Shown piece by piece: positions 1-64,000 of a DNA stretch of 64,000 nucleotides. A program made the translations under genes and the position numbers. Numbering within the stretch: the stretch's first letter is position 1; each line of letters starts with the position of its first letter. This stretch comes from Stenotrophomonas daejeonensis (lineage in GTDB: Bacteria; Pseudomonadota; Gammaproteobacteria; Xanthomonadales; Xanthomonadaceae). The notes under the pieces were generated by a model that saw only the letters and a list, made by a program, of their open reading frames with translations, searched no databases and had not been told where the DNA came from. The stretch is taken from the NCBI RefSeq assembly GCF_001431505.1, contig NZ_LDJP01000059.1, positions 1 through 64,000 of the forward strand, in the 5' to 3' direction.

Positions 1-7
1 CGCGGAG

Positions 8-48
8 CGGGGGTTGGGATGAGGGGTAAACGGAGTCCGGATGTTCAA
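8..48. repeat. Edge copy of a dispersed intergenic repeat
   Basis: The words gggttgggatgagggg and aacggagt match the central part of the longer repeat seen near 60.2 kb, and a related element lies near 11.4 kb. Only one arm is inside the window. The repeat has no coding content. Confidence 0.5.
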
Positions 49-56
49 TCGCCGGC

Positions 57-281
57 TTACTCCGGCGCACTCTCCGCATCCTGCAACGCCGCGCTCTCGG
101 CCCCGGTGGCTTCCTCCACCGCCGCCTTCGCCGCCTGTGCCTTCTCCAGCGGCTGCGCGATGGCATCGCGCATCGCGCCGGCCTGCGGCTCGGGCGGGCG
201 CTCGGTATCCGGCGGCTGCGGCCTGCCGCAGGCGGCAAGCAGGACCATCGACAACATCGGCAGGCAGTGACGCGCTTTCAT
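57..281 (-). CDS. Small lipoprotein, function unknown
   Basis: This 74-residue protein starts with a short lipoprotein signal ([18 protein letters not shown]) whose lipobox LLAAC puts the lipidated cysteine at residue 18. The mature part is proline-rich at first, then an Ala/Glu-rich helix (about residues 38-74) with no recognisable catalytic motif. The chosen ATG is internal to a longer open frame; the 16 residues upstream are not signal-like and would bury the signal peptide. It may share a transcript with the exported protein just upstream on the same strand. Lipidation is inferred from the motif; the role is unknown. Confidence 0.6.
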
Positions 282-338
282 CGGCAAGCTCCGGCGGAAA
301 CCTGCCCCATCCTGACACAAGCACTGCAAGCGGATGGC

Positions 339-884
339 CTACCTTGCCTCCCCGTTTGTCGGCACCGGTTTGAACACCACGTTCAGCAGCGACAGGTAGC
401 CGCCCTTGCCATCGCTGTTGCCGATGTACAGCAGGGTGACGTCCTGCCCCGGCGCCTGCCACCGCGCCTCGCGCTCGGGTGCCTGCGGATCGTCGAGGAA
501 ATCCTCGCTGCGCGATGGCGGGCCGTGGTGGGCGACCAGCTCGGCCAGCACCGCGTCGTAGGCGGCCAGCGCCTCGTCCGGCGGCAGGTCGCGGCGCGCC
601 AGGCCCAGCGTCAGCTGCGACAGCGCGCCGTCCCGGTAATAGGCATGCCCGGTGAAGCCGTGGCCGCCCAGTTGCAGGCCCTCGATGCGCACCCGCTCCA
701 GGTCGCCGCGGTACAGGGACTGGGCCGGCTCCGGCACCACCGCACCGGGCACCGATGCCAGCAACTGCTCCACGTTCATGCCGGCATCCACGCCGCCGAA
801 CAACGCCTGCGCATGCGGCGCACCGCTTGGGTAAGGCAGCGTGGCGGACAACAGGACCAAGAGCGGGCCGCGGATGCGGGGCAT
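339..884 (-). CDS. Hypothetical exported protein
   Basis: The product has 181 residues with a hydrophobic N-terminus (residues 5-17) and a plausible signal-peptidase site after PHA, so export to the periplasm is likely. The rest is a soluble domain with a central helical stretch ([20 protein letters not shown]) and a beta-rich end. No family was recognised. It is divergent from the SDR gene with about 40 bases between start codons, so the two may share a promoter region. Downstream on the same strand lies a small lipoprotein gene. Confidence 0.6.
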
Positions 885-923
885 GGCATTGCCGGTGCGG
901 GGGTGGACGCTATGCTACGACGC

Positions 924-1697
924 ATGGACACGAACCGCTGGCGGCTGGACGGACAGACCGCATTGATCACCGGCGCCAGTGCCGGCATCGGCCTGGCGAT
1001 CGCGCGCGAACTGCTCGGCTTCGGTGCCGACCTGCTGCTGGTGGCGCGCGATGCCGACGCGCTGGCACAGGCGCGCGACGAACTGGCCGACGAGTTTCCC
1101 GGCCGCGGGATCCACGGCCTATCCGCCGACGTCTCCGGCGACGAGGACCGCCATGAAATCCTCGACTGGGTCGAGGATCACGGCGGCCTGCAACTGCTGG
1201 TCAACAACGCCGGCGGCAACGTCACCCGGCCGACCAACGACTACAGCGAGGACGAGTGGCGCGGCCTCTTCGAGACCAACCTGTTCTCCGCGTTCGAGCT
1301 GTCGCGGCTGGCCCACCCGCTGCTGACCCGGCACGCGAGCTCGGCCATCGTCAACATCGGCAGCGTCTCCGGCCTTACCCACGTGCGAAGCGGCGTGGTC
1401 TACGGCATGACCAAGGCGGCGCTGCACCAGATGACCCGCAACCTGGCCTGCGAATGGGCCGAGGACGGCATCCGCGTCAACGCGGTGGCGCCGTGGTACA
1501 TCCGCACCCGCCGCACCTCCGGCCCGCTGTCCGACCCGGACTACTACGACGAGGTGATCGCGCGCACGCCGATGCGCCGCATCGGCGAACCGGAGGAAGT
1601 GGCCGCCGCGGTCGGCTTCCTGTGCCTGCCGGCGTCGAGCTACGTCACCGGCGAGTGCATCGCGGTGGATGGCGGGTTCCTGCGTTACGGGTTCTGA
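924..1697 (+). CDS. SDR-family oxidoreductase (tropinone reductase-like)
   Basis: This 257-residue protein is a classical short-chain dehydrogenase. The NAD(P)-binding motif TGASAGIG sits at residues 16-23, NNAG at about 93-96, a catalytic serine in IGSVSG near 145, and the YxxxK pair in VYGMTKAA near 160-164. The C-terminus carries the family ending ([12 protein letters not shown]). The overall pattern, including [18 protein letters not shown], is closest to tropinone-reductase-like SDRs of proteobacteria, whose substrates are mostly unknown. Another in-frame ATG lies 12 bases upstream; the start chosen gives the usual family N-terminus. The long open frame extending further upstream is an artefact of high GC. 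Confidence 0.88.
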
Positions 1698-1996
1698 GGG
1701 GCTTGACCGGCACGGGAGGGCACCAGCCGGTCAGCGGCCGGGCATGCGGCTGATCCCGGCCCGGCTGATTTGCGGTGAGCCGCACATGCTTCAAGGCAGC
1801 CCAAACCCTTGCCCAGTCAGCGTTTGGGGACTTGGATAGCCTGTGCTCGGAGGAGCCGGCCCAATCTCACGGAAATTCCAATTTTCGTAAAAATTGCATT
1901 ACTCTCCGTTCATCAGGCGCTCATTATTTGTTCGTTCAGGTTGGGCGCCTGCTTGGTTGATGGCAACACTTTTGAACTTCACGGAGAGAGTCACGA
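1698..1996 (+). promoter_or_regulatory. Intergenic leader upstream of the TonB receptor
   Basis: About 300 bases hold no gene. The last 130 bases are clearly AT-richer than the surroundings (attttcgtaaaaattgcatt near 1880), as expected for a regulated promoter and leader. A good ribosome-binding site (ggagag) lies about 10 bases before the receptor ATG. No convincing -35/-10 pair could be picked by eye. Confidence 0.4.
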
Positions 1997-4966
1997 ATGG
2001 TTACTCATCACGGTTTCAATGTGTTTTCCAAGGGCGTGAGGCGTACCGCGCTCAGCATGGCACTCAGCATGTGCTTCGTCGGCGCGGCCATCGCGGATAC
2101 CGGCGGCCTGCGCATCACCATCCGCGGTTCGGATGGCCCCGTCGCCGGTGCGACGGTGAAGATCAGTTCCCCCAGCAGCCTCATCAGCAAGACCGCCACG
2201 ACGGCCGCCGACGGCACCGTGCGCGTCACCGGCCTCGACCCGGCCACCAACTACACGGTGGAGATATCGGCCACCGGCTACAACGACTTCAGCGCCAGCA
2301 ACGTCGCGGTGGTCAGCGGCAAGGACCTCAGCCTGGGTTACGCGCTGGGCGGCGGCGGTGGTGACAGCGGCAACGGCGCGATCAATCTCGATGCGATCAT
2401 GGTGACCGGTTCGGGCCTTGCCGCCATCGACACCACCTCGGCCGTGGTCGGTACCACGCTGACCCTGGACATGACCGAGTCGCTGCCGACCGCGCGCAGC
2501 TACCAGAGCTATCTGCAGCTGGTGCCAGGCGTGAAGCCCTCCGTGGGCGGCAACCCGGCGTCGAAGTCCGGCGTGAACTACTCCGACATCGGCGGCGCCG
2601 TCGGCTCCTCGACCGACAACCTCTACTACATCGACGGCGTCAACGTCACCGACCCCTCGACCGGTACCTTCGGCTCCAACCTGAACTCCGAGATCATCCA
2701 GGAAATGCAGGTGCTGACCGGCGGCATCCCCGCCGAATACGCCGGTGGCCAGGGCCTGATTTCCAAGGTCATCACCAAGTCCGGCAGCAACGAGTGGCAT
2801 GGCTCGGTCAACTACTACCTGCAGAACGACAGGCTGGTTTCCAAGAACAAGCACCTGGACGACTCCAGCTTCTCCACCTACGACACGGCCGTCACCCTGG
2901 GCGGCCCGATCATCAAGGACAAGCTGTGGTTCTTCGCCTCCTACCAGCGCGTCAACCGAGAGGAGGACGTGGTCGATCCGGTCACCCAGGACGTCATGCG
3001 CACGGTGAAGCAGGACAGCGACCGCAGCTTCGGCAAGCTGACCTGGCAGTTGACGGACCGCGACCGCCTGACCGCCACCTTCTTCAACGATCCGCTGGAT
3101 CGCAGTGGCTCGCTCGATCCCACCGTGCCGAACAACCGCGACCTTACCCGCAAGCAGGGCGGCAACAACTACAAGTTCGAGTACTCCCACGACTGGGACA
3201 ACCTGGGCCTGGACGTGTATGTGAACAAGCACGAGTCGGAGCTTTCCCAGTTCGCCGCGAGCAATGATCCGTTCAACAACGTGGCCTTCCACAATGGCCT
3301 TGACGGGGCAAGCAATACCGACATCAACCGCGGCGGCACGGGCTCCAACCTGATCACCAACCGCGACTCCAAGGAGTTCGGTGCCAGCCTGGATTACCTG
3401 CTGAGCACCAACTGGGGCGACCACACCTTCAAGGCGGGCTTCCTGAAGGGCGAGGGCACGTACGAAGAGCAGACCGTCTATCCCGCCGGTCCCCGCTATA
3501 CCTCCATCAGTGCGGGGGATTCGGGCACGACGGTGGGCGAGTACATGGGGCAGGGCGGTTACGCGTGGCGAGGGCCCCGCGCCATTTCCTCCACGGACAT
3601 CAGCCGGCTCATGGCCGCCACCGGCCTGAGCCAGGACGATCTGCTGGCGAAGACCTTCACCGATACCACCGGCAATCCCTACGACCAGGTCAACGTCTAC
3701 CGCATCCTGCAGTCGGAGAACGAGGGGCTTGCGTACACGGTCAAGTCCAAGCAGACCTCGTTCTACCTGCAGGACAGCTGGACCCTGGACAAGTTCTCGG
3801 CCAACGTCGGTGCCCGCGCCGAGCGCACCGAGTTCGTCAATTCGGCCGGGACGTCGATCCACAAGTTCGACTGGAACATCTCGCCGCGCATCTCGCTGGC
3901 CTACGACATCAATGGCGACGGCCGCAGCAAGGTCTGGGCCTACTACGGCCGCTACTACGATCCGATCCGTGCGGACATGGCGGACTTCGCCGGCGCGGTC
4001 ACCGGCCCGACCTACGACGAGCAGATCAACATCGACGGCCAGTGGTACACCTTCCGCCAGCGCGGGCCGGGTGATGCCGCCATCGCGCCCAACATCAAGA
4101 CGCCGTACACCGATGAACTCATGCTCGGTTACGCCACCAACTTCGGCCAGGACTATGCGTTCTCGGTGACGCTGACCAAGCGCGAAACCAAGGACATCAT
4201 GGAAGACTACGACTTGGGGCTGTACTCCGACCCCGATGGCGTGGGCGCGGACAGCCAGGCTCCGGAAGGATCGTACTTCTACCTGCCGTATTCCTATTTC
4301 GGCTATGCGGACAATCCGGGCACGAACTACGTGCTTGGCACGCTGAAGGGCGGCAAGCGCGAGTACAAGGGCCTGGAAGTCACCCTGCAGAAGGTCAAGA
4401 GCAACAACTGGCAGGGCATGATGTCGCTCACCTTGAACGACGCGCACGGCAATACCAACTCGGACGGCAACGCCGACTACCAGGGCGACTGGATCGCGCT
4501 GGACCCGCGCGCTCCCAATGCGTGGGGCCCGCAGCCGGGCAACATCAAGCGGCAGTTCAAGGCCTTCGCCACCTACTACTGGGACTTCGGCCTGGAGCTC
4601 AGCGGCGTGTTCAACTGGAACAGCGGCACGCTGTTCAGCCGTACCTGGCTGACGTCCAGCCGCCACCTGCCGATGATGGATGACCCCTACGAGTACGAAG
4701 GCGTGACCGATACCTGGCTGACGGCCGGTTCGGTGGGCAGCGAGGAAAGCCCGTCCTATTCCACCCTGGACGTGCGGGCCAAGTACACCAAGGAGCTCCC
4801 GGTGGGCAAGATGGAAGTGTTCTTGGATATCTTCAACATCCTGAACAGGCAGAGCACGACCCGTGTGCAGGATCTCGTCGCGGGTGATGGCATCTACAAC
4901 TTTGGCGAAGCCGTTGAATGGGTCGAGCCGCGCCGTGCCTACCTGGGCGTGCGTTACTCGTTCTGA
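1997..4966 (+). CDS. Oar-like TonB-dependent outer-membrane receptor
   Basis: The 989-residue product has a signal peptide (about 1-33), then a carboxypeptidase-regulatory-like beta-sandwich (about 35-105; GGLRITIRGSDGPVAGATVK), a Gly-rich linker, a plug domain (about 130-270; DNLYYIDGVNVTDPSTG, EYAGGQGLISKVITKSGSNEWHG) and a long beta-barrel ending in ARG-AlaTyr-Leu-Gly strands with terminal Phe (RRAYLGVRYSF), the usual signal for outer-membrane assembly. This architecture is typical of Oar-type receptors of Xanthomonadaceae and myxobacteria, which import or export unknown large substrates using TonB energy. It stands alone, followed by a strong terminator; no substrate-specific genes flank it. 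Confidence 0.92.
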   Translation: MVTHHGFNVFSKGVRRTALSMALSMCFVGAAIADTGGLRITIRGSDGPVAGATVKISSPSSLISKTATTAADGTVRVTGLDPATNYTVEISATGYNDFSASNVAVVSGKDLSLGYALGGGGGDSGNGAINLDAIMVTGSGLAAIDTTSAVVGTTLTLDMTESLPTARSYQSYLQLVPGVKPSVGGNPASKSGVNYSDIGGAVGSSTDNLYYIDGVNVTDPSTGTFGSNLNSEIIQEMQVLTGGIPAEYAGGQGLISKVITKSGSNEWHGSVNYYLQNDRLVSKNKHLDDSSFSTYDTAVTLGGPIIKDKLWFFASYQRVNREEDVVDPVTQDVMRTVKQDSDRSFGKLTWQLTDRDRLTATFFNDPLDRSGSLDPTVPNNRDLTRKQGGNNYKFEYSHDWDNLGLDVYVNKHESELSQFAASNDPFNNVAFHNGLDGASNTDINRGGTGSNLITNRDSKEFGASLDYLLSTNWGDHTFKAGFLKGEGTYEEQTVYPAGPRYTSISAGDSGTTVGEYMGQGGYAWRGPRAISSTDISRLMAATGLSQDDLLAKTFTDTTGNPYDQVNVYRILQSENEGLAYTVKSKQTSFYLQDSWTLDKFSANVGARAERTEFVNSAGTSIHKFDWNISPRISLAYDINGDGRSKVWAYYGRYYDPIRADMADFAGAVTGPTYDEQINIDGQWYTFRQRGPGDAAIAPNIKTPYTDELMLGYATNFGQDYAFSVTLTKRETKDIMEDYDLGLYSDPDGVGADSQAPEGSYFYLPYSYFGYADNPGTNYVLGTLKGGKREYKGLEVTLQKVKSNNWQGMMSLTLNDAHGNTNSDGNADYQGDWIALDPRAPNAWGPQPGNIKRQFKAFATYYWDFGLELSGVFNWNSGTLFSRTWLTSSRHLPMMDDPYEYEGVTDTWLTAGSVGSEESPSYSTLDVRAKYTKELPVGKMEVFLDIFNILNRQSTTRVQDLVAGDGIYNFGEAVEWVEPRRAYLGVRYSF

Positions 4967-5026
4967 TGGTTGGACCCTTGTAGTACAGGCTCCCGCTTCG
5001 GAAGAGGCTTGAGCGGTTTCATCGGG

Positions 5027-5060
5027 GAGCCCCGCGTTGCTGAAACGCGGGGCTCTTCTT
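5027..5060 (+). terminator. Rho-independent terminator after the TonB receptor
   Basis: A perfect 12-bp stem (gagccccgcgtt paired with aacgcggggctc) with a 5-base loop is followed by ttctt. It lies about 60 bases after the receptor stop codon. Confidence 0.85.
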
Positions 5061-5181
5061 CTGGGCTCGGCTCATGGCTCCAACCCGGCCGGTCCTCCAG
5101 CCCGGAGTCCAGTTTCCGACGGAGAGGCGATGGGTTGGAAGAACACCTTGGCGAAGGAGCGATCGCCGGTGACCCGCAAGG

Positions 5182-5889
5182 TCAGGGAGCCGCATCGCAA
5201 TCCCGTCCCAGTCGCGCCTCGATGCCGCGTTGCTCGCGCTTCAGTTCCTGCCGCTCGCTCTGCAGGGCGCTGTTGTAGCGGCGTATCAGCTCCCAGCGGC
5301 GGTCGCGCAGGCGGTCGCAGACTTCCTGCTGCGGCAGCGGGTGGCAACTATCGCGTATCCAGGTACCGCCGGCCACGACGGGGCCGGGCCGTGGATGCGG
5401 ATGGCCGTGGCCGGGAGGCTGACCACCACGGATGGACAGCTGCCCGGAACCGAGGCTCAGGTTGCCGGAAACGCTGCCGCCGCTGCCGCGCGGCGGCGGG
5501 TAATGGCCACCGACCCACAGCGGTACCCAGCGCGGGTTGCCGATGCCGTCGTCGCTGAGGTAGCGCTCGCCGTCCGGGCCGACGCATTCGTACATGGGCT
5601 GCGGCGGCTGCACGGTGACGATGCGGACTTCGCGTTCGTTCGTGGCGGCGGCGGGAGCCGGTTGCGGCTGTGGTGGTGCGGCCGGTCGCGGCGGCGGGTC
5701 CTGCGGGCGCTGCATGTCCAGCACCTGCTGGCGGTGGGTGTCGTCGCAGGGCGTGGATTGCAGTGCCACCGTGCCATCGCTGGCCACGCAGCGGTAGACG
5801 CGCACGTTGCTGGCAGGCGGTGGTTCGGCGGCCAGCGCCACGGAGGGCGGCAGGATCAGGGAGCCGAGCAGGAGCAGGCGCGCATGCAT
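5182..5889 (-). CDS. Exported protein with DUF4124-like N-terminal domain
   Basis: This 235-residue protein has a signal peptide (MHARLLLLGSLILPPSVALA) and then a DUF4124-like segment, RVYRCVASDGTVALQSTPC, with two cysteines that could pair in the periplasm. A proline/glutamine linker follows, then a second similar segment (YECVGPDGERYLSDDG), a Gly/Pro/His-rich stretch, and a basic helical C-terminus with three more cysteines. The repeated YxCxxxDG pattern suggests two tandem copies of the same small fold. The start was set at the ATG opening the signal peptide, since the longer frame runs into an intergenic REP pair. Function is unknown. Confidence 0.7.
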   Translation of the reverse strand: MHARLLLLGSLILPPSVALAAEPPPASNVRVYRCVASDGTVALQSTPCDDTHRQQVLDMQRPQDPPPRPAAPPQPQPAPAAATNEREVRIVTVQPPQPMYECVGPDGERYLSDDGIGNPRWVPLWVGGHYPPPRGSGGSVSGNLSLGSGQLSIRGGQPPGHGHPHPRPGPVVAGGTWIRDSCHPLPQQEVCDRLRDRRWELIRRYNSALQSERQELKREQRGIEARLGRDCDAAP

Positions 5890-5921
5890 GGGGCCATGGT
5901 GCCGCATCTGGCGGGCAACGG

Positions 5922-5992
5922 GTAGGAGCGCACCTTGGTGCGCGAAGGGCTTCCTCGATAAATCCCCATCGCGCACCAAGGTGCGCTCCTAC
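5922..5992. repeat. Paired GTAG REP palindromes (REPIN), family A
   Basis: Two inverted copies of GTAGGAGCGCACCTTGGTGC are separated by about 20 bases. Each arm is itself palindromic (GCGCACCttGGTGCGC). The same family recurs as the outer arms of the element after cueR. It lies between the DUF4124-like gene and tsaC. Confidence 0.85.
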
Positions 5993-5999
5993 GGAGGCG

Positions 6000-6560
6000 T
6001 CAATCGCGCAGGGTCTGCCCGGTGGCGGCGATGCGGATGCGGGTGGGCTGGGCCAGGCCACCGGTGGCGCCGTCGAGCAGGCCGTCCAGTTGCGCGAGCA
6101 GGGCCGGGTCGAGCTGTTCGCGGCTGCGCGCCGGAGGCTGGCCGGCAAGGTTGGCGCTGGTCGAGACCAGCGGGCCGCCCCAGGCTTCGCACAGGGCATG
6201 CACCAGCGGATGCGCGCTGACCCGCACGGCGACGCCGTCATGGGCGCCGGTGATCCAGCGCGGCGTGCGGGGGCCGGCCGGCACGATCCAGGTATTGGCG
6301 CCGGGCCAGCTGTCGAGCACGGCCTGGCGGCGGTCGTCGGCCAGTGCGTCCAGCCGCACCCAGCCGTCCAACTGCGCCACGGCGGCGGCGACCAGGATCA
6401 TGCCTTTCTCGACCGGGCGTTGCTTGAGCGCCAGCAGCTTCATCACCGCCGCCTCGTTGGCAGGGTCGCAGCCAAGCCCCCAGACGGCTTCGGTCGGGTA
6501 GGCGATGACGCCGCCAGCGCGGAGGGTGGGTGGGGCGGTTTGTGGGGTCAGTTCGAGCAT
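6000..6560 (-). CDS. tsaC: Threonylcarbamoyl-AMP synthase (Sua5/YciO/YrdC family)
   Basis: This 186-residue protein belongs to the YrdC family that makes threonylcarbamoyl-AMP from threonine, bicarbonate and ATP, the first step of t6A37 formation on ANN-decoding tRNAs. The signature PTEAVWGLGCDP and the downstream KQRP and STSANLAGQP motifs are visible, and the length matches single-domain TsaC. The ATG giving MLELTPQTAPP was chosen; upstream residues come from repeat-like intergenic sequence. The gene lies downstream of topA on the same strand, as in related genomes, but a gap of more than 400 bases full of repeats makes separate transcription likely. Confidence 0.93.
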   Translation of the reverse strand: MLELTPQTAPPTLRAGGVIAYPTEAVWGLGCDPANEAAVMKLLALKQRPVEKGMILVAAAVAQLDGWVRLDALADDRRQAVLDSWPGANTWIVPAGPRTPRWITGAHDGVAVRVSAHPLVHALCEAWGGPLVSTSANLAGQPPARSREQLDPALLAQLDGLLDGATGGLAQPTRIRIAATGQTLRD

Positions 6561-6646
6561 GGTGGGGCGAAGGGCGAGCAACGAGGGGAGAGTAGTGAGG
6601 AACGAGTGGGGTGGCCGTGAGCTGCACATTCCCGGTCAATCTCTCG

Positions 6647-6738
6647 GTAGCGCCCGACCGTTGGTCGGGCGGCGGCGCGCAGCGCCGTGAGGCTTTCATG
6701 AGGCTGGTGGATAGTGCCGACTAACAGTCGGCACTCAC
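6647..6738. repeat. Two GTAG-type REP palindromes
   Basis: The first unit is GTAG followed by CGCCCGACCgttGGTCGGGCG; the second is ATAG followed by TGCCGACTaacAGTCGGCA. The stems have the same layout but different sequence, as in SMAG/GTAG REP families of Stenotrophomonas and Xanthomonas. The first stem recurs inside the element after cueR. Confidence 0.75.
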
Positions 6739-6749
6739 GGAGACTAAGG

Positions 6750-6943
6750 CCCTTCTCCCATCGGGGTGAAATGGACAGTTTGCGAACCACTGGTTCGCTG
6801 TTCCTCGAACGCCCTTGCGCTTGCGCAAGGGCCGGGGCGCGGGTTGAGGTGAGGGTGTAGCGGAACCCGTGATGGTTCGGTCAACCTGGCTTCGTTCGCC
6901 CCTCATCCGCCCTCCGGGCACCTTCTCCCGAGGGGAGAAGGTA
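6750..6943. repeat. Dispersed intergenic repeat, copy near topA
   Basis: The segment starts with ccttctccc and ends with cccctcatccgccctccggg followed by caccttctcccg...gggagaagg, and its middle carries a gatggttcggtcaacc element. Its ends match the repeats near 11.4 and 60.2 kb. It is non-coding. Confidence 0.65.
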
Positions 6944-6976
6944 GTAGTTACCGATTTTTCCTGCGCGCGTCATGCC

Positions 6977-9484
<2,508 letters not shown>

Positions 9485-9581
9485 GTCGTTGCTTTCTTGG
9501 GGCGGGGGTGCCCCGGTGGGGCGCTAGGGTGGCGCAAACGCGCCCGTTAGTGAAGCCGATTCGGCCGTGATGGATATGCCG

Positions 9582-9605
9582 ACGCCCGGGCAGGTGCCCG
9601 GGCGT
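9582..9605. terminator. GC-rich hairpin between topA and the GYF/RDD gene
   Basis: An 11-bp perfect palindrome (acgcccgggca / tgcccgggcgt) has a minimal loop. On the plus strand it is followed by a pyrimidine tract (ttcagctttcttccttttc). On the minus strand, where genes lie on both sides, there is no T tract, so terminator activity for the upstream GYF/RDD gene is only possible. Confidence 0.45.
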
Positions 9606-9673
9606 TCAGCTTTCTTCCTTTTCTAGAGGAATCATGCCGGGGTGGGCGCTGTCAAGCACCCGCGGCCGGCGCC

Positions 9674-10585
9674 TCAGCGGCCGTGGCTGGCGAGGATGCC
9701 GAACAGGGCCACGATGCCGATGATGCCGACCAGCATCAGCAGGCCGAAGATCGACAGCACCACGATGGTCACCGTGCCCAGCCCGCGCTGCTGCCATTCC
9801 GGGCGGTTGGTGAAGGCCCACTTGTCCACCACCAGGGTGTCGCAGATCATGTCGTGCACGCCCTGCTTGCGCTCGGTGAAGGCCACCATCAGGCCGGCGA
9901 TGAACATGCCCAGGCCGCAGGTGACCAGGGTGAACAGGATCAGGGCGATGTAGCGCAGGAAGCTGCGCCAGAAGCTCAGGCGCTCGCCGTTGCCGCGCAC
10001 CACCTTGATGCCCACCGCCATCTTGCCGAGGCTGGCCATGCTGCTGGACGACTGCATCCAGCCGAAATACAGCGCCGGCACCAGGATGCTGATGGAGTAC
10101 TGGGTCACCATGAAGCCGATCGACACGCCGGCGCCGGCCAGCTCGGACTGCGCCAGCGCGCTCATGCTCAGGCCGAACACCAGGAACAGCGGGATCAGCA
10201 GCGCATACGAGGCCACGGCGGTGACGATGCTGTCGATGCACGAGGCGGCAAAGCGCCGCCACAGCCCGGCGTGGACGATTTCCCCGCCCTGTACCGCCGA
10301 ACTCCGTTCCTCCAGCGTGGCCGCCGACGCGGCATAGGGAGTGTAGGTGGCGGTACCGTTCTCGATGGCGGTGTAGTCCGCGCGCAGGTCGATGCCGGTA
10401 TTGGCCTGCACCAGCAACTGCAGCTCGTCGGCCATCGCCGAAAGCGGCTTCCATTCCATCATGCCCTCGCACCAGACCAGCGTGGACAGGTCCAGTTCCC
10501 CGCTTCGGAACTTGTCGCGGATGACGCCCGCGTCCACCGGGCCGTGCCGCTCGCGCCGGGCATCGGCGTAGTACCACTCGCTCAT
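9674..10585 (-). CDS. GYF-domain / RDD-family membrane protein
   Basis: The 303-residue product starts with a GYF_2 (DUF4339) domain (about 1-52; SEWYYADARRERHGPVD and LVWCEGMMEWKPLS), followed by an RDD-type membrane domain. The RDD part begins with GLWRRFAASCIDSIVTAV (Arg, Asp pattern), with TM segments near 110-140, 150-175 and 210-240, and a last TM at about 280-300 that ends the protein. GYF domains bind proline-rich peptides. The neighbour just upstream has the same N-terminal domain plus a proline-rich linker, so they could interact. The start ATG was chosen because it opens the GYF fold exactly as in the neighbour. Confidence 0.82.
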   Translation of the reverse strand: MSEWYYADARRERHGPVDAGVIRDKFRSGELDLSTLVWCEGMMEWKPLSAMADELQLLVQANTGIDLRADYTAIENGTATYTPYAASAATLEERSSAVQGGEIVHAGLWRRFAASCIDSIVTAVASYALLIPLFLVFGLSMSALAQSELAGAGVSIGFMVTQYSISILVPALYFGWMQSSSSMASLGKMAVGIKVVRGNGERLSFWRSFLRYIALILFTLVTCGLGMFIAGLMVAFTERKQGVHDMICDTLVVDKWAFTNRPEWQQRGLGTVTIVVLSIFGLLMLVGIIGIVALFGILASHGR

Positions 10586-10625
10586 CTCTTGGTTTTCCCC
10601 GGAAAGAATTGATTTGTGCCCGGCA

Positions 10626-11345
10626 TCAGCCGCGGCAACCCGTGGGCAGGAACTTGTCTGCCACGTCGGAGCTGCATTGCCACGTGCCGGTGTCGCTATC
10701 GTAGTCGAGCCAGATCGCCTTGCCATCGAGCGCGTCGCGGCCGGGGACGTGCAGGCGCGCCTCGATGCCGCAATGCCCGTTCCCGAAACGGCCGACGCGC
10801 ACCGAGGCCACCTCGCCGGCGGCCAGCGCTTCCGGTTCGCCGAAGCCGTCGTCGCCATTGACCGGGCAGCGGCCGTGGGCCTGCGCGAAGGCCGCCACTT
10901 CGGCCTGCAACGGCAACAGCTGGCCGTAGGCGATGGCGGTTTTCGAGCGCTGCACGTACTCGGCATAGGCCGGCACCGCGATGGCCGCGAGGATGCCGGC
11001 GATGGCGACCAGCACCACGCCGACCACCGCGACGACGATGCCGACGATGGCGCAGCCGGACAGGCCCGGTTTGGCAGGGGGCGTGGATATGACCGGGGCG
11101 GCCGGGGGCAGGTGCTGCACCGGCGGCGGCAATGGCGGCGCGGCGGGGCCGGCGGAAGACGGCGTGGCCTCGTCCAGCCCCAGCTCGGCGGCGAAGTTGC
11201 GCAGCGGCTGCCAGTCGCCGGCACCTTCGCGCCAGACCAGGGTATCGCCGACGATGCGGTCGGAACGGAACAGTTCGACGATGTTTTCGGCAGGCAGCGG
11301 GCCGCGGCGTTCGCGGTTGTCGTCGGCGTAAAACCACTGGCTCAC
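10626..11345 (-). CDS. GYF-domain protein fused to a pilin-like segment
   Basis: The 239-residue product has an N-terminal GYF_2 domain (about 1-50; VSQWFYADDNRERRGPLP), a proline-rich linker (about 62-85), and then a hydrophobic stretch ending in ILAAIAVPAYAEYVQRSK, which closely resembles the N-terminal helix of type IV major pilins. A pilin-like C-terminal domain with four cysteines follows. No Gly-Phe prepilin peptidase site precedes the helix, so normal pilin processing is doubtful. A GTG start with an aggaa ribosome-binding site was preferred; an upstream in-frame ATG lies inside a dispersed repeat. It is 40 bases from the GYF/RDD gene and probably co-transcribed with it. Confidence 0.78.
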   Translation of the reverse strand: MSQWFYADDNRERRGPLPAENIVELFRSDRIVGDTLVWREGAGDWQPLRNFAAELGLDEATPSSAGPAAPPLPPPVQHLPPAAPVISTPPAKPGLSGCAIVGIVVAVVGVVLVAIAGILAAIAVPAYAEYVQRSKTAIAYGQLLPLQAEVAAFAQAHGRCPVNGDDGFGEPEALAAGEVASVRVGRFGNGHCGIEARLHVPGRDALDGKAIWLDYDSDTGTWQCSSDVADKFLPTGCRG

Positions 11346-11375
11346 GGGGATTCCTTTGGTGTCAGTGCCGGGTTT

Positions 11376-11507
11376 TCCCTTCTCCCTTCGGGAGAAGGTG
11401 CCCCGAAGGGGCGGATGAGGGTACGAGCGAAGCCTCAAGGAGTTGGGTGCTGCGAGGCTTCGCCCGCACCCTCACCCCAACCCCTCTCCCGGTGGGAGAG
11501 GGGCTTC
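11376..11507. repeat. Dispersed intergenic repeat, copy near smg
   Basis: The outer ends are self-complementary blocks (ttctcccttcgggagaa on the left, cccctctcccggtgggagag on the right), with ccccgaaggggcggatgagg and caccctcaccccaacccctc between. Related copies lie near 6.8 and 60.2 kb. It separates smg from the GYF genes. Confidence 0.7.
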
Positions 11508-11515
11508 AGGTTGTT

Positions 11516-11989
11516 TCAGTGCAGGGGTTCGGGTTCGTCGACGAACATCTGGGTTTCCATCCAGGCGTAGGCGGCTTCCGCGCCAGGCTGGTTGAACAGC
11601 ACCATCAAGACCACCCACTTCAGGTCGTCCAGGTCCAGCTCGTCCTGGTCCAGCGCCATCGCCCGGTCCAGCACCAGCTCGCGCTGGTCGGCGTCGAGGA
11701 TGCCCTGCTGCTCGAGGAACAGCAGGAAGCCGCGGCATTCCACGTCCAGCTTGTCCAGCTCGGCGCCGTGGAAGATGCGCACCGGCCCGGCGACGCGTGG
11801 CCGGGCCACGGCCGGGCGTTGTTCGGCCAGGGCGTCGAGCCAGTCGAAGGCCTTGTTGATCTCGGTCGGGCTGAAGCCGGCCTGGATCAGCCCGGTCTGC
11901 AGGGAATCGCGGTCGCGGACCGGGTCGGCATCCTCGCTGAAATAGTGTTCGAACAGGTACAGCAGGACGTCCAGGATGCTCTCTTTCAT
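11516..11989 (-). CDS. smg: Smg family protein (DUF494)
   Basis: This 157-residue acidic protein matches the Smg/DUF494 family ([20 protein letters not shown] at the start, [19 protein letters not shown]-like segment, conserved [13 protein letters not shown] near the C-terminus). The family is found next to dprA and topA in many beta- and gammaproteobacteria; its biochemical role is not established. A gagggc ribosome-binding site precedes the ATG. It follows dprA by about 40 bases and is likely in the same transcript. Confidence 0.9.
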
Positions 11990-12031
11990 TGCCCTCGGCC
12001 TGCGCCAACGGCGCTGTGGAGGTGAAGAACC

Positions 12032-13165
12032 TCAGATACGGGTATAGCGGCCGTGGGCGGCCGATACCTTACCTTCCAGTTCCATGACCAGCAGCATGGA
12101 GGACAGGCTGGCGGCCGTCAATCCGGTGCGTTCGATCAATGAATCCATACCGGTTGGGTCGTGACCCAGCGCTTGCCACAAGCGCTGGTAGTCCGGGTCC
12201 GGCGGGGGTGGGGCCGGAAGCGGTGCTTCCGGGTCGCTCTGGATGGGGGCGTGCAACCGCTTTTGCAAGGCGCCGGCCAGTTCCCCGGCCAGGTTGGCCA
12301 CCTCGTCGAGAACGTCCCCGGCGCCTGTCACCAGCGTTGCGCCATCGCGGATCAGGCGGTGGCAGCCGCGTGCCATCGGGTTGTGGATGGAGCCGGGCAC
12401 GGCGAACACCTCGCGCCCGGCCTCGGCGGCGAGCCGGGCGGTGATCAGCGCGCCGGACCGCTCGGCGGCCTCGATCACCAGCGTGCCCAGCGTCAACGCG
12501 GCCAGCAGCCGGTTGCGCGCGGGGAACTGGCCGCCGCGCGGTGGCGTGCCCGGCGGGTATTCGCTGACCACCGCACCGTTGGCGGCCACCTGCTCCTGCA
12601 GCGGCCCGTGGTGGCGCGGGTAGGCGATGTCCGGACCGGTGCCGATCACCGCGAAGGTGCCGCCATCGCCGGTCAGGGCGGTCTGGTGGGCGATGGCGTC
12701 CACGCCGGCGGCCAGCCCGCTGCCGATGGCGATGCCGGCGGCGGCCAGCGCGGCGGCGAATTCGCGCGCGTTGTCGCGGCCGCCGGCGCTGGGGTTGCGG
12801 CTGCCGACCACCGCAATTGCCGGCCGCCACAGGCGGGTCGGGTCACCATCGACGAACAGCGCCGGTGGCGGATTGGAGCTGTCGCGCAACAGGGGTGGAT
12901 AGTCGGGATCGTGCCAGCCCAGCAGGTGGTGGCGCGGGTGCTGCAGCCAGCATTGCGCCCGTTCCAGCGCGGCGGCGTCGGGCGTGGCGAGGGCGCGGCA
13001 TTGGCCGGGCGTGCAGCCGGCTTTGCGCCATGCGGTGGCAGTAGCCGAAAGGGCATGGGCGGCGTCGCCGCACTGGTCGAGCAGCGTGCGCAACGGCCGC
13101 AGCGGGCCGCCGGACAGGGCCAGCACCAGCAATGCATCGGTGTCGCCGGGGACGAGGGAAGCCAT
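12032..13165 (-). CDS. dprA: DNA-processing protein DprA
   Basis: This 377-residue protein loads RecA onto incoming single-stranded DNA during natural transformation. It has an N-terminal helical region (about 1-75), the Rossmann-like DprA core (about 95-300; AIAVVGSRNPSAGG, GSGLAAGVDAIAH, NRLLAALTLGTLVIEA) and a C-terminal winged-helix domain (about 315-377; GMDSLIERTGLTAASLSSML). All core motifs look intact, so the host is probably competent for DNA uptake, which also uses type IV pili such as those served by pilU near 61 kb. It lies between the LysM gene and smg on the same strand. Confidence 0.95.
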   Translation of the reverse strand: MASLVPGDTDALLVLALSGGPLRPLRTLLDQCGDAAHALSATATAWRKAGCTPGQCRALATPDAAALERAQCWLQHPRHHLLGWHDPDYPPLLRDSSNPPPALFVDGDPTRLWRPAIAVVGSRNPSAGGRDNAREFAAALAAAGIAIGSGLAAGVDAIAHQTALTGDGGTFAVIGTGPDIAYPRHHGPLQEQVAANGAVVSEYPPGTPPRGGQFPARNRLLAALTLGTLVIEAAERSGALITARLAAEAGREVFAVPGSIHNPMARGCHRLIRDGATLVTGAGDVLDEVANLAGELAGALQKRLHAPIQSDPEAPLPAPPPPDPDYQRLWQALGHDPTGMDSLIERTGLTAASLSSMLLVMELEGKVSAAHGRYTRI

Positions 13166-13188
13166 CGGCCGATGCTGGCGTGGATACG

Positions 13189-13214
13189 ACGACGGCGCCC
13201 TGGGGCGCCGTCGT
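13189..13214 (-). terminator. Hairpin between the LysM gene and dprA
   Basis: A 12-bp perfect stem (acgacggcgccc / gggcgccgtcgt) has a 2-base centre. It lies about 30 bases after the LysM gene stop in the direction of transcription. There is no clear T tract, so it may be an attenuator or processing site rather than a full terminator. Confidence 0.5.
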
Positions 13215-13243
13215 GATGCTGCGTGGGGTTTTGCCGCGACGCC

Positions 13244-14380
13244 TTACTGCGCGTCGGGATGCTTGAGCTTGTAACCAACGCGGGCCGGCTTGGTGCCTTC
13301 CATCACCAGCGCGTAGCTGACCTTGTCGAAGGTGCGGAACACCATCGCGTGGGCAGCGTATTCGTCCGGCATCGCCACGCGGCCGGCGCCATGCTTGAGG
13401 GCGTCGTCGGCGCGCGAGCTGGCCATGCCGGCGACCTGGTCGTTGACGTGGCGGCCGCTGCGCCAGATGGAGAACACGGTGCCGTTGTCGATGCCGTCGC
13501 GGGCGCCGGCGGAGATGGCGATAACGTCGCGCGGGCCGCCGGAGGTGAAGGTGTCGGTCACCGCCAGCACGCGGATGTCGCCGTCGGCAAGCGTGGTGTT
13601 CGGCGCGTGCGGGATGAACTGCAGGTCGTAGGGCTGGGCCTGCACCGGCACCAGCCGGTCGCCGGCGCGCACCTCGCGGCCGCTGTCCTCCAGCAGCAGG
13701 GTGGCGACCCCGGCCTCGCCCGCGGCCACGTGGGTCACGCTGCCGAGGTTGACCTGGGCCAGTTCGTAGCCGAGCAGTTCGCTGCGGTCGCTGCTGGCGA
13801 CGTAGCTCTTCCACAGGTTGCCGCTGAACCGGGTGGCGTCGCCGCGGGCGTCGAGGTCGTCGCTGGGCTTGGGCTGGCCGTAGCGCACGGTCGGGCGCAC
13901 CACCATGTAGCGCTGGCCGGGCTGGGTGTCGGGCAACCCACGCACGTAGGCCTGCTGGCCGGCGCTGGCGCGCAGGCGGCTGTCTTCCAGGCTGACCACG
14001 TAGGGCAGCTCCTTGAAGCCGTCGACGATGTTCAGGTTCTTCAGGAACGGTTCAACCGCCGACAGCGGCACCGCGTTGATCGGCGCGTCCTGGCGCGGGC
14101 CCGGCTCGACCTGCCCCTGCGGCGTCACCCGATCGAGGTAGGCCAGGCTCAGGACGTCGCCCGGATAGATCAGGTGCGGGTTCTGGACCTGCGGGTTGGC
14201 CTGCCATATTTCCGGCCAAAGCCACGGCTTCTTCAGGAAACGGGCGGCGATGTCCCACAGCGTGTCACCCTTCTTGACCACGTAGGTCTCGGGATGGGTG
14301 CCATTGGCTTCCACCGCCACGGCATAGGTCGTGACGGTCAGCAACGCGACGGCGGCGACCGTACGGAGTTGTTTCAGCAT
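13244..14380 (-). CDS. LysM peptidoglycan-binding protein
   Basis: The 378-residue exported protein starts with a signal peptide (MLKQLRTVAAVALLTVTTYAVA) and one LysM domain (about 33-82; YVVKKGDTLWDIAARFLKKP, NPHLIYPGDVLSL). The remaining 290 residues form a beta-rich region containing repeated short GD-rich segments (AGDRLVPVQ, ADGDIRVLAV). LysM proteins bind N-acetylglucosamine in peptidoglycan. In Xanthomonadaceae this gene is regularly found upstream of dprA. The ATG opening the signal peptide was chosen over an upstream start that reads through the divergent promoter region shared with def. Confidence 0.9.
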   Translation of the reverse strand: MLKQLRTVAAVALLTVTTYAVAVEANGTHPETYVVKKGDTLWDIAARFLKKPWLWPEIWQANPQVQNPHLIYPGDVLSLAYLDRVTPQGQVEPGPRQDAPINAVPLSAVEPFLKNLNIVDGFKELPYVVSLEDSRLRASAGQQAYVRGLPDTQPGQRYMVVRPTVRYGQPKPSDDLDARGDATRFSGNLWKSYVASSDRSELLGYELAQVNLGSVTHVAAGEAGVATLLLEDSGREVRAGDRLVPVQAQPYDLQFIPHAPNTTLADGDIRVLAVTDTFTSGGPRDVIAISAGARDGIDNGTVFSIWRSGRHVNDQVAGMASSRADDALKHGAGRVAMPDEYAAHAMVFRTFDKVSYALVMEGTKPARVGYKLKHPDAQ

Positions 14381-14414
14381 GATTGCGATCTGCCTGATTC
14401 CCCAACAGGTTCGC

Positions 14415-14426
14415 GCACTATAGTGC
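14415..14426. promoter_or_regulatory. Palindrome in the divergent lysM/def promoter region
   Basis: The perfect 12-bp palindrome GCACTATAGTGC contains a TATAGT hexamer in both directions and lies about 35 bases from the LysM gene start. A second -10-like hexamer, TAGAAT, is at 14458-14463 facing def. The assignments are by eye only. Confidence 0.35.
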
Positions 14427-14514
14427 AGAACCCGGGGCGCCGGGCAAGCGCAGGCGCTAGAATTGGGACGTCCTGCCGAATTGCACGGCACAACCCCCAT
14501 ATCGGTAGCCCTTC

Positions 14515-15030
14515 ATGGCCCTTTTGCCCATTCTCGAATTCCCCGACCCGCGCCTGCGTACCAAGGCCGCGCCGGTCGATGCCGCCGAGGTGACCACCCC
14601 GGCCTTCCAGCAACTGCTCGACGACATGTTCCAGACCATGTACGACGCGCCGGGCATCGGCCTGGCCGCCAGCCAGGTGGACGTGCACAAGCGCTTCATG
14701 GTCATCGACGTCAGCGAAGAGCACGACGTGCCGCAGGTGTTCATCAACCCGCGCATCGTCAGCGCCAGCGACGGCGGTCGCGTCTATCAGGAGGGCTGCT
14801 TGTCGGTGCCCGGCATCTTCGCCGACGTGACCCGCGCCGATGCCATCGTCGTGCGCTTCCTCGACCGCACGGGCACCGAGCAGGAACTGGCGGCCGACGG
14901 CCTGCTGGCCACCTGCATCCAGCACGAGATGGACCACCTGGATGGCAAGCTGTTCATCGACTACCTGTCCCCGCTCAAGCGCGAGATGGTGCGCAAGAAG
15001 CTGGCCAAGCAGCGCAAGCACGTGGCCTGA
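14515..15030 (+). CDS. def: Peptide deformylase
   Basis: This 171-residue metalloenzyme removes the formyl group from nascent proteins. All three signatures are present: GIGLAASQ at 47-54, EGCLS at 93-97 with the metal-binding Cys95, and the QHEMDH helix with His137, catalytic Glu138 and His141. The C-terminal extension [17 protein letters not shown] is typical of proteobacterial type 1 enzymes. It forms a functional unit with fmt, which adds the formyl group to initiator tRNA, about 175 bases downstream. Confidence 0.97.
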
Positions 15031-15036
15031 CCGCCG

Positions 15037-15200
15037 GGAACGGGGAATCGGGGAACGGGGAATGATGTTTCCTTGAACCCGGTCGGCCGCTGCGGTTCCC
15101 CAGAGCCATTGGTTGCGCGCGACCGGGGGCGTCCGCGCCGTACCGTGGCGGTCCACGTGCACTTTCATTCCCCGTTCCCTGTTCCCCCATTCCCCGATCC
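15037..15200. repeat. Low-complexity inverted GGGGAAC repeats between def and fmt
   Basis: A run of ggaacggggaatcggggaac-type units at the left is matched in inverted form by ccccgttccctgttccccca at the right. Such simple-unit repeats are frequent between genes in this family. The segment could fold as a long imperfect hairpin between two genes that are normally co-expressed. Confidence 0.6.
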
Positions 15201-15206
15201 ATCACC

Positions 15207-16130
15207 ATGAAAATCGTCTTCGCCGGTACGCCGGAATTCGCCGTTGCCTCGTTGGGCGCGGCCGCCCGCCAGCATGAAGTGGTGGCCGTCTACACCCAGC
15301 CCGACCGCCCGGCCGGCCGTGGCCGCGGGCTGATGCCCTCGCCGGTCAAGCTCGACGCGATCGCCCGCGGCATCCCGGTATTCCAGCCGGAAACGTTGAA
15401 GACGCCCGAGGCGCAGCAGCAACTGCGCGATTTGCAGCCGGACCTGATGGTGGTGGTCGCCTATGGCCTGATCCTGCCGAAGGCGGTGCTCGCCATTCCC
15501 ACCCACGGCTGCTGGAACGTGCATGCCTCGCTGCTGCCGCGCTGGCGCGGTGCGGCGCCGATCCAGCGCGCGATCGAAGCCGGCGATGCCGAAACCGGCG
15601 TCTGCCTGATGCAGATGGAGGCCGGCCTCGATACCGGCCCGGTGCTGCTGAGCCAGCGCACGCCGATTGCCGATACCGATACTGGCGGGCTGCTGCATGA
15701 CCGCCTCGCGGCGCTGGGCGCGCAGGTACTGTCCGACGGCCTGGGCCTGCTGCGCGCCGGGTTGAAGCCGGTGGCGCACCCGCAGCCGGCCGAAGGGGTC
15801 ACCTACGCGCACAAGCTGGACAAGGCCGAGGCCAAACTGGACTGGGCGCAGGATGCCACCGTACTGGCGCGCAAGGTGCGCGCCTTCAACCCGTGGCCGG
15901 TGGCCGAAGCCATGCTGGCCGGCGAGCGCGTGCGCATCCACGGCGCGGTGGCCCTCGACGACAACCGCGGCAAGGCGCCGGGCACGGTGCTCGGTGCTTC
16001 GCGCGACGGCATCGACATCGCCTGCGGGCAGGGCGCGCTACGCCTGCGCGTGGTGCAGCGCGAGGGCGGCAAGGCGATCACCGCCGCCGACTACCTCAAC
16101 GCACGCCGCGACCTGCAGGCCGGGAGCTGA
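15207..16130 (+). CDS. fmt: Methionyl-tRNA formyltransferase
   Basis: The 307-residue enzyme transfers a formyl group from 10-formyl-tetrahydrofolate to Met-tRNA(fMet). The N-terminal Rossmann domain starts [12 protein letters not shown]; the catalytic segment [20 protein letters not shown] (Asn, His and the SLLP loop) sits near residues 104-123, with the conserved downstream Asp in [13 protein letters not shown]. The C-terminal OB-like tRNA-binding domain covers about residues 205-307. It is followed by rsmB after 4 bases, so the two are certainly co-transcribed. Confidence 0.97.
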
Positions 16131-16134
16131 GCGC

Positions 16135-17472
16135 ATGGCGGGAACAGCAACCGGCCCCCGGGATGGCGGCGCCGCCCGCGTGCCCGGCGTGCAGACGCGG
16201 ATGCTGGCGGCGAAGGTGCTGGCCGCGGTCGTCGGTCGTGGGCGTTCGCTGAAGGCCGAACTCGCGGCTACCCTGCCGAAACTGGCCGACAGCCGCGACC
16301 GTGCGCTGCTCGAAGCCATCTGCTTCGCCGCCCTGCGCCGCCGCAACGTCTACGAGCAGGCGCTGCAGCGCTGGTTGCAGAAGCCGCTGGGGTCGCGCGA
16401 TGCCGACCTGATGGGCCTGCTGCTGGCCGGCTTCGCCCAGCTCGACGCGCTGGCGCTGCCGGCGCATGCGGCGTTGTCGGCCACGGTCGAGGCAGCGCGC
16501 GCGCTGGGCCGCGAGCGGCAGGCCGGGCTGGTCAACGCGGTACTGCGCCGTGCCCAGCGCGAAGGCTTTCCGCCCGCACGCGCCGAGGACGCGTGGCCGC
16601 AGTGGCTGCTGCGGCAGGTGCGACAGGACTGGCCGCAGCAGGCCGACGACGTCCTTGCCGCCAGCCTGCAGCCGGCGCCGCTGTGGCTGCGGGTCAACCG
16701 CCAGCGGTATTCGCGCGATGCCTATCTGCAGTTGCTGCGCGAAGCGGACATCGCCGCCGAGGCTTCGCCGCTGGCCGCCGACGCCATCCGGCTGCAGGTG
16801 CCGGTGGCGGTGAACGGCCTGCCGGGCTTCGCGCAGGGCGCGGTGTCGGTGCAGGACCTGTCCGCGCAGCAGGTGGCCGACGCGCTGGCGCCGGCGGCTG
16901 GCGCGCACGTGCTGGATGCCTGCGCGGCGCCCGGCGGCAAGTCGGCGCACCTGCTCGAACGCGACCCGACGCTGCGCCTGCTGGCGCTGGACGTGGATGC
17001 GCGGCGCCTGCAGCGCATCGGCGAAACCTTCGCGCGCACCGGCGTGGGCGCCCATGCCCGGGTGCAGGCCGCCGACGCCGCCGATACCGCCGCATGGTGG
17101 GATGGCGAACCGTTCGACACGGTGCTGCTGGACGCGCCGTGCTCGGCCACCGGCATCGTCCGCCGCCAGCCCGACGTGCTGCTGCACCGCCGCGCCGCGG
17201 ACATCGATGCGCTGGTGGCGCTGCAGGCACGCCTGCTGGATGCGCTGTGGCAGGTGCTGCGCCCGGGTGGCGTGCTGCTGTATTCGACCTGCTCGATCCT
17301 GCGCCGCGAGAACCAGCAGCAGGTGGCGGCGTTCCTCGCGCGGACGCCGGATGCGCGCATCGACGCCCTGCCGGAAGCCTTCGGCCATGATGACGCGGGA
17401 AGCCGGCAGCGGCTCCCCGGCGAGCAGGATGGCGACGGGTTCTTCCAGGCGAGGTTGTTGAAGCGGCACTGA
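16135..17472 (+). CDS. rsmB: 16S rRNA (cytosine-967-C5)-methyltransferase
   Basis: This 445-residue protein combines an N-terminal NusB-like RNA-binding domain (about 18-145) with a SAM-dependent methyltransferase domain. The SAM-binding loop is [13 protein letters not shown] at about 261-273. The two catalytic cysteines of m5C enzymes are both present: Cys336 in DAPCSATG and Cys386 in STCSI. The start is 4 bases after fmt; the longer frame running back into fmt is a high-GC artefact. The def-fmt-rsmB order is standard in gammaproteobacteria. Confidence 0.96.
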
Positions 17473-17625
17473 GCCTGCCGCGCTGCAGGTGGTTTTCATG
17501 GTGTTCGGCGGTGGGTTGGCGGTCAGGCTCCTGTCCGCATGCCCGCTATCATTTCGGCCTTGATGCCGGGGAACGGACGGCCCGCCGTGAGGGACGGTTC
17601 ACCGCGCAGGAGTCAATGCGTACCA

Positions 17626-18945
17626 ATGAGTCTGCTCCCGCCACCGCCCATTGTTCCCGACGCCCCCGGCCGGCGTTGGCGGCTGCTGCACCTGATCGCG
17701 ACATCGGCGCTGTTCCTGTTGCCGGCCCTCGTGCTCAGCCTGCCCGCGAACCTGCTGCCGTTCGGCCTGCTGCTGGTGGTCACCAGCCTGTTCGGGATCG
17801 ACTACCTGTGGCATGCCCGCCTGCCGGTGAAACCCGTCGTGCGCCTGCTGCTGGGGTTGGCGGTGGTGGTCGTGGCGCTGGGCATGGTGTCGGCCTGGGG
17901 CAGTGACCGCTCCGTGCGCGAGGTGGACAAGGTCTCCCGCTTCCTGGTCATGCCGTGGGCGGCGCTGTGGGTATGTGCGTTGCGACCATCCAGGCAGGCC
18001 TTGTGGTGGGGAGCGTGGGCAGGGTTGTTCGCCACACTGGCGATAGCGGTGGCCCAGGTGGCCGGTGGCCAGGCGCGTGCCGAGGCGTGGACCAATGCCA
18101 TCGTGCTGGCCGACGTCTCGCTGGTGCTGATGGTCCTGCTGGTGTTCTGCCGCGCGCCCGGCCGTTGGGGCTGGATCGTGACCGGCATGGCCGCAGGAGG
18201 CTGCGTGATCCTGCTCAGCGGCAGCCGTGGCGCATGGCCGGCGATGCTGGCGTTGCTGCTGGCGCTGGTGTTTTCGTTGCGCTGGGGCCGCGGGCACGTC
18301 CGCCTGGCGATGCTGTCGGGCCTGGTGCTGGCCGTCGCCGTGCTGTTGCTGGCGGTACCCGGGTTGCGCGAGCAGACCCGGCTGGACGAGTTGCACAGCG
18401 ATGTCCAGCGGCTGGAACGGGGAGACATGAATTCCTCGGCCGGTGCCCGCCTGGAACTGCTGAACGTGGCCTGGGATACCTTCCGCGAACGGCCGTGGAC
18501 CGGGATCGGCATTGGCCATTTCGACAAGGCCATGCAGCGCCTGCCCGATTGCATGCGGCGGGTGAGCGGAAGCGAATCACGCTGCCATCTGGGGCATGCC
18601 CACAATGATGTCGCCGAGTGGGCGTCCACCCAGGGCATCCCCGGCCTGCTGTTGCTGCTGGCGGTGTATGGCCTGCCGTTGTGGCTGTTCGTCCGCCTGC
18701 ACCGGCGCAGCGGCGAGGACGGCTTCCGTGGCCCGGCCGCGGCCGGGGTGATGCTGGTGGTCGCCTATGCGCTGTGCGGCCTGACCCAGTCGATGTTCGC
18801 CCACCAGATCACCACGGCCACGTACGCCACGCTGGTGGGGGTGTTGTGCGGCCTGTCGCTGGTCGAGGCCGCCGGGCGCAGGCTCAGGACTGAGTGCGCG
18901 GCGGGTCGGCCAGGGGCTGCCCGTTCTGCAGCAACCACAGCATGA
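17626..18945 (+). CDS. O-antigen ligase / polymerase family membrane protein
   Basis: The 439-residue product has about ten to twelve hydrophobic segments and the Wzy_C/WaaL loop: GARLELLNVAWDTFRERPWTGIGIGHF followed by CHLGHAHNDVAEWASTQGI, with the conserved HxHND-type histidines used by ligases of lipid-linked glycans. It may attach O-antigen to the lipid A core or polymerise a surface glycan. The start is a choice: caggag lies 13 bases upstream of the ATG, slightly far. The last 20 codons overlap the 3' end of the convergent glycosyltransferase gene. Confidence 0.8.
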   Translation: MSLLPPPPIVPDAPGRRWRLLHLIATSALFLLPALVLSLPANLLPFGLLLVVTSLFGIDYLWHARLPVKPVVRLLLGLAVVVVALGMVSAWGSDRSVREVDKVSRFLVMPWAALWVCALRPSRQALWWGAWAGLFATLAIAVAQVAGGQARAEAWTNAIVLADVSLVLMVLLVFCRAPGRWGWIVTGMAAGGCVILLSGSRGAWPAMLALLLALVFSLRWGRGHVRLAMLSGLVLAVAVLLLAVPGLREQTRLDELHSDVQRLERGDMNSSAGARLELLNVAWDTFRERPWTGIGIGHFDKAMQRLPDCMRRVSGSESRCHLGHAHNDVAEWASTQGIPGLLLLLAVYGLPLWLFVRLHRRSGEDGFRGPAAAGVMLVVAYALCGLTQSMFAHQITTATYATLVGVLCGLSLVEAAGRRLRTECAAGRPGAARSAATTA

Positions 18946-19678
18946 TGGTTTTCTGCCGCACGTAGTTGGCGCTGACGAAGGCTTCGATCAGTCCCGGCCA
19001 GCCGTCCAGGAAGCCGCGCTTGAATACGTAGCTGCGGAAGAAGCGCCAGGCGGGCGCCGCGACCAGCTTGCCCAGGCTGGCGCGCTTGCCGCGGCTGAAC
19101 TCGTGTTCGGCCATCATCCTCGCGTATTTCTGCTTCTTGTCCAGCAATTGCAGGAAGCTGCGGTAGGGATGGTGCAGCAGGTCGCCCGGGAGCAGGGCGA
19201 CCGGGCCATCCACCGTCACCGCTTCGTGTATCTCGCGGTCGCCGTGCCAGCCGCCGTGGCGGCGGTCGAACAGCCGCAGCACGCGGTCGGGGTAGGCGGT
19301 GCCGTGGCGCAGGAAGCGGCCGAAGTATTCCGAGCAGCGTGCGAAGCGGTAGCCGTTGCCGCGCGCGAAACCGGCACGGCGTTCGGCCTCGATGGCCGCG
19401 CGGAGCGTGGCGTCGATGCGTTCGTCCGCGTCCAGGCACAGGACCCAGTCGTGGCTGGCCTGCGCCACGCAGAACGCCTTCTGGCTGCGGAAGCCATCGA
19501 AGGCGCGCTGCAGCACGCGCGCGCCGGCCGCTTCGGCGATGGCCACCGTGGCATCGCCGGAGAATGAGTCCACCACGATGACCTCGTCGCAGAAACCCAG
19601 GGAGTCCAGGCAGGCACCGATCCTGTCGGCCTCGTTGTAGGTGATGATGCAGGCGGATAGTCGCGGTCGGGGGGTCAT
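18884..19678 (-). CDS. Family 2 glycosyltransferase (LPS core type)
   Basis: This 264-residue GT-A enzyme begins with the GT2 nucleotide-sugar site (LSACIITYNEADRIGACLDS) and carries DSFSGD and the DxD-like metal motif CLDADERID near residue 80. The C-terminal half (YPDRVLRLFDRRHGGWHGD, HHPYRSFLQLLDKKQKYA) resembles the WaaE/KdtX/LgtF group that adds a glucose to the inner core of lipopolysaccharide. It overlaps the end of the ligase-like gene by 62 bases, tail to tail, and is divergent from the glycerophosphotransferase gene. Confidence 0.85.
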   Translation of the reverse strand: MTPRPRLSACIITYNEADRIGACLDSLGFCDEVIVVDSFSGDATVAIAEAAGARVLQRAFDGFRSQKAFCVAQASHDWVLCLDADERIDATLRAAIEAERRAGFARGNGYRFARCSEYFGRFLRHGTAYPDRVLRLFDRRHGGWHGDREIHEAVTVDGPVALLPGDLLHHPYRSFLQLLDKKQKYARMMAEHEFSRGKRASLGKLVAAPAWRFFRSYVFKRGFLDGWPGLIEAFVSANYVRQKTIMLWLLQNGQPLADPPRTQS

Positions 19679-19856
19679 GTCGATGGCGAAGCGGGGGCAT
19701 GTCGGGAGGGCGGAGGCATACTAGCGCCGTCTCATGTCGATGTCTGTGTACGAACGCTGTACTCTTGCGTGCTTTCCTTGCGGAAGGTGGAATGTCGCGT
19801 GCTTCCACAGGGCCCGGCGGTTGGTCAGCGGGGTGCCGGAACAATGGGAACCGGAA

Positions 19857-20876
19857 ATGCTCAATCGACCACGCCGCTACCTTTTCTTCGTCGAACTCGA
19901 CTACAGCTTCGAAATCCTGCGACCATTGCAGCAGGCCGCCCGGGCGCGTGGGTGTGAAGTAGCTTGGTTCCTCAATGGACCTGCCCCAGAGTATCTTTCC
20001 GAGGACGAATCCCTGCTGAAAACCGTGTCCGAAGTGCGGACATTCGCACCGGATGCCGTATTCGTGCCCGGCAATGAAGTGCCATTGTCGTTCCCGGGAT
20101 TGAAGGTGCAGGTCTTTCATGGCTTGGGCATAGAAAAGAAAGGGCACTTCCGCATCAGGGGCATGTTCGATCTTTTTTGTACTTTTGGACCTTCCACGAC
20201 TGGGCCCTTCAAACAGCTTGCTGTAAAGCATGGCTGGTTCAAGGTCGAAGAAACCGGTTGGCCGAAGATGGATCCATTGTTTGCAGCCGATGCCGAGGCC
20301 CGAACCGATGGCGTGAAGACAGTCCTCTATGCGCCGACGTTCAGCCCGGCACTGACATCAGCCCCGGCCTTGGCAGACGAGATAGCAAGAATTGCCAGAG
20401 AACGTGACTGGCACTGGATCGTCAAGTTCCATCCGAAAATGGAAGAGCGCTTCGCCGCGCCCATCCGGGCGATCGCCGCACCCAATTTCGAGGTGGTGGA
20501 AGAGGCGAGGATGCTGCCATTGTTGCGCTTGGCCGATGTGATGTTGACGGATACATCGTCGGCCGCGGCGGAGTTCATGCTTGCGGGAAAACCGGTTGTG
20601 ACCTATCGCAATCGGGCTCCCGGTCCGCACCTGATCAACATCGTCCGTGTGGAAGAACTGGAGGGCGCTCTGGATATGGCTATGCGGGGCGAGGATCCCG
20701 CACGTCATGCGCGCGGGCGTTATGCGGAAGAAATGCACCCTTGGAACGATGGCCGTTCCAGCGAGCGGGTGTTGGACGCGGTGGAGAACATGCTGATCAA
20801 TGGGCGCGCAGGGCTGGGGCGCAAGCCGCTGAACCTGTTGCGGCGTTTCAAGTACTGGCGCGTACTTCCGCGCTGA
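19857..20876 (+). CDS. CDP-glycerol glycerophosphotransferase family protein
   Basis: The 339-residue product matches the TagB/TagF catalytic domain that polymerises or attaches glycerol phosphate from CDP-glycerol. Visible signatures: the first catalytic-type His in VFHGLGIEKKGHF (about 91-103), the second in IVKFHPKME (about 195), and the substrate loop VMLTDTSSAAAEFMLAGKPV (about 230). Length is that of TagB-like single-domain enzymes. Base composition is plainly lower in GC than in neighbouring genes, with runs such as cttttttgtacttttgg, pointing to transfer. It is followed 16 bases later by a glycerol-3-phosphate cytidylyltransferase gene, which would supply its donor. An upstream in-frame ATG exists, but MLNRPRRYLFFVELDY is the likely N-terminus. 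Confidence 0.85.
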   Translation: MLNRPRRYLFFVELDYSFEILRPLQQAARARGCEVAWFLNGPAPEYLSEDESLLKTVSEVRTFAPDAVFVPGNEVPLSFPGLKVQVFHGLGIEKKGHFRIRGMFDLFCTFGPSTTGPFKQLAVKHGWFKVEETGWPKMDPLFAADAEARTDGVKTVLYAPTFSPALTSAPALADEIARIARERDWHWIVKFHPKMEERFAAPIRAIAAPNFEVVEEARMLPLLRLADVMLTDTSSAAAEFMLAGKPVVTYRNRAPGPHLINIVRVEELEGALDMAMRGEDPARHARGRYAEEMHPWNDGRSSERVLDAVENMLINGRAGLGRKPLNLLRRFKYWRVLPR

Positions 20877-20892
20877 TCGTGGGTGACATGCA

Positions 20893-21375
20893 ATGGAAAC
20901 TGCTGTTGGCGACCGGGACAGGGTGGTACTGACCTATGGCACGTTCGATCTGCTGCACGTGGGACATTTGAACCTGCTGGAGCGGTTGAAGGCACTGGGA
21001 GACCGCCTGGTGGTCGGGGTGTCGACGGACGAATTCAATGCCGGCAAAGGGAAGCGGACAATCATTCCATTCCCCGACCGGCTTCGTCTGGTGCAGAGCA
21101 TGAAATGCGTCGATCTGGCCATTCCCGAAAGCTCATGGGAACAGAAGGTGGCGGACATCCGCCACCATGGGGTTTCCGTGTTTGGGATGGGCGCTGATTG
21201 GGCGGGCAGGTTCGATGACTTGAAGCAATATTGCGAGGTGGTGTATCTGCCGCGTACGGAAGACATCTCCAGCACCCATTTGAAACAGGCGCTGCGGGTA
21301 CTGGGGAAGGAGCACATCGGCGAACTGCGTCAGGCGCTGGGGATCATTTCCTCCATCGTCGATCAGTTCGAATAA
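20893..21375 (+). CDS. Glycerol-3-phosphate cytidylyltransferase (TagD-like)
   Basis: This 160-residue nucleotidyltransferase would make CDP-glycerol from CTP and glycerol-3-phosphate. It has the YGTFDLLHVGHLNLL signature with HVGH at residues 22-25 and the second CTP-binding motif ISSTHLK near 125. The length is slightly above TagD (about 130) because of an extra helical C-terminus (GKEHIGELRQALGIISSIVD). It lies in the same likely operon as the glycerophosphotransferase gene, so the pair is a self-contained donor-and-transferase module. Related family members act on other alcohol phosphates, so the substrate is inferred from context. Confidence 0.86.
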   Translation: METAVGDRDRVVLTYGTFDLLHVGHLNLLERLKALGDRLVVGVSTDEFNAGKGKRTIIPFPDRLRLVQSMKCVDLAIPESSWEQKVADIRHHGVSVFGMGADWAGRFDDLKQYCEVVYLPRTEDISSTHLKQALRVLGKEHIGELRQALGIISSIVDQFE

Positions 21376-21393
21376 GCACTCCGACGGGAGGGC

Positions 21394-22899
21394 TCACCAG
21401 CGCAACCGCCGCCGCGCCATCTCCCTGCCGAGCCGCTCCATCAGTTCGCGCGCCTGCGCTTCTTCGAGGAAGCGCAGCCGCAGCGGTTGCGCGCCGAAGG
21501 CGCCGGCGGTGTCGAGGGTGAGCGTGGCGGTGCCGAAGCGGTGGTCCAGCGGTGAACGGTCCAGCCGCAGCGCCTGCAGCTTGTCCAGTTCGGCGATGCG
21601 CCACCAGCGGCTCCACCAGCCGCCGCGCACTGCCACCCGTCGCGCATCGATGCTGTAGGCCATGCGCGTGACCTGGCGGTGCGCGTTGAACAGCGACCAC
21701 GGCAGCCACAGAAGCGGCAGCAGGCCCCAGCCGCCGAAACGCAGGCAGGCAAAGGCCGTCGCCACGCCGGTGACGAACAGCGCGGGCAGGCACAGCCGCC
21801 ACCAGCCGCGGGTGGATACCGCCTGCCAGTGCGTCGGCGGCCACTGCACGCCGGGCAGCAGCCGTTGCAGCAGCGCATCGCAGGACGCCGGCGGTGCCAG
21901 CGGCACCAGTTCCTTCAGCGCCCGCCCGTCCTGCTCCCCGGTGCCGCCGCCGGCGATGTCCACGCGCAGCTGGCGACGCCGGAACAACCGGTGCAGCAGG
22001 CCTTCGCGCAGCGTCCATGCCTGGATGCGGCGCCGGGCGACGCTGCTGCGCAAGCGGGTGAGCAGGCCGCGCTCCACGGTCAGGCGCCGCTCCTGCTCGC
22101 TCAGGCGGAAGCCGTGGTACTGCACGATCGCCAGCGCGATGGACAACAGCCGCATCAGCACCAGTGCGAGCAGCAGCGCGAGCAGGCCGCCGGCAAGCAG
22201 CGTCGGCGTGGCCAGCTGCAGCCCGCTGGCATAGCCGAAGGCCTGGCGGCCCTGTTCGCGGATGAAGTCCTCGACCAGCTCGCGCGGGAACATCTGCCAG
22301 ACGGCGCCGACCAGCGCGGCCATCACCACCATCGCGCGGTTGGAAATCAGCCCCTGCCGCACCAGCTCGGGCAACGGCAGCGTCAGCAGCACCTCGCTGG
22401 CCGGTTCGGCCGGGGCCTCGCCTGCGGCCGTGACGTGGCTGCCTTGGCGGATCAGCCGTTCCAGCTCCAGCGCCTGTTGCAGCCGCAGCACCCGCATCTC
22501 CGCCTCGGGCTTGCTGCCGGCCGCCGATTCCAGGCGCAGTTCGGCCACGCCGAACAGGCGGTGCAGCAGGTTCTGGTGGACGACGACGTTGTGGATGCGC
22601 GCGAACGGGATTTCGCGCCGGGTGCGTTCGAGGATGCCGCTGCGGATGGCCAGCGCGTCGCGGCCGATGCGGTACCGGTAGGTCAGGTATTGCAGCAGCG
22701 CGCTGGCGACCAGTGCCACCACCACCGCCAGCGTGACCAGTTGGAATGGCCATTGGCCGTCCTCGCGGCGGCTGCCGAAGAACAGCAGCGCCACCAGCGG
22801 CAGCAGGAACTGCTGCACCTGCTGCTGCAACGCGAACAGCCACGACCACGGGTGCAGCCGCTGCTCCTGTCCTTCCGCCGGTGGCCCGGGGTGGTTCAC
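21394..22899 (-). CDS. Bacterial PH-domain membrane protein (YdbT-like)
   Basis: The 501-residue protein has three bacterial PH (bPH2) domains separated by pairs of TM helices: about 70-155 (YRYRIGRDALAIRSGILERT), about 265-350 (GFRLSEQERRLTVERGLLTR) and about 420-495 (YSIDARRVAVRGGWWSRWW). This is the YdbT layout. The GTG start overlaps the stop of the upstream PH gene by 4 bases, the usual arrangement for translational coupling. In Bacillus, YdbS-YdbT type proteins have been linked to resistance against a circular bacteriocin; a role here is unknown. Confidence 0.85.
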   Translation of the reverse strand: MNHPGPPAEGQEQRLHPWSWLFALQQQVQQFLLPLVALLFFGSRREDGQWPFQLVTLAVVVALVASALLQYLTYRYRIGRDALAIRSGILERTRREIPFARIHNVVVHQNLLHRLFGVAELRLESAAGSKPEAEMRVLRLQQALELERLIRQGSHVTAAGEAPAEPASEVLLTLPLPELVRQGLISNRAMVVMAALVGAVWQMFPRELVEDFIREQGRQAFGYASGLQLATPTLLAGGLLALLLALVLMRLLSIALAIVQYHGFRLSEQERRLTVERGLLTRLRSSVARRRIQAWTLREGLLHRLFRRRQLRVDIAGGGTGEQDGRALKELVPLAPPASCDALLQRLLPGVQWPPTHWQAVSTRGWWRLCLPALFVTGVATAFACLRFGGWGLLPLLWLPWSLFNAHRQVTRMAYSIDARRVAVRGGWWSRWWRIAELDKLQALRLDRSPLDHRFGTATLTLDTAGAFGAQPLRLRFLEEAQARELMERLGREMARRRLRW

Positions 22900-23393
22900 A
22901 GCGCGTCGTCGTGGTCGAGCTGGCGCGCGAGCCGGTCGCGCAGGCGTTCGGCGTCGGCCTGTTCCAGCCCGGCGATGGCCACGGTGTTCATGCGGGTGCC
23001 GGCGGTATGCACGACCAGCGTCGCCAGCCCGGCGGCGCGTTGCAGCGGGCCGCGGCGCAGGTCCAGGTGCTGTACGCGCGATATCGGGACAAGGCTTTCG
23101 CTGTGCCACAGGTGGCCGCGGCGCACGGCCAGCGCCTGCGCGTCCAGCCGCCAGAACGTGCGCCGGTGCCGGCGCCAGCCGAACCATGCACCGGCCAGGA
23201 CACCGACGGCGATGCCGGCAAGGAGGGCCGGCAACGCCTGCGGAAGGCGCAGCACCAGCATCAGCAGGGCGCAGGCCATGCCCAGCATCAGCGCCATGCC
23301 CAGTCCGCTGCCGGCGGCGGCGAGCAACGCGCCGCGTGCCGGCAGCGGTTGCCAGGGGGCGTCGGGGGTGTCCGGGAGTTCGGGTGGGTGCAT
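22896..23393 (-). CDS. Bacterial PH-domain membrane protein (YdbS-like)
   Basis: This 165-residue partner of the downstream protein has two TM helices (about 22-45 and 48-68) followed by one bPH2 domain (FWRLDAQALAVRRGHLWHSE, then SRVQHLDLRRGPLQRAAGL). The start was placed at MHPPELPD, since the longer frame reads into repeats. Its stop overlaps the GTG start of the three-domain protein, so the two are made together and probably form a complex in the inner membrane. Confidence 0.83.
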   Translation of the reverse strand: MHPPELPDTPDAPWQPLPARGALLAAAGSGLGMALMLGMACALLMLVLRLPQALPALLAGIAVGVLAGAWFGWRRHRRTFWRLDAQALAVRRGHLWHSESLVPISRVQHLDLRRGPLQRAAGLATLVVHTAGTRMNTVAIAGLEQADAERLRDRLARQLDHDDAL

Positions 23394-23779
23394 GGGGCTG
23401 CGGGAGGAACGAGTGGAGAGGAACGAGGAACGAGTAGAAGCGGGTTCGCGGCGTGAAGCAACCGCAATCAAAAAGGTTGTTCGCCCGATGGCGGGGAGCC
23501 GCTTCGAGCGATGCCAAGGGTGTGCCATCTCTTGTAGAGCGGGGCTTGCCCCGCTGAGGCTCAGCCGGGAATGCCTCAGCGGGGCAAGCCCCGCTCTACG
23601 GAACATCTGCGTGCCTGCCCCGCAATCGGGCGAACCATCAGAATGCCACCATCAAGCAGGAGCCCATCATTCCCGCGAAGGTGAAAATGAAGGATTCGGG
23701 AAAAGGCGACGAACAAAGGCGGCCGACGCTTGCGGCAATCGCTGTTGCCTTTGCTCGTTCCTCTCCACTCGTTCCTGCC
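23394..23779. other. Gene-free gap framed by a 22-bp inverted repeat
   Basis: About 390 bases between the PH-domain operon and ribA hold no gene. A perfect 22-bp inverted repeat (outer part ggaacgagtggagaggaa) stands at 23406-23427 and 23754-23775, close to both gene ends, with a REP pair in the middle. Confidence 0.65.
23534..23599. repeat. Paired GTAG REP palindromes (REPIN), family B
   Basis: Two perfect 27-bp inverted arms start with GTAGAGCGGGGCTTGCCCC and are separated by 12 bases; each arm holds its own palindrome AGCGGGGCttGCCCCGCT. A near-identical element lies near 56.3 kb. Confidence 0.9.
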
Positions 23780-24904
23780 TCACTGCGCGGCCATGATCAG
23801 CGCGTCCACGTCCAGGTGGTGGCCGGCGCGCGTGGCCTTGGTGCGCAGGTACTGCTCGTTTTCGGCGGTGATCTCGCCGGTTATCGGCACGCAGCCGAGC
23901 ACCTCGATGCCGGCGTTGCGCAGGTGCTGCACCTTGGTGGGGTTGTTGGTCAGCAGCTGGATGCGCTGCACGCCGAGCGCGCGCAGCATCGCCACCGCGC
24001 TGCCGTAGCGGCGCTCGTCGGCGCCGAAGCCGAGCTGGGCGTCGGCGTCGATGGTGTCCAGGCCCTCGTGCTGGTAGCCGTAGGCGCGCATCTTGGCGGC
24101 GATGCCGGTGCCGCGGCCTTCCTGGTCCAGGTACAGCAGGATGCCGCCGCCCAGTTCCTTGAGCGTGCGCAGGCCGCGCCGCAGCTGGTCGCCGCAGTCG
24201 CACTTGAGCGAGCCGAACAGGTCGCCGGTCAGGCACGAGGAATGCACGCGCACCGGCACGGCGCCGGCCATGTCCGGGGAGCCGACGATCACCGCGACCT
24301 GGTCGCGCTGGGCCACGCCGCCGCGGAACACGGCGAACTCGGTCATGCCGATGTCGCGCAACGGCACCGGCGAGCGGGTGACAAGCTCGTAGTCCTGCCC
24401 GGCCTGGGTGGCGCCGCTGCGCAGGTCGGCCAGCGCCAGTTGCAGGCAGCCGTCGAACGGCGTCGCGCCCGCCGGCAGTTCCACCGATATCAGCGCCGGC
24501 AGCAGCAGGCCCAGGCGCGCGATTTCGGTGGCGGCGTCGTCGAGGTCGTCGCCCTCGTGCAGGCCGTCCCGCGGCGCGGTCGCATCGCGCAGCCAGGCCA
24601 GCGCCGGCAGTTGCCCGAAGTCGTGCCCGGCCAGCGCGATGCGGATGCCGTGCGCGGTATCCAGCCCCAGCGTGCGGGCACGCGGGGCGGTCAGGAACAG
24701 GTAGTGCCGCCCATCGGCCGCCGCGGCGAAGGCGGCGTAGCCGGCCGGGGAAGCGCTGTCCAGCGCCAGCGTGGCCAGCCGCCGTTGGCCGCCGGTGACC
24801 ACCACCGGCCGCCCGGCGCGCAGCTCGGCGGCGGCGCGCTCGCAGCGGATGGCAGCGGTTTCGCCGAAGGTGCGGGAGGCTTGGGAGGGGAGCGAGGCGT
24901 TCAT
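23780..24904 (-). CDS. ribA: GTP cyclohydrolase II with degenerate N-terminal RibB-like domain
   Basis: The C-terminal half (about 190-374) is a complete GTP cyclohydrolase II, the entry enzyme of riboflavin synthesis: zinc ligands Cys224, Cys235 and Cys237 in SSCLTGDLFGSLKCDCGDQ, the LYLDQEGRGTG loop at 258-267, the RAYGYQ tyrosine and LTNNPTKV. The first 185 residues occupy the place of a DHBP synthase domain in RibBA fusions, but the acidic D(E)xREN(E)GD active-site motif is absent, so that half is probably catalytically inactive. The protein is nearly twice the size of E. coli RibA. No other rib gene lies nearby. Confidence 0.9.
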   Translation of the reverse strand: MNASLPSQASRTFGETAAIRCERAAAELRAGRPVVVTGGQRRLATLALDSASPAGYAAFAAAADGRHYLFLTAPRARTLGLDTAHGIRIALAGHDFGQLPALAWLRDATAPRDGLHEGDDLDDAATEIARLGLLLPALISVELPAGATPFDGCLQLALADLRSGATQAGQDYELVTRSPVPLRDIGMTEFAVFRGGVAQRDQVAVIVGSPDMAGAVPVRVHSSCLTGDLFGSLKCDCGDQLRRGLRTLKELGGGILLYLDQEGRGTGIAAKMRAYGYQHEGLDTIDADAQLGFGADERRYGSAVAMLRALGVQRIQLLTNNPTKVQHLRNAGIEVLGCVPITGEITAENEQYLRTKATRAGHHLDVDALIMAAQ

Positions 24905-24977
24905 CGTGAACCTGATGGGGGCCGCCGGCCGGGGATTCAATCGCGGTGGCGGGTGGAACGGTGTGTGGCGCGCGGGC

Positions 24978-25898
24978 TCAGTGCGGATGCCGCGCGGTGG
25001 CGTAGGGGTTGGCTTCGCCGCTGCCGGGCGGGCGCAGGCTGTAGCGCTTGTAGGTCCATTGGTACTGCGCCGGGTCGCGCCGGGCGATGCGCTCGACGCC
25101 AGCATTGAGGGTCGTGGCGGCGGTTTGCGGATCGGGGTCGGCGATCCGTTCCGGCGCCGGTTCCACGTGCAGGGCGAACTGCAGGCCGGGGCCGGTGCGC
25201 TCGCACCAGGCGTAGAGCACGGTGGCGCCGGTACGCTCGGCCAGCCGGTTGACCAGGGTCATGGTCAGCGCCTGCACGCCGAAGAACGGCACGAACACGC
25301 CGTCGCCGTTCTTGGGCTGCTGGTCGGGCAGGATGGCGACCGTCCCGCCGTCCTTGAGCACCTTGAACAGCTGCCGCACCGCCGGGCCTTCGGCACGCAC
25401 CTGGCGCACGTTGTCGCCGCCGCGCGCCAGCTGCAGGAAGGCGTTGCCGGCCGGGCTCTCGGGCGGGGCGTAAACGAAGGCGAACGGCCCACGCGAGGCC
25501 AGCCACTGGTTCAGCAGCTCCCAGTTGCCGTAGTGCGGGGCGACCACGATCACGCCCTTGCCGGAGGCCAGGGCCGCGTCGTACAGCTCGTGGCCGTGGC
25601 GCTCGCGCAGGTGGCGGGCAAGGTTGGCGGCGGGGTCGTGGGTCCACAGGTACAGCGTTTCCAGCGTCTGCCGGGCGGTGCTGCGCAGCACGTCGCGGTG
25701 CAGTCGCGCGCGCTGCGCGGCGGACAGTTCCGGGTAGGCCAGTTCCAGGTTGCGGCGGGTCACCCGGCTTTCCCTCGCGTCGATGCGCCGCCACAGCCAT
25801 GCCGCGGCATCGGCCAGGGCGCGCAGCCACGACCACGGCAGGCCGGTCAGCGCGGCGGCAAGGCGATGATAGAGGCGGGCGGTGGTTTCCGGTTTCAT
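24978..25898 (-). CDS. Lipid A / lysophospholipid acyltransferase (LpxL/HtrB family)
   Basis: The 306-residue protein fits the LpxL/LpxM family that adds secondary acyl chains to lipid A at the inner membrane. It has an N-terminal hydrophobic/amphipathic stretch, the catalytic motif APHYGNWELLNQW (His and Glu) near residue 120, RAEGPAVRQLFKVLKDGG, and DQQPKNGDGVFVPFFG typical of the family. The C-terminus ends in YQWTYKRYSLRPPG, as in relatives annotated as lauroyl acyltransferases. It is divergent from dtd, with about 60 bases between the starts. Confidence 0.88.
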   Translation of the reverse strand: MKPETTARLYHRLAAALTGLPWSWLRALADAAAWLWRRIDARESRVTRRNLELAYPELSAAQRARLHRDVLRSTARQTLETLYLWTHDPAANLARHLRERHGHELYDAALASGKGVIVVAPHYGNWELLNQWLASRGPFAFVYAPPESPAGNAFLQLARGGDNVRQVRAEGPAVRQLFKVLKDGGTVAILPDQQPKNGDGVFVPFFGVQALTMTLVNRLAERTGATVLYAWCERTGPGLQFALHVEPAPERIADPDPQTAATTLNAGVERIARRDPAQYQWTYKRYSLRPPGSGEANPYATARHPH

Positions 25899-25961
25899 CC
25901 GTGCAAGTCTAGCGGCTGCGCCCGGATGCCATGATGGGCGGCCCATCCCGCAGGAGTGTCC

Positions 25962-26408
25962 ATGCTTGCCTTGATCCAGCGTGTTGCCCAGGCGTCGGTC
26001 AGTGTCGACGAGGCGGTGGTCGGGCAGATCGGCCCGGGCCTGCTGGCGCTGGTCGGGGTCGAACCGGGAGATGACGAGGCGGCGCTGGCGCGGATGGCCG
26101 AGCGCCTGCTCGGTTACCGGGTTTTCGCCGACGATGCCGGCAAGATGAACCTTTCCCTGCGCGATACCGGTGGTGGCCTGCTGCTGGTCAGCCAGTTCAC
26201 GCTGGCCGCCGACACCCGCTCGGGCATGCGGCCCAGCTTCACCAGCGCGGCGGCACCGGCCGAGGCTGAACGGATTTTCAACCGATTGGTGGCGATCTGC
26301 CGTGAAAAACATGCCGCGGAGGTGGAAACCGGCCGTTTCGGTGCCCATATGGTGGTCAGCCTGGCCAACGATGGCCCGGTCACCTTCCTGCTCAAGGCCG
26401 GCGCCTGA
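25962..26408 (+). CDS. dtd: D-aminoacyl-tRNA deacylase
   Basis: The 148-residue enzyme hydrolyses D-amino acids mischarged onto tRNA, and glycine from tRNA-Ala. It has the two hallmark motifs: SQFTLAADT (about 79-87) and NDGPVTF near the C-terminus (137-143), which together form the cross-subunit active site. The ATG was chosen because a caggag ribosome-binding site ends 5 bases before it, whereas an upstream GTG lies inside that site. Confidence 0.95.
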
Positions 26409-26468
26409 ACCGCCGCCCGTCGCCCGTGACGCCCGTGAAACCACCGCACGGCAGGCGTCCCGTGGCGC

Positions 26469-26477
26469 TGGTATAAT
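26469..26477 (+). promoter_or_regulatory. Extended -10 promoter of rpoD
   Basis: The sequence TGgTATAAT is a perfect extended -10 element about 45 bases before the rpoD ATG. No good -35 hexamer stands 17 bases upstream, as is usual for extended -10 promoters. Confidence 0.75.
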
Positions 26478-26521
26478 AGTAGGTTCTCTTCCTTACCCCC
26501 TGCCGGTGGCGCGAGCACTAC

Positions 26522-28378
<1,857 letters not shown>

Positions 28379-28415
28379 CCCACCCGGCCCGCGCCCGTCG
28401 CGGGAGCGGCAGGAA

Positions 28416-28440
28416 AGGCCCCGCGCAAGCGGGGCTTTTC
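28416..28440 (+). terminator. Rho-independent terminator of rpoD
   Basis: The stem gccccgc / gcggggc has a gcaa tetraloop and is followed by tttt. It begins about 40 bases after the rpoD stop. Confidence 0.88.
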
Positions 28441-28526
28441 CGTTTATGGAAGGTCGTACCACCTTCGCGGCAGCGGCGGATGGTATTTTCGACGCCTGCA
28501 TTGGATCGGTCCAAAAGGGGCGGGTG

Positions 28527-30860
28527 ATGACGGTCGGACAGGCGAAGTGGGGGTTGGCGCTGGCGCTGCTGGCGGGCGCGGCGGTGGCGGGCGACGGTGC
28601 CGGCGAGCGCGCGGTGGCGGCGGTGGACCCGTTCATCGGCACCGGCGGCGAAGGCCACACCTACCCCGGGGCGACGGTGCCGCACGGCATGATCCAGCTC
28701 AGCCCCGACACCCAAATCAAGTCGCGCAAGGAAGGCTATGGCTGGGCGGCCGGCTACCGCCATGACGACCGCACCATCGTCGGCTTCTCGCACACCCACT
28801 TCTCCGGCACCGGCCACTCCGACCTCGGCGACGTGCTGGTGATGCCGATCGCCAACGAGGTGAAGTACGAACGCGGCGACGTCGACAGGCCCGGCAGCGG
28901 CTACACCTCGCGCTTCCGCCACGAGGACGAGAAAGCGGAGCCGGGCTACTACGCCGTCACCCTGGACGACTACGGCGTGCGTGCCGAGCTGACCGCCAGC
29001 GCGCGCGTGGGCATGCACCGCTATGCCTTCCCGCAAGGCCAGCCGGCGCACGTGCTGGTCGACCTGCGCACCAGCATGTACGACTACCCCGGCAAGGTCC
29101 TGTGGTCGCGCCTGCGGCTGCGCGCGGACGGCACCGTCACCGGCTACCGCCAAACTCGCGGCTGGGCGCCCGGCCGCCAGCTGTATTTCGCCATGCGCTT
29201 CTCGCGGCCGCTGGCCGGGCATGCCTTCCACGATACCGAGGCCGACGTCGCCTACCGCGGCTTCCCGCCGCCGGCGGAGAAGGACCCGGCCGCGCGCGCG
29301 CAGATCGAAGGCCGTCAACTCGTCGGCAGCTTCGATTTCGGCGATGGAGGGCGCGAGCCGCTGCTGGTGAAGGTGTCGATCTCCCCGGTCAGCGAGGACA
29401 ACGCCATCGCCAACCTCGACGCCGAAGCGCCTGGCTGGGATTTCGACGGCATGCGCGCCACCGCCCGCACGCAGTGGGCGCAGGCGCTGGCGGCGGTGGA
29501 CGTGGATGCGCCGGCGCCACTGCGCACCAGCTTCTACACCGCGCTGTACCACAGCATGCTCGGCCCGACCCTGTTCATGGACAGCGACGGCCGCTACCGC
29601 GGCCCGGACAACGCCGTGCACCAGGCAAAGGGCTGGACCCACTATTCGACCTTCTCGCTGTGGGACACCTACCGCGCGCTGCATCCGCTGATGACCCTGC
29701 TGCAGCCGCCGCAGCGCAGCAGCGACATGGTCAACTCGCTGCTGGCCGCGCGCCGCGAAAGCCCCTACGGCATCCTGCCGGTCTGGTCGTTCCACGGCCT
29801 GGAGACGTGGTGCATGATCGGCTACCACGGCGTGCCGGTGATCGCCGACGCCTACATGAAGGGCATCGGCGGCTTCGATGCCGACGAGGCGCTGGAGGCG
29901 ATGGTCGCCAGCGCCGACTACGGCCCCTACGACGGCATCGCCCAGTACCGCGAGCTGGGCTGGGTGCCGATCGACGAGGAAGGCGAGGCGGCAAGCAAGA
30001 CGCTGGAATACGCCTACGACGACTGGAGCATCGCGCGCATGGCCGCGGCGATGGGGCGCGAGGACGTCGCCGCCGAGTTCGCCATGCGCGCCGGCAACTG
30101 GAAGAACGCCTTCGACCCCGCCACCGGCTTCATGCGCGCACGCAAGCGCGATGGCGGCTTCCGCGAGCCGTTCGATCCCGATGCCAGCGGCTACGGCAGC
30201 GACTACACCGAGGGCAACGCCTGGCAGTACTCGTGGTACGTGCCGCAGGACGTGGCCGGGCTGGCCGCCGCGCACGGCGGCGCGGACAAGCTGCTGCAAC
30301 GGCTCGACGACGTGTTCGATGCGAAGGTGGACCCGGCGGTGTTCGAGCACATGGAGGACATCACCGGCCTGATCGGCTGGTACGCACACGGCAACGAACC
30401 CAGCCACCACGTCGCCTACCTCTATGCCTATGCCGGCCAGCCGTGGCGTACCCAGGCGCGGCTCAAGCGGATCATGGACACCCAGTACGCGCCGCGCCCC
30501 GACGGACTGGCCGGCAACGACGACCTCGGCCAGATGTCGGCCTGGTACGTATTCACCGCGCTGGGCTTCTACCCGGTCACGCCGGGCAGCAACGAATACG
30601 TCATCGGCCGCCCGTTCCTGCCGCGCGCCACCTTGAACCTGCCCAATGGCGAACGCTTCACCATCGTCGCCGACGGCCTGGACGACGCCCATCCCTACAT
30701 TGGCGGCGCCACTCTCAACGGCAAGCCATTGGAGCGCGCCTTTCTGCGACACGAGGAGATCATGGCCGGCGGCGAATTGCGCTTCACCATGCAGGCCGAA
30801 CCCAGCCGCGAATGGGGCACCGATCCGCGGATGCGTCCCTATTCGCAGTCCACCCACTGA
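28527..30860 (+). CDS. Alpha-mannosidase, glycoside hydrolase family 92
   Basis: The 777-residue exported enzyme has a signal peptide (residues 1-22, ending AVAGDG) and the complete GH92 pattern: AAVDPFIGTGGEGHTYPGAT at the mature start, FSHTHFSGTGHSDLGD, EGNAWQYSWYVPQDV, GNEPSHHVAYLYAYAG, GNDDLGQMSAWYVFTALG and HPYIGGATLNGKPL. GH92 enzymes are calcium-dependent exo-mannosidases that trim N-glycans or mannans, mostly alpha-1,2 linkages. In plant-associated relatives such genes sit in N-glycan use clusters; here it stands alone between rpoD and a tRNA. An ATG with agggg in front was chosen over an upstream ATG. Confidence 0.94.
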   Translation: MTVGQAKWGLALALLAGAAVAGDGAGERAVAAVDPFIGTGGEGHTYPGATVPHGMIQLSPDTQIKSRKEGYGWAAGYRHDDRTIVGFSHTHFSGTGHSDLGDVLVMPIANEVKYERGDVDRPGSGYTSRFRHEDEKAEPGYYAVTLDDYGVRAELTASARVGMHRYAFPQGQPAHVLVDLRTSMYDYPGKVLWSRLRLRADGTVTGYRQTRGWAPGRQLYFAMRFSRPLAGHAFHDTEADVAYRGFPPPAEKDPAARAQIEGRQLVGSFDFGDGGREPLLVKVSISPVSEDNAIANLDAEAPGWDFDGMRATARTQWAQALAAVDVDAPAPLRTSFYTALYHSMLGPTLFMDSDGRYRGPDNAVHQAKGWTHYSTFSLWDTYRALHPLMTLLQPPQRSSDMVNSLLAARRESPYGILPVWSFHGLETWCMIGYHGVPVIADAYMKGIGGFDADEALEAMVASADYGPYDGIAQYRELGWVPIDEEGEAASKTLEYAYDDWSIARMAAAMGREDVAAEFAMRAGNWKNAFDPATGFMRARKRDGGFREPFDPDASGYGSDYTEGNAWQYSWYVPQDVAGLAAAHGGADKLLQRLDDVFDAKVDPAVFEHMEDITGLIGWYAHGNEPSHHVAYLYAYAGQPWRTQARLKRIMDTQYAPRPDGLAGNDDLGQMSAWYVFTALGFYPVTPGSNEYVIGRPFLPRATLNLPNGERFTIVADGLDDAHPYIGGATLNGKPLERAFLRHEEIMAGGELRFTMQAEPSREWGTDPRMRPYSQSTH

Positions 30861-30879
30861 CGCCGGCGCAAGGCCGGCG
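30861..30879 (+). terminator. Short hairpin after the GH92 gene
   Basis: A 7-bp stem (cgccggc / gccggcg) directly follows the stop codon. It lacks a T run, so termination would be weak or Rho-assisted. Confidence 0.4.
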
Positions 30880-30926
30880 GTGTGGTCGCCCGCGCCGGCC
30901 TCCACTACACTTGCGCCCCTGCACGC

Positions 30927-31002
30927 GGGCCCATAGCTCAACGGTTAGAGCAGAGGACTCATAATCCTTTGGTTCCAGGTTCGAATCCTGGTGGGCCCAC
31001 CA
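30927..31002 (+). tRNA. tRNA with CAU anticodon, probably tRNA-Ile2
   Basis: The 76-base gene folds as a full cloverleaf: 7-bp acceptor GGGCCCA/TGGGCCC, D arm GCTC..GAGC, anticodon stem GAGGA/TCCTT with loop CTCATAA, T arm CCAGG-TTCGAAT-CCTGG and an encoded CCA. The anticodon CAU is shared by Met and the minor Ile tRNA. The short D loop (aacggtta) and variable loop resemble E. coli ileX rather than elongator tRNA-Met, so a lysidine-modified tRNA-Ile reading AUA is likelier. Confidence 0.9.
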
Positions 31003-31483
31003 CGCAACACAAGGTTGCATTCGTGCCGCGCAACGCAATCTGCGCATTCCGGCAACCCGCAGTGGCACTTGCCGACCATCAACGTGCACGGGCCCTCATT
31101 GCGATGGCCATTCTCATGATCGTCGTACCCGGGTTGATCGGCGCATCGATGCCGCCCTGAGCGATCCGTGTCACGCGGCACGTCCGGTTTTCCCGCCATT
31201 GCTGCGCAACGGGCAACACCGTGAGCCCGCCCACGGGTCTACTGCCTTTCCCCCGCGTTTCCTACGCTGATTCCACACGGCGCCCTGCCGTGGTCTGAGT
31301 CCAACGCCTGTGGCGAGGGACCTCGCCTTCAACCGAATTAGCAGCGCCGTCCTGCCGGGCATTCCGCCTCGCATCGATGTGCCCTGCGCCGGGCGAGGGC
31401 GGGCTTCAGAAACGTTCGGGCCACCGGCGACCTGCCAGCCCCGCATTGCTGCCAGCCAGCAGTCATCTCGTGGAGATCTCATC
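31003..31483. other. Intergenic stretch after tRNA-Ile2
   Basis: About 480 bases hold no confident gene. A GTG-initiated frame of 45 codons (31023-31160) would encode one hydrophobic helix (RALIAMAILMIVVPGLIGA) but has no clear ribosome-binding site, so it is only a possible micropeptide or remnant. The last 200 bases should contain the promoter of the next gene; no hexamers stood out. No repeat of the tRNA 3' end was noticed. Confidence 0.4.
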
Positions 31484-32404
31484 ATGCTCAGCCTGGAAAA
31501 CACCGCAACTCCCGCCGCCACCGCGCTCGACGAACTGGTTCCGTCGCGCTATGCACTGAAGGTCGGCGACATAGACGTGCTGGTAGTCAGCGACGGCGTG
31601 CTGCCGTTGCCGACGAAGATGCTCGGCCACAACGTCGAGCCGTCCGAACGCGCGGAGTGGTTCGAGGAAATGTACCTGCCGCAGGACGCGTTCGACTGGG
31701 CGTTGAACGTGATGGTGGTGCGCAGCGGCGACCGCACCATCCTGATCGACGCCGGCCTCGGCACGGACCCGGACCTGCAGCTGCCGCGCGCAGGCCAGCT
31801 GATCCGCCGCCTGGGCGCATCCGGCATCGACCTGACCGAGATCACCGACGTGGTGATCACCCACATGCACATGGACCACATCGGCGGCCTGCTGGTGGAC
31901 GGGGTGAAGGAGCGCCTGCGCCCGGACCTGCGGATCCACATCGCCGCCTCCGAAGTGGAGTTCTGGAAATCGCCGGACTTCACCCGCACCAACATGCCGC
32001 AGGGTTTCCCGGATGCGCTGCGCGCCACCGCCACGCGCTTCTGGAGCGAATACGGCAGCTTCGTGCATACCTTCGAGGATGAGCACGAGGTGGCGCCGGG
32101 CGTGACGGTGCGCCGCACCGGCGGGCACACGCCGGGCCACAGCGTGGTGCGGCTGGCCTCCGGTGGCGAAGCGCTCACCTTTGCCGGCGATGCGGTGTTC
32201 GCGGTCGGCTTCGAGCAGCCGAACTGGCACAACGGTTTCGAGCATGACCCGGAGGAGTCGGCACGCGTGCGCATCGCGCTGCTGCGGGAGCTGGCGGGGA
32301 CCGGCGAGATGCTGGTGGCCACCCACCTGCCGTTTCCGTCCATCGGCCGCGTGTCCGCCGATGGCGATGCTTTCCGTTGGGTGCCGGTGTTCTGGGATTT
32401 CTGA
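31484..32404 (+). CDS. Metallo-beta-lactamase-fold hydrolase
   Basis: The 306-residue protein has the zinc signature HMHMDH at residues 127-132, a third ligand histidine in [11 protein letters not shown], a bridging Asp in FAGDAVF and a final His in [12 protein letters not shown]. The spacing and the [17 protein letters not shown] segment resemble the methyl-parathion-hydrolase-like and lactonase-like branch rather than beta-lactamases. It has no signal peptide, so it is probably cytoplasmic. A ggag ribosome-binding site precedes the ATG. It heads a run of redox and hydrolase genes; the substrate is unknown. Confidence 0.88.
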
Positions 32405-32552
32405 TCGCGCCCACCGGCTGTGCGTGCCCTGCATTGTCCCGATGCAGGCACGCCCTTGTCCGAACTCCCACGATCAGCCTTGCGCCACCGCACCCCCGTG
32501 GTTCCGGTTGGCGATTGCTGGGTTGCCTGTCACTCCCGCAGGAGACAACACC

Positions 32553-33425
32553 ATGAGCACCCTTGCCCATACCTCCATCACCACCGCCCGCACGGCCAGC
32601 TGCATCACCACCGTTGACGGCGTGCAGCTGTACTACAAGGACTGGGGGCCGAAGGACGGCCCGGTGGTGACCTTCAGCCACGGCTGGCCGCTCAGTTCGG
32701 ACAGCTGGGAATCGCAGATGCTGTTCCTGGCTGGCCACGGCTACCGCGTGGTCGCCCACGACCGCCGCGGCCACGGCCGTTCCAGCCAGCCGTGGGACGG
32801 CAACGACATGGACCACTACGCCGACGACCTGGCCGCGGTGATCGACGCGCTGGACCTGAAGGATGCCACCCTGGTCGGCTTCTCCACCGGCGGCGGCGAG
32901 GTGGCGCGCTACATCGGCCGCCACGGCACCGGCCGGGTGAAGAAGGCGGTGCTGGTCAGCTCGGTGCCGCCGTTCATGCTCAGGACCGACGACAACCCGA
33001 ACGGCGTACCGATTGAGGTGTTCGACGGCATCCGCAAGGCGCAACGGGAGAACCGCTCGCAGCTGTACCGGGACATCCCGTCCGGCCCGTTCTACGGTTT
33101 CAACCGTCCCGGCGCCGAGGTTTCGCAGGGCCTGATCGACAGCTGGTGGGCGCAGGGCATGCAGGGCGGGCACAAGAACACCTACGACTCGATCGCCGCG
33201 TTCTCGGCCACCGACTTCCGCGGTGACCTGGAGAAGTTCGACGTGCCCACGCTGGTGATCCACGGCGACGACGACCAGATCGTGCCGATCGACGTGGCCG
33301 GCCGCCTGTCCGCCGCGCTGATCGAAGGAGCCAAGCTGATCGTCTATCCGGGCGCACCGCATGGCTTGACCGAGACGCACAAGGAGCGGCTCAACCACGA
33401 TCTGCTGGCCTTCCTGCGGCCGTGA
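32553..33425 (+). CDS. Alpha/beta hydrolase, cofactor-free haloperoxidase type
   Basis: The 290-residue protein has the fold's full triad: nucleophile Ser111 in GFSTGGG, Asp in HGDDDQIVP and His in [11 protein letters not shown]. The oxyanion [11 protein letters not shown] loop and the [14 protein letters not shown] strand are those of the bacterial chloroperoxidase/perhydrolase and aryl esterase group, which can perform esterase or peracid chemistry. A caggag site lies 9 bases before the ATG. It follows the metallo-hydrolase gene on the same strand with a gap of about 150 bases. Confidence 0.9.
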
Positions 33426-33512
33426 CGCGGTTCCAAGGCGGGTCGGGTCGACCCGACCCGAGGTGGCCCGGCGAAGGATCGGGCCCTCCATGCCAACGAG
33501 GAGAACGCAGCC

Positions 33513-34511
33513 ATGCATGCTGCAGACACGTGTGTTCCGGGTGACCGCATCCGCTGGACGAAACGCCCGCTGTTGCCGGCCACGGTTTATGCGGCGGCGG
33601 TCGTGGTGCTCTACCGCTGGACCGATGGCCAGTGGATCATCCTGCCGTGGAGCCTGCTGACGATGCTGGGGCTCACCCTGGCGGTCAGTGGTGGGTTCAA
33701 GGCCGCACGTGGCCATGCGCGTGCGGCCGATGCGCGGCGAGTGTGGGCGTCGATCGCCGCCGCCAGCCGCAGCTGGGCGCTGCTGGTTCGCAGCGCGCTG
33801 CCAGACGATGCGGCGGCGCAGAAACTGGTCCATCGCCATCTGGCATGGCTGGCGGCATTGCGTCACCAGGTGCGGCCCGACGACGGTCGGGAAGTTGCCG
33901 GCCGTGGCATGGAGTACGACCTGGGCTGCCAGGCGCCCGGACAGATGGCGATCCTGAGGCGCGGGCTGGGCCGGCACGTCGATGCGCATGAGCGAAGCTG
34001 CATCCTTGCCGCGGACAACATGGCCGGCCAGGTACTGCAACTGCAGGGCGACGCATTGAAGGTGCTGTTGGCCGAGGATCGGTTGCATGCCGCGACGTTC
34101 CTGGAACTGCATCGCCTGTTGCATGAGCTGCAGAGGCGGCAGGCCGCCGCCGAGCGCCTGCGGGACGCCGCCGCCGCCGCCGCCGGCCGCCATGCCATCG
34201 TCGATGTCCTGCTGCCGGTCGCTTTCGGGTTGCTGCTGCCCTTCGGCCTGCTCGATGCAATGGGGCCGCTGGTGCTGTTCGACGACGACGTCATCGGCGC
34301 CATTGCGTGTTGGGCGATCGTGCCGCTGTCCGCGCTGCTGAGCTGGCTGTACCTGACGCTGGGCGACATGGGCCGCAATGCGGCGTACGACGATGCCGAT
34401 GGCACGTCCATCGCAACAGCCTGCCGCGCGCTGGAGCGGGAATTGGAGATCGCGCCCGGCGTTGCCGCAACCTCCACCCCACCATCGCAGCAGGCGCCGC
34501 TCGCGCCATAG
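33513..34511 (+). CDS. Bestrophin-like (UPF0187) membrane protein
   Basis: The 332-residue protein has four hydrophobic segments (about 20-35, 42-60, 232-252 and 258-285) and bestrophin-like features: LAVSGGFKAARGHARAADAR with RRVWASIAAASRSWA after the second TM, LLPFGLLDAMG, and the C-terminal CRALERELE. Bacterial bestrophins form pentameric cation or anion channels. Several neck residues differ from well-known family members, so channel activity is inferred. It is convergent with the SigJ-type gene, leaving about 11 bases between stops. Confidence 0.72.
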   Translation: MHAADTCVPGDRIRWTKRPLLPATVYAAAVVVLYRWTDGQWIILPWSLLTMLGLTLAVSGGFKAARGHARAADARRVWASIAAASRSWALLVRSALPDDAAAQKLVHRHLAWLAALRHQVRPDDGREVAGRGMEYDLGCQAPGQMAILRRGLGRHVDAHERSCILAADNMAGQVLQLQGDALKVLLAEDRLHAATFLELHRLLHELQRRQAAAERLRDAAAAAAGRHAIVDVLLPVAFGLLLPFGLLDAMGPLVLFDDDVIGAIACWAIVPLSALLSWLYLTLGDMGRNAAYDDADGTSIATACRALERELEIAPGVAATSTPPSQQAPLAP

Positions 34512-34522
34512 CGGCGCGGGCG

Positions 34523-35410
34523 CTACCGGATGCTCGTCACCCGCTGTTCGAGCAGGCGCTGCAGCTTGTGCGGATTGCGCTGCACCAGGATTTCCACGAT
34601 CCGCTCGCCATCGGTGTCGAAGGCCATCGCCGATTCCAGCATGCCGTCGAAATAGCGCAGCAGGCCCATGCGCCCGTTGAACATCGCCGGCACGATGCGC
34701 AGCTGGTCCCGGCGGCGCAGTTGCGGGGCATACAGCAACTGGGCGATGCGCACGCCGCCCCGCAGCGGCTGCGGGAAGCTGGTGACGATGCCGCCGCCGT
34801 CACCGACCAGCACCGCCGATTCGGCCATCAATGCCTTCATCGTCGCGAAGTCGCCGCTGGACACCGCCTCGGCGAAGCGGCGCATCAGCCGCTGGTGCAC
34901 GTCCTGCGGCACGTTGTAGCGCGGCCGTTCCTGGCGCAGCTGCAGGCGCGCGCGGTGCACGATCTGCCGGCAGGCGGCCTCGGTCTTGCCCAGCGTGCGG
35001 GCGACGACGTCGTAGTCCTGGTCGAACACGTCGCGCAGCAGGAAGGCGGCGCGCGCATCCGGCGCCAGCCGTTCCAGCACGTTGAGGAAGGCGAGGGACA
35101 GGTCGCTGGCGGTTTCCAGCACGTATTCCGGGGTGGCGCTGTCGTCGATGAGCAGCGGCTCGGGCAGCCACATGCCGACGTAGTGCTCGCGCGCGTGCCG
35201 GGCCAGGCGCAGGCCGTCGATGGCGCGGCGCGTGGTGGTGGCGACCAGCCAGGCCTCGGGGTTCGCGATGTCCTCCCGCTCGGCGCCATGCCAGCGCAGC
35301 CAGACGTCCTGCACCACGTCCTCCGCCTCGGCCGCGGAGCCGAGCATGCGGTAGGCCACGCCGAACAGGCGCGGACGCAGGCGGGTGAACAGGTCGGTGG
35401 GGTCTTCCAC
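34523..35410 (-). CDS. ECF sigma factor of the SigJ type with SnoaL-like tail
   Basis: The 295-residue protein has sigma region 2 (LRPRLFGVAYRMLGSAAEAE, VQDVWLRWHGAE) and region 4 (LERLAPDARAAFLLRDVFDQ, YDVVARTLGKTEAACRQIVH), then a 120-residue C-terminal SnoaL-like domain (RFAEAVSSGDFATMKALMAE). In this ECF group the tail, rather than an anti-sigma factor, is thought to control activity, and partners are often carboxymuconolactone-decarboxylase-like proteins, exactly as found here. The GTG giving VEDPTDLF was selected because it places region 2 at the usual distance; another start a few codons upstream is possible. Confidence 0.87.
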   Translation of the reverse strand: MEDPTDLFTRLRPRLFGVAYRMLGSAAEAEDVVQDVWLRWHGAEREDIANPEAWLVATTTRRAIDGLRLARHAREHYVGMWLPEPLLIDDSATPEYVLETASDLSLAFLNVLERLAPDARAAFLLRDVFDQDYDVVARTLGKTEAACRQIVHRARLQLRQERPRYNVPQDVHQRLMRRFAEAVSSGDFATMKALMAESAVLVGDGGGIVTSFPQPLRGGVRIAQLLYAPQLRRRDQLRIVPAMFNGRMGLLRYFDGMLESAMAFDTDGERIVEILVQRNPHKLQRLLEQRVTSIR

Positions 35411-35588
35411 GCCAATGCAGACGGATGGGATGCCTGCATTGTGACACCGGCGCCGCCGGCCGCGGTTGCCGATGGGCGGACCCGTGGCGCGATGGGGCCG
35501 CGCTGTGCGTGGAGAGGGGAGCCGGGATGGCTGCGGTGGTTGCGCCGCACTGCGCCCTCCGGAGAGGGCACAGTGCGGCGGGGTTGCC

Positions 35589-35984
35589 TCAGTGCGGCGG
35601 CAGCACCGCCGGCTTGCCGATGTCCTTGAGCAGGAACACGACGAACTTCGCCGGCTCGCTGGCGCTGGCGTTGCGGCCGATGGTGTGCAGGTCGTGCGGG
35701 CCCTCGTGGAAGGCTTCACCCGGGCCCAGGGCGACTTCGCGGCCGCCGGCCACGCCCATCACGATATGGCCTTCGAGCACGTAGACGAAGCCGTGCGCGT
35801 CGTGGCGGTGCACCGGATCGGCACCGCCGGGCGGGTACTCGACGGTGAGGATCAACGCTTCCTTGCCGGGGTAGTCGGGCAGCGCCCGGGTCATCACGTC
35901 GTGCACGACCGGCCCGGGCGGCTCGGCGGCGGAACCACCCAGCGGCAGCAGGGCGAGCAGCGTCAGGGAGGGGAGGGAACGCAT
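35589..35984 (-). CDS. Exported cupin-domain protein
   Basis: The 131-residue protein starts with a signal peptide (MRSLPSLTLLALLPLGGSAA) and contains one cupin barrel. The metal-binding motif 1 is HRHDAHGFVYVLEG and motif 2 includes PGEAFHEGPHDLHTIG, giving three to four histidines and a glutamate. Small periplasmic cupins of this type often accompany AhpD-like and SigJ-type genes. It sits between those two genes on the same strand, with 86 bases to the former. Confidence 0.85.
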   Translation of the reverse strand: MRSLPSLTLLALLPLGGSAAEPPGPVVHDVMTRALPDYPGKEALILTVEYPPGGADPVHRHDAHGFVYVLEGHIVMGVAGGREVALGPGEAFHEGPHDLHTIGRNASASEPAKFVVFLLKDIGKPAVLPPH

Positions 35985-36070
35985 GGCGGATCTCCTGCAG
36001 TGGCCCATCGCGTCGCGGCACGTGGGCGGGATGGAAAGCGGCGCCGGCGCGGAGGCCGGCGCCGCCGGCG

Positions 36071-36550
36071 TCAGGCCAGCCCGGCCTTGTCCAGGCCGAA
36101 GGCCTTGTCCAGCGCGCCCGGTTCGGTGCGGAAGGCGACGTTGGCGCGGTTCCATGCGTTGATCGCCATCACCGCGTAGGTCAGCTCGACGATCTCCTGC
36201 TCGGACAGCTGCGTGCGCACGCGCTCGTACAGCTCGTCCGGCACGCCCTGCGCGGGCAGTTCGGTCAGCACCTCGGTCCACGCCAGGCAGGCGCGCTCGC
36301 GCGGGCTGAACAGGTTCGATTCGCGCCAGGCGGCGACGTGGTGCAGGCGCAGCGGGCGCTCGCCGCGGATCGTGGCTTCCTTGACGTGCATGTCCAAGCA
36401 GAAGCCGCAGCCGTTGAGCTGCGATGCGCGGATGTTGACCAGGTCGTGGATCGTGGCCTCGATCGAGGTGGCGTGGGTGGCCTGCGAGAAGGTGGCCAGC
36501 TTCTTGAACAGTTCGGGCGACTGCTTGGCGTAGTCCAGGCGTGCGGTCAT
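36071..36550 (-). CDS. Carboxymuconolactone decarboxylase family protein (AhpD-like)
   Basis: The 159-residue helical protein carries the AhpD peroxidase site NGCGFCLDMHVKEA with the redox pair Cys48/Cys51 and His55. The family includes thiol peroxidase partners and decarboxylases; the CxxC form points to alkylhydroperoxidase chemistry. It is the first gene of a probable minus-strand unit with the cupin and the SigJ-type sigma factor. Its upstream region is shared with the divergent sigma4-LysR pair and contains a LysR-type dyad. Confidence 0.9.
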   Translation of the reverse strand: MTARLDYAKQSPELFKKLATFSQATHATSIEATIHDLVNIRASQLNGCGFCLDMHVKEATIRGERPLRLHHVAAWRESNLFSPRERACLAWTEVLTELPAQGVPDELYERVRTQLSEQEIVELTYAVMAINAWNRANVAFRTEPGALDKAFGLDKAGLA

Positions 36551-36581
36551 GGCGATGGTTCCTTGCGGTTGGGGTGACGGG

Positions 36582-36589
36582 ATTGGTGC
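36582..36589. promoter_or_regulatory. Half-site ATTGGTGC near the AhpD gene
   Basis: The octamer ATTGGTGC here is repeated in inverted form at 36654-36661 and directly at 37992-37999. It may be an additional contact for the LysR protein, about 35 bases before the AhpD-like start. Confidence 0.35.
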
Positions 36590-36640
36590 GAGGCTACGGC
36601 TGCCCCGCCGCGGCCGGTAGGCCGGCGCGGGGACGCACCG

Positions 36641-36659
36641 TGGTGCGCGAAAGGCACCA
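36641..36659. promoter_or_regulatory. Candidate LysR-type operator in the divergent promoter
   Basis: TGGTGC-gcgaaag-GCACCA is a perfect dyad with 6-bp arms; the inner T and A are spaced as T-N11-A, the LysR-box pattern. It lies about 90 bases from the AhpD-like start and 40 bases from the sigma4 gene start. Confidence 0.55.
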
Positions 36660-36700
36660 ATACGCTGTCACAGCCGCGGGTGCCCGCCCGTCTGCCGGGC

Positions 36701-36955
36701 ATGGACACGCCATCCGCCCATCGCCATGCCCTGCTGCCCGCCAGCGAGCGCGTCTGGCAGGAATTCCTTGCCGCGCTCGACGAACTGCCACCCGATGCCC
36801 GTGCGGTGCTGTTGCTGCACGACGTGCTGGGCGCCGGCTTCGACGACATCGCGCCATTGCTCGGGCTGGAACTGCCGCCGTGCCGGCGGCGGCTGCAACA
36901 GGCGCGCGCCCGCCTGCGGGCCCATCGCGACCACCTGGAACCGGGAACCCCATGA
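36701..36955 (+). CDS. Stand-alone sigma-70 region 4 protein
   Basis: The 84-residue product consists almost only of a sigma region 4-like helix-turn-helix: FLAALDELPPDARAVLLLHD then GAGFDDIAPLLGLELPPCRR and RRLQQARARLRAHRD. Region 2 is missing and no sequence for it lies upstream, so it cannot act as an ordinary sigma factor. Its TGA stop overlaps the ATG of the LysR gene (ATGA), so the two are translationally coupled. It may be a relic of an ECF gene or an accessory DNA-binding or anti-sigma-like partner. An ATG seven codons upstream is also possible. Confidence 0.68.
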   Translation: MDTPSAHRHALLPASERVWQEFLAALDELPPDARAVLLLHDVLGAGFDDIAPLLGLELPPCRRRLQQARARLRAHRDHLEPGTP

Positions 36956-37986
36956 AATCCACCTCGCAACCCTTCGCGGCCGCCGATGGCCGCGATTCCC
37001 TCAACGCCTCGTTCTCCACGAGCTATGCGGGCGTGCTGGCCTTCATCGCGGTGGCCGCGGAAGGCAGCTTCGCGCGTGCCGGCGACCGCCTGGGCATCGG
37101 CCGCTCGGCGGTCAGCCGCAGCGTGCGGAAGCTGGAGGACCAGCTCGGCGTGCGGCTGTTCCTGCGCACCACGCGCTCGACCTCGCTGACCGGCGAGGGC
37201 GAACTGTTCCTGGAGGGCTGCAGCCCCGGCGTGGATTGCATCCTGCAGGCGCTGGACGAGATGCGCGACCTGCGCGACGGCCCGCCCCGGGGGCACCTGC
37301 GCATCAGCGCCACCCACGGGTTCGGGCGCCGGGTGATCGCGCCGCTGCTGGCGGATTTCCGCGACGAATACCCCGAGGTTTCGGTGGAGCTGCTGCTGGA
37401 CGAACAGGCACCGGACCTGGCCGCCGACCGCATCGACGTCGCCTTCCGCGACGGCCTGCTGGAGGACAGCCAGGTGATCGCCAAGCAACTGGTGCCGATG
37501 CAACTGGTGGTGTGCGCCGCGCCGGATTACGCGCGGGCCCGCGGCCTGCCGGCCAGCGTCGAGGAGCTGGCCGCGCACGCCTGCATCGGCCGGCGCCTGC
37601 CCGGCGGCCGCCTGCAGCGCTGGGACTTCCGCGTCGATGGCGACGCGGTGAGCCCGCAGCCAGCCACGGCGCTGGTGTTCAACGACGGGGACCTGGTGCT
37701 GCAGGCGGTGGTCGACGGGCTGGGCATCGCCCAGCTACCCAGCTACCAGGCGTGCGAAGCGCTGCGCGCGGGCACCGTGGTCACCTGCCTGGACCGCTAC
37801 GCGCCGCACGACCGCGGCCATTACCTGTGCTACCTCAGCCGCCGCCAGCTGCCCAGGCGCATCCGCGCGTTCATCGATTTCAGCACCCAGCGCATCCGCG
37901 CGCTGGACCTGGACGTGGTCTCGCACTGGGAGGCCCGCCAGCAGGCGGCGGCCCGGGAAGCGCCGGCGCAGCCGGCGTGGGCGTGA
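36952..37986 (+). CDS. LysR-family transcriptional regulator
   Basis: The 344-residue regulator has an N-terminal winged helix-turn-helix (about 26-85; VAAEGSFARAGDRLGIGRSA, VSRSVRKLEDQLGVRLFLRT) and a periplasmic-binding-like effector domain (about 110-310; GHLRISATHGFGRRVIAPLL). It resembles the AaeR/DsdC-like group with N-terminal and C-terminal extensions. The gene is coupled to the sigma4 gene and precedes the NmrA-like gene on the same strand. Matching T-N11-A dyads on both sides suggest that it controls the divergent AhpD unit, itself and the NmrA-Ohr unit; the effector is unknown. Confidence 0.92.
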   Translation: MKSTSQPFAAADGRDSLNASFSTSYAGVLAFIAVAAEGSFARAGDRLGIGRSAVSRSVRKLEDQLGVRLFLRTTRSTSLTGEGELFLEGCSPGVDCILQALDEMRDLRDGPPRGHLRISATHGFGRRVIAPLLADFRDEYPEVSVELLLDEQAPDLAADRIDVAFRDGLLEDSQVIAKQLVPMQLVVCAAPDYARARGLPASVEELAAHACIGRRLPGGRLQRWDFRVDGDAVSPQPATALVFNDGDLVLQAVVDGLGIAQLPSYQACEALRAGTVVTCLDRYAPHDRGHYLCYLSRRQLPRRIRAFIDFSTQRIRALDLDVVSHWEARQQAAAREAPAQPAWA

Positions 37987-37993
37987 CTGCCAT

Positions 37994-38011
37994 TGGTGCG
38001 CACGGGGCAAC
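37994..38011. promoter_or_regulatory. Second candidate LysR-type operator
   Basis: TGGTGC-gcacggg-GCAAC matches the dyad upstream of the regulator with one mismatch and the same N7 spacer and T-N11-A layout. It lies about 110 bases before the NmrA-like ATG. Confidence 0.5.
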
Positions 38012-38118
38012 GCTGCGCGTCCCTGCGCGGACCTACTGCCGCGGCCGGCGGCTTCCTAGGATGGCTTCCCGCGCCACCGGCACCCCGCGCGGCCTTCCCC
38101 ACTTTCTGGAGACATGTC

Positions 38119-38886
38119 ATGAAGCTTCTCGTCATCGGCGGCACCGGCCGCATCGGCAGCAAGGTGGTGGAGCGCCTGCGCGCGGCCGGCCATGAAACCG
38201 TGGTCGCCGCGCCGTCCACCGGCATCGACGTGCTGACCGGTGAAGGCCTGGATGCGGCCATGACCGGTACCAAGGTCGTGGTGGACCTGGCCAATTCACC
38301 GTCGTTCGAGGACGCGGCGGTGCTGTCGTTCTTCGAGACGGCCGGCCGCAACATCCTCGGCGCCGCGGCGCGGGCCGGGGTGCGCCACCACGTCGCGCTG
38401 TCCGTGGTCGGCACCGGCAAGCTCGCCGCCAGCGGTTACTTCCGCGGCAAGATCGCGCAGGAGCGGCTGATCCGCGAGGCGGGCATCGCCTACACCATCA
38501 TCCACTCGACCCAGTTCTTCGAGTTCCTGCCGGGCATCGTCCAGTCCGCCGATGACGGCGGCCCCCTGCGCCTGCCGACCGCGCTGGTGCAGCCGATCGC
38601 CGCCGAGGAGGTGGCCGACGCGGTGGCGCGCGTGGCGCTGATGCCACCGGCCAACGGGGTGGTCGAGATCGCCGGGCCGGAGCGCGCGCCGATGGCCGCG
38701 CTGGTGCAGCGCTTCCTCGCCGCCACCGGCGATGCGCGCGAGGTGGTGGGCGATGCGCTGGCCAGCTACTTCGGTGCCCGGCTGCAGGACGACACGCTGG
38801 TGCCGGCCGGGTCGGCGTGGACGGGCAAGGTGGGCTTCGAGCAATGGCTGCGGCAGTCCGGCCCGGCGCAGGACCGGGCGGCCTGA
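38119..38886 (+). CDS. NmrA-like NAD(P)-binding protein (atypical SDR)
   Basis: The 255-residue protein starts with the Rossmann loop MKLLVIGGTGRIGSKV and lacks the YxxxK catalytic pair of classical SDRs, as in the NmrA/HSCARG and quinone-reductase-like groups. Other features are DLANSPSFED, HVALSVVGTG, YTIIHSTQFFEFLPG and PIAAEEVADAVARVAL. Such proteins act as redox sensors or reduce quinones. It is followed by an Ohr-type peroxidase gene after 54 bases; a LysR-type site lies upstream. Confidence 0.87.
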   Translation: MKLLVIGGTGRIGSKVVERLRAAGHETVVAAPSTGIDVLTGEGLDAAMTGTKVVVDLANSPSFEDAAVLSFFETAGRNILGAAARAGVRHHVALSVVGTGKLAASGYFRGKIAQERLIREAGIAYTIIHSTQFFEFLPGIVQSADDGGPLRLPTALVQPIAAEEVADAVARVALMPPANGVVEIAGPERAPMAALVQRFLAATGDAREVVGDALASYFGARLQDDTLVPAGSAWTGKVGFEQWLRQSGPAQDRAA

Positions 38887-38940
38887 GCCGCACGTGAGCG
38901 CATCCCTGCGCATCCACGCCACCCCCTGCGGGAAGACCCG

Positions 38941-39438
38941 ATGACCGGACTGAAGCCGCCGCCCTCCAGCGTGCTCGACAAATACCACGGCGATGCCGCG
39001 CGCCCGCTGTATACCGGCCGGGTGCGGGTGAGCGGAGGCGAGGCGCGGCACGGGCGCGCCTCCGGCGTGGTGCGCTCGGACGATGGCGCCCTTGCCGTCG
39101 ACCTGCGCCTGCCGCCCGAGCTGGGCGGGCCGGGCGGCGGTACCAACCCGGAGCAGTTGCTGGCGGCCGGTTACGCGGGCTGCTTCCACGGCGCCCTGGT
39201 GCTGGTGGCCGCGCGCGCGGGGCTGGTACTCGACAACCCCGGCATCGAGGTGGCGGTGACCTTCGCCCGCGACCCGGTGGATGGCCTGTACCTGCTGTCG
39301 GCGGAGATCGTCGTGTACCTGCCGGGCATGGATGCGACGCTGGCGGCCGAGCTGGTGCGCAACACCGAACGGGTATGCCCCTACGCGAAGATGTTCCATC
39401 GCGGGATCAGCCATGTGGTGCGGGTGGCCGTGGCGTGA
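38941..39438 (+). CDS. Organic hydroperoxide resistance protein (Ohr/OsmC family)
   Basis: The 165-residue protein reduces organic hydroperoxides with two redox cysteines, both present: Cys81 in AAGYAGCFHGAL and Cys146 in ERVCPYAKM. Glu71 in GTNPEQLLAAGY and the N-terminal YTGRVRVSGGEARHGRASG strand complete the Ohr pattern. About 20 extra residues precede the usual N-terminus. No OhrR-type MarR regulator is adjacent; the nearby LysR protein may take that role. It is probably co-transcribed with the NmrA-like gene. Confidence 0.91.
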   Translation: MTGLKPPPSSVLDKYHGDAARPLYTGRVRVSGGEARHGRASGVVRSDDGALAVDLRLPPELGGPGGGTNPEQLLAAGYAGCFHGALVLVAARAGLVLDNPGIEVAVTFARDPVDGLYLLSAEIVVYLPGMDATLAAELVRNTERVCPYAKMFHRGISHVVRVAVA

Positions 39439-39610
39439 TCCCGCGCCCCGCGCATCGCCGGTGCACGTTCCGCTTCCATCCCGCCGGATAGGGCGGCGCA
39501 CCTGCTTCCATGTCCCGCCGCCGCAGTCGCGGCCTGCAGTGGATTGTGCTAACAATCGCGGCGCAGGGTCATCGTGGGGCAGGACCACATGACAGGGGGG
39601 AGCCGCCGGC

Positions 39611-42283
39611 ATGGATGAAGAAGACACAGTGCGAGGGCATGACGGTATCGCCGCGGGCGTGCCGTCGTACCGCTTCGCCTCGCCGTTGTGGGCGCTGGCG
39701 GCGCTGCTGGCCGGCCTGCTGCTGACCGCCGAGCTGGCGCGGCGCGAATGGAAGGTCGAGCACCAGAAGGTCGAATCCCTGCAACGCTCGCTGGCCGACG
39801 CCGCGCCGCAGCGGCTGCGCGAATCGCTGGAAAATACCGCGCTGGTGCTGCGCTCGATGCAGACCGTGTTCCTGTCCAGCAGCCAGCCGATGGACCAGGC
39901 CGCCTTCACCGACTACCAGCGCAACCTGCGCTCGGGCGACTGGCTGCACGGCTACGTGCTGACCGGCTTCGCCGGCCGCGAAACCGCGCCGGACGACGGG
40001 CGCGGGATCTACCGCTACCTGTTCCTCGCACCGTTGCAGGGCAGCGAGGCGCTGCTGGGCTTCGACATCGCCAGCCAGCCGGAGAACATGGACGCGCTGC
40101 TGCGCGCGCGCGATGCCGACACCCCGGCGCTGTCGGCGCCGTTCCCGCTGCTGCAGTTCCGCGACCGCCAGGGGCAGGCGGCGCTGGGCGTCACCGTGCG
40201 GCTGCCGGCGTACACGCGCGGCCCGGCGCCGACGACGCTGGCCGAACGGCAGGCGCGCGAACTGGGCGCGCTGGCGGTCAGCCTGCGGCTGGAGCCGATG
40301 GTCGGCAACGCGCTCAAGGGCAGCATCCTCGACCACATGCACGTGGACATCCGCGACGCGGGCGCGGCGCCGGAGCACGCGCAGGTATTCGCCACCGCGC
40401 CGCTGCCGGCCGACGATGCCGCCGCCGGCGTGCGGGTGCGCCGCGTCGAGTTCGGCGGGCGTACGTGGGAGCTGCGGCTGTGGCCGCGCGCGGAACTGGG
40501 CAACTGGACGCAGCTGTGGCTGATCCTCGCCTCCGGCAGCGCGATCAGCGTGCTGCTGGCGCTGTTCCTGTGGTCGCAGGGCGCCACCCAGCGCCGCGCG
40601 GTGGACCTGGGGCGGAAGATGAGCGCGCGCTTCGGCGAGAGCGAGGCCCGCTTCCGCGTGCTCAACGAACTGCTGCCGGCGCTGGTGCTGCTGGCCGGTG
40701 CCGGCGATGGCCGCATCATCCACGCCAACCACGCCGCGCGTACCCAGCTCGGGCGCGTGGCCGGGATGCGGCTGGACGCGCTGTTCGCCGACCCGGCGCT
40801 GGGCGCGCAGGCGCTGGCCGCCGTCGCCGACGACGGCCACTGGGACAGCCGCGAGGCGGTGGTGCTCAACGGCATCGGCGCCGGCCTGTGGGTGCATGCC
40901 GCGCTGGCACGGGTGGAAGTGGACGCCGCGCCGCACCTGCTGATGGTCGCCACCGACACCAGCGCGCAACGGGAAATGACCGAGCGCCTGCGCTACCAGG
41001 CCACGCACGACGAACTCACCGGCCTGTGCAACCGCCGCGAGTTCGAGCGCCAGCTGCGACAGGCGCTGATGAACCGTGCCGGGCGCCTGGCGTCCGAGCC
41101 GTTCGCGCTGATGTACATCGACCTGGACCAGTTCAAGATCATCAACGACCTGTCCGGGCACATGGCCGGCGACCAGTTGCTGGTGCAGCTGGGGCAGGCG
41201 ATGCGCGGCGGCCTGCGCCACGGCGACCTGTTGGCGCGGCTGGGCGGCGACGAATTCGGCCTGCTGGCCTTCGACGTCGACGCGGTGCAGGCGCTGGCGC
41301 TGGCCGAGCAGGTGCGCTGCTGCATCGAGCGCTCCACCTTCATGTGGCAGGGCCGTACCTATACGGTCAGCGCCAGCGTCGGCGTGGTCATGGTCGACCG
41401 CGACGGGCGCACCCTCAAGGACCTGCTGGCCTGGGCCGACAGTGCCTGCTACCTGGCCAAGGACGACGGCCGCAACCGCGTCCGCGTGCACGGCGACGAC
41501 GATGACGCCACCCGGCGCATGGGCGAGATGGAATGGGCCAACCGCCTGCGCTGGGCGCTGGAGCAGGACCGGTTGCTGCTGGACTACCAGGAAGTGGTGC
41601 AACTGGATGGCACGCTGGCGCCGGCCACCCACGTCGAGCTGCTGCTGCGCATGCGCGACGAAAGCGGCGGCGTGGTGTTGCCGGGCGCGTTCCTCGGCGC
41701 GGCCGAACGCTACGGGCTGATGCCGGCGGTGGACCGCTGGGTGATCCGCACCGCGCTGTCCAACTTCGCCCGCCTGCACCCGTGCGGCGACACGCTGGCG
41801 ACCTGCGCGATCAATCTTTCCGGCGCCAGCATCGAGGACGAAGGGCTGGCCGACTTCATCCTCGACACCCTCGAACGCCACGCGGTGCCGCCGCGCAAGG
41901 TCTGCCTGGAGATCACCGAGACGGTGGCCGTGCGCGACCTGCTGCGGGTGGTGCGGATGATCGAGCGCCTGCGCGCGGCCGGCTGCCGCATCGCGCTGGA
42001 CGACTTCGGCGCCGGCATGGCCTCGTTCGGCTACCTGAAGAACCTGCCGGTGGACGTCATCAAGATCGACGGCAGCTTCGTGCGCAACCTCGACAGCGAC
42101 CCGATGAACCGCATCATCATCGACGCGGTGGCCCGCATCGGCCACCAGCGCGGCGCCAAGGTGGTGGCCGAATGGGTGGAGGACCAGCGCTACCTGGAGG
42201 TGCTGCGCGCGCTGGGCGTGGACTACGCGCAGGGGTTCGCCCTGCACCGCTCCGAGCGCGTGCTGTTCCAGCGCACCCCGTAA
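39611..42283 (+). CDS. CHASE-GGDEF-EAL membrane protein
   Basis: The 890-residue protein has a TM helix (about 25-42), a CHASE-type periplasmic sensor domain (about 60-290), a second TM (about 298-320), a PAS-like stretch (about 345-455), a GGDEF domain (about 460-625) and an EAL domain (about 640-885). The cyclase motif GGDEF is intact and is preceded by the inhibitory site RHGD. In the phosphodiesterase, EAL reads ELL, but the catalytic Glu, NLSG, EITET, DDFG and KIDGSF motifs remain. It could both make and degrade cyclic di-GMP in response to an external signal. Confidence 0.92.
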   Translation: MDEEDTVRGHDGIAAGVPSYRFASPLWALAALLAGLLLTAELARREWKVEHQKVESLQRSLADAAPQRLRESLENTALVLRSMQTVFLSSSQPMDQAAFTDYQRNLRSGDWLHGYVLTGFAGRETAPDDGRGIYRYLFLAPLQGSEALLGFDIASQPENMDALLRARDADTPALSAPFPLLQFRDRQGQAALGVTVRLPAYTRGPAPTTLAERQARELGALAVSLRLEPMVGNALKGSILDHMHVDIRDAGAAPEHAQVFATAPLPADDAAAGVRVRRVEFGGRTWELRLWPRAELGNWTQLWLILASGSAISVLLALFLWSQGATQRRAVDLGRKMSARFGESEARFRVLNELLPALVLLAGAGDGRIIHANHAARTQLGRVAGMRLDALFADPALGAQALAAVADDGHWDSREAVVLNGIGAGLWVHAALARVEVDAAPHLLMVATDTSAQREMTERLRYQATHDELTGLCNRREFERQLRQALMNRAGRLASEPFALMYIDLDQFKIINDLSGHMAGDQLLVQLGQAMRGGLRHGDLLARLGGDEFGLLAFDVDAVQALALAEQVRCCIERSTFMWQGRTYTVSASVGVVMVDRDGRTLKDLLAWADSACYLAKDDGRNRVRVHGDDDDATRRMGEMEWANRLRWALEQDRLLLDYQEVVQLDGTLAPATHVELLLRMRDESGGVVLPGAFLGAAERYGLMPAVDRWVIRTALSNFARLHPCGDTLATCAINLSGASIEDEGLADFILDTLERHAVPPRKVCLEITETVAVRDLLRVVRMIERLRAAGCRIALDDFGAGMASFGYLKNLPVDVIKIDGSFVRNLDSDPMNRIIIDAVARIGHQRGAKVVAEWVEDQRYLEVLRALGVDYAQGFALHRSERVLFQRTP

Positions 42284-42302
42284 TGGGGTTGCCGATGGGT
42301 TG

Positions 42303-42333
42303 TTGACCTTCCCATGATGGGAAGCTTTATGGT
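42303..42333 (+). promoter_or_regulatory. CueR-type promoter of copA
   Basis: TTGACC and TATGGT are separated by 19 bases, the overlong spacer of MerR-family targets. The spacer holds the dyad ACCTTCC-catgatg-GGAAGCT, one base from the CueR consensus ACCTTCC-N7-GGAAGGT. Confidence 0.88.
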
Positions 42334-42365
42334 GGCCGCCATCACGAATGCCTGCTGGTGAGCCG

Positions 42366-44840
<2,475 letters not shown>

Positions 44841-44887
44841 CGATGGCTCTGAACTCTCCCGCCCTTTCGCGCGGAACCGCGAACAGC

Positions 44888-44961
44888 GTAGGTCGGGGTT
44901 ACACCCCCGACGCGGCTTTACCCGGGGCAATGAACGTCGGGGGCGTGGCCCCGACCCATGC
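44888..44961. repeat. Imperfect paired REP palindrome, family C, between copA and cueR
   Basis: GTAGGTCGGGGTTACACCCCCGA is matched in inverted, slightly diverged form by CGTCGGGGGCGTGGCCCCGA. The same family (GTAGGTCGGGGCTAC) lies near 61.1 kb. Confidence 0.75.
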
Positions 44962-44977
44962 AAGGCAGGAAACGACG

Positions 44978-45388
44978 ATGGAAGACGCCATGAACATCGG
45001 ACAGGCGGCCACGGCCACCGGCATCTCGGCCAAGATGATCCGCTACTACGAGGACGCCGGGCTGGTCGGCCCGGTGGCGCGCACCGCCGCCGGTTACCGC
45101 GTCTATGGCCCACGCGACATCCACACCCTCGGCTTCATCAAGCGTTCGCGCGACATGGGTTTCAGCGTGGAGCGCATCGGCGAGCTGCTGGCGCTGTGGC
45201 GCGACCGCTCGCGGCACAGCGCCGACGTCAAGCGCATGGCGCTGGAACACGTGGCGGTGCTGCAACGGCGCATCGCCGAGCTGCAGGACATGGTGCAGAC
45301 CGTGCAGGCGCTGGCCGACTGCTGCGCCGGCGACGAACGGCCGGATTGCCCGATTTTGCGCGGCATCGAGGGCGGAGGTGGTCTGTAG
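44978..45388 (+). CDS. cueR: MerR-family copper-responsive regulator
   Basis: The 136-residue activator has a MerR helix-turn-helix (MNIGQAATATGISAKMIRYY), a dimerisation coiled coil and the metal loop DCCAGDERPDCPIL, whose Cys116 and Cys124 match the Cu(I) ligands of E. coli CueR. It should twist the 19-bp spacer of the copA promoter when copper binds. The first of two nearby ATGs was chosen because gcagga lies 8 bases in front. The stop codon TAG is part of the GTAG head of the following REP element, and the last residues GGGGL may therefore be recent. Confidence 0.93.
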   Translation: MEDAMNIGQAATATGISAKMIRYYEDAGLVGPVARTAAGYRVYGPRDIHTLGFIKRSRDMGFSVERIGELLALWRDRSRHSADVKRMALEHVAVLQRRIAELQDMVQTVQALADCCAGDERPDCPILRGIEGGGGL

Positions 45389-45554
45389 GAGCGCACCTTG
45401 GTGCGCGATGAAGCGTTACCGACAACCCGGTGGGTGCCGACCGTTGGTCGGCACAGCCCTCGGCGCCTTGCGCCGCCGCCGCGACCAACGGTCGGGCGCC
45501 ACCTGGGATGCATCTCCTGCGAAAGTCCCATCGCGCACCGAGGTGCGCTCCTGC
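45385..45554. repeat. Nested pair of REP palindromes after cueR
   Basis: Outer arms GTAGGAGCGCACCTTGGTGC (left) and its diverged inverse (right, ending gcgctcctgc) enclose an inner pair, TGCCGACCGTTGGTCGGCA and GCGACCAACGGTCGGGCG. The outer family matches the element near 5.9 kb and the inner one that near 6.65 kb. Confidence 0.8.
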
Positions 45555-45578
45555 CGAGGGCTATCGCTTGGACCAATG

Positions 45579-46058
45579 TCAGCCATTCCCGCGCAGGCGC
45601 GCGGTCAGGCCCTTGAGAAAGTTGCGCAGCAACTGGTCGCCGCAGGCGCGGTAGTTCTTGTGGTCGGGCTGGCGGAACAGCGCCGACAGCTCCGGCTTGG
45701 ACAGCGGGAAGCCGGCCGCGTCGAAGATCGCGTGCATGTCCACGTCCTTGAGCTGGAACGCCACGCGCAGCTTCTTCAGCACCAGGTTGTTGCTGATGCG
45801 CGCTTCCGGCGCGCGCGCCGGCTGGGTGTCGTCGCGGCCGCGGAAGTGGACGATCAGGCCGTCGAGGAAGCGCACCAGCGCCGCGTCCGGGCAGGGCTCG
45901 AACAGCGGCTCGTCGTCCCTGCGCAGGAAGTCGTGCACCTGCGCCTGGTCCACCGCGAAGGCGGGGTCGGCCAGCTGGATCAGCTCCACCACGTGCTTGT
46001 CGCCGAGGTCGAGCATGTAGCGGATGCTGCGCAGTACGTCGTTGTTGATCATCGCCAT
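45579..46058 (-). CDS. DUF1456 family protein (YehS-like)
   Basis: The 159-residue protein matches E. coli YehS along its length: NNDVLRSIRYMLDLGDKHVV, FLRRDDEPLFEPCPDAALVR, ISNNLVLKKLRVAFQLKDVD, then FRQPDHKNYRACGDQLLRNF near the C-terminus. The family consists of two similar repeats of about 65 residues; its function is unknown. A second ATG two codons downstream gives the usual MINND start and has a better-placed gga site, so either could be used. It is convergent with cueR across the REP element. Confidence 0.88.
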   Translation of the reverse strand: MAMINNDVLRSIRYMLDLGDKHVVELIQLADPAFAVDQAQVHDFLRRDDEPLFEPCPDAALVRFLDGLIVHFRGRDDTQPARAPEARISNNLVLKKLRVAFQLKDVDMHAIFDAAGFPLSKPELSALFRQPDHKNYRACGDQLLRNFLKGLTARLRGNG

Positions 46059-46127
46059 TCCGTCGCGGCCGTGGCGGAACCGCCCGGCGGGCGCGCATTG
46101 TAGCGCCGCGGCGTCATTGCCCCGGCG

Positions 46128-46556
46128 TCACCAGCCATGCCAGGGGCCCGGGCCATAGCCGAACGGACCGGCGCCCTTGCCCTGGCTGATGTGGATGTTC
46201 AGGTCCACGCGGCGGCTGTTGCCTTCGTCGGTGGTGTAGTCCTTGCCCAGGTTGATGTCGGCCGAGCTCCAGCGGCTGTTGCCGAACGCCTTGGAGTAGC
46301 CGATGCCGGTGCTGATCGCGCCATGCACCTGCAAACCATCGTCGTGGGTGGTGGCGGCAACGGCATCCCGCTTCGGGCGCGGGCCGCTGTGGTCGCCGTA
46401 GTAGGTGCCCGGCGCGTCGGACTGGTAGGACGGGTCGTTCATGTAGCGCAGCGGTGCCTGCGGCACGCTCAGGTCCAGCGCACCCGGCGTGGCGCTCTGC
46501 GCCGCCGCCGCGAACGGGGCCAGCAGGCAGGCGAGGAGGATCACGGGCGGTTTCAT
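46128..46556 (-). CDS. Hypothetical exported protein
   Basis: The 142-residue product begins with a signal peptide (MKPPVILLACLLAPFAAAAQ). The mature part is rich in Gly, Ser and Asp and has alternating polar/apolar residues (HGAISTGIGYSKAFGNSRWS, INLGKDYTTDEGNSRRVDLN), suggesting beta strands, possibly a small outer-membrane or periplasmic beta protein. It ends with GPFGYGPGPWHGW. No family was recognised. The ATG opening the signal peptide was preferred over one ten codons upstream. Confidence 0.62.
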   Translation of the reverse strand: MKPPVILLACLLAPFAAAAQSATPGALDLSVPQAPLRYMNDPSYQSDAPGTYYGDHSGPRPKRDAVAATTHDDGLQVHGAISTGIGYSKAFGNSRWSSADINLGKDYTTDEGNSRRVDLNIHISQGKGAGPFGYGPGPWHGW

Positions 46557-46714
46557 CGCGGGGCGCTCCGGAAGGTGTGGCTGCATCGTGGCAGGGACGA
46601 TGCGGCCACGCTAGCGTCACCGGGGTGAACCCGGCCTGTCGCGCCGCGACCTTCCACCGGCCTGCCGACGGCGCTAGGCTGCAAGGCCTCTTCGCGGCAA
46701 CACAGGAGGCGATG

Positions 46715-46963
46715 ATGTACGCGGTGATCCTGCTCAAGGGGGCGCAAGGCTATGCGCGCGAACACTGGGAGCACGTGCCCGAGCTGGTCGATTACGAGGG
46801 CGAGAGCTATTCGCTGCGCGCCGGCCCGCGGCAGCCGCTGCCGACCGACCGGGAGTGGGAGCCGGTGGCGGTATACGCGCCGGACATGCTGACCGAAGAG
46901 GAATTCCAGGACCTGTACCAGCAGTACCGGCCGCAGGTCGCCGAGCTGGCGCTGAAATACTGA
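46715..46963 (+). CDS. Small conserved-looking hypothetical protein
   Basis: The 82-residue acidic, Tyr-rich protein (MYAVILLKGAQGYAREHWEH, LTEEEFQDLYQQYRPQ) is preceded by a strong ggagg ribosome-binding site 5 bases before the chosen ATG; another ATG three bases upstream is too close to it. No signal peptide or membrane segment is visible, and no family was recognised. The good translation signal and normal codon use support a real gene. It precedes the mechanosensitive channel gene by about 65 bases. Confidence 0.65.
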   Translation: MYAVILLKGAQGYAREHWEHVPELVDYEGESYSLRAGPRQPLPTDREWEPVAVYAPDMLTEEEFQDLYQQYRPQVAELALKY

Positions 46964-47027
46964 GGGCCGGCAGGCCCGCCATTGGCGGGGCGTGGACATC
47001 GGCTGACTTATAGTCCGCCCACGCGCG

Positions 47028-49487
47028 GTGGTCCGCGCATGCCGCGGATGCGCCGCCTTGTCTTCCCGTCCCCGTTTCCCGTTGTTGCGCGCGTGGTTGC
47101 TGGCATTGCTGCTGGTCGGCGCCGGGCCGTGGCCGTGCGCCGCGCTCGCCGCCGGCAACGTGGCCGACGAGGTCGACCTGCCGCAGGCGCGGCAGCGCAT
47201 CGAGCAGGCCGGGGATGCGCTGCAGGCGGTGCGCCTCGGGCTGGACGACGCCGACGCGCAGGAAACGCTGCGGACGCTGTCCGAGCGGGCGCAGCAGGCG
47301 CGGCGCGACGCCGAGGCCGGGGTGCAGGCGCTGCAGCCGGCGCTGGAGCGGATGGACGCGCGCATCGCCCAGCTCGGGCCGCTACAGGAGGGCGCGACCG
47401 AGGAGCGTGGCATTGCCCGCCAGCGTGGCGTGCTGGAGCAGCAGCGCAGCCAGCTCGACGCCGACGTCAAGCGTGGCCGGCTGCTGGCCGAAGAGGCGCG
47501 GCAGCTCGGTGATTCGATCGAGAAGATGCGCACCCAGCAGTTCGGCGCGCAGCTTGGGCGCAAGGTGGGCTCGCCGTTGTCGCCCGTGCTGTGGCGCAAG
47601 TTCGCCGACAGCCTGCCCGGCGACCTGCAGCGGATCCGCGCGCTGTACCGGCAGGCCGGCAACGCCCTGCACGACGCGGTGGCCGCGCATGGGGCGAAGG
47701 TCCCGTCGCTGGGGGTGTTGCTGGCGTTGCTGCTGGTGCTGCCGCTGCAGTTCTGGCTGCGCCGGTTCGGCCGCCGCCGCGCCGCGTCCGCGCAGGCACC
47801 GGCCGGGCGCCTGCGCCGCACCGGGCTGGCGGTGTGGCTGCTGCTGGTCGGCACGCTGCTGCCGGGGCTGGCGGCGCTGGCGGTGGTGGGCGGCCTGCGC
47901 GCGGTATCGGCGATCCCGCCAAGGCTGGAGTCGGTGGCCGACGTACTGGTCACGGCGACCTTCGTGTCCGCCTTCATCGCCGCCGTCGCCGCCTGCCTGC
48001 TGGTACCGCGGCGGCCGTCGTGGCGGCTGGCGAACGTGGACGACGCCAGTGCCCGGCGCCTGCTGGCGCTGGCCCGTGGCGCCGCGGCACTGACCTGGGC
48101 GACCCTGCTGCTGCGCGCGCTGGCGCGCGCGGCGCGCACCTCGCAGGTCAGCGCGGTGCTACTCGATGGCCTGGTCGCGCTAGGCTACGTCGCCCTGATC
48201 ATGGCGATGCTGGTGACGCTGACGCGGCTGCACCGGCGCCGCGCCGCCGATGCGATGCGGGCCGAGCAGCGCGCCGATGCGGGCGCGGCGAAGCCGCTGC
48301 GGCTGCGCAGCGGCTGGCTGGTGCTGGCGCGGCTGGGTGGCCACCTGACCGTGCTGGCGGCGCTGCTGGCCACCCTGTTGGGCTACCTGAACTTCGCGCT
48401 GTTCGCCACCCAGCAGATGGTCGGGGTGACCGTGCTGGTGCTGGTGGTTTCGCTGCTGCTGAAATTCGCCGACGACCTGTCGCTGTGGCTGCTGGCGCCG
48501 GACAGCGGCTTCGGCCGCGTGCTGCGCCTGTCCACCGGCCTGCAGCCGGCGCAGCTGGAACAGGCCGGCGTGCTGCTGTCGGCCCTGCTGCGGGTGGTGC
48601 TGGTGTTGCTGGGCCTGGCCGCGCTGGTGGCGCTGTTCGGCAATGCCAGCGCGCTGTACGACTGGACCGCCGCGCTGGGCTCGGGCCTGAAGATCGGCGA
48701 CCAGCTGCTGAAACCGTCGTCGCTGCTGTGGGCGGCGCTGGTGCTGGTGCTCGGCTTGGGCCTGGCGCGGATACTGCAGCAGTGGCTGGTGGGCACCTAC
48801 CTGCCGAAGACCGGGCTGGATGCCGGCGTGCGCAATTCGGTCAGCACCGTGGCCCGCTACCTCGGCATCGTGCTGGCGGTGCTGTGGGCGCTGGCGACGC
48901 TGGGCATCGGCTTCGAGAAACTGGCGCTGCTGGCCAGCGCGCTGTCGGTGGGTATTGGTTTTGGCCTGCAGGCGATCACCCAGAACTTCGTCTCCGGCCT
49001 GATCCTGCTGGCCGAGCGGCCGGTGAAGATCGGCGACTGGATCAAGATCGGCGACCAGGAGGGCGACATCCGCCGCATCTCGGTGCGCTCGACCGAAATC
49101 CAGGTCGGCGACCGCTCCACGCTGATCGTGCCCAATTCGGAACTGATCACCAAGACCATCCGCAACATGACGATGGCCGGTGCGCTGGGCCGCGTGCAGC
49201 TCCAGTTCTCGGTGCCGTTGAACACCGACGTGGCGCAGGTGCGGCAACTGCTGCTGGACATGTTTGCAGGCCACGAAGGCGTGCTGGACGATCCGGCGCC
49301 CTCGGTGTTCATCGACTCGATCGCCGGCGGGCTGGTGGCGCTGAACTGCTTCGCCTACGTCTCCAGCCCGCGCAACGTGTACGGCACCCGCAGCGAGTTG
49401 CTGTTCGAGCTGCTGCGGCGCACCGCCGAGCAGGGCATCGCGCTGGTCACGCCGACCGACATCCACCTCGTGCGTGACGACCAGTGA
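47028..49487 (+). CDS. Large MscS-family mechanosensitive channel with DUF3772 domain
   Basis: The product has up to 819 residues: a signal-like N-terminus, a periplasmic helical DUF3772-type region (about 45-215; EDVDLPQARQRIEQAG-like coiled coil), about ten TM helices, and a C-terminal MscS core with the pore helix LLASALSVGIGFGLQAITQN and the beta domain (GLILLAERPVKIGDWIKIGD, VPNSELITKTIRNMT). It should release solutes during hypo-osmotic shock. The start is uncertain: a GTG gives the longest form, but a TTG ten codons later (MSSRPRFPLLRAWLL) gives a cleaner signal peptide. It is convergent with the OpgB-like gene. Confidence 0.88.
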   Translation: MVRACRGCAALSSRPRFPLLRAWLLALLLVGAGPWPCAALAAGNVADEVDLPQARQRIEQAGDALQAVRLGLDDADAQETLRTLSERAQQARRDAEAGVQALQPALERMDARIAQLGPLQEGATEERGIARQRGVLEQQRSQLDADVKRGRLLAEEARQLGDSIEKMRTQQFGAQLGRKVGSPLSPVLWRKFADSLPGDLQRIRALYRQAGNALHDAVAAHGAKVPSLGVLLALLLVLPLQFWLRRFGRRRAASAQAPAGRLRRTGLAVWLLLVGTLLPGLAALAVVGGLRAVSAIPPRLESVADVLVTATFVSAFIAAVAACLLVPRRPSWRLANVDDASARRLLALARGAAALTWATLLLRALARAARTSQVSAVLLDGLVALGYVALIMAMLVTLTRLHRRRAADAMRAEQRADAGAAKPLRLRSGWLVLARLGGHLTVLAALLATLLGYLNFALFATQQMVGVTVLVLVVSLLLKFADDLSLWLLAPDSGFGRVLRLSTGLQPAQLEQAGVLLSALLRVVLVLLGLAALVALFGNASALYDWTAALGSGLKIGDQLLKPSSLLWAALVLVLGLGLARILQQWLVGTYLPKTGLDAGVRNSVSTVARYLGIVLAVLWALATLGIGFEKLALLASALSVGIGFGLQAITQNFVSGLILLAERPVKIGDWIKIGDQEGDIRRISVRSTEIQVGDRSTLIVPNSELITKTIRNMTMAGALGRVQLQFSVPLNTDVAQVRQLLLDMFAGHEGVLDDPAPSVFIDSIAGGLVALNCFAYVSSPRNVYGTRSELLFELLRRTAEQGIALVTPTDIHLVRDDQ

Positions 49488-49497
49488 ATCCTTGAAT

Positions 49498-49573
49498 CCC
49501 TTGCAGGAGTGACGTGAGTCGCGACGGGGCTCTCCCGTGCGTCCTGTCGCGACTCACGTCACTCCTGCAAGGG
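49498..49573. terminator. 28-bp perfect inverted repeat between convergent genes
   Basis: The arms begin cccttgcaggagtgacgtga and have a 20-base loop. The element sits between the stops of the MscS-type and OpgB-like genes, where it could stop transcription from both sides. It lacks GTAG heads, so it is distinct from the REP pairs. Confidence 0.6.
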
Positions 49574-49586
49574 AGGATTCATGGGT

Positions 49587-51689
49587 TCAGGAACGCGGCC
49601 GGCTGCGGATCGCCGGCAGCAGCGCGTAGCTGTCCACCGCCAGCTTCTCGGCATGACTCAGCCAGGCGCGGATCTCCAGGTCGTCGATTTCCTCGTCCAG
49701 CCCCAACGGCAGGATGATGCGGCCGTCGCTGTCGGCCTGCACCCATTGCTGGGCCACGACCACCTTGCGCTGCGAGGACACCGCCTCGACCCAGAACGCG
49801 CGCGCCGGGCGCTGGCTGGCGTACAGCTCCAGCACGTAGCGGCCGGGGCCGGTGTGCTGCGCCTGGCGGCTGATCATGCGCGACTGGCGCACGCTCGGGC
49901 GCGGGCCATGGAACGGCTCCAGCGGCGCGTCCACGGCGATGCCGCGGCGCAGCTGGGCGTCGCGGTACAGGCGCATGCCCTGGTCGCTGTCCACCAGCAG
50001 CGCGCACCAGTCGCCATCGGCCAGGCCGTCTTCGAACGCGGTGCAGCGGTCCACGTAGGCCAGCCGGTGGCCGGGGTCGGCCTCGTCGAACCTGCGCGAG
50101 GTGTTCTCCAGGTACACCGACTGCAGCGCCCACTGCGCGTCGTATTCCAGCAGTACCGGCGGCTGCACCTTCTGCACGCCGACCAGCACCTGGCCGTCGT
50201 CCAGCCGCAGCATGCGGGTCTTCTCGCCCAGCCACAGCGAGCGGGCGAAGGCGCGGTAGCGCGCGTAGTCGCTGGCGTCGTCCTTGAGCGCGGCGACGCT
50301 GGCGCTGGCCGCGCGCGGCGCGGCCAGCAGCGAGCGGCCGAAGCCGATCGCGTCGATGGCCGGGTCCAGCAACTGCAGCAGGGTGGCGCCGGAATCGAGC
50401 GTGGTGCCGGCGCTGGCCACCACCTGGCGCGGGGCGATGTCCGCGCCGAGGAACAGCAGCAGGTTCTCGCGGTGCAGGTTGGCCAGCACGTCGCTGAGGT
50501 CGTTGGGCATGGCCAGGTGGTCGGAGGCCACCACCACCAGCGTGTCCTGCCCGTATTCGCTGGCGCGGATGCGGTCCACCAGTTTCGAGATCAGTCGGTC
50601 GGTGCACTTGAGCGCGTTGAGCAGGCCGATGTTGCCGTACTGGCTGCGGTAGCGGGTGCCCTTGCAGGCCACCGGCAGGTGCCCGGCCGGGTGGTGGGTA
50701 TCCATCGTCAGCGTGGTCAGCATGAACGGCTGGCCAGCACGGGAGAGCTCCATGAAGCGGTCGAAGGCGCGGTCCAGCAGCACGTCGTCGTGGATGCCCC
50801 AGTTGGAGAAGTGCTTGTCGGCGATGCGCTGCTGCTTGAACCACGCCAGGTCGCGCACCTCGTCGAAGCCGTGGGTGGCGAGGAAGTCGGCCTTGGCCGC
50901 GAACTGGCCGTTGGCGCCGCCCATGTAGTGGTTGTCGTAGCCCTGCTGCTTCAGGTAGTCGCCCAGGCAGAACGCCTCGGGCAGGAAGCGGCCCATGCGG
51001 CCCATGCTGTTCTCGTCGCCCTGCGCGGTGGTCAACGGCACGCCGCACATCGACGACACCAGCCCGGCGATGGTCCAGCCGCTGCCGTCGGCCGAGGCGA
51101 TGTCTCGGAAGTCCAGCGCTTCGCCAGCCAGTCGCTTGAGGTTGGGCATCAGCCCGGGGAAGGCGGCTTCGTCCAGGTAGGTGCGCTCCAGGCTCTCGCC
51201 GTAGATCCACACGATGTTCTTCGGCCGCGCCAGCGGCTGTGCGGGGATAACGTACTCCGGCGCCACCGCGCTGTAGTCCACCGGCTGCATCTGCCGGTAG
51301 AGGCGCTGCGCGTCGCCGTAGAGCGGGCTGTGCAGGGTGGCGCCGACCAGCAGCGCGGCGAACGCGGCCGACAGCGCCCAGCCATGCCGAGGCAGGCGGA
51401 AGCGGCGCACGCGCACCAGCAGCAGCGGGGTCAGCGACAGCAGCGCCAGGGCGATGTACGCGACGATGTAGCCGCTGAAGTCGCCCACGCCGGCGCCTTC
51501 CATGTCGCTGCGCAGGTGGTAGAGCGTGGCCGAGTTGATGCCGTCGCCGCTGAGCCGGTCGATCAGCCACCACGTGCTCAACAGCAGCAGCAACAGCGAC
51601 AGCAGGCCGGCCTTGAGCCGCGCCAGCCTGGGCGAGAGCAGCAACAGCAGGAACAACGCGGGCAGGTACAGCCAGATGATCCAATGCAT
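49587..51689 (-). CDS. OpgB/MdoB-like phosphoglycerol transferase
   Basis: The 700-residue inner-membrane protein has four N-terminal TM helices (to about residue 130) and a periplasmic sulfatase-fold domain (about 165-480) with the nucleophile region IYGESLERTYLDE, the DTHHP motif and the metal site VVVASDHLAMPND. This matches phosphoglycerol transferase I, which decorates periplasmic glucans with phosphoglycerol taken from phosphatidylglycerol, close in length to E. coli OpgB (about 760). The extra C-terminal 200 residues look beta-rich. Lipoteichoic-acid-synthase-like enzymes share the fold, so the glycan acceptor is inferred. Confidence 0.84.
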   Translation of the reverse strand: MHWIIWLYLPALFLLLLLSPRLARLKAGLLSLLLLLLSTWWLIDRLSGDGINSATLYHLRSDMEGAGVGDFSGYIVAYIALALLSLTPLLLVRVRRFRLPRHGWALSAAFAALLVGATLHSPLYGDAQRLYRQMQPVDYSAVAPEYVIPAQPLARPKNIVWIYGESLERTYLDEAAFPGLMPNLKRLAGEALDFRDIASADGSGWTIAGLVSSMCGVPLTTAQGDENSMGRMGRFLPEAFCLGDYLKQQGYDNHYMGGANGQFAAKADFLATHGFDEVRDLAWFKQQRIADKHFSNWGIHDDVLLDRAFDRFMELSRAGQPFMLTTLTMDTHHPAGHLPVACKGTRYRSQYGNIGLLNALKCTDRLISKLVDRIRASEYGQDTLVVVASDHLAMPNDLSDVLANLHRENLLLFLGADIAPRQVVASAGTTLDSGATLLQLLDPAIDAIGFGRSLLAAPRAASASVAALKDDASDYARYRAFARSLWLGEKTRMLRLDDGQVLVGVQKVQPPVLLEYDAQWALQSVYLENTSRRFDEADPGHRLAYVDRCTAFEDGLADGDWCALLVDSDQGMRLYRDAQLRRGIAVDAPLEPFHGPRPSVRQSRMISRQAQHTGPGRYVLELYASQRPARAFWVEAVSSQRKVVVAQQWVQADSDGRIILPLGLDEEIDDLEIRAWLSHAEKLAVDSYALLPAIRSRPRS

Positions 51690-51825
51690 GCGGTCACTTG
51701 GTAGTGGAAGGGAGAGAAAGCCTTCCCCCGGAAGGCCTGGCCCACGTGCCCGTGTCAGGCGCATGAAACGTGGATGACAGGATCATGCCGATGCGAACCT
51801 GACTGAAATGTTGGCTGGGGGCTCC

Positions 51826-53478
51826 CTAGCGGTGGCCCCGTTCCTCGCGCGCCCGGGCCCGGGTGTGGTGGTCGAACAGCAGCGCGCTGAGGATCAGCCC
51901 CAGCCCGATCCCGACCCCGAGCAGGAACAGCAGCATCGCCAGCGCCGGGTAGCCCAGCAGCGTGAACCGCGCCGGCACCCGCATCAGCAGCACCGAGGAC
52001 AGCAGCAGCGCGGCGGTGATCAGCCCGGCGGCGATGCGGTTGGCGACCTTCTGGATGTTCTCCATCAGCCGCGATTCCTCCAGCCCGGTGACCTTCACCT
52101 GCAGGCGGTTCTCGGCCATCAGCCCGAGGATGTCGGACATGCGCCGCGGCCCGGTGCGCAGCAACTGCTGCAGTTCCATCGCCTCGCTGGCCAGGTTGGC
52201 CGCCGACAGCGACTTGCGCAGGCGCGCGCGCATCACGTGCTGCAGCTGGCTCTCGACCACGCTGCGGGTGTCCAGCTCCGGCGCCAGCTGCTGGCAGACG
52301 CCCTCCAGGTTGAGCAGCGCCTTGCCCAGCAGGCTCAGCTCCGGCGGCGTGCGCAGGTCGCTGGCGGTGGCGATGCGCACGATCTCCAGCACCACGTGGC
52401 CCTCGGACAGGGTGCCGTTGGCGGCGTAGCGCGCGATCATCTGCCCGGTTTCGCGCAGGTAGCGTTCCTCGTCGTAGTCCTCCAGCCGCGTACTGATGCC
52501 GATGATCTCGTCGGCCACCTCCTCGCCGCGGCCATCGACCGCGGCGAACAGCACCTTCAGCAGGCGCTCGCGCAGGCGCGGCGGCACGTGCGCGACCATG
52601 CCCAGGTCGAAGATCGCCAGGCGCCCGTCGGGGGTGACGCGCAGGTTGCCGGGGTGCGGGTCGGCGTGGATCTCGCCGTGCACGAAGATCTGGTCGAGGT
52701 AGCCGCGCACCAGCGCCGCGGCCAGCGGCAGCATCGACTGCTCGGTGCGCCGCACCGGCGGGATGGCATCCACGCGCACCCCGTGCGCCAGCTGCATGGT
52801 CAGCACGCGGCGGCCGCACAGGTCCCACAGCGGCTGCGGCACCCACAGCTCCGGGTACGGCGCCAGGTGCCGGCCGAAGCGCGCGAGGTTGACCGCCTCG
52901 GCCTCGTAATCCAGCTCCATGTGCAGGGTCTTGGCGAACTCGTCCAGCCAGTCGGAAAAGCGCACGCGGCGGCCGACGCGGGTCAGGTGGTCGGCGGCGC
53001 TGGCGAAGCTGCGCAGCACCGCCAGGTCCGAGCGCAACTGCGCGGCGACCTCGGGCTTCTGTACCTTGATCGCCACCTCGCGGCCGTCGTGCAGCACCGC
53101 GCGGTGCACCTGGGCGATGGAGGCGCAGCCCAGCGGCTCGGGGTCGAACGCCGCGAACAGCTTGCCGACCGGCGCACCCAGTTCCTCCTCGATCACCGCG
53201 CGCACCTGCTCCACCGGGATCGGTGCAACCTGTTCCTGCATGCGTGCCAGCACCGCCACGTAGTCGGGCGGGATCATGTCCGGGCGGGTGGACAGCACCT
53301 GGCCGAGCTTGACGAAGGTGGTGCCCAGCGCTTCGAGGTCGGCGACGAACTGGTCCGGGTCGCCGGCGGCCGGGGCCTTTTCCAGGCGCGGCAGTTCGCC
53401 GTCCAGCTGCAGCCCGGAGAAGATGCCCGAGTGCCGGTAGCGCAGCAGCAACCGGACTATCTGCTGGCGCCGGTTCAT
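51826..53478 (-). CDS. UbiB/ABC1-family atypical kinase
   Basis: The 550-residue protein carries the UbiB signatures: KLGQVLSTRPDMIP (the KxGQ motif, about 55-70), the alanine-rich ASIAQVHRA loop, VAIKVQKPEV, the catalytic IHADPHPGNLRV and the metal motif DLGMV. Two C-terminal TM helices (about 490-510, 515-535) anchor it in the membrane. In E. coli UbiB supports ubiquinone synthesis as an ATPase. The family has paralogues, and no ubiE/ubiJ neighbours are present, so this copy may be a UbiB-like protein of other function. The ATG before NRRQQIVRLLLRYR was chosen. Confidence 0.88.
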   Translation of the reverse strand: MNRRQQIVRLLLRYRHSGIFSGLQLDGELPRLEKAPAAGDPDQFVADLEALGTTFVKLGQVLSTRPDMIPPDYVAVLARMQEQVAPIPVEQVRAVIEEELGAPVGKLFAAFDPEPLGCASIAQVHRAVLHDGREVAIKVQKPEVAAQLRSDLAVLRSFASAADHLTRVGRRVRFSDWLDEFAKTLHMELDYEAEAVNLARFGRHLAPYPELWVPQPLWDLCGRRVLTMQLAHGVRVDAIPPVRRTEQSMLPLAAALVRGYLDQIFVHGEIHADPHPGNLRVTPDGRLAIFDLGMVAHVPPRLRERLLKVLFAAVDGRGEEVADEIIGISTRLEDYDEERYLRETGQMIARYAANGTLSEGHVVLEIVRIATASDLRTPPELSLLGKALLNLEGVCQQLAPELDTRSVVESQLQHVMRARLRKSLSAANLASEAMELQQLLRTGPRRMSDILGLMAENRLQVKVTGLEESRLMENIQKVANRIAAGLITAALLLSSVLLMRVPARFTLLGYPALAMLLFLLGVGIGLGLILSALLFDHHTRARAREERGHR

Positions 53479-53658
53479 GCCGCCGATCAGCGCGGGGCCG
53501 GGGGCATCGCATGCGGTGGTGGTCAAGGCCGGCCCTCGTCGTGCGTGGAGCCGGCAGTGTCGCCGGGGGGCGGTGGGCGGCGGGTGAATGCGCCGGAGCA
53601 CGCCGCCGCCACCGCGGATCGGCGAATATTCCATTTTCCCATCCTCGGTGCCCCATCA

Positions 53659-54555
<897 letters not shown>

Positions 54556-54618
54556 GCAACCGGTTCCCGACAGTGCGGAGGGGGCTTGGAGTGGAGAGCG
54601 GATGGCGGCGGAACGCCG

Positions 54619-56124
54619 TTATTGCGCGCTACCCACCCGGTCGCGTCCGGCCTGCTTGGCCGCGTACAGCGCATGGTCGGCGCGCTGCAGCAGGGTGTCG
54701 GCCGCTTCGCCCGCCTGCCATTGCGCGACGCCGGCGCTGAAGCGCACCTGCACGCGCTGTTCGCCATGCAGGAACGGCCGCTGCGCCAGCAGTTCCTGCA
54801 GGCGCCGCAGCTGCGACTCGGCCTGTGCCTGCGCCATGCCCGGCAAGATCAGCACGAATTCGTCGCCGCCGAGCCGGGCGATCTGGCCGTGGCTGCCCAG
54901 CCGCGCCTGTATCGTGCCGACCATGTGGCGCAGCGCGTGGTCGCCGCCGGCGTGGCCGTGGACGTTGTTGATCTGGCTGAAGTGGTCCAGGTCCAGCAGC
55001 GCCACGCTGAACGTCGAATCGGCGTTGCCGGTGGCCAGCGCGAGCTGCTCTTCCAGCCCGCGGCGGTTCAGCGCGCCGGTCAGCGGGTCGGTGCGCAGTT
55101 GGCTGTCGGCCTGCTCCAGCTGTTGTTCCAGCTGCAGCACGCGCTGCTCGGCGGCCTTGGCTTCGGCACGGGCGCGGGACAGGTGGTCGCGCGCGCGCAG
55201 CGCCTGCGCCTGCAGGCGCGCGGTGTCCTGCAGCACGTCCTGCAGCAGCTGGCCGAGGTCGGCGAGGTTGCGCGTCTGGCGCACGGCGACGGCGTAGCCG
55301 GCGATGCGGTCGTGGTACTCGCCGGTCTGCGCGGCCATGCCCTCGACCTGCTCGACGAAGTCGACCATCAGCTCCTGCATCGCCGCCTTGGATTCGTCGA
55401 TGCCCTGCTTGAGCAGGCTTTGCCGGTAGATCACCTCGCGCAGGTCGTTGCGGGTGCGTTCCAGCGAGGCACGGTCGAGAGAGCCGGACAGCAGCTGGCG
55501 GATGGCGCCGATCTGCTCCTGCAGCCAACTGCCGCCGTCGATCAGTTCGGCGACGTTCTGCAGCAGCAGGTCGAACAGGCTCAGCAGCAGGTCATGCTGT
55601 TCGTGCAGCACGTTGTTGCGCACGCCGACCTGGTGGCACAGTTCGCGCAGGTGCTGCTCCACCGGTTCCAGCGGCTGCCCGCCGTGCCAGCCGCGTAGTT
55701 CCTCGCCCATGCGCCGCGCCTGCGTTTCCAGCTCCGGCGCCTGCAGCAGCAGGCTGCTGAGCACGGCGTCGAGGGTGTTGCGGAGCATGTCGCGCAGGCG
55801 CGCGGCTTCGCCGTTGCCGGCGTGCGCATGCTCCAGGTCGAGGTGGCGCAGGTACTTGTCGATCAACTGCCGCAGCAGCCGGCCGTAGCGCTTCCAGTCC
55901 CGGTTGGCATGGGCGCCGTGCAGCAGTTCCCCCAGTTGGCCGAGTTCGCCGGGCAGCGCGGCCATGCCTTCGGCGAAGACCAGCAGCAATGCTTCCGGCG
56001 CATGGGCCGCGGACTGCGGGTCGCTGGTATTGGCAGGTACCGTCGCGGCCGCTTTGCGGCGCGCGAGGATGCGCCCCAGGCCAGCGGGTTCGGGCGGCGG
56101 AGTGTCGGGGCTGTCGGCCATCAC
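54619..56124 (-). CDS. Soluble GGDEF diguanylate cyclase with long helical N-terminus
   Basis: The 501-residue protein has about 330 residues of mostly helical, Gln/Leu-rich sequence with a coiled coil just before the cyclase domain (RARAEAKAAEQRVLQLEQQL), then a GGDEF domain (about 335-495) with DPLTGALNRRG, LDLDHFSQIN and an intact RLGGDEFVLIL. The RxxD inhibitory site is absent (LGSH in its place), so product inhibition is unlikely. No TM or signal peptide is visible. The N-terminal region was not recognised as a known sensor. The first of two adjacent ATGs is given. Confidence 0.88.
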   Translation of the reverse strand: MMADSPDTPPPEPAGLGRILARRKAAATVPANTSDPQSAAHAPEALLLVFAEGMAALPGELGQLGELLHGAHANRDWKRYGRLLRQLIDKYLRHLDLEHAHAGNGEAARLRDMLRNTLDAVLSSLLLQAPELETQARRMGEELRGWHGGQPLEPVEQHLRELCHQVGVRNNVLHEQHDLLLSLFDLLLQNVAELIDGGSWLQEQIGAIRQLLSGSLDRASLERTRNDLREVIYRQSLLKQGIDESKAAMQELMVDFVEQVEGMAAQTGEYHDRIAGYAVAVRQTRNLADLGQLLQDVLQDTARLQAQALRARDHLSRARAEAKAAEQRVLQLEQQLEQADSQLRTDPLTGALNRRGLEEQLALATGNADSTFSVALLDLDHFSQINNVHGHAGGDHALRHMVGTIQARLGSHGQIARLGGDEFVLILPGMAQAQAESQLRRLQELLAQRPFLHGEQRVQVRFSAGVAQWQAGEAADTLLQRADHALYAAKQAGRDRVGSAQ

Positions 56125-56267
56125 GGGCGTTCGGATACGGGCGGCAGGAAAGTGAACGATGCCCGATTATCGGCCGTCGCGGCACTGCCTTGAACCGCCG
56201 CCGGCCATTGTCCAGGCCTCCGATTGCGGGGATGGGCAAGCTGCGCGTGCCACGGCGGCGGCGCTTG

Positions 56268-56333
56268 GTAGAGCGGGGCTTGCCCCGCTGAGGCTCTACC
56301 GGGAAGACCCCAGCGGGGCAAGCCCCGCTCTAC
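56268..56333. repeat. Paired GTAG REP palindromes (REPIN), family B
   Basis: GTAGAGCGGGGCTTGCCCCG and its inverse are separated by a short spacer (ctgaggctctaccgggaaga region). It is almost identical to the element near 23.55 kb, but the inner spacer has drifted. Confidence 0.88.
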
Positions 56334-56381
56334 GAGGAAGCGGTGTACTCGGAATGGCTCCCCGGGGTTGGGAAATGAACC

Positions 56382-56415
56382 AAAAAAAGACCCGGCAACG
56401 GGGGCGTTGCCGGGT
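56382..56415 (-). terminator. Rho-independent terminator of the phasin gene
   Basis: Reading the minus strand, an 11-bp stem (acccggcaacg / cgttgccgggt) is followed by a run of seven T. It is about 50 bases after the phasin stop. Confidence 0.9.
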
Positions 56416-56463
56416 CCGGGATGCGCGGGGGAGGGAAACCGCGCAAATCGCTTGTCTGTTGCC

Positions 56464-56820
56464 TCAGCGCGCCTTGCGTGGCTGCGCCGGTGCCGGGGTG
56501 AATGGTTGCCGCGCCAGTTCGCCGATGGCGATGCCGGTCTTCAGGCCCAGGTCCAGCATTTCCTGGCCGGCATTGCCCAGCCGCTGCAGGTTGTCGCCCG
56601 CCACCTGCAGGCCCTTGGGCAGCAGCGTGGGCAGTTCTGCGCCAGCCTGCGACAGTTCGCCGATGAAGCCGGCGGTGGCATTGGCGTTGCGCTCGAAGGC
56701 GCGCAACTGCACGCCGAACGCGCTCTCGGCGTTCTCCAGCGCCAGCCGGTTGGCGCGATTGGCCGCGGCGGCAAGGTGCCGGGTGTAGTCGTTGAAGGAG
56801 GCGTCGAAGCGGGCGGACAT
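56464..56820 (-). CDS. Phasin family protein
   Basis: The 118-residue helical protein (DYTRHLAAAANRANRLALEN, then FIGELSQAGAELPTL) matches the phasin_2 family whose members coat polyhydroxyalkanoate granules or act as general stress-related helical proteins. The Ala/Pro/Lys-rich tail (TPAPAQPRKAR) is common in the family. No PHA synthase gene is in the window, so a granule role is uncertain. The gene has its own strong terminator. Confidence 0.82.
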   Translation of the reverse strand: MSARFDASFNDYTRHLAAAANRANRLALENAESAFGVQLRAFERNANATAGFIGELSQAGAELPTLLPKGLQVAGDNLQRLGNAGQEMLDLGLKTGIAIGELARQPFTPAPAQPRKAR

Positions 56821-56888
56821 GGCGGAACTCCAGCTTTGTTGCGTCGCAACATAACACGGCTGGCCGGGAATGCAAGCGCCTGGCGGCC

Positions 56889-57245
56889 TCAGTCGCCGCG
56901 GTAGCGGCAGCCGGAGGTGCAGGTCTCGTGCACGGTCACCGCGCTCAGCTGTGGCAGCGCCGGCTTGAGCCGTTCCCAGATCCACATCGACAGGCGTTCG
57001 CTGGTGGGGTTTTCCAGCCCGGGGATGTCGTTGAGGTAGTGGTGGTCGAGCTGCTCGTACAGCGGCAGGAAGGCGGCCTTGATGTCGCCGAAGTCCATCA
57101 CCCAGCCGGTTTCGGCGCCCGGTTCGCCGCTCACTTCCAGGCGCACGCGGAACGAGTGGCCGTGCAGGCGCGCGCACTTGTGGCCGGGCGGCACGTTGGG
57201 CAGCCGGTGCGCCGCTTCCAGGGTGAAGTCTTTGAAGATGTCCAT
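56889..57245 (-). CDS. queD: 6-carboxytetrahydropterin synthase
   Basis: The 118-residue enzyme converts 7,8-dihydroneopterin triphosphate to 6-carboxytetrahydropterin in queuosine synthesis. Zinc ligands His13, His28 and His30, the catalytic Cys24 in [12 protein letters not shown], His69 in LDHHYLND and Glu107 in [11 protein letters not shown] are all present. The length matches QueD rather than the longer mammalian PTPS. No other queuosine gene is adjacent. Confidence 0.94.
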
Positions 57246-57304
57246 GCGTCGATTGTAGCGGCCGGGGTGGCCGGCCCTGTCGGGAAGTGACGGGTGGCGC
57301 ATGC

Positions 57305-57335
57305 AAAAAGGCGGGAGCGCACGGCCCCCGCCTTT
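57305..57335 (-). terminator. Rho-independent terminator of rhlE
   Basis: On the minus strand a 9-bp stem (aaaggcggg / cccgccttt) with an 11-base loop is followed by TTTTT when the flanking bases are included. It lies about 40 bases after the helicase stop. Confidence 0.85.
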
Positions 57336-57375
57336 CCTGCCTGCGGCGCTGCGGGGGGCCGGGCCCCCGCGGTAT

Positions 57376-58776
57376 TCAGACCGCGCTGGTCGGCCGCGGC
57401 GCGCTGCCGGAGCGGCGGCCACCGCGGCGGCGGCGCGGCGCGCCGGCCGGCTGCTCGCGGTGCTGGCCGCCGTTCTCGCTGCGCGACTTGCCGGGCTGGC
57501 CGGCATGGGCGCCGCGGCGCTGGCCCTGCGGGTTGCCATTGGGGCGCCCGGCGCCGTTGCCGCGCCGCGGCGGGCGCTCGCCGCCGGGCTGCTCGGCCTT
57601 GCCCGGGGCGCTGTTGCCCCAGCGGATCGGCGTCTGCGGCTCGAAGCCGGCGACGTCGCGGATGTCCATGTCGCGGTCCAGCAGGCGCACGATCTGGCGC
57701 AGGTACTTGGCGTCTTCCTGCGCCACCAGCGAAACCGCCTGGCCGTTGGCGCCGTTGCGGCCGGTGCGGCCGATGCGGTGCACGTAGTCCTCGGCCACCA
57801 TCGGCAGGTCGTAGTTGATGACCTTGGGCAGCTCGTTGATGTCGATGCCGCGCGCGGCGATGTCGGTGGCCACCAGCACGGTGACGCGGCCGGCCTTGAA
57901 GTCGCCCAGCGCGCGCATGCGCTGGTTCTGGCTCTTGTTGCCGTGGATCGCCGCGGTCTTGATGCCGGACTTGTCCAGGAACGTGGCCAGCTTGTCGCTG
58001 CCGTGCTTGGTCTTGGCGAACACCAGGGTCTGCTCGCGCGAATCGGCGCTCAGCAGGTGCAGCAGCAGTTCGCGCTTGCGCCCGGCGTCGACCGGGTGCA
58101 CACGGTGGGTGATGGTCTCAGCCACGGTGTTGCGCGGGGTGACCATCACCTCGCGCGGGTTGCGCATGAATTCCAGCGCCAGCTGCTTGATCGGGTCGGC
58201 GAAGGTGGCCGAGAACAGCAGGGTCTGCCGGTTCTGCTTGGGCAGCTTGGCGAGGATGCGCTTGATCGACGGCAAGAAGCCCATGTCGAGCATGCGGTCG
58301 GCCTCGTCCAGCACCAGCACCTCGATGCCGGACAGGTCGATGCTGCGCCGCTCCAGGTGGTCGATCAGGCGGCCGGGGCAGGCCACCAGCAGGTCCACGC
58401 CCCGGCGCAGCACGTTCAGCTGGTTGCCCATGCCGACGCCGCCGTAGATGCAGGTGCTGGGGATGCGCAGGTACTTGCCGTAGTCGCGCAGGCTGTCATG
58501 CACCTGCGTGGCCAGTTCGCGGGTGGGGGTGAGGATCAGCGCGCGCGGCCGGCGCGGGCCGTTGCGCACTTCCTGCGGGTTGGTCGCCAGGTGCTGCAGC
58601 AGCGGCAGGCCGAACGCGGCGGTCTTGCCGGTGCCGGTCTGCGCGCCGGCCAGCAGGTCGTGGCCTTCCAGCACCAGCGGGATCGCCTGCTGCTGGACCG
58701 GGGTGGGGGTTTCATAGCCCTGCTCGGCGAGCGCGCGCAGCAGGAAGGGCGCAAGGCCCAGGTCTTCGAACGACAT
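57376..58776 (-). CDS. rhlE: DEAD-box RNA helicase (RhlE type)
   Basis: The 466-residue helicase has the Q motif ([20 protein letters not shown]), Walker A AQTGTGKT at about 44-51, PTRELA, DEAD in [15 protein letters not shown], and motif [12 protein letters not shown], followed by a Gly/Arg/Asn-rich C-terminal tail of about 90 residues that binds RNA non-specifically. The tail ([20 protein letters not shown]) and overall similarity favour RhlE, involved in ribosome assembly and RNA turnover. A ggag site lies 6 bases before the ATG. The gene is preceded by a long non-coding stretch. Confidence 0.93.
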
Positions 58777-59188
58777 GGATGCTCCAAAAGGATAGAGGCG
58801 CCGGCCGGAAGCGGCTGGCGGTGCCGGTCGAGGCGACCGGCTGGCTCGGAGCGTTCCCGTGAACCGCGCTGCGAGGATCTGGGTGCGACCTGCGCGGTGC
58901 GCGGGCCGGAATGCATGGCGAATGGCGTCGGGTGGGAGGGGCGGGGCCGGTGGAACGGCACCGCCGGCCTTCCCGGAGGGAAACGGACGGCCGCTGGCAG
59001 ACCGCGATAGTCTAGGGGAAGTTTGAGACGGGCACCAAAACCGCCCGTTCAGCTTGCCCCGCCGGATGCCGCCGTAGCGCCGGGTCTTGACCCGGCAGGC
59101 TTCCCCGGCGAGGTGCCATGCGGGGCAAGCCCCGCACCTACCTATTCGTTACAATCGAAACTTGTGCTCTCCAGAACTGGACGCTCCG
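58777..59188. other. Divergent intergenic region between rhlE and the FAH gene
   Basis: About 410 bases without a gene. A REP pair lies at 59074-59141, and a -10-like TACAAT stands at 59150-59155, about 35 bases before the FAH start but without a clear -35. The rhlE-side 280 bases are very GC-rich with possible stem-loops (gccggtcgaggcgaccggc) and could be a 5' leader. Confidence 0.45.
59074..59141. repeat. Mixed pair of REP palindromes
   Basis: A GTAGCGCCGGGTCTTGACCC unit on the left is paired with an inverted GTAGGTGCGGGGCTTGCCCC unit on the right. The two belong to related but different sequence families, unlike the symmetric pairs elsewhere. Confidence 0.75.
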
Positions 59189-60178
59189 ATGAAGCTTGGT
59201 TCCCTGAAGGAAGGTGGCCGCGACGGCACCCTGATCGTGGTCTCGCGTGACCTGACCCGCGCTGTGCGCGCCACCGGCATCGCCGCCACCCTGCAGCAGG
59301 CGCTGGAAGACTGGTCCAACCTCGCGCCGCGGCTGAACGCGCTGTCCGACTCGCTCAACGGCGGCGACGCCGACGGCGTGTTCGACCTGGACATGCAGGC
59401 GCTGGCCGCGCCGCTGCCGCGCGCCTACGAGTTCGTCGACGGCAGTGCCTACCTGCCGCACGTGGCCCGCGTGCGCAAGGCGCGCGGCGCCGAGGTGCCG
59501 GAAAGCTTCTACACCGATCCGCTGATGTACCAGGCCACCAGCGCCGGTTTCCACGGCCCGCGCGACGCGGTGAAGGTGGTCAGCGAGGACTACGGCATCG
59601 ACCTGGAGGCCGAGATCGTGGTCGTCACCGACGACGTGCCGATGGCGGTGACGCCGGAGCAGGCCGCCGGCCACATCCAACTGGTCGGGCTGGTCAACGA
59701 CGTCAGCCTGCGCAACCTGATCCCGCCGGAGCTGGCCAAGGGCTTCGGCTTCCTGCAGTCCAAGCCGCGCTCGGCGCTGAGCCCGGTGTTCGTCACCCCC
59801 GACGAACTGGGCAATGCGTGGCAGGGCAACAAGGTGCACCTGCCGCTGGTGACGCACATCAACGGCGAGTGGTTCGGCGCGCCGGAGGCCGGCGTGGACA
59901 TGCAGTTCGACTTCGCGCAGCTGGTGGCGCACGTGGCCAGGACCCGGCCGCTGTCGGCCGGCACCATCGTCGGCTCCGGCACCATCGCCAACGAGGACAC
60001 CGCGCTGGGTGCCTCCTGCTTCGCCGAACGCCGCACCGTCGAGGCGCTGCGCGACGGCAAGCCGTCCACCCCGTTCATGAGCTTCGGCGACGTGGTGCGC
60101 ATCGAGATGTTCGACCGCGACGACAACAGCATCTTCGGCGCGATCGAGCAGCGCATCGAGCAGGCGCAGCGCCCCTGA
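59189..60178 (+). CDS. Fumarylacetoacetate hydrolase family protein
   Basis: The 329-residue protein has the FAH barrel with metal-binding acidic residues in SEDYGIDLEAEIVVVTDDVP (ExE...D), the KPRSALSPVFVTPDELG segment and GSGTIANEDTALGASCFAER. FAH cleaves fumarylacetoacetate to fumarate and acetoacetate, the last step of tyrosine and homogentisate breakdown. The next gene downstream encodes maleylacetoacetate isomerase, which supports this substrate over other FAH-fold reactions. The two are separated by a 240-base repeat. Confidence 0.9.
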   Translation: MKLGSLKEGGRDGTLIVVSRDLTRAVRATGIAATLQQALEDWSNLAPRLNALSDSLNGGDADGVFDLDMQALAAPLPRAYEFVDGSAYLPHVARVRKARGAEVPESFYTDPLMYQATSAGFHGPRDAVKVVSEDYGIDLEAEIVVVTDDVPMAVTPEQAAGHIQLVGLVNDVSLRNLIPPELAKGFGFLQSKPRSALSPVFVTPDELGNAWQGNKVHLPLVTHINGEWFGAPEAGVDMQFDFAQLVAHVARTRPLSAGTIVGSGTIANEDTALGASCFAERRTVEALRDGKPSTPFMSFGDVVRIEMFDRDDNSIFGAIEQRIEQAQRP

Positions 60179-60193
60179 TTGCCGCTTTTTTAA

Positions 60194-60317
60194 GCCCCTC
60201 TCCCTTCGGGAGAGGGGTTGGGGTGAGGGGCAACGGAGTCACGATGGTTCAACCATCATGGACTGCGTTCGCCCCTCATCCGCCCTTCGGGCACCTTCTC
60301 CCGAAGGGAGAAGGTGG
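60194..60317. repeat. Dispersed intergenic repeat between the FAH and maiA genes
   Basis: Left end gcccctctcccttcgggaga, right end ccttctcccgaagggagaag, with gttggggtgaggggcaacgg and cccctcatccgcccttcggg between. It can form a long stem at both ends. Copies occur near 6.8 and 11.4 kb and at the window start. Confidence 0.75.
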
Positions 60318-60420
60318 CGATTGTTCCCATATCGCCAAGCGGCGCAAACAACCGACCGGCGGCAACGGCATCCCCACTGCCGGCCTGTATCGTGACCCGA
60401 TGCAAGCAAGGACAACCGAC

Positions 60421-61077
60421 ATGGATGCAGCATTGACGCTCTACAGCTACTGGCGCTCCAGCGCAGCCTACCGCGTGCGCATCGGCCTGAACCTGAAAGG
60501 ACTGGACTACGCGCTGGTGCCGGTGCACCTGGTGCGCGACGGCGGCCAACAGCACGCCCCCGACTACGTGGCGCTGAATCCGCAGCAGCTGGTGCCGGTG
60601 CTGCGCGACGGCGAGCGCGTGCTGACCCAGTCGCTGGCCATCCTCGAATATCTCGAAGAAACCCGTCCGCAGCCACCATTGCTGCCGGCCGACGCCGCCG
60701 GCCGCGCGCGGGTACGCGCGCTGGCGCAGCTGGTTGCCTGCGACATCCATCCACTCAACAACCTGCGCGTATTGCAGTTCTTCGACCGGCAATGGCACGT
60801 GCCGCAGGCCGAGCGCGACGACTGGGTGCTGCACTGGATGCGCGAGGGCTTCGCCGCGATGGAGGCCATGCTCGCCGCCTCGGCGGACACCGGCCGCTAC
60901 TGCCACGGCGACGCGCCGGGGCTGGCCGATTGCTGCCTGCTGCCGCAGCTGTACAACGCGCGGCGCTTCAAGCTCGACCTCGACGCCTTCCCGACCCTGC
61001 GCCGGATCGAAGCCGCCTGCCTGCAACTGTCGGCCTTCGATGCCGCGCGCCCGGAAAACCAGCCGGATGCGGCTTGA
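60421..61077 (+). CDS. maiA: Maleylacetoacetate isomerase (zeta-class GST)
   Basis: The 218-residue protein has the zeta-class glutathione site YSYWRSSAAYRVRIGLNLKG, QLVPVLRDGERVLTQSLAIL and the second-domain motif ACDIHPLNNLRVLQF. It isomerises maleylacetoacetate to fumarylacetoacetate using glutathione, directly before the reaction of the upstream FAH-family enzyme. The ATG with agga 9 bases upstream was chosen; another ATG seven codons earlier is in frame. Confidence 0.93.
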   Translation: MDAALTLYSYWRSSAAYRVRIGLNLKGLDYALVPVHLVRDGGQQHAPDYVALNPQQLVPVLRDGERVLTQSLAILEYLEETRPQPPLLPADAAGRARVRALAQLVACDIHPLNNLRVLQFFDRQWHVPQAERDDWVLHWMREGFAAMEAMLAASADTGRYCHGDAPGLADCCLLPQLYNARRFKLDLDAFPTLRRIEAACLQLSAFDAARPENQPDAA

Positions 61078-61095
61078 AGCACACCGCCGGCACTC

Positions 61096-61165
61096 GTAGG
61101 TCGGGGCTACGCCCCCGGCGGCATGTTCGGGTGCACGGAACGTCGGGGACGTAGCCCCGACCTAC
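61096..61165. repeat. Paired GTAG REP palindromes, family C
   Basis: GTAGGTCGGGGCTACGCCCC and its inverse (gtagccccgacctac) flank a 25-base spacer. The same family lies between copA and cueR. It sits between the convergent maiA and pilU genes. Confidence 0.82.
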
Positions 61166-61240
61166 GCCTTCGGCGACTCAACGGGTCGGGGGAAGCCCCC
61201 GTGCCGGCAAGCCGTCATGCCCCGTTCCTCGTTCCCGGCT

Positions 61241-62374
61241 TCAAAACCCGTGCGTGATCGACGGCGCCGCTGCCGGGGCGGAGAAGTCCGCGTAGGGGTC
61301 GTGCTCGCCGCTGCCGCCCTCGGACAGGCGGAACTTCAGTGCCAGCCCATCGCGCGAATCGGCCGCGCGCAGGGCTTCTTCCTGCTCGATGATGCCGTCC
61401 TTCGCCATCCGGAACAGGCACTGGTCGAAGCTCTGCATGCCCTCTTCCAGCGACTCCTCCATCGCCTGCTTGATCGCATGCACCTCGCCGCGGCGCAGCA
61501 GGTCGCGGATCATCGGCGTGTTGATCAGCACCTCGGTGGCCGGGCGGCGGCGGCCATCCTTGCCCTTGACCAGGCGCTGCGAAATCACCGCGCGCAGGTT
61601 CAGCGACAGGTTCATCAGCACGTTCTTGTGTGCGCTCTCGGGGAAGAAGTTGAGGATGCGCTCGATGGTCTGGTCGGCGTTGTTGGAGTGCAGCGTCGCC
61701 AGGCACAGGTGGCCGGTTTCGGCGAAGGCGATCGCCGCTTCCATCGTCTCCGCGTCGAGGATCTCGCCGATCAGGATCACGTCCGGCGCCTCGCGCATCG
61801 CGTTCTTCAGCGCGTTGTGGAAGGCGTGGGTGTCCAGGCCGACCTCGCGCTGGTTGACGATCGACTGTTTGTGCTTGTGCAGGAACTCGATCGGGTCCTC
61901 GATGGTGAGGATGTGGCCGGTGGAGGTGCTGTTGCGGTGGTCGATCATCGACGCCAGCGAGGTGGACTTGCCCGAGCCGGTCGAGCCGACCACCAGTACC
62001 AGCCCGCGCGGGGTCATGATCACGTCCTTGAGCACCTGCGGCAGATTCAGCTCCTCGATGCTGGGGATGCGGCTCTTGATCGCGCGGATCACCATGCCGA
62101 CCTCGCCGCGCTGCTTGAACACGTTGACGCGGAAGCGCCCGGCGTCGGCCAGCGCGATGGCCATGTTCAGCTCCAGGTCGCGTTCGAACTGCGGTACCTG
62201 GCCCTCGTCCATCAGCGAGTAGGCGATCTTCTTGACCATGCCCGGCGGCAGGCCGGTGTTGCCCAGCGGGTAGAGCTTGCCTTCGATCTTGATGTAGACC
62301 GGCGCCCCGGTGGTCAGGAACATGTCCGAAGCGTTCTTTTCGGTCATCAGCTTCAGGAAATAGCCGATATCCAT
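61241..62374 (-). CDS. pilU: Type IV pilus retraction ATPase PilU
   Basis: The 377-residue PilT/PilU-family ATPase has Walker A GSTGSGKST at 130-138, the Asp box (LTIEDPIEFLH), the His box (LATLHSNNADQTIERILNFF) and a PilU-type C-terminus (EALRAADSRDGLALKFRLSE). The segment GEILDAETM occupies the Walker B region, where related ATPases mostly read GExRDxET. PilU works with PilT to power pilus retraction for twitching and DNA uptake, which fits the intact dprA. No pilT is adjacent in the window. Confidence 0.93.
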   Translation of the reverse strand: MDIGYFLKLMTEKNASDMFLTTGAPVYIKIEGKLYPLGNTGLPPGMVKKIAYSLMDEGQVPQFERDLELNMAIALADAGRFRVNVFKQRGEVGMVIRAIKSRIPSIEELNLPQVLKDVIMTPRGLVLVVGSTGSGKSTSLASMIDHRNSTSTGHILTIEDPIEFLHKHKQSIVNQREVGLDTHAFHNALKNAMREAPDVILIGEILDAETMEAAIAFAETGHLCLATLHSNNADQTIERILNFFPESAHKNVLMNLSLNLRAVISQRLVKGKDGRRRPATEVLINTPMIRDLLRRGEVHAIKQAMEESLEEGMQSFDQCLFRMAKDGIIEQEEALRAADSRDGLALKFRLSEGGSGEHDPYADFSAPAAAPSITHGF

Positions 62375-62469
62375 AGGTAAAGTTTCCCCGCAGACGGCCC
62401 GGTGCCGTTGATGCACGTGGTGGCCTTGACGACAATGGCCGCGCTCATTCATTCCGCGACGGCTCCCCA

Positions 62470-62859
62470 ATGAAACCTAGCTTCGCACAATTACGACGTC
62501 TCCTGTATGTGACCGCCTGCGCATCCGCGCTCTGTGCCAGCGCGTGGGCGCAGGACCCGGCCGCGGCCGACCTGCTGGCCGCGCAGCAGGCGGTGGAACG
62601 CGCCGACCGCGCCGATGCCGACCAGTACGCGCCGGACACGATGGCACTGGCCCGCCAGCAGCTGGAACAGGCCCAGCGCGCCGCCGGCGACCGCCGGCAG
62701 CGCAAGCAGGCCCCGCTGCTGGCCCAGCGTGCCGCGGTCGACGCCGACCTCGCCCGCGCCCGCAGCGAGGAGGCGGTGGCGCAGGCCACGCTGGCCCAGC
62801 GCAAGGCCGAGGTGGAACGCCTGCAAAGGCAATTGGCAACCGGGGAGGCGCGCCGATGA
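62470..62859 (+). CDS. DUF4398-type periplasmic protein
   Basis: The 129-residue protein has a signal peptide (about 1-27, ending ASAWAQ) and then a single long coiled-coil region (LARQQLEQAQRAAGDRRQRK, LAQRKAEVERLQRQLA), the DUF4398 layout. Its TGA stop overlaps the ATG of the OmpA-like gene, so both are translated together. The family is thought to be cell-envelope associated; no catalytic site is present. It is divergent from pilU with about 95 bases between the starts. Confidence 0.84.
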   Translation: MKPSFAQLRRLLYVTACASALCASAWAQDPAAADLLAAQQAVERADRADADQYAPDTMALARQQLEQAQRAAGDRRQRKQAPLLAQRAAVDADLARARSEEAVAQATLAQRKAEVERLQRQLATGEARR

Positions 62860-63737
62860 ACATCAGGAACCTGCTCGCCGCCGGCCTGCTGGCCCTGCCG
62901 CTGCTGGCCACTGCCGCCGAAGACCCGGCGGTGGCCGTGCTGAATCAGCGCCTGATCGCCCTGCAGGCGAATCTGGACACCGCCGACGTCGCCGCCTACG
63001 AGCGCCTGCAGGCACGGCAGGCGGTGGCGGAGCTGGCCAAGGCCAGGCGCAAGAACCTGGAACAGGCGCGCTACCTGGCCGAACGCCGGGTGGAGATCGC
63101 CGAAACCAGCGCCCGTACCGAGGTCGCCCAGCGTGAGGTCGAACGACTGGAGCGAACCCGCAGCGAACTGCTGATCGAGGCCAGCCGCCGCGACGCCGAC
63201 CGCGCCCGCCGCGAGGCCGAGAAGCTGCGCGTGCAGGCGCAGATCCAGGCCGAGGAAAGCGAGCGCCTGCGCCAAGCCGCCGAGGCCGAGATCCTGGCCC
63301 GGCAAGATGCGGAAATCGCGTTGAGCAGCGTTGCCGGCAAGCAGGCAGCACGGGTCAGCGCGGCCCAGCAGAACGCGGCCAAGCTGGCGCGCGAGGAAGC
63401 CGAACTGGTGTCCGGGCAGAAGTTGCCGAACTCCACCTTCGGCCGCCGTGGCGAGGTGTTCACCCTGCCCGGCGACGCCTTCGCCGCGGGGCAGGCCAGC
63501 CTGTCCGCCGGCGCGCAGGATCAGGTCAAGGCACTGGCCGAATACCTGAACATCGGCAAGAAGGGGCGGGTGACCATCGAGGGCTACGACAGCGCCAACG
63601 GCGTTGGCCAGCGCCGTGCGCAGGCGCTGAAGGATGCGCTGGTGGCCGCCGGCGTGGCCGCCAGCCGGTTGCAGGTGAGCGGCAAGAAGGCCGCCGCCAC
63701 CCGCGCCCGTTCGGCCGAGGTCATCATCGCCCCATGA
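62856..63737 (+). CDS. OmpA-family protein with long periplasmic coiled coil
   Basis: The 293-residue protein has a signal peptide (MNIRNLLAAGLLALPLLATA), a coiled coil of about 150 residues similar in style to the preceding protein, and a C-terminal OmpA-like peptidoglycan-binding domain (about 205-293; FAAGQASLSAGAQDQVKALA, VTIEGYDSANGVGQRRAQAL). There is no beta-barrel, so it would tie a periplasmic helical rod to the cell wall. The shared coiled-coil style and ATGA overlap suggest hetero-association with the DUF4398 protein. Confidence 0.87.
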   Translation: MNIRNLLAAGLLALPLLATAAEDPAVAVLNQRLIALQANLDTADVAAYERLQARQAVAELAKARRKNLEQARYLAERRVEIAETSARTEVAQREVERLERTRSELLIEASRRDADRARREAEKLRVQAQIQAEESERLRQAAEAEILARQDAEIALSSVAGKQAARVSAAQQNAAKLAREEAELVSGQKLPNSTFGRRGEVFTLPGDAFAAGQASLSAGAQDQVKALAEYLNIGKKGRVTIEGYDSANGVGQRRAQALKDALVAAGVAASRLQVSGKKAAATRARSAEVIIAP

Positions 63738-63757
63738 CCCGGTGGCGCGTGTGATCG

Positions 63758-63788
63758 CGGGGCCTACCGTACATGGCGGCAGGCCCCG
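63758..63788 (+). terminator. Hairpin after the OmpA-like gene
   Basis: An 8-bp stem (cggggcct / aggccccg) with a 15-base loop lies about 20 bases after the stop. There is no T run. It may instead be part of the right end of the adjoining IS element. Confidence 0.4.
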
Positions 63789-63809
63789 TATCCGTAGATA
63801 CCGTCTTGC

Positions 63810-64000
63810 TCAGGCGCGTGCAATGGCCTTTCGGGGATCGAAGGGGGTAGCGGACTTGAGCACCCCCCAGACGATGTGCAGGAGCTTTCGCATCAAGGCG
63901 CAGAGGATGAGCTTGGGTGGCTTGCCCCGTTCGGCCAGTCGCTGGGCAAAGGCGGCCAGCACGGGGTTGTGGCGCTTGCCCACCAGGGCCGGCATGTAGA
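63810..64000 (-). mobile_element. IS110-family transposase, C-terminal fragment at the window edge
   Basis: The visible 63 codons (YMPALVGKRHNPVLAAFAQR, MRKLLHIVWGVLK, PFDPRKAIARA) match the conserved end of IS110/IS116-type transposases, with the RHNP motif and the K(L)LHI(V)(W)G stretch. The gene continues beyond the window, so intactness cannot be judged. IS110 enzymes are DEDD serine recombinases that use a non-coding bridge RNA from the element's ends. The downstream end of the element should lie between here and the OmpA-like stop. Confidence 0.85.

Follow-up and report, generated by a model that had tools for sequence, protein, structure and literature searches.

A TagB/TagF-like transferase and a TagD-like cytidylyltransferase, proteins typical of Gram-positive wall teichoic acid synthesis, are encoded next to lipopolysaccharide (LPS) genes in the Gram-negative bacterium Stenotrophomonas daejeonensis. 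What does such a pair do at this locus, and from where was it acquired? The pair was studied in a DNA stretch of 64,000 nucleotides (the window; contig C80 of a 3.28 Mb genome). CDP-glycerol pathways of Gram-negative bacteria are well documented in capsule synthesis (PMC8262930, PMC5974469), and O-antigens have been put forward as a further case (PMC4869667). In the open-access literature on CDP-glycerol and the LPS core, no description was found of this gene pair. The pair probably represents a cassette at a conserved slot for the CDP-glycerol-dependent addition of glycerol phosphate to the LPS core. The donor, the LPS acceptor, the addition of single rather than multiple glycerol phosphates and the timing of the reaction are what we infer within this reading.

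The gene pair and its neighbourhood

The TagB/TagF-like GT-B phosphotransferase (339 aa; 19857..20876, + strand) scores 57.6 bits against PF04464, for which the cut-off is 22.1. The gene for the TagD-like CTP:glycerol-3-phosphate cytidylyltransferase (160 aa; 20893..21375, + strand) follows after 16 bp. On one side the pair is flanked by a core-type (WaaE-like) GT2 glycosyltransferase gene (PF00535; 18884..19678, - strand), which is divergent from tagB, and by a gene for an O-antigen-ligase-like membrane protein of the Wzy_C type (PF04932, 80.6 bits; 17626..18945, + strand), for which an alternative in-frame start is possible at 17539. The intergenic region between GT2 and tagB (19679..19856) is presumed from the gene layout to hold the promoters. 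Two genes of the bacterial PH-domain type lie on the other side. The adjacency of the two genes and the nature of their neighbours are thus as the first-pass annotation had described them. Among the genes neighbouring the pair, no TagO/TagA linkage-unit genes or TagGH export genes were noticed.

Base composition was compared with that of 39 window genes (mean GC 0.701, mean GC3 0.913). Both tagB-like (GC 0.583, z -4.3; GC3 0.668, z -7.2) and tagD-like (GC 0.576, z -4.6; GC3 0.720, z -5.7) are outliers, and neither GT2 nor the ligase gene deviates in GC. The lower GC from which transfer had been proposed is therefore real, with z about -4.5 for both genes.

The closest structures to the TagD-like protein in the PDB are two glycerol-3-phosphate cytidylyltransferases (GCT), 1coz of B. 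subtilis (E 5e-42) and 2b7l (E 2e-38). The alignment with 1coz covers residues 11-134, and the HVGH (HxGH) and RTEDISST catalytic motifs are aligned. The protein shares with TagD/TarD the cytidylyltransferase family, HxGH, the RTExIS[ST]T-like loop and the core length, but it differs from them in a C-terminal extension of ~25 residues, in a lysine in place of B. subtilis TagD R63 and in its location at a Gram-negative LPS locus. Its TIGR01518 score is 150 bits, below the curated equivalog cut-off of 165.4, and hence it is named here TagD-like and not certified as TagD; the same cut-off is missed by most of the TagD-linked marine homologues. Judged from these similarities, its product is probably CDP-glycerol.

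A conserved slot and the descent of the pair

A strong TagB-like homologue was detected in 70 of 149 sampled genomes of the family, and the relatives are 38-46% identical to the window protein. In the stretches around 40 relatives the gene adjoins PH-domain, lpxL, dtd and rpoD genes in 32 cases, and the other flank usually consists of GT2 and rsmB, matching the window. The slot thus has the order rsmB-...-GT2-tagB-bPH-bPH-lpxL-dtd-rpoD, conserved in the family, and a GT2 homologue of 66-90% identity stands beside tagB in many of the syntenic loci. None of the 40 stretches contains a tagD, and in 61 of the 70 genomes no TagD-grade protein is encoded anywhere, which argues that the usual occupant of the slot works independently of TagD-made CDP-glycerol. 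What is unusual in the window is the allele and the adjoining TagD, and not the presence of a TagB-like gene at this slot.

Among the family relatives examined, the same pair was found at the slot only in Pseudoxanthomonas sangjuensis, which is syntenic with the window gene by gene (TagB 74% and TagD 79% identical). In that species a membrane sulfatase-family gene (PF00884, LtaS/EptA-like; L115:7637-9274), absent from the window, lies directly after tagB-tagD. In another genome (G109, L204:6864-8434) the rsmB-lpxL slot holds a different PF04464 protein (23.7 bits) together with its own TagD, and this arrangement suggests that a glycerol-phosphate-type module entered the slot a second time, independently. 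Several relatives also carry a PMT/ArnT-like gene at the slot.

In a tree of 127 TagB-like proteins, those of the other Xanthomonadaceae form two groups. The TagB of the window and that of P. sangjuensis fall outside both, among proteins of marine Gammaproteobacteria and others. AU tests on a careful tree of 47 rows rejected the joining of these two proteins with either resident clade, A (p 0.0005) or B (p 2e-6), and of all three together (p 2e-8). From these rejections, an incoming allele seems to have replaced the former occupant of the slot; the window TagB is foreign and does not descend vertically from the resident genes of the slot. For TagB, the proposed transfer is now backed by the tree and the AU tests besides GC.

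The TagD-like protein descends differently. In the tree it falls with TagDs from exopolysaccharide (EPS) and O-antigen loci of Xanthomonadaceae, its exact place among them not being settled. A branch with support 97/85 parts it from the marine TagDs that neighbour TagB-like genes, and on this ground the idea that TagB came in together with a marine TagD was rejected. With the window TagD placed among the Xanthomonadaceae, such pairs probably arose repeatedly, the TagB-like and TagD genes having been brought together more than once, and a repeated pairing supports a functional link between them. An origin from Gram-positive wall teichoic acid genes, should the first-pass annotation have meant one, is rejected, since the near relatives retrieved for each protein come from Gram-negative bacteria: the nearest relatives of TagB are proteins of LPS loci, and the nearest TagDs belong to O-antigen, EPS and flagellar islands of Xanthomonadaceae. 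What stands of the original description is a CDP-glycerol-type pair, acquired by transfer, at a surface-glycan locus.

Catalytic residues of the TagB-like protein and their link to TagD

A single-sequence phmmer search with the window TagB returned no PDB entry, and matches were obtained only with a profile. The predicted model of the protein (pLDDT 94.6) was compared with known structures. It matches TagF with VIA Z 21.6 over 303 residues and UDP-GlcNAc 2-epimerases with Z 21.4. With scores so alike the fold does not decide the donor, and structure comparison was set aside as a donor test.

Residues were more informative. H88 and H192 are the equivalents of TagF H444 and H584, given as catalytic in PMC5974469, and are invariant in 118 relatives. 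(PDB entry 3l7m carries H548A in its title, yet its chain differs from the wild type at H584, the published residue.) The window protein also has the motif APTF, with P160, and KFHPK, in which K190 stands two residues before H192. TagF, TarL and Cps3D likewise have APT, and in each of them the residue two positions ahead of the second histidine is basic (R, K and R, respectively). The protein thus resembles TagB/TagF/TarL (PF04464; 3l7i, 8va1) in the GT-B fold, both catalytic histidines, APT and the basic residue. It differs from them in being a single short domain of 12-18% identity, and in that the expected acceptor is LPS and not an undecaprenyl-linked one.

P160 and K190 are concordant in 117 of the 118 sequences. 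When a score of at least 100 bits was taken as presence of TagD, the genome encodes one for 30 of 35 rows with K190 and for 12 of 83 rows without it; a TagD within 800 bp is seen for 26/35 and 1/83, respectively. The Fisher p values for the association are tiny, but the rows cannot be counted as independent. In the careful 47-row tree the K-type proteins form a single clade (94/96), so that only one or two independent contrasts underlie the link between residue and TagD, and with so few a test by independent pairs has no power. The TagD-less relatives show STF with T/N/Q-x-H, in the case of the Xanthomonadaceae STF with T-x-H, and probably use another donor. An LPS-core slot with interchangeable TagB-like alleles, and a two-residue split between TagD-linked and TagD-less forms, appear to be new, as no description of either was found in the open-access literature.

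Two alternative readings concern the donor. The cytidylyltransferase could act on another phosphate, such as that of ethanolamine, another polyol or heptose. Its score under the curated GCT cut-off would allow this, and ethanolamine-phosphate and heptose enzymes belong to the same fold family; the top matches, however, are by far GCTs (E 5e-42 vs 7e-18 for the ethanolamine enzyme), and W82, D102 and the RTEDISST loop line up with TagD, making a different substrate highly improbable. It is somewhat less far-fetched, but still distinctly unlikely, that the TagB-like protein takes a sugar-1-phosphate from a UDP-hexose or UDP-hexuronate, or is a plain glycosyltransferase, with TagD coincidental or feeding another module. 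Its TagD-less relatives, with their 61 TagD-free genomes, probably work in such a way; the fold ties with UDP-sugar enzymes, and hexose-phosphate transfer by the TagF-like fold is known (PMC8262930, PMC5974469). Against this, the window protein has the APTF and K-x-H of the TagD-linked clade and not the STF/T of the TagD-less clades, the two genes are 16 bp apart, similar in composition and paired in a second species, and the flagellar and pilin modules of the genome have TagDs of their own. A phosphoglycerate enzyme like CpgD was also considered and rejected, the CpgD family being reported to have no homology to TagD.

The LPS core as probable acceptor

The proposal that LPS is the target is well supported by the conserved synteny, by the neighbours of the marine pairs and by genetic data on a syntenic locus of Xanthomonas. 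In seven marine loci (L125, L133, L135, L136, L144, L145, L146) waaA and/or kdkA stand beside a K-type TagD-TagB pair. In X. hortorum, XHV734_4495-4497, which encode a glycerophosphotransferase-like protein, a core glycosyltransferase and an O-antigen-ligase-like protein, are needed for infection by an LPS-dependent phage, with Tn-seq log2 fold changes near 9 (PMC12573098). The trio has a gene order identical to that of the slot in the relatives, the orthology being drawn from synteny and annotation and not from sequence. The XHV734 gene is annotated as CDP-glycerol glycerophosphotransferase, but most relatives at the slot are of the TagD-less STF/T types and probably use another donor. The LOS core of Colwellia psychrerythraea 34H carries phosphoglycerol (PMC8914368), and a K-type TagD-TagB pair is present in Colwellia genomes, including C. 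psychrerythraea ND2E. The likeness lies in glycerol phosphate on an LPS core; the strains bearing the pair are other than 34H, and the Colwellia pair adjoins Wzi-like and leu genes, not waaA.

Instead, the pair could build a short poly(glycerol phosphate), or its glycerol phosphate could go to a different surface glycan, either exopolysaccharide or the repeat of an O-antigen. TagDs of Xanthomonadaceae do occur elsewhere in O-antigen, EPS, flagellar and pilin loci, and glycerol phosphate on O-antigens is known, for example with the tagD of the Hafnia alvei cluster (PMC4869667). The slot, on the other hand, is a locus of core and ligase genes that is kept throughout the family, the K-type marine pairs accompany waaA/kdkA, and the TagB-like protein consists of one short domain and lacks the additional domains that TagF-like polymerases have; these alternatives are thus considered unlikely, less so than a different donor. 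Cps3D and Cps7D (PMC5974469, PMC8262930) provide a parallel for CDP-glycerol-dependent transfer of glycerol phosphate in Gram-negative bacteria with a TagD-type supplier, but they are multidomain capsule polymerases, whereas the window protein is one domain at a core locus.

For glycerol phosphate addition to the LPS core, the following scheme can be proposed. The TagD-like enzyme would convert CTP and sn-glycerol-3-phosphate to CDP-glycerol, from which the TagB-like protein would transfer one glycerol phosphate to a lipid A-core sugar with release of CMP, H88 and H192 serving the transfer as a TagF-type His pair. The transfer would probably take place on the cytosolic side of the inner membrane, ahead of LPS export, and the neighbouring GT2 and ligase would act in core building and O-antigen attachment. 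The cassette would have taken the place of the TagD-less TagB-like gene that the relatives kept.

The cores of Xanthomonas carry galacturonyl phosphate, and a 2019 review found little evidence of how such core structures arise and speculated on a lipid-linked route (PMC8042644). As TagF-like domains can transfer hexose phosphate, the TagD-less members may be sugar-1-phosphate transferases. A wider model is offered tentatively, with the balance of probability against it: most TagB-like proteins at the Xanthomonadaceae slot, those of the type carrying the CDP-glycerol glycerophosphotransferase annotation in Xanthomonas, would not use CDP-glycerol but transfer sugar-1-phosphate from a UDP-sugar, in xanthomonads perhaps giving the core galacturonyl phosphate, and the window lineage would have swapped to glycerol phosphate with a K-type allele and a local TagD, so that one LPS position takes interchangeable phosphodiesters. 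For the xanthomonads, an ArnT-like route that works on a phosphate installed by kdkA is just as possible. If the donor does differ in this way, two residues together with the presence of TagD would be enough to predict how an LPS core is decorated with phosphate, and the donor given by a widespread annotation in relatives of plant pathogens would be incorrect. The identity of the enzyme that attaches galacturonyl phosphate in Xanthomonas also becomes a testable question. As the syntenic Xanthomonas gene decides phage susceptibility, the donor matters for phage receptors.

Three further loci of the same genome were observed. A flagellar glycosylation-type island (C24, L080:8640-17767), located between flagellin/rpoN and fli genes, has its own TagD (55% to that of the window) and a TPR-TagF-GT-B protein of 1274 aa which is the close relative of the capsule polymerase Cps3D (E 1.6e-74). 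Its gene content suggests a glycerol-phosphate-containing flagellar glycan, and similar islands are present in G010, G044 and G104. By pilin genes (C33, L082:7607-13667), a third TagD, another PF04464 transferase, a LicD-like protein and an ABC transporter are encoded, possibly for a glycerol-phosphate pilin glycan; G087 has a locus similar to this type IV pilin locus. An O-antigen cluster (C95, L083:9828-17186) encodes a PEP mutase-cytidylyltransferase fusion, a phosphonopyruvate-decarboxylase-like enzyme, an Fe-alcohol dehydrogenase and a PF04464/LicD protein of 1206 aa, and looks like a locus for decoration of the O-antigen from a CMP-phosphonate, perhaps hydroxyethylphosphonate.
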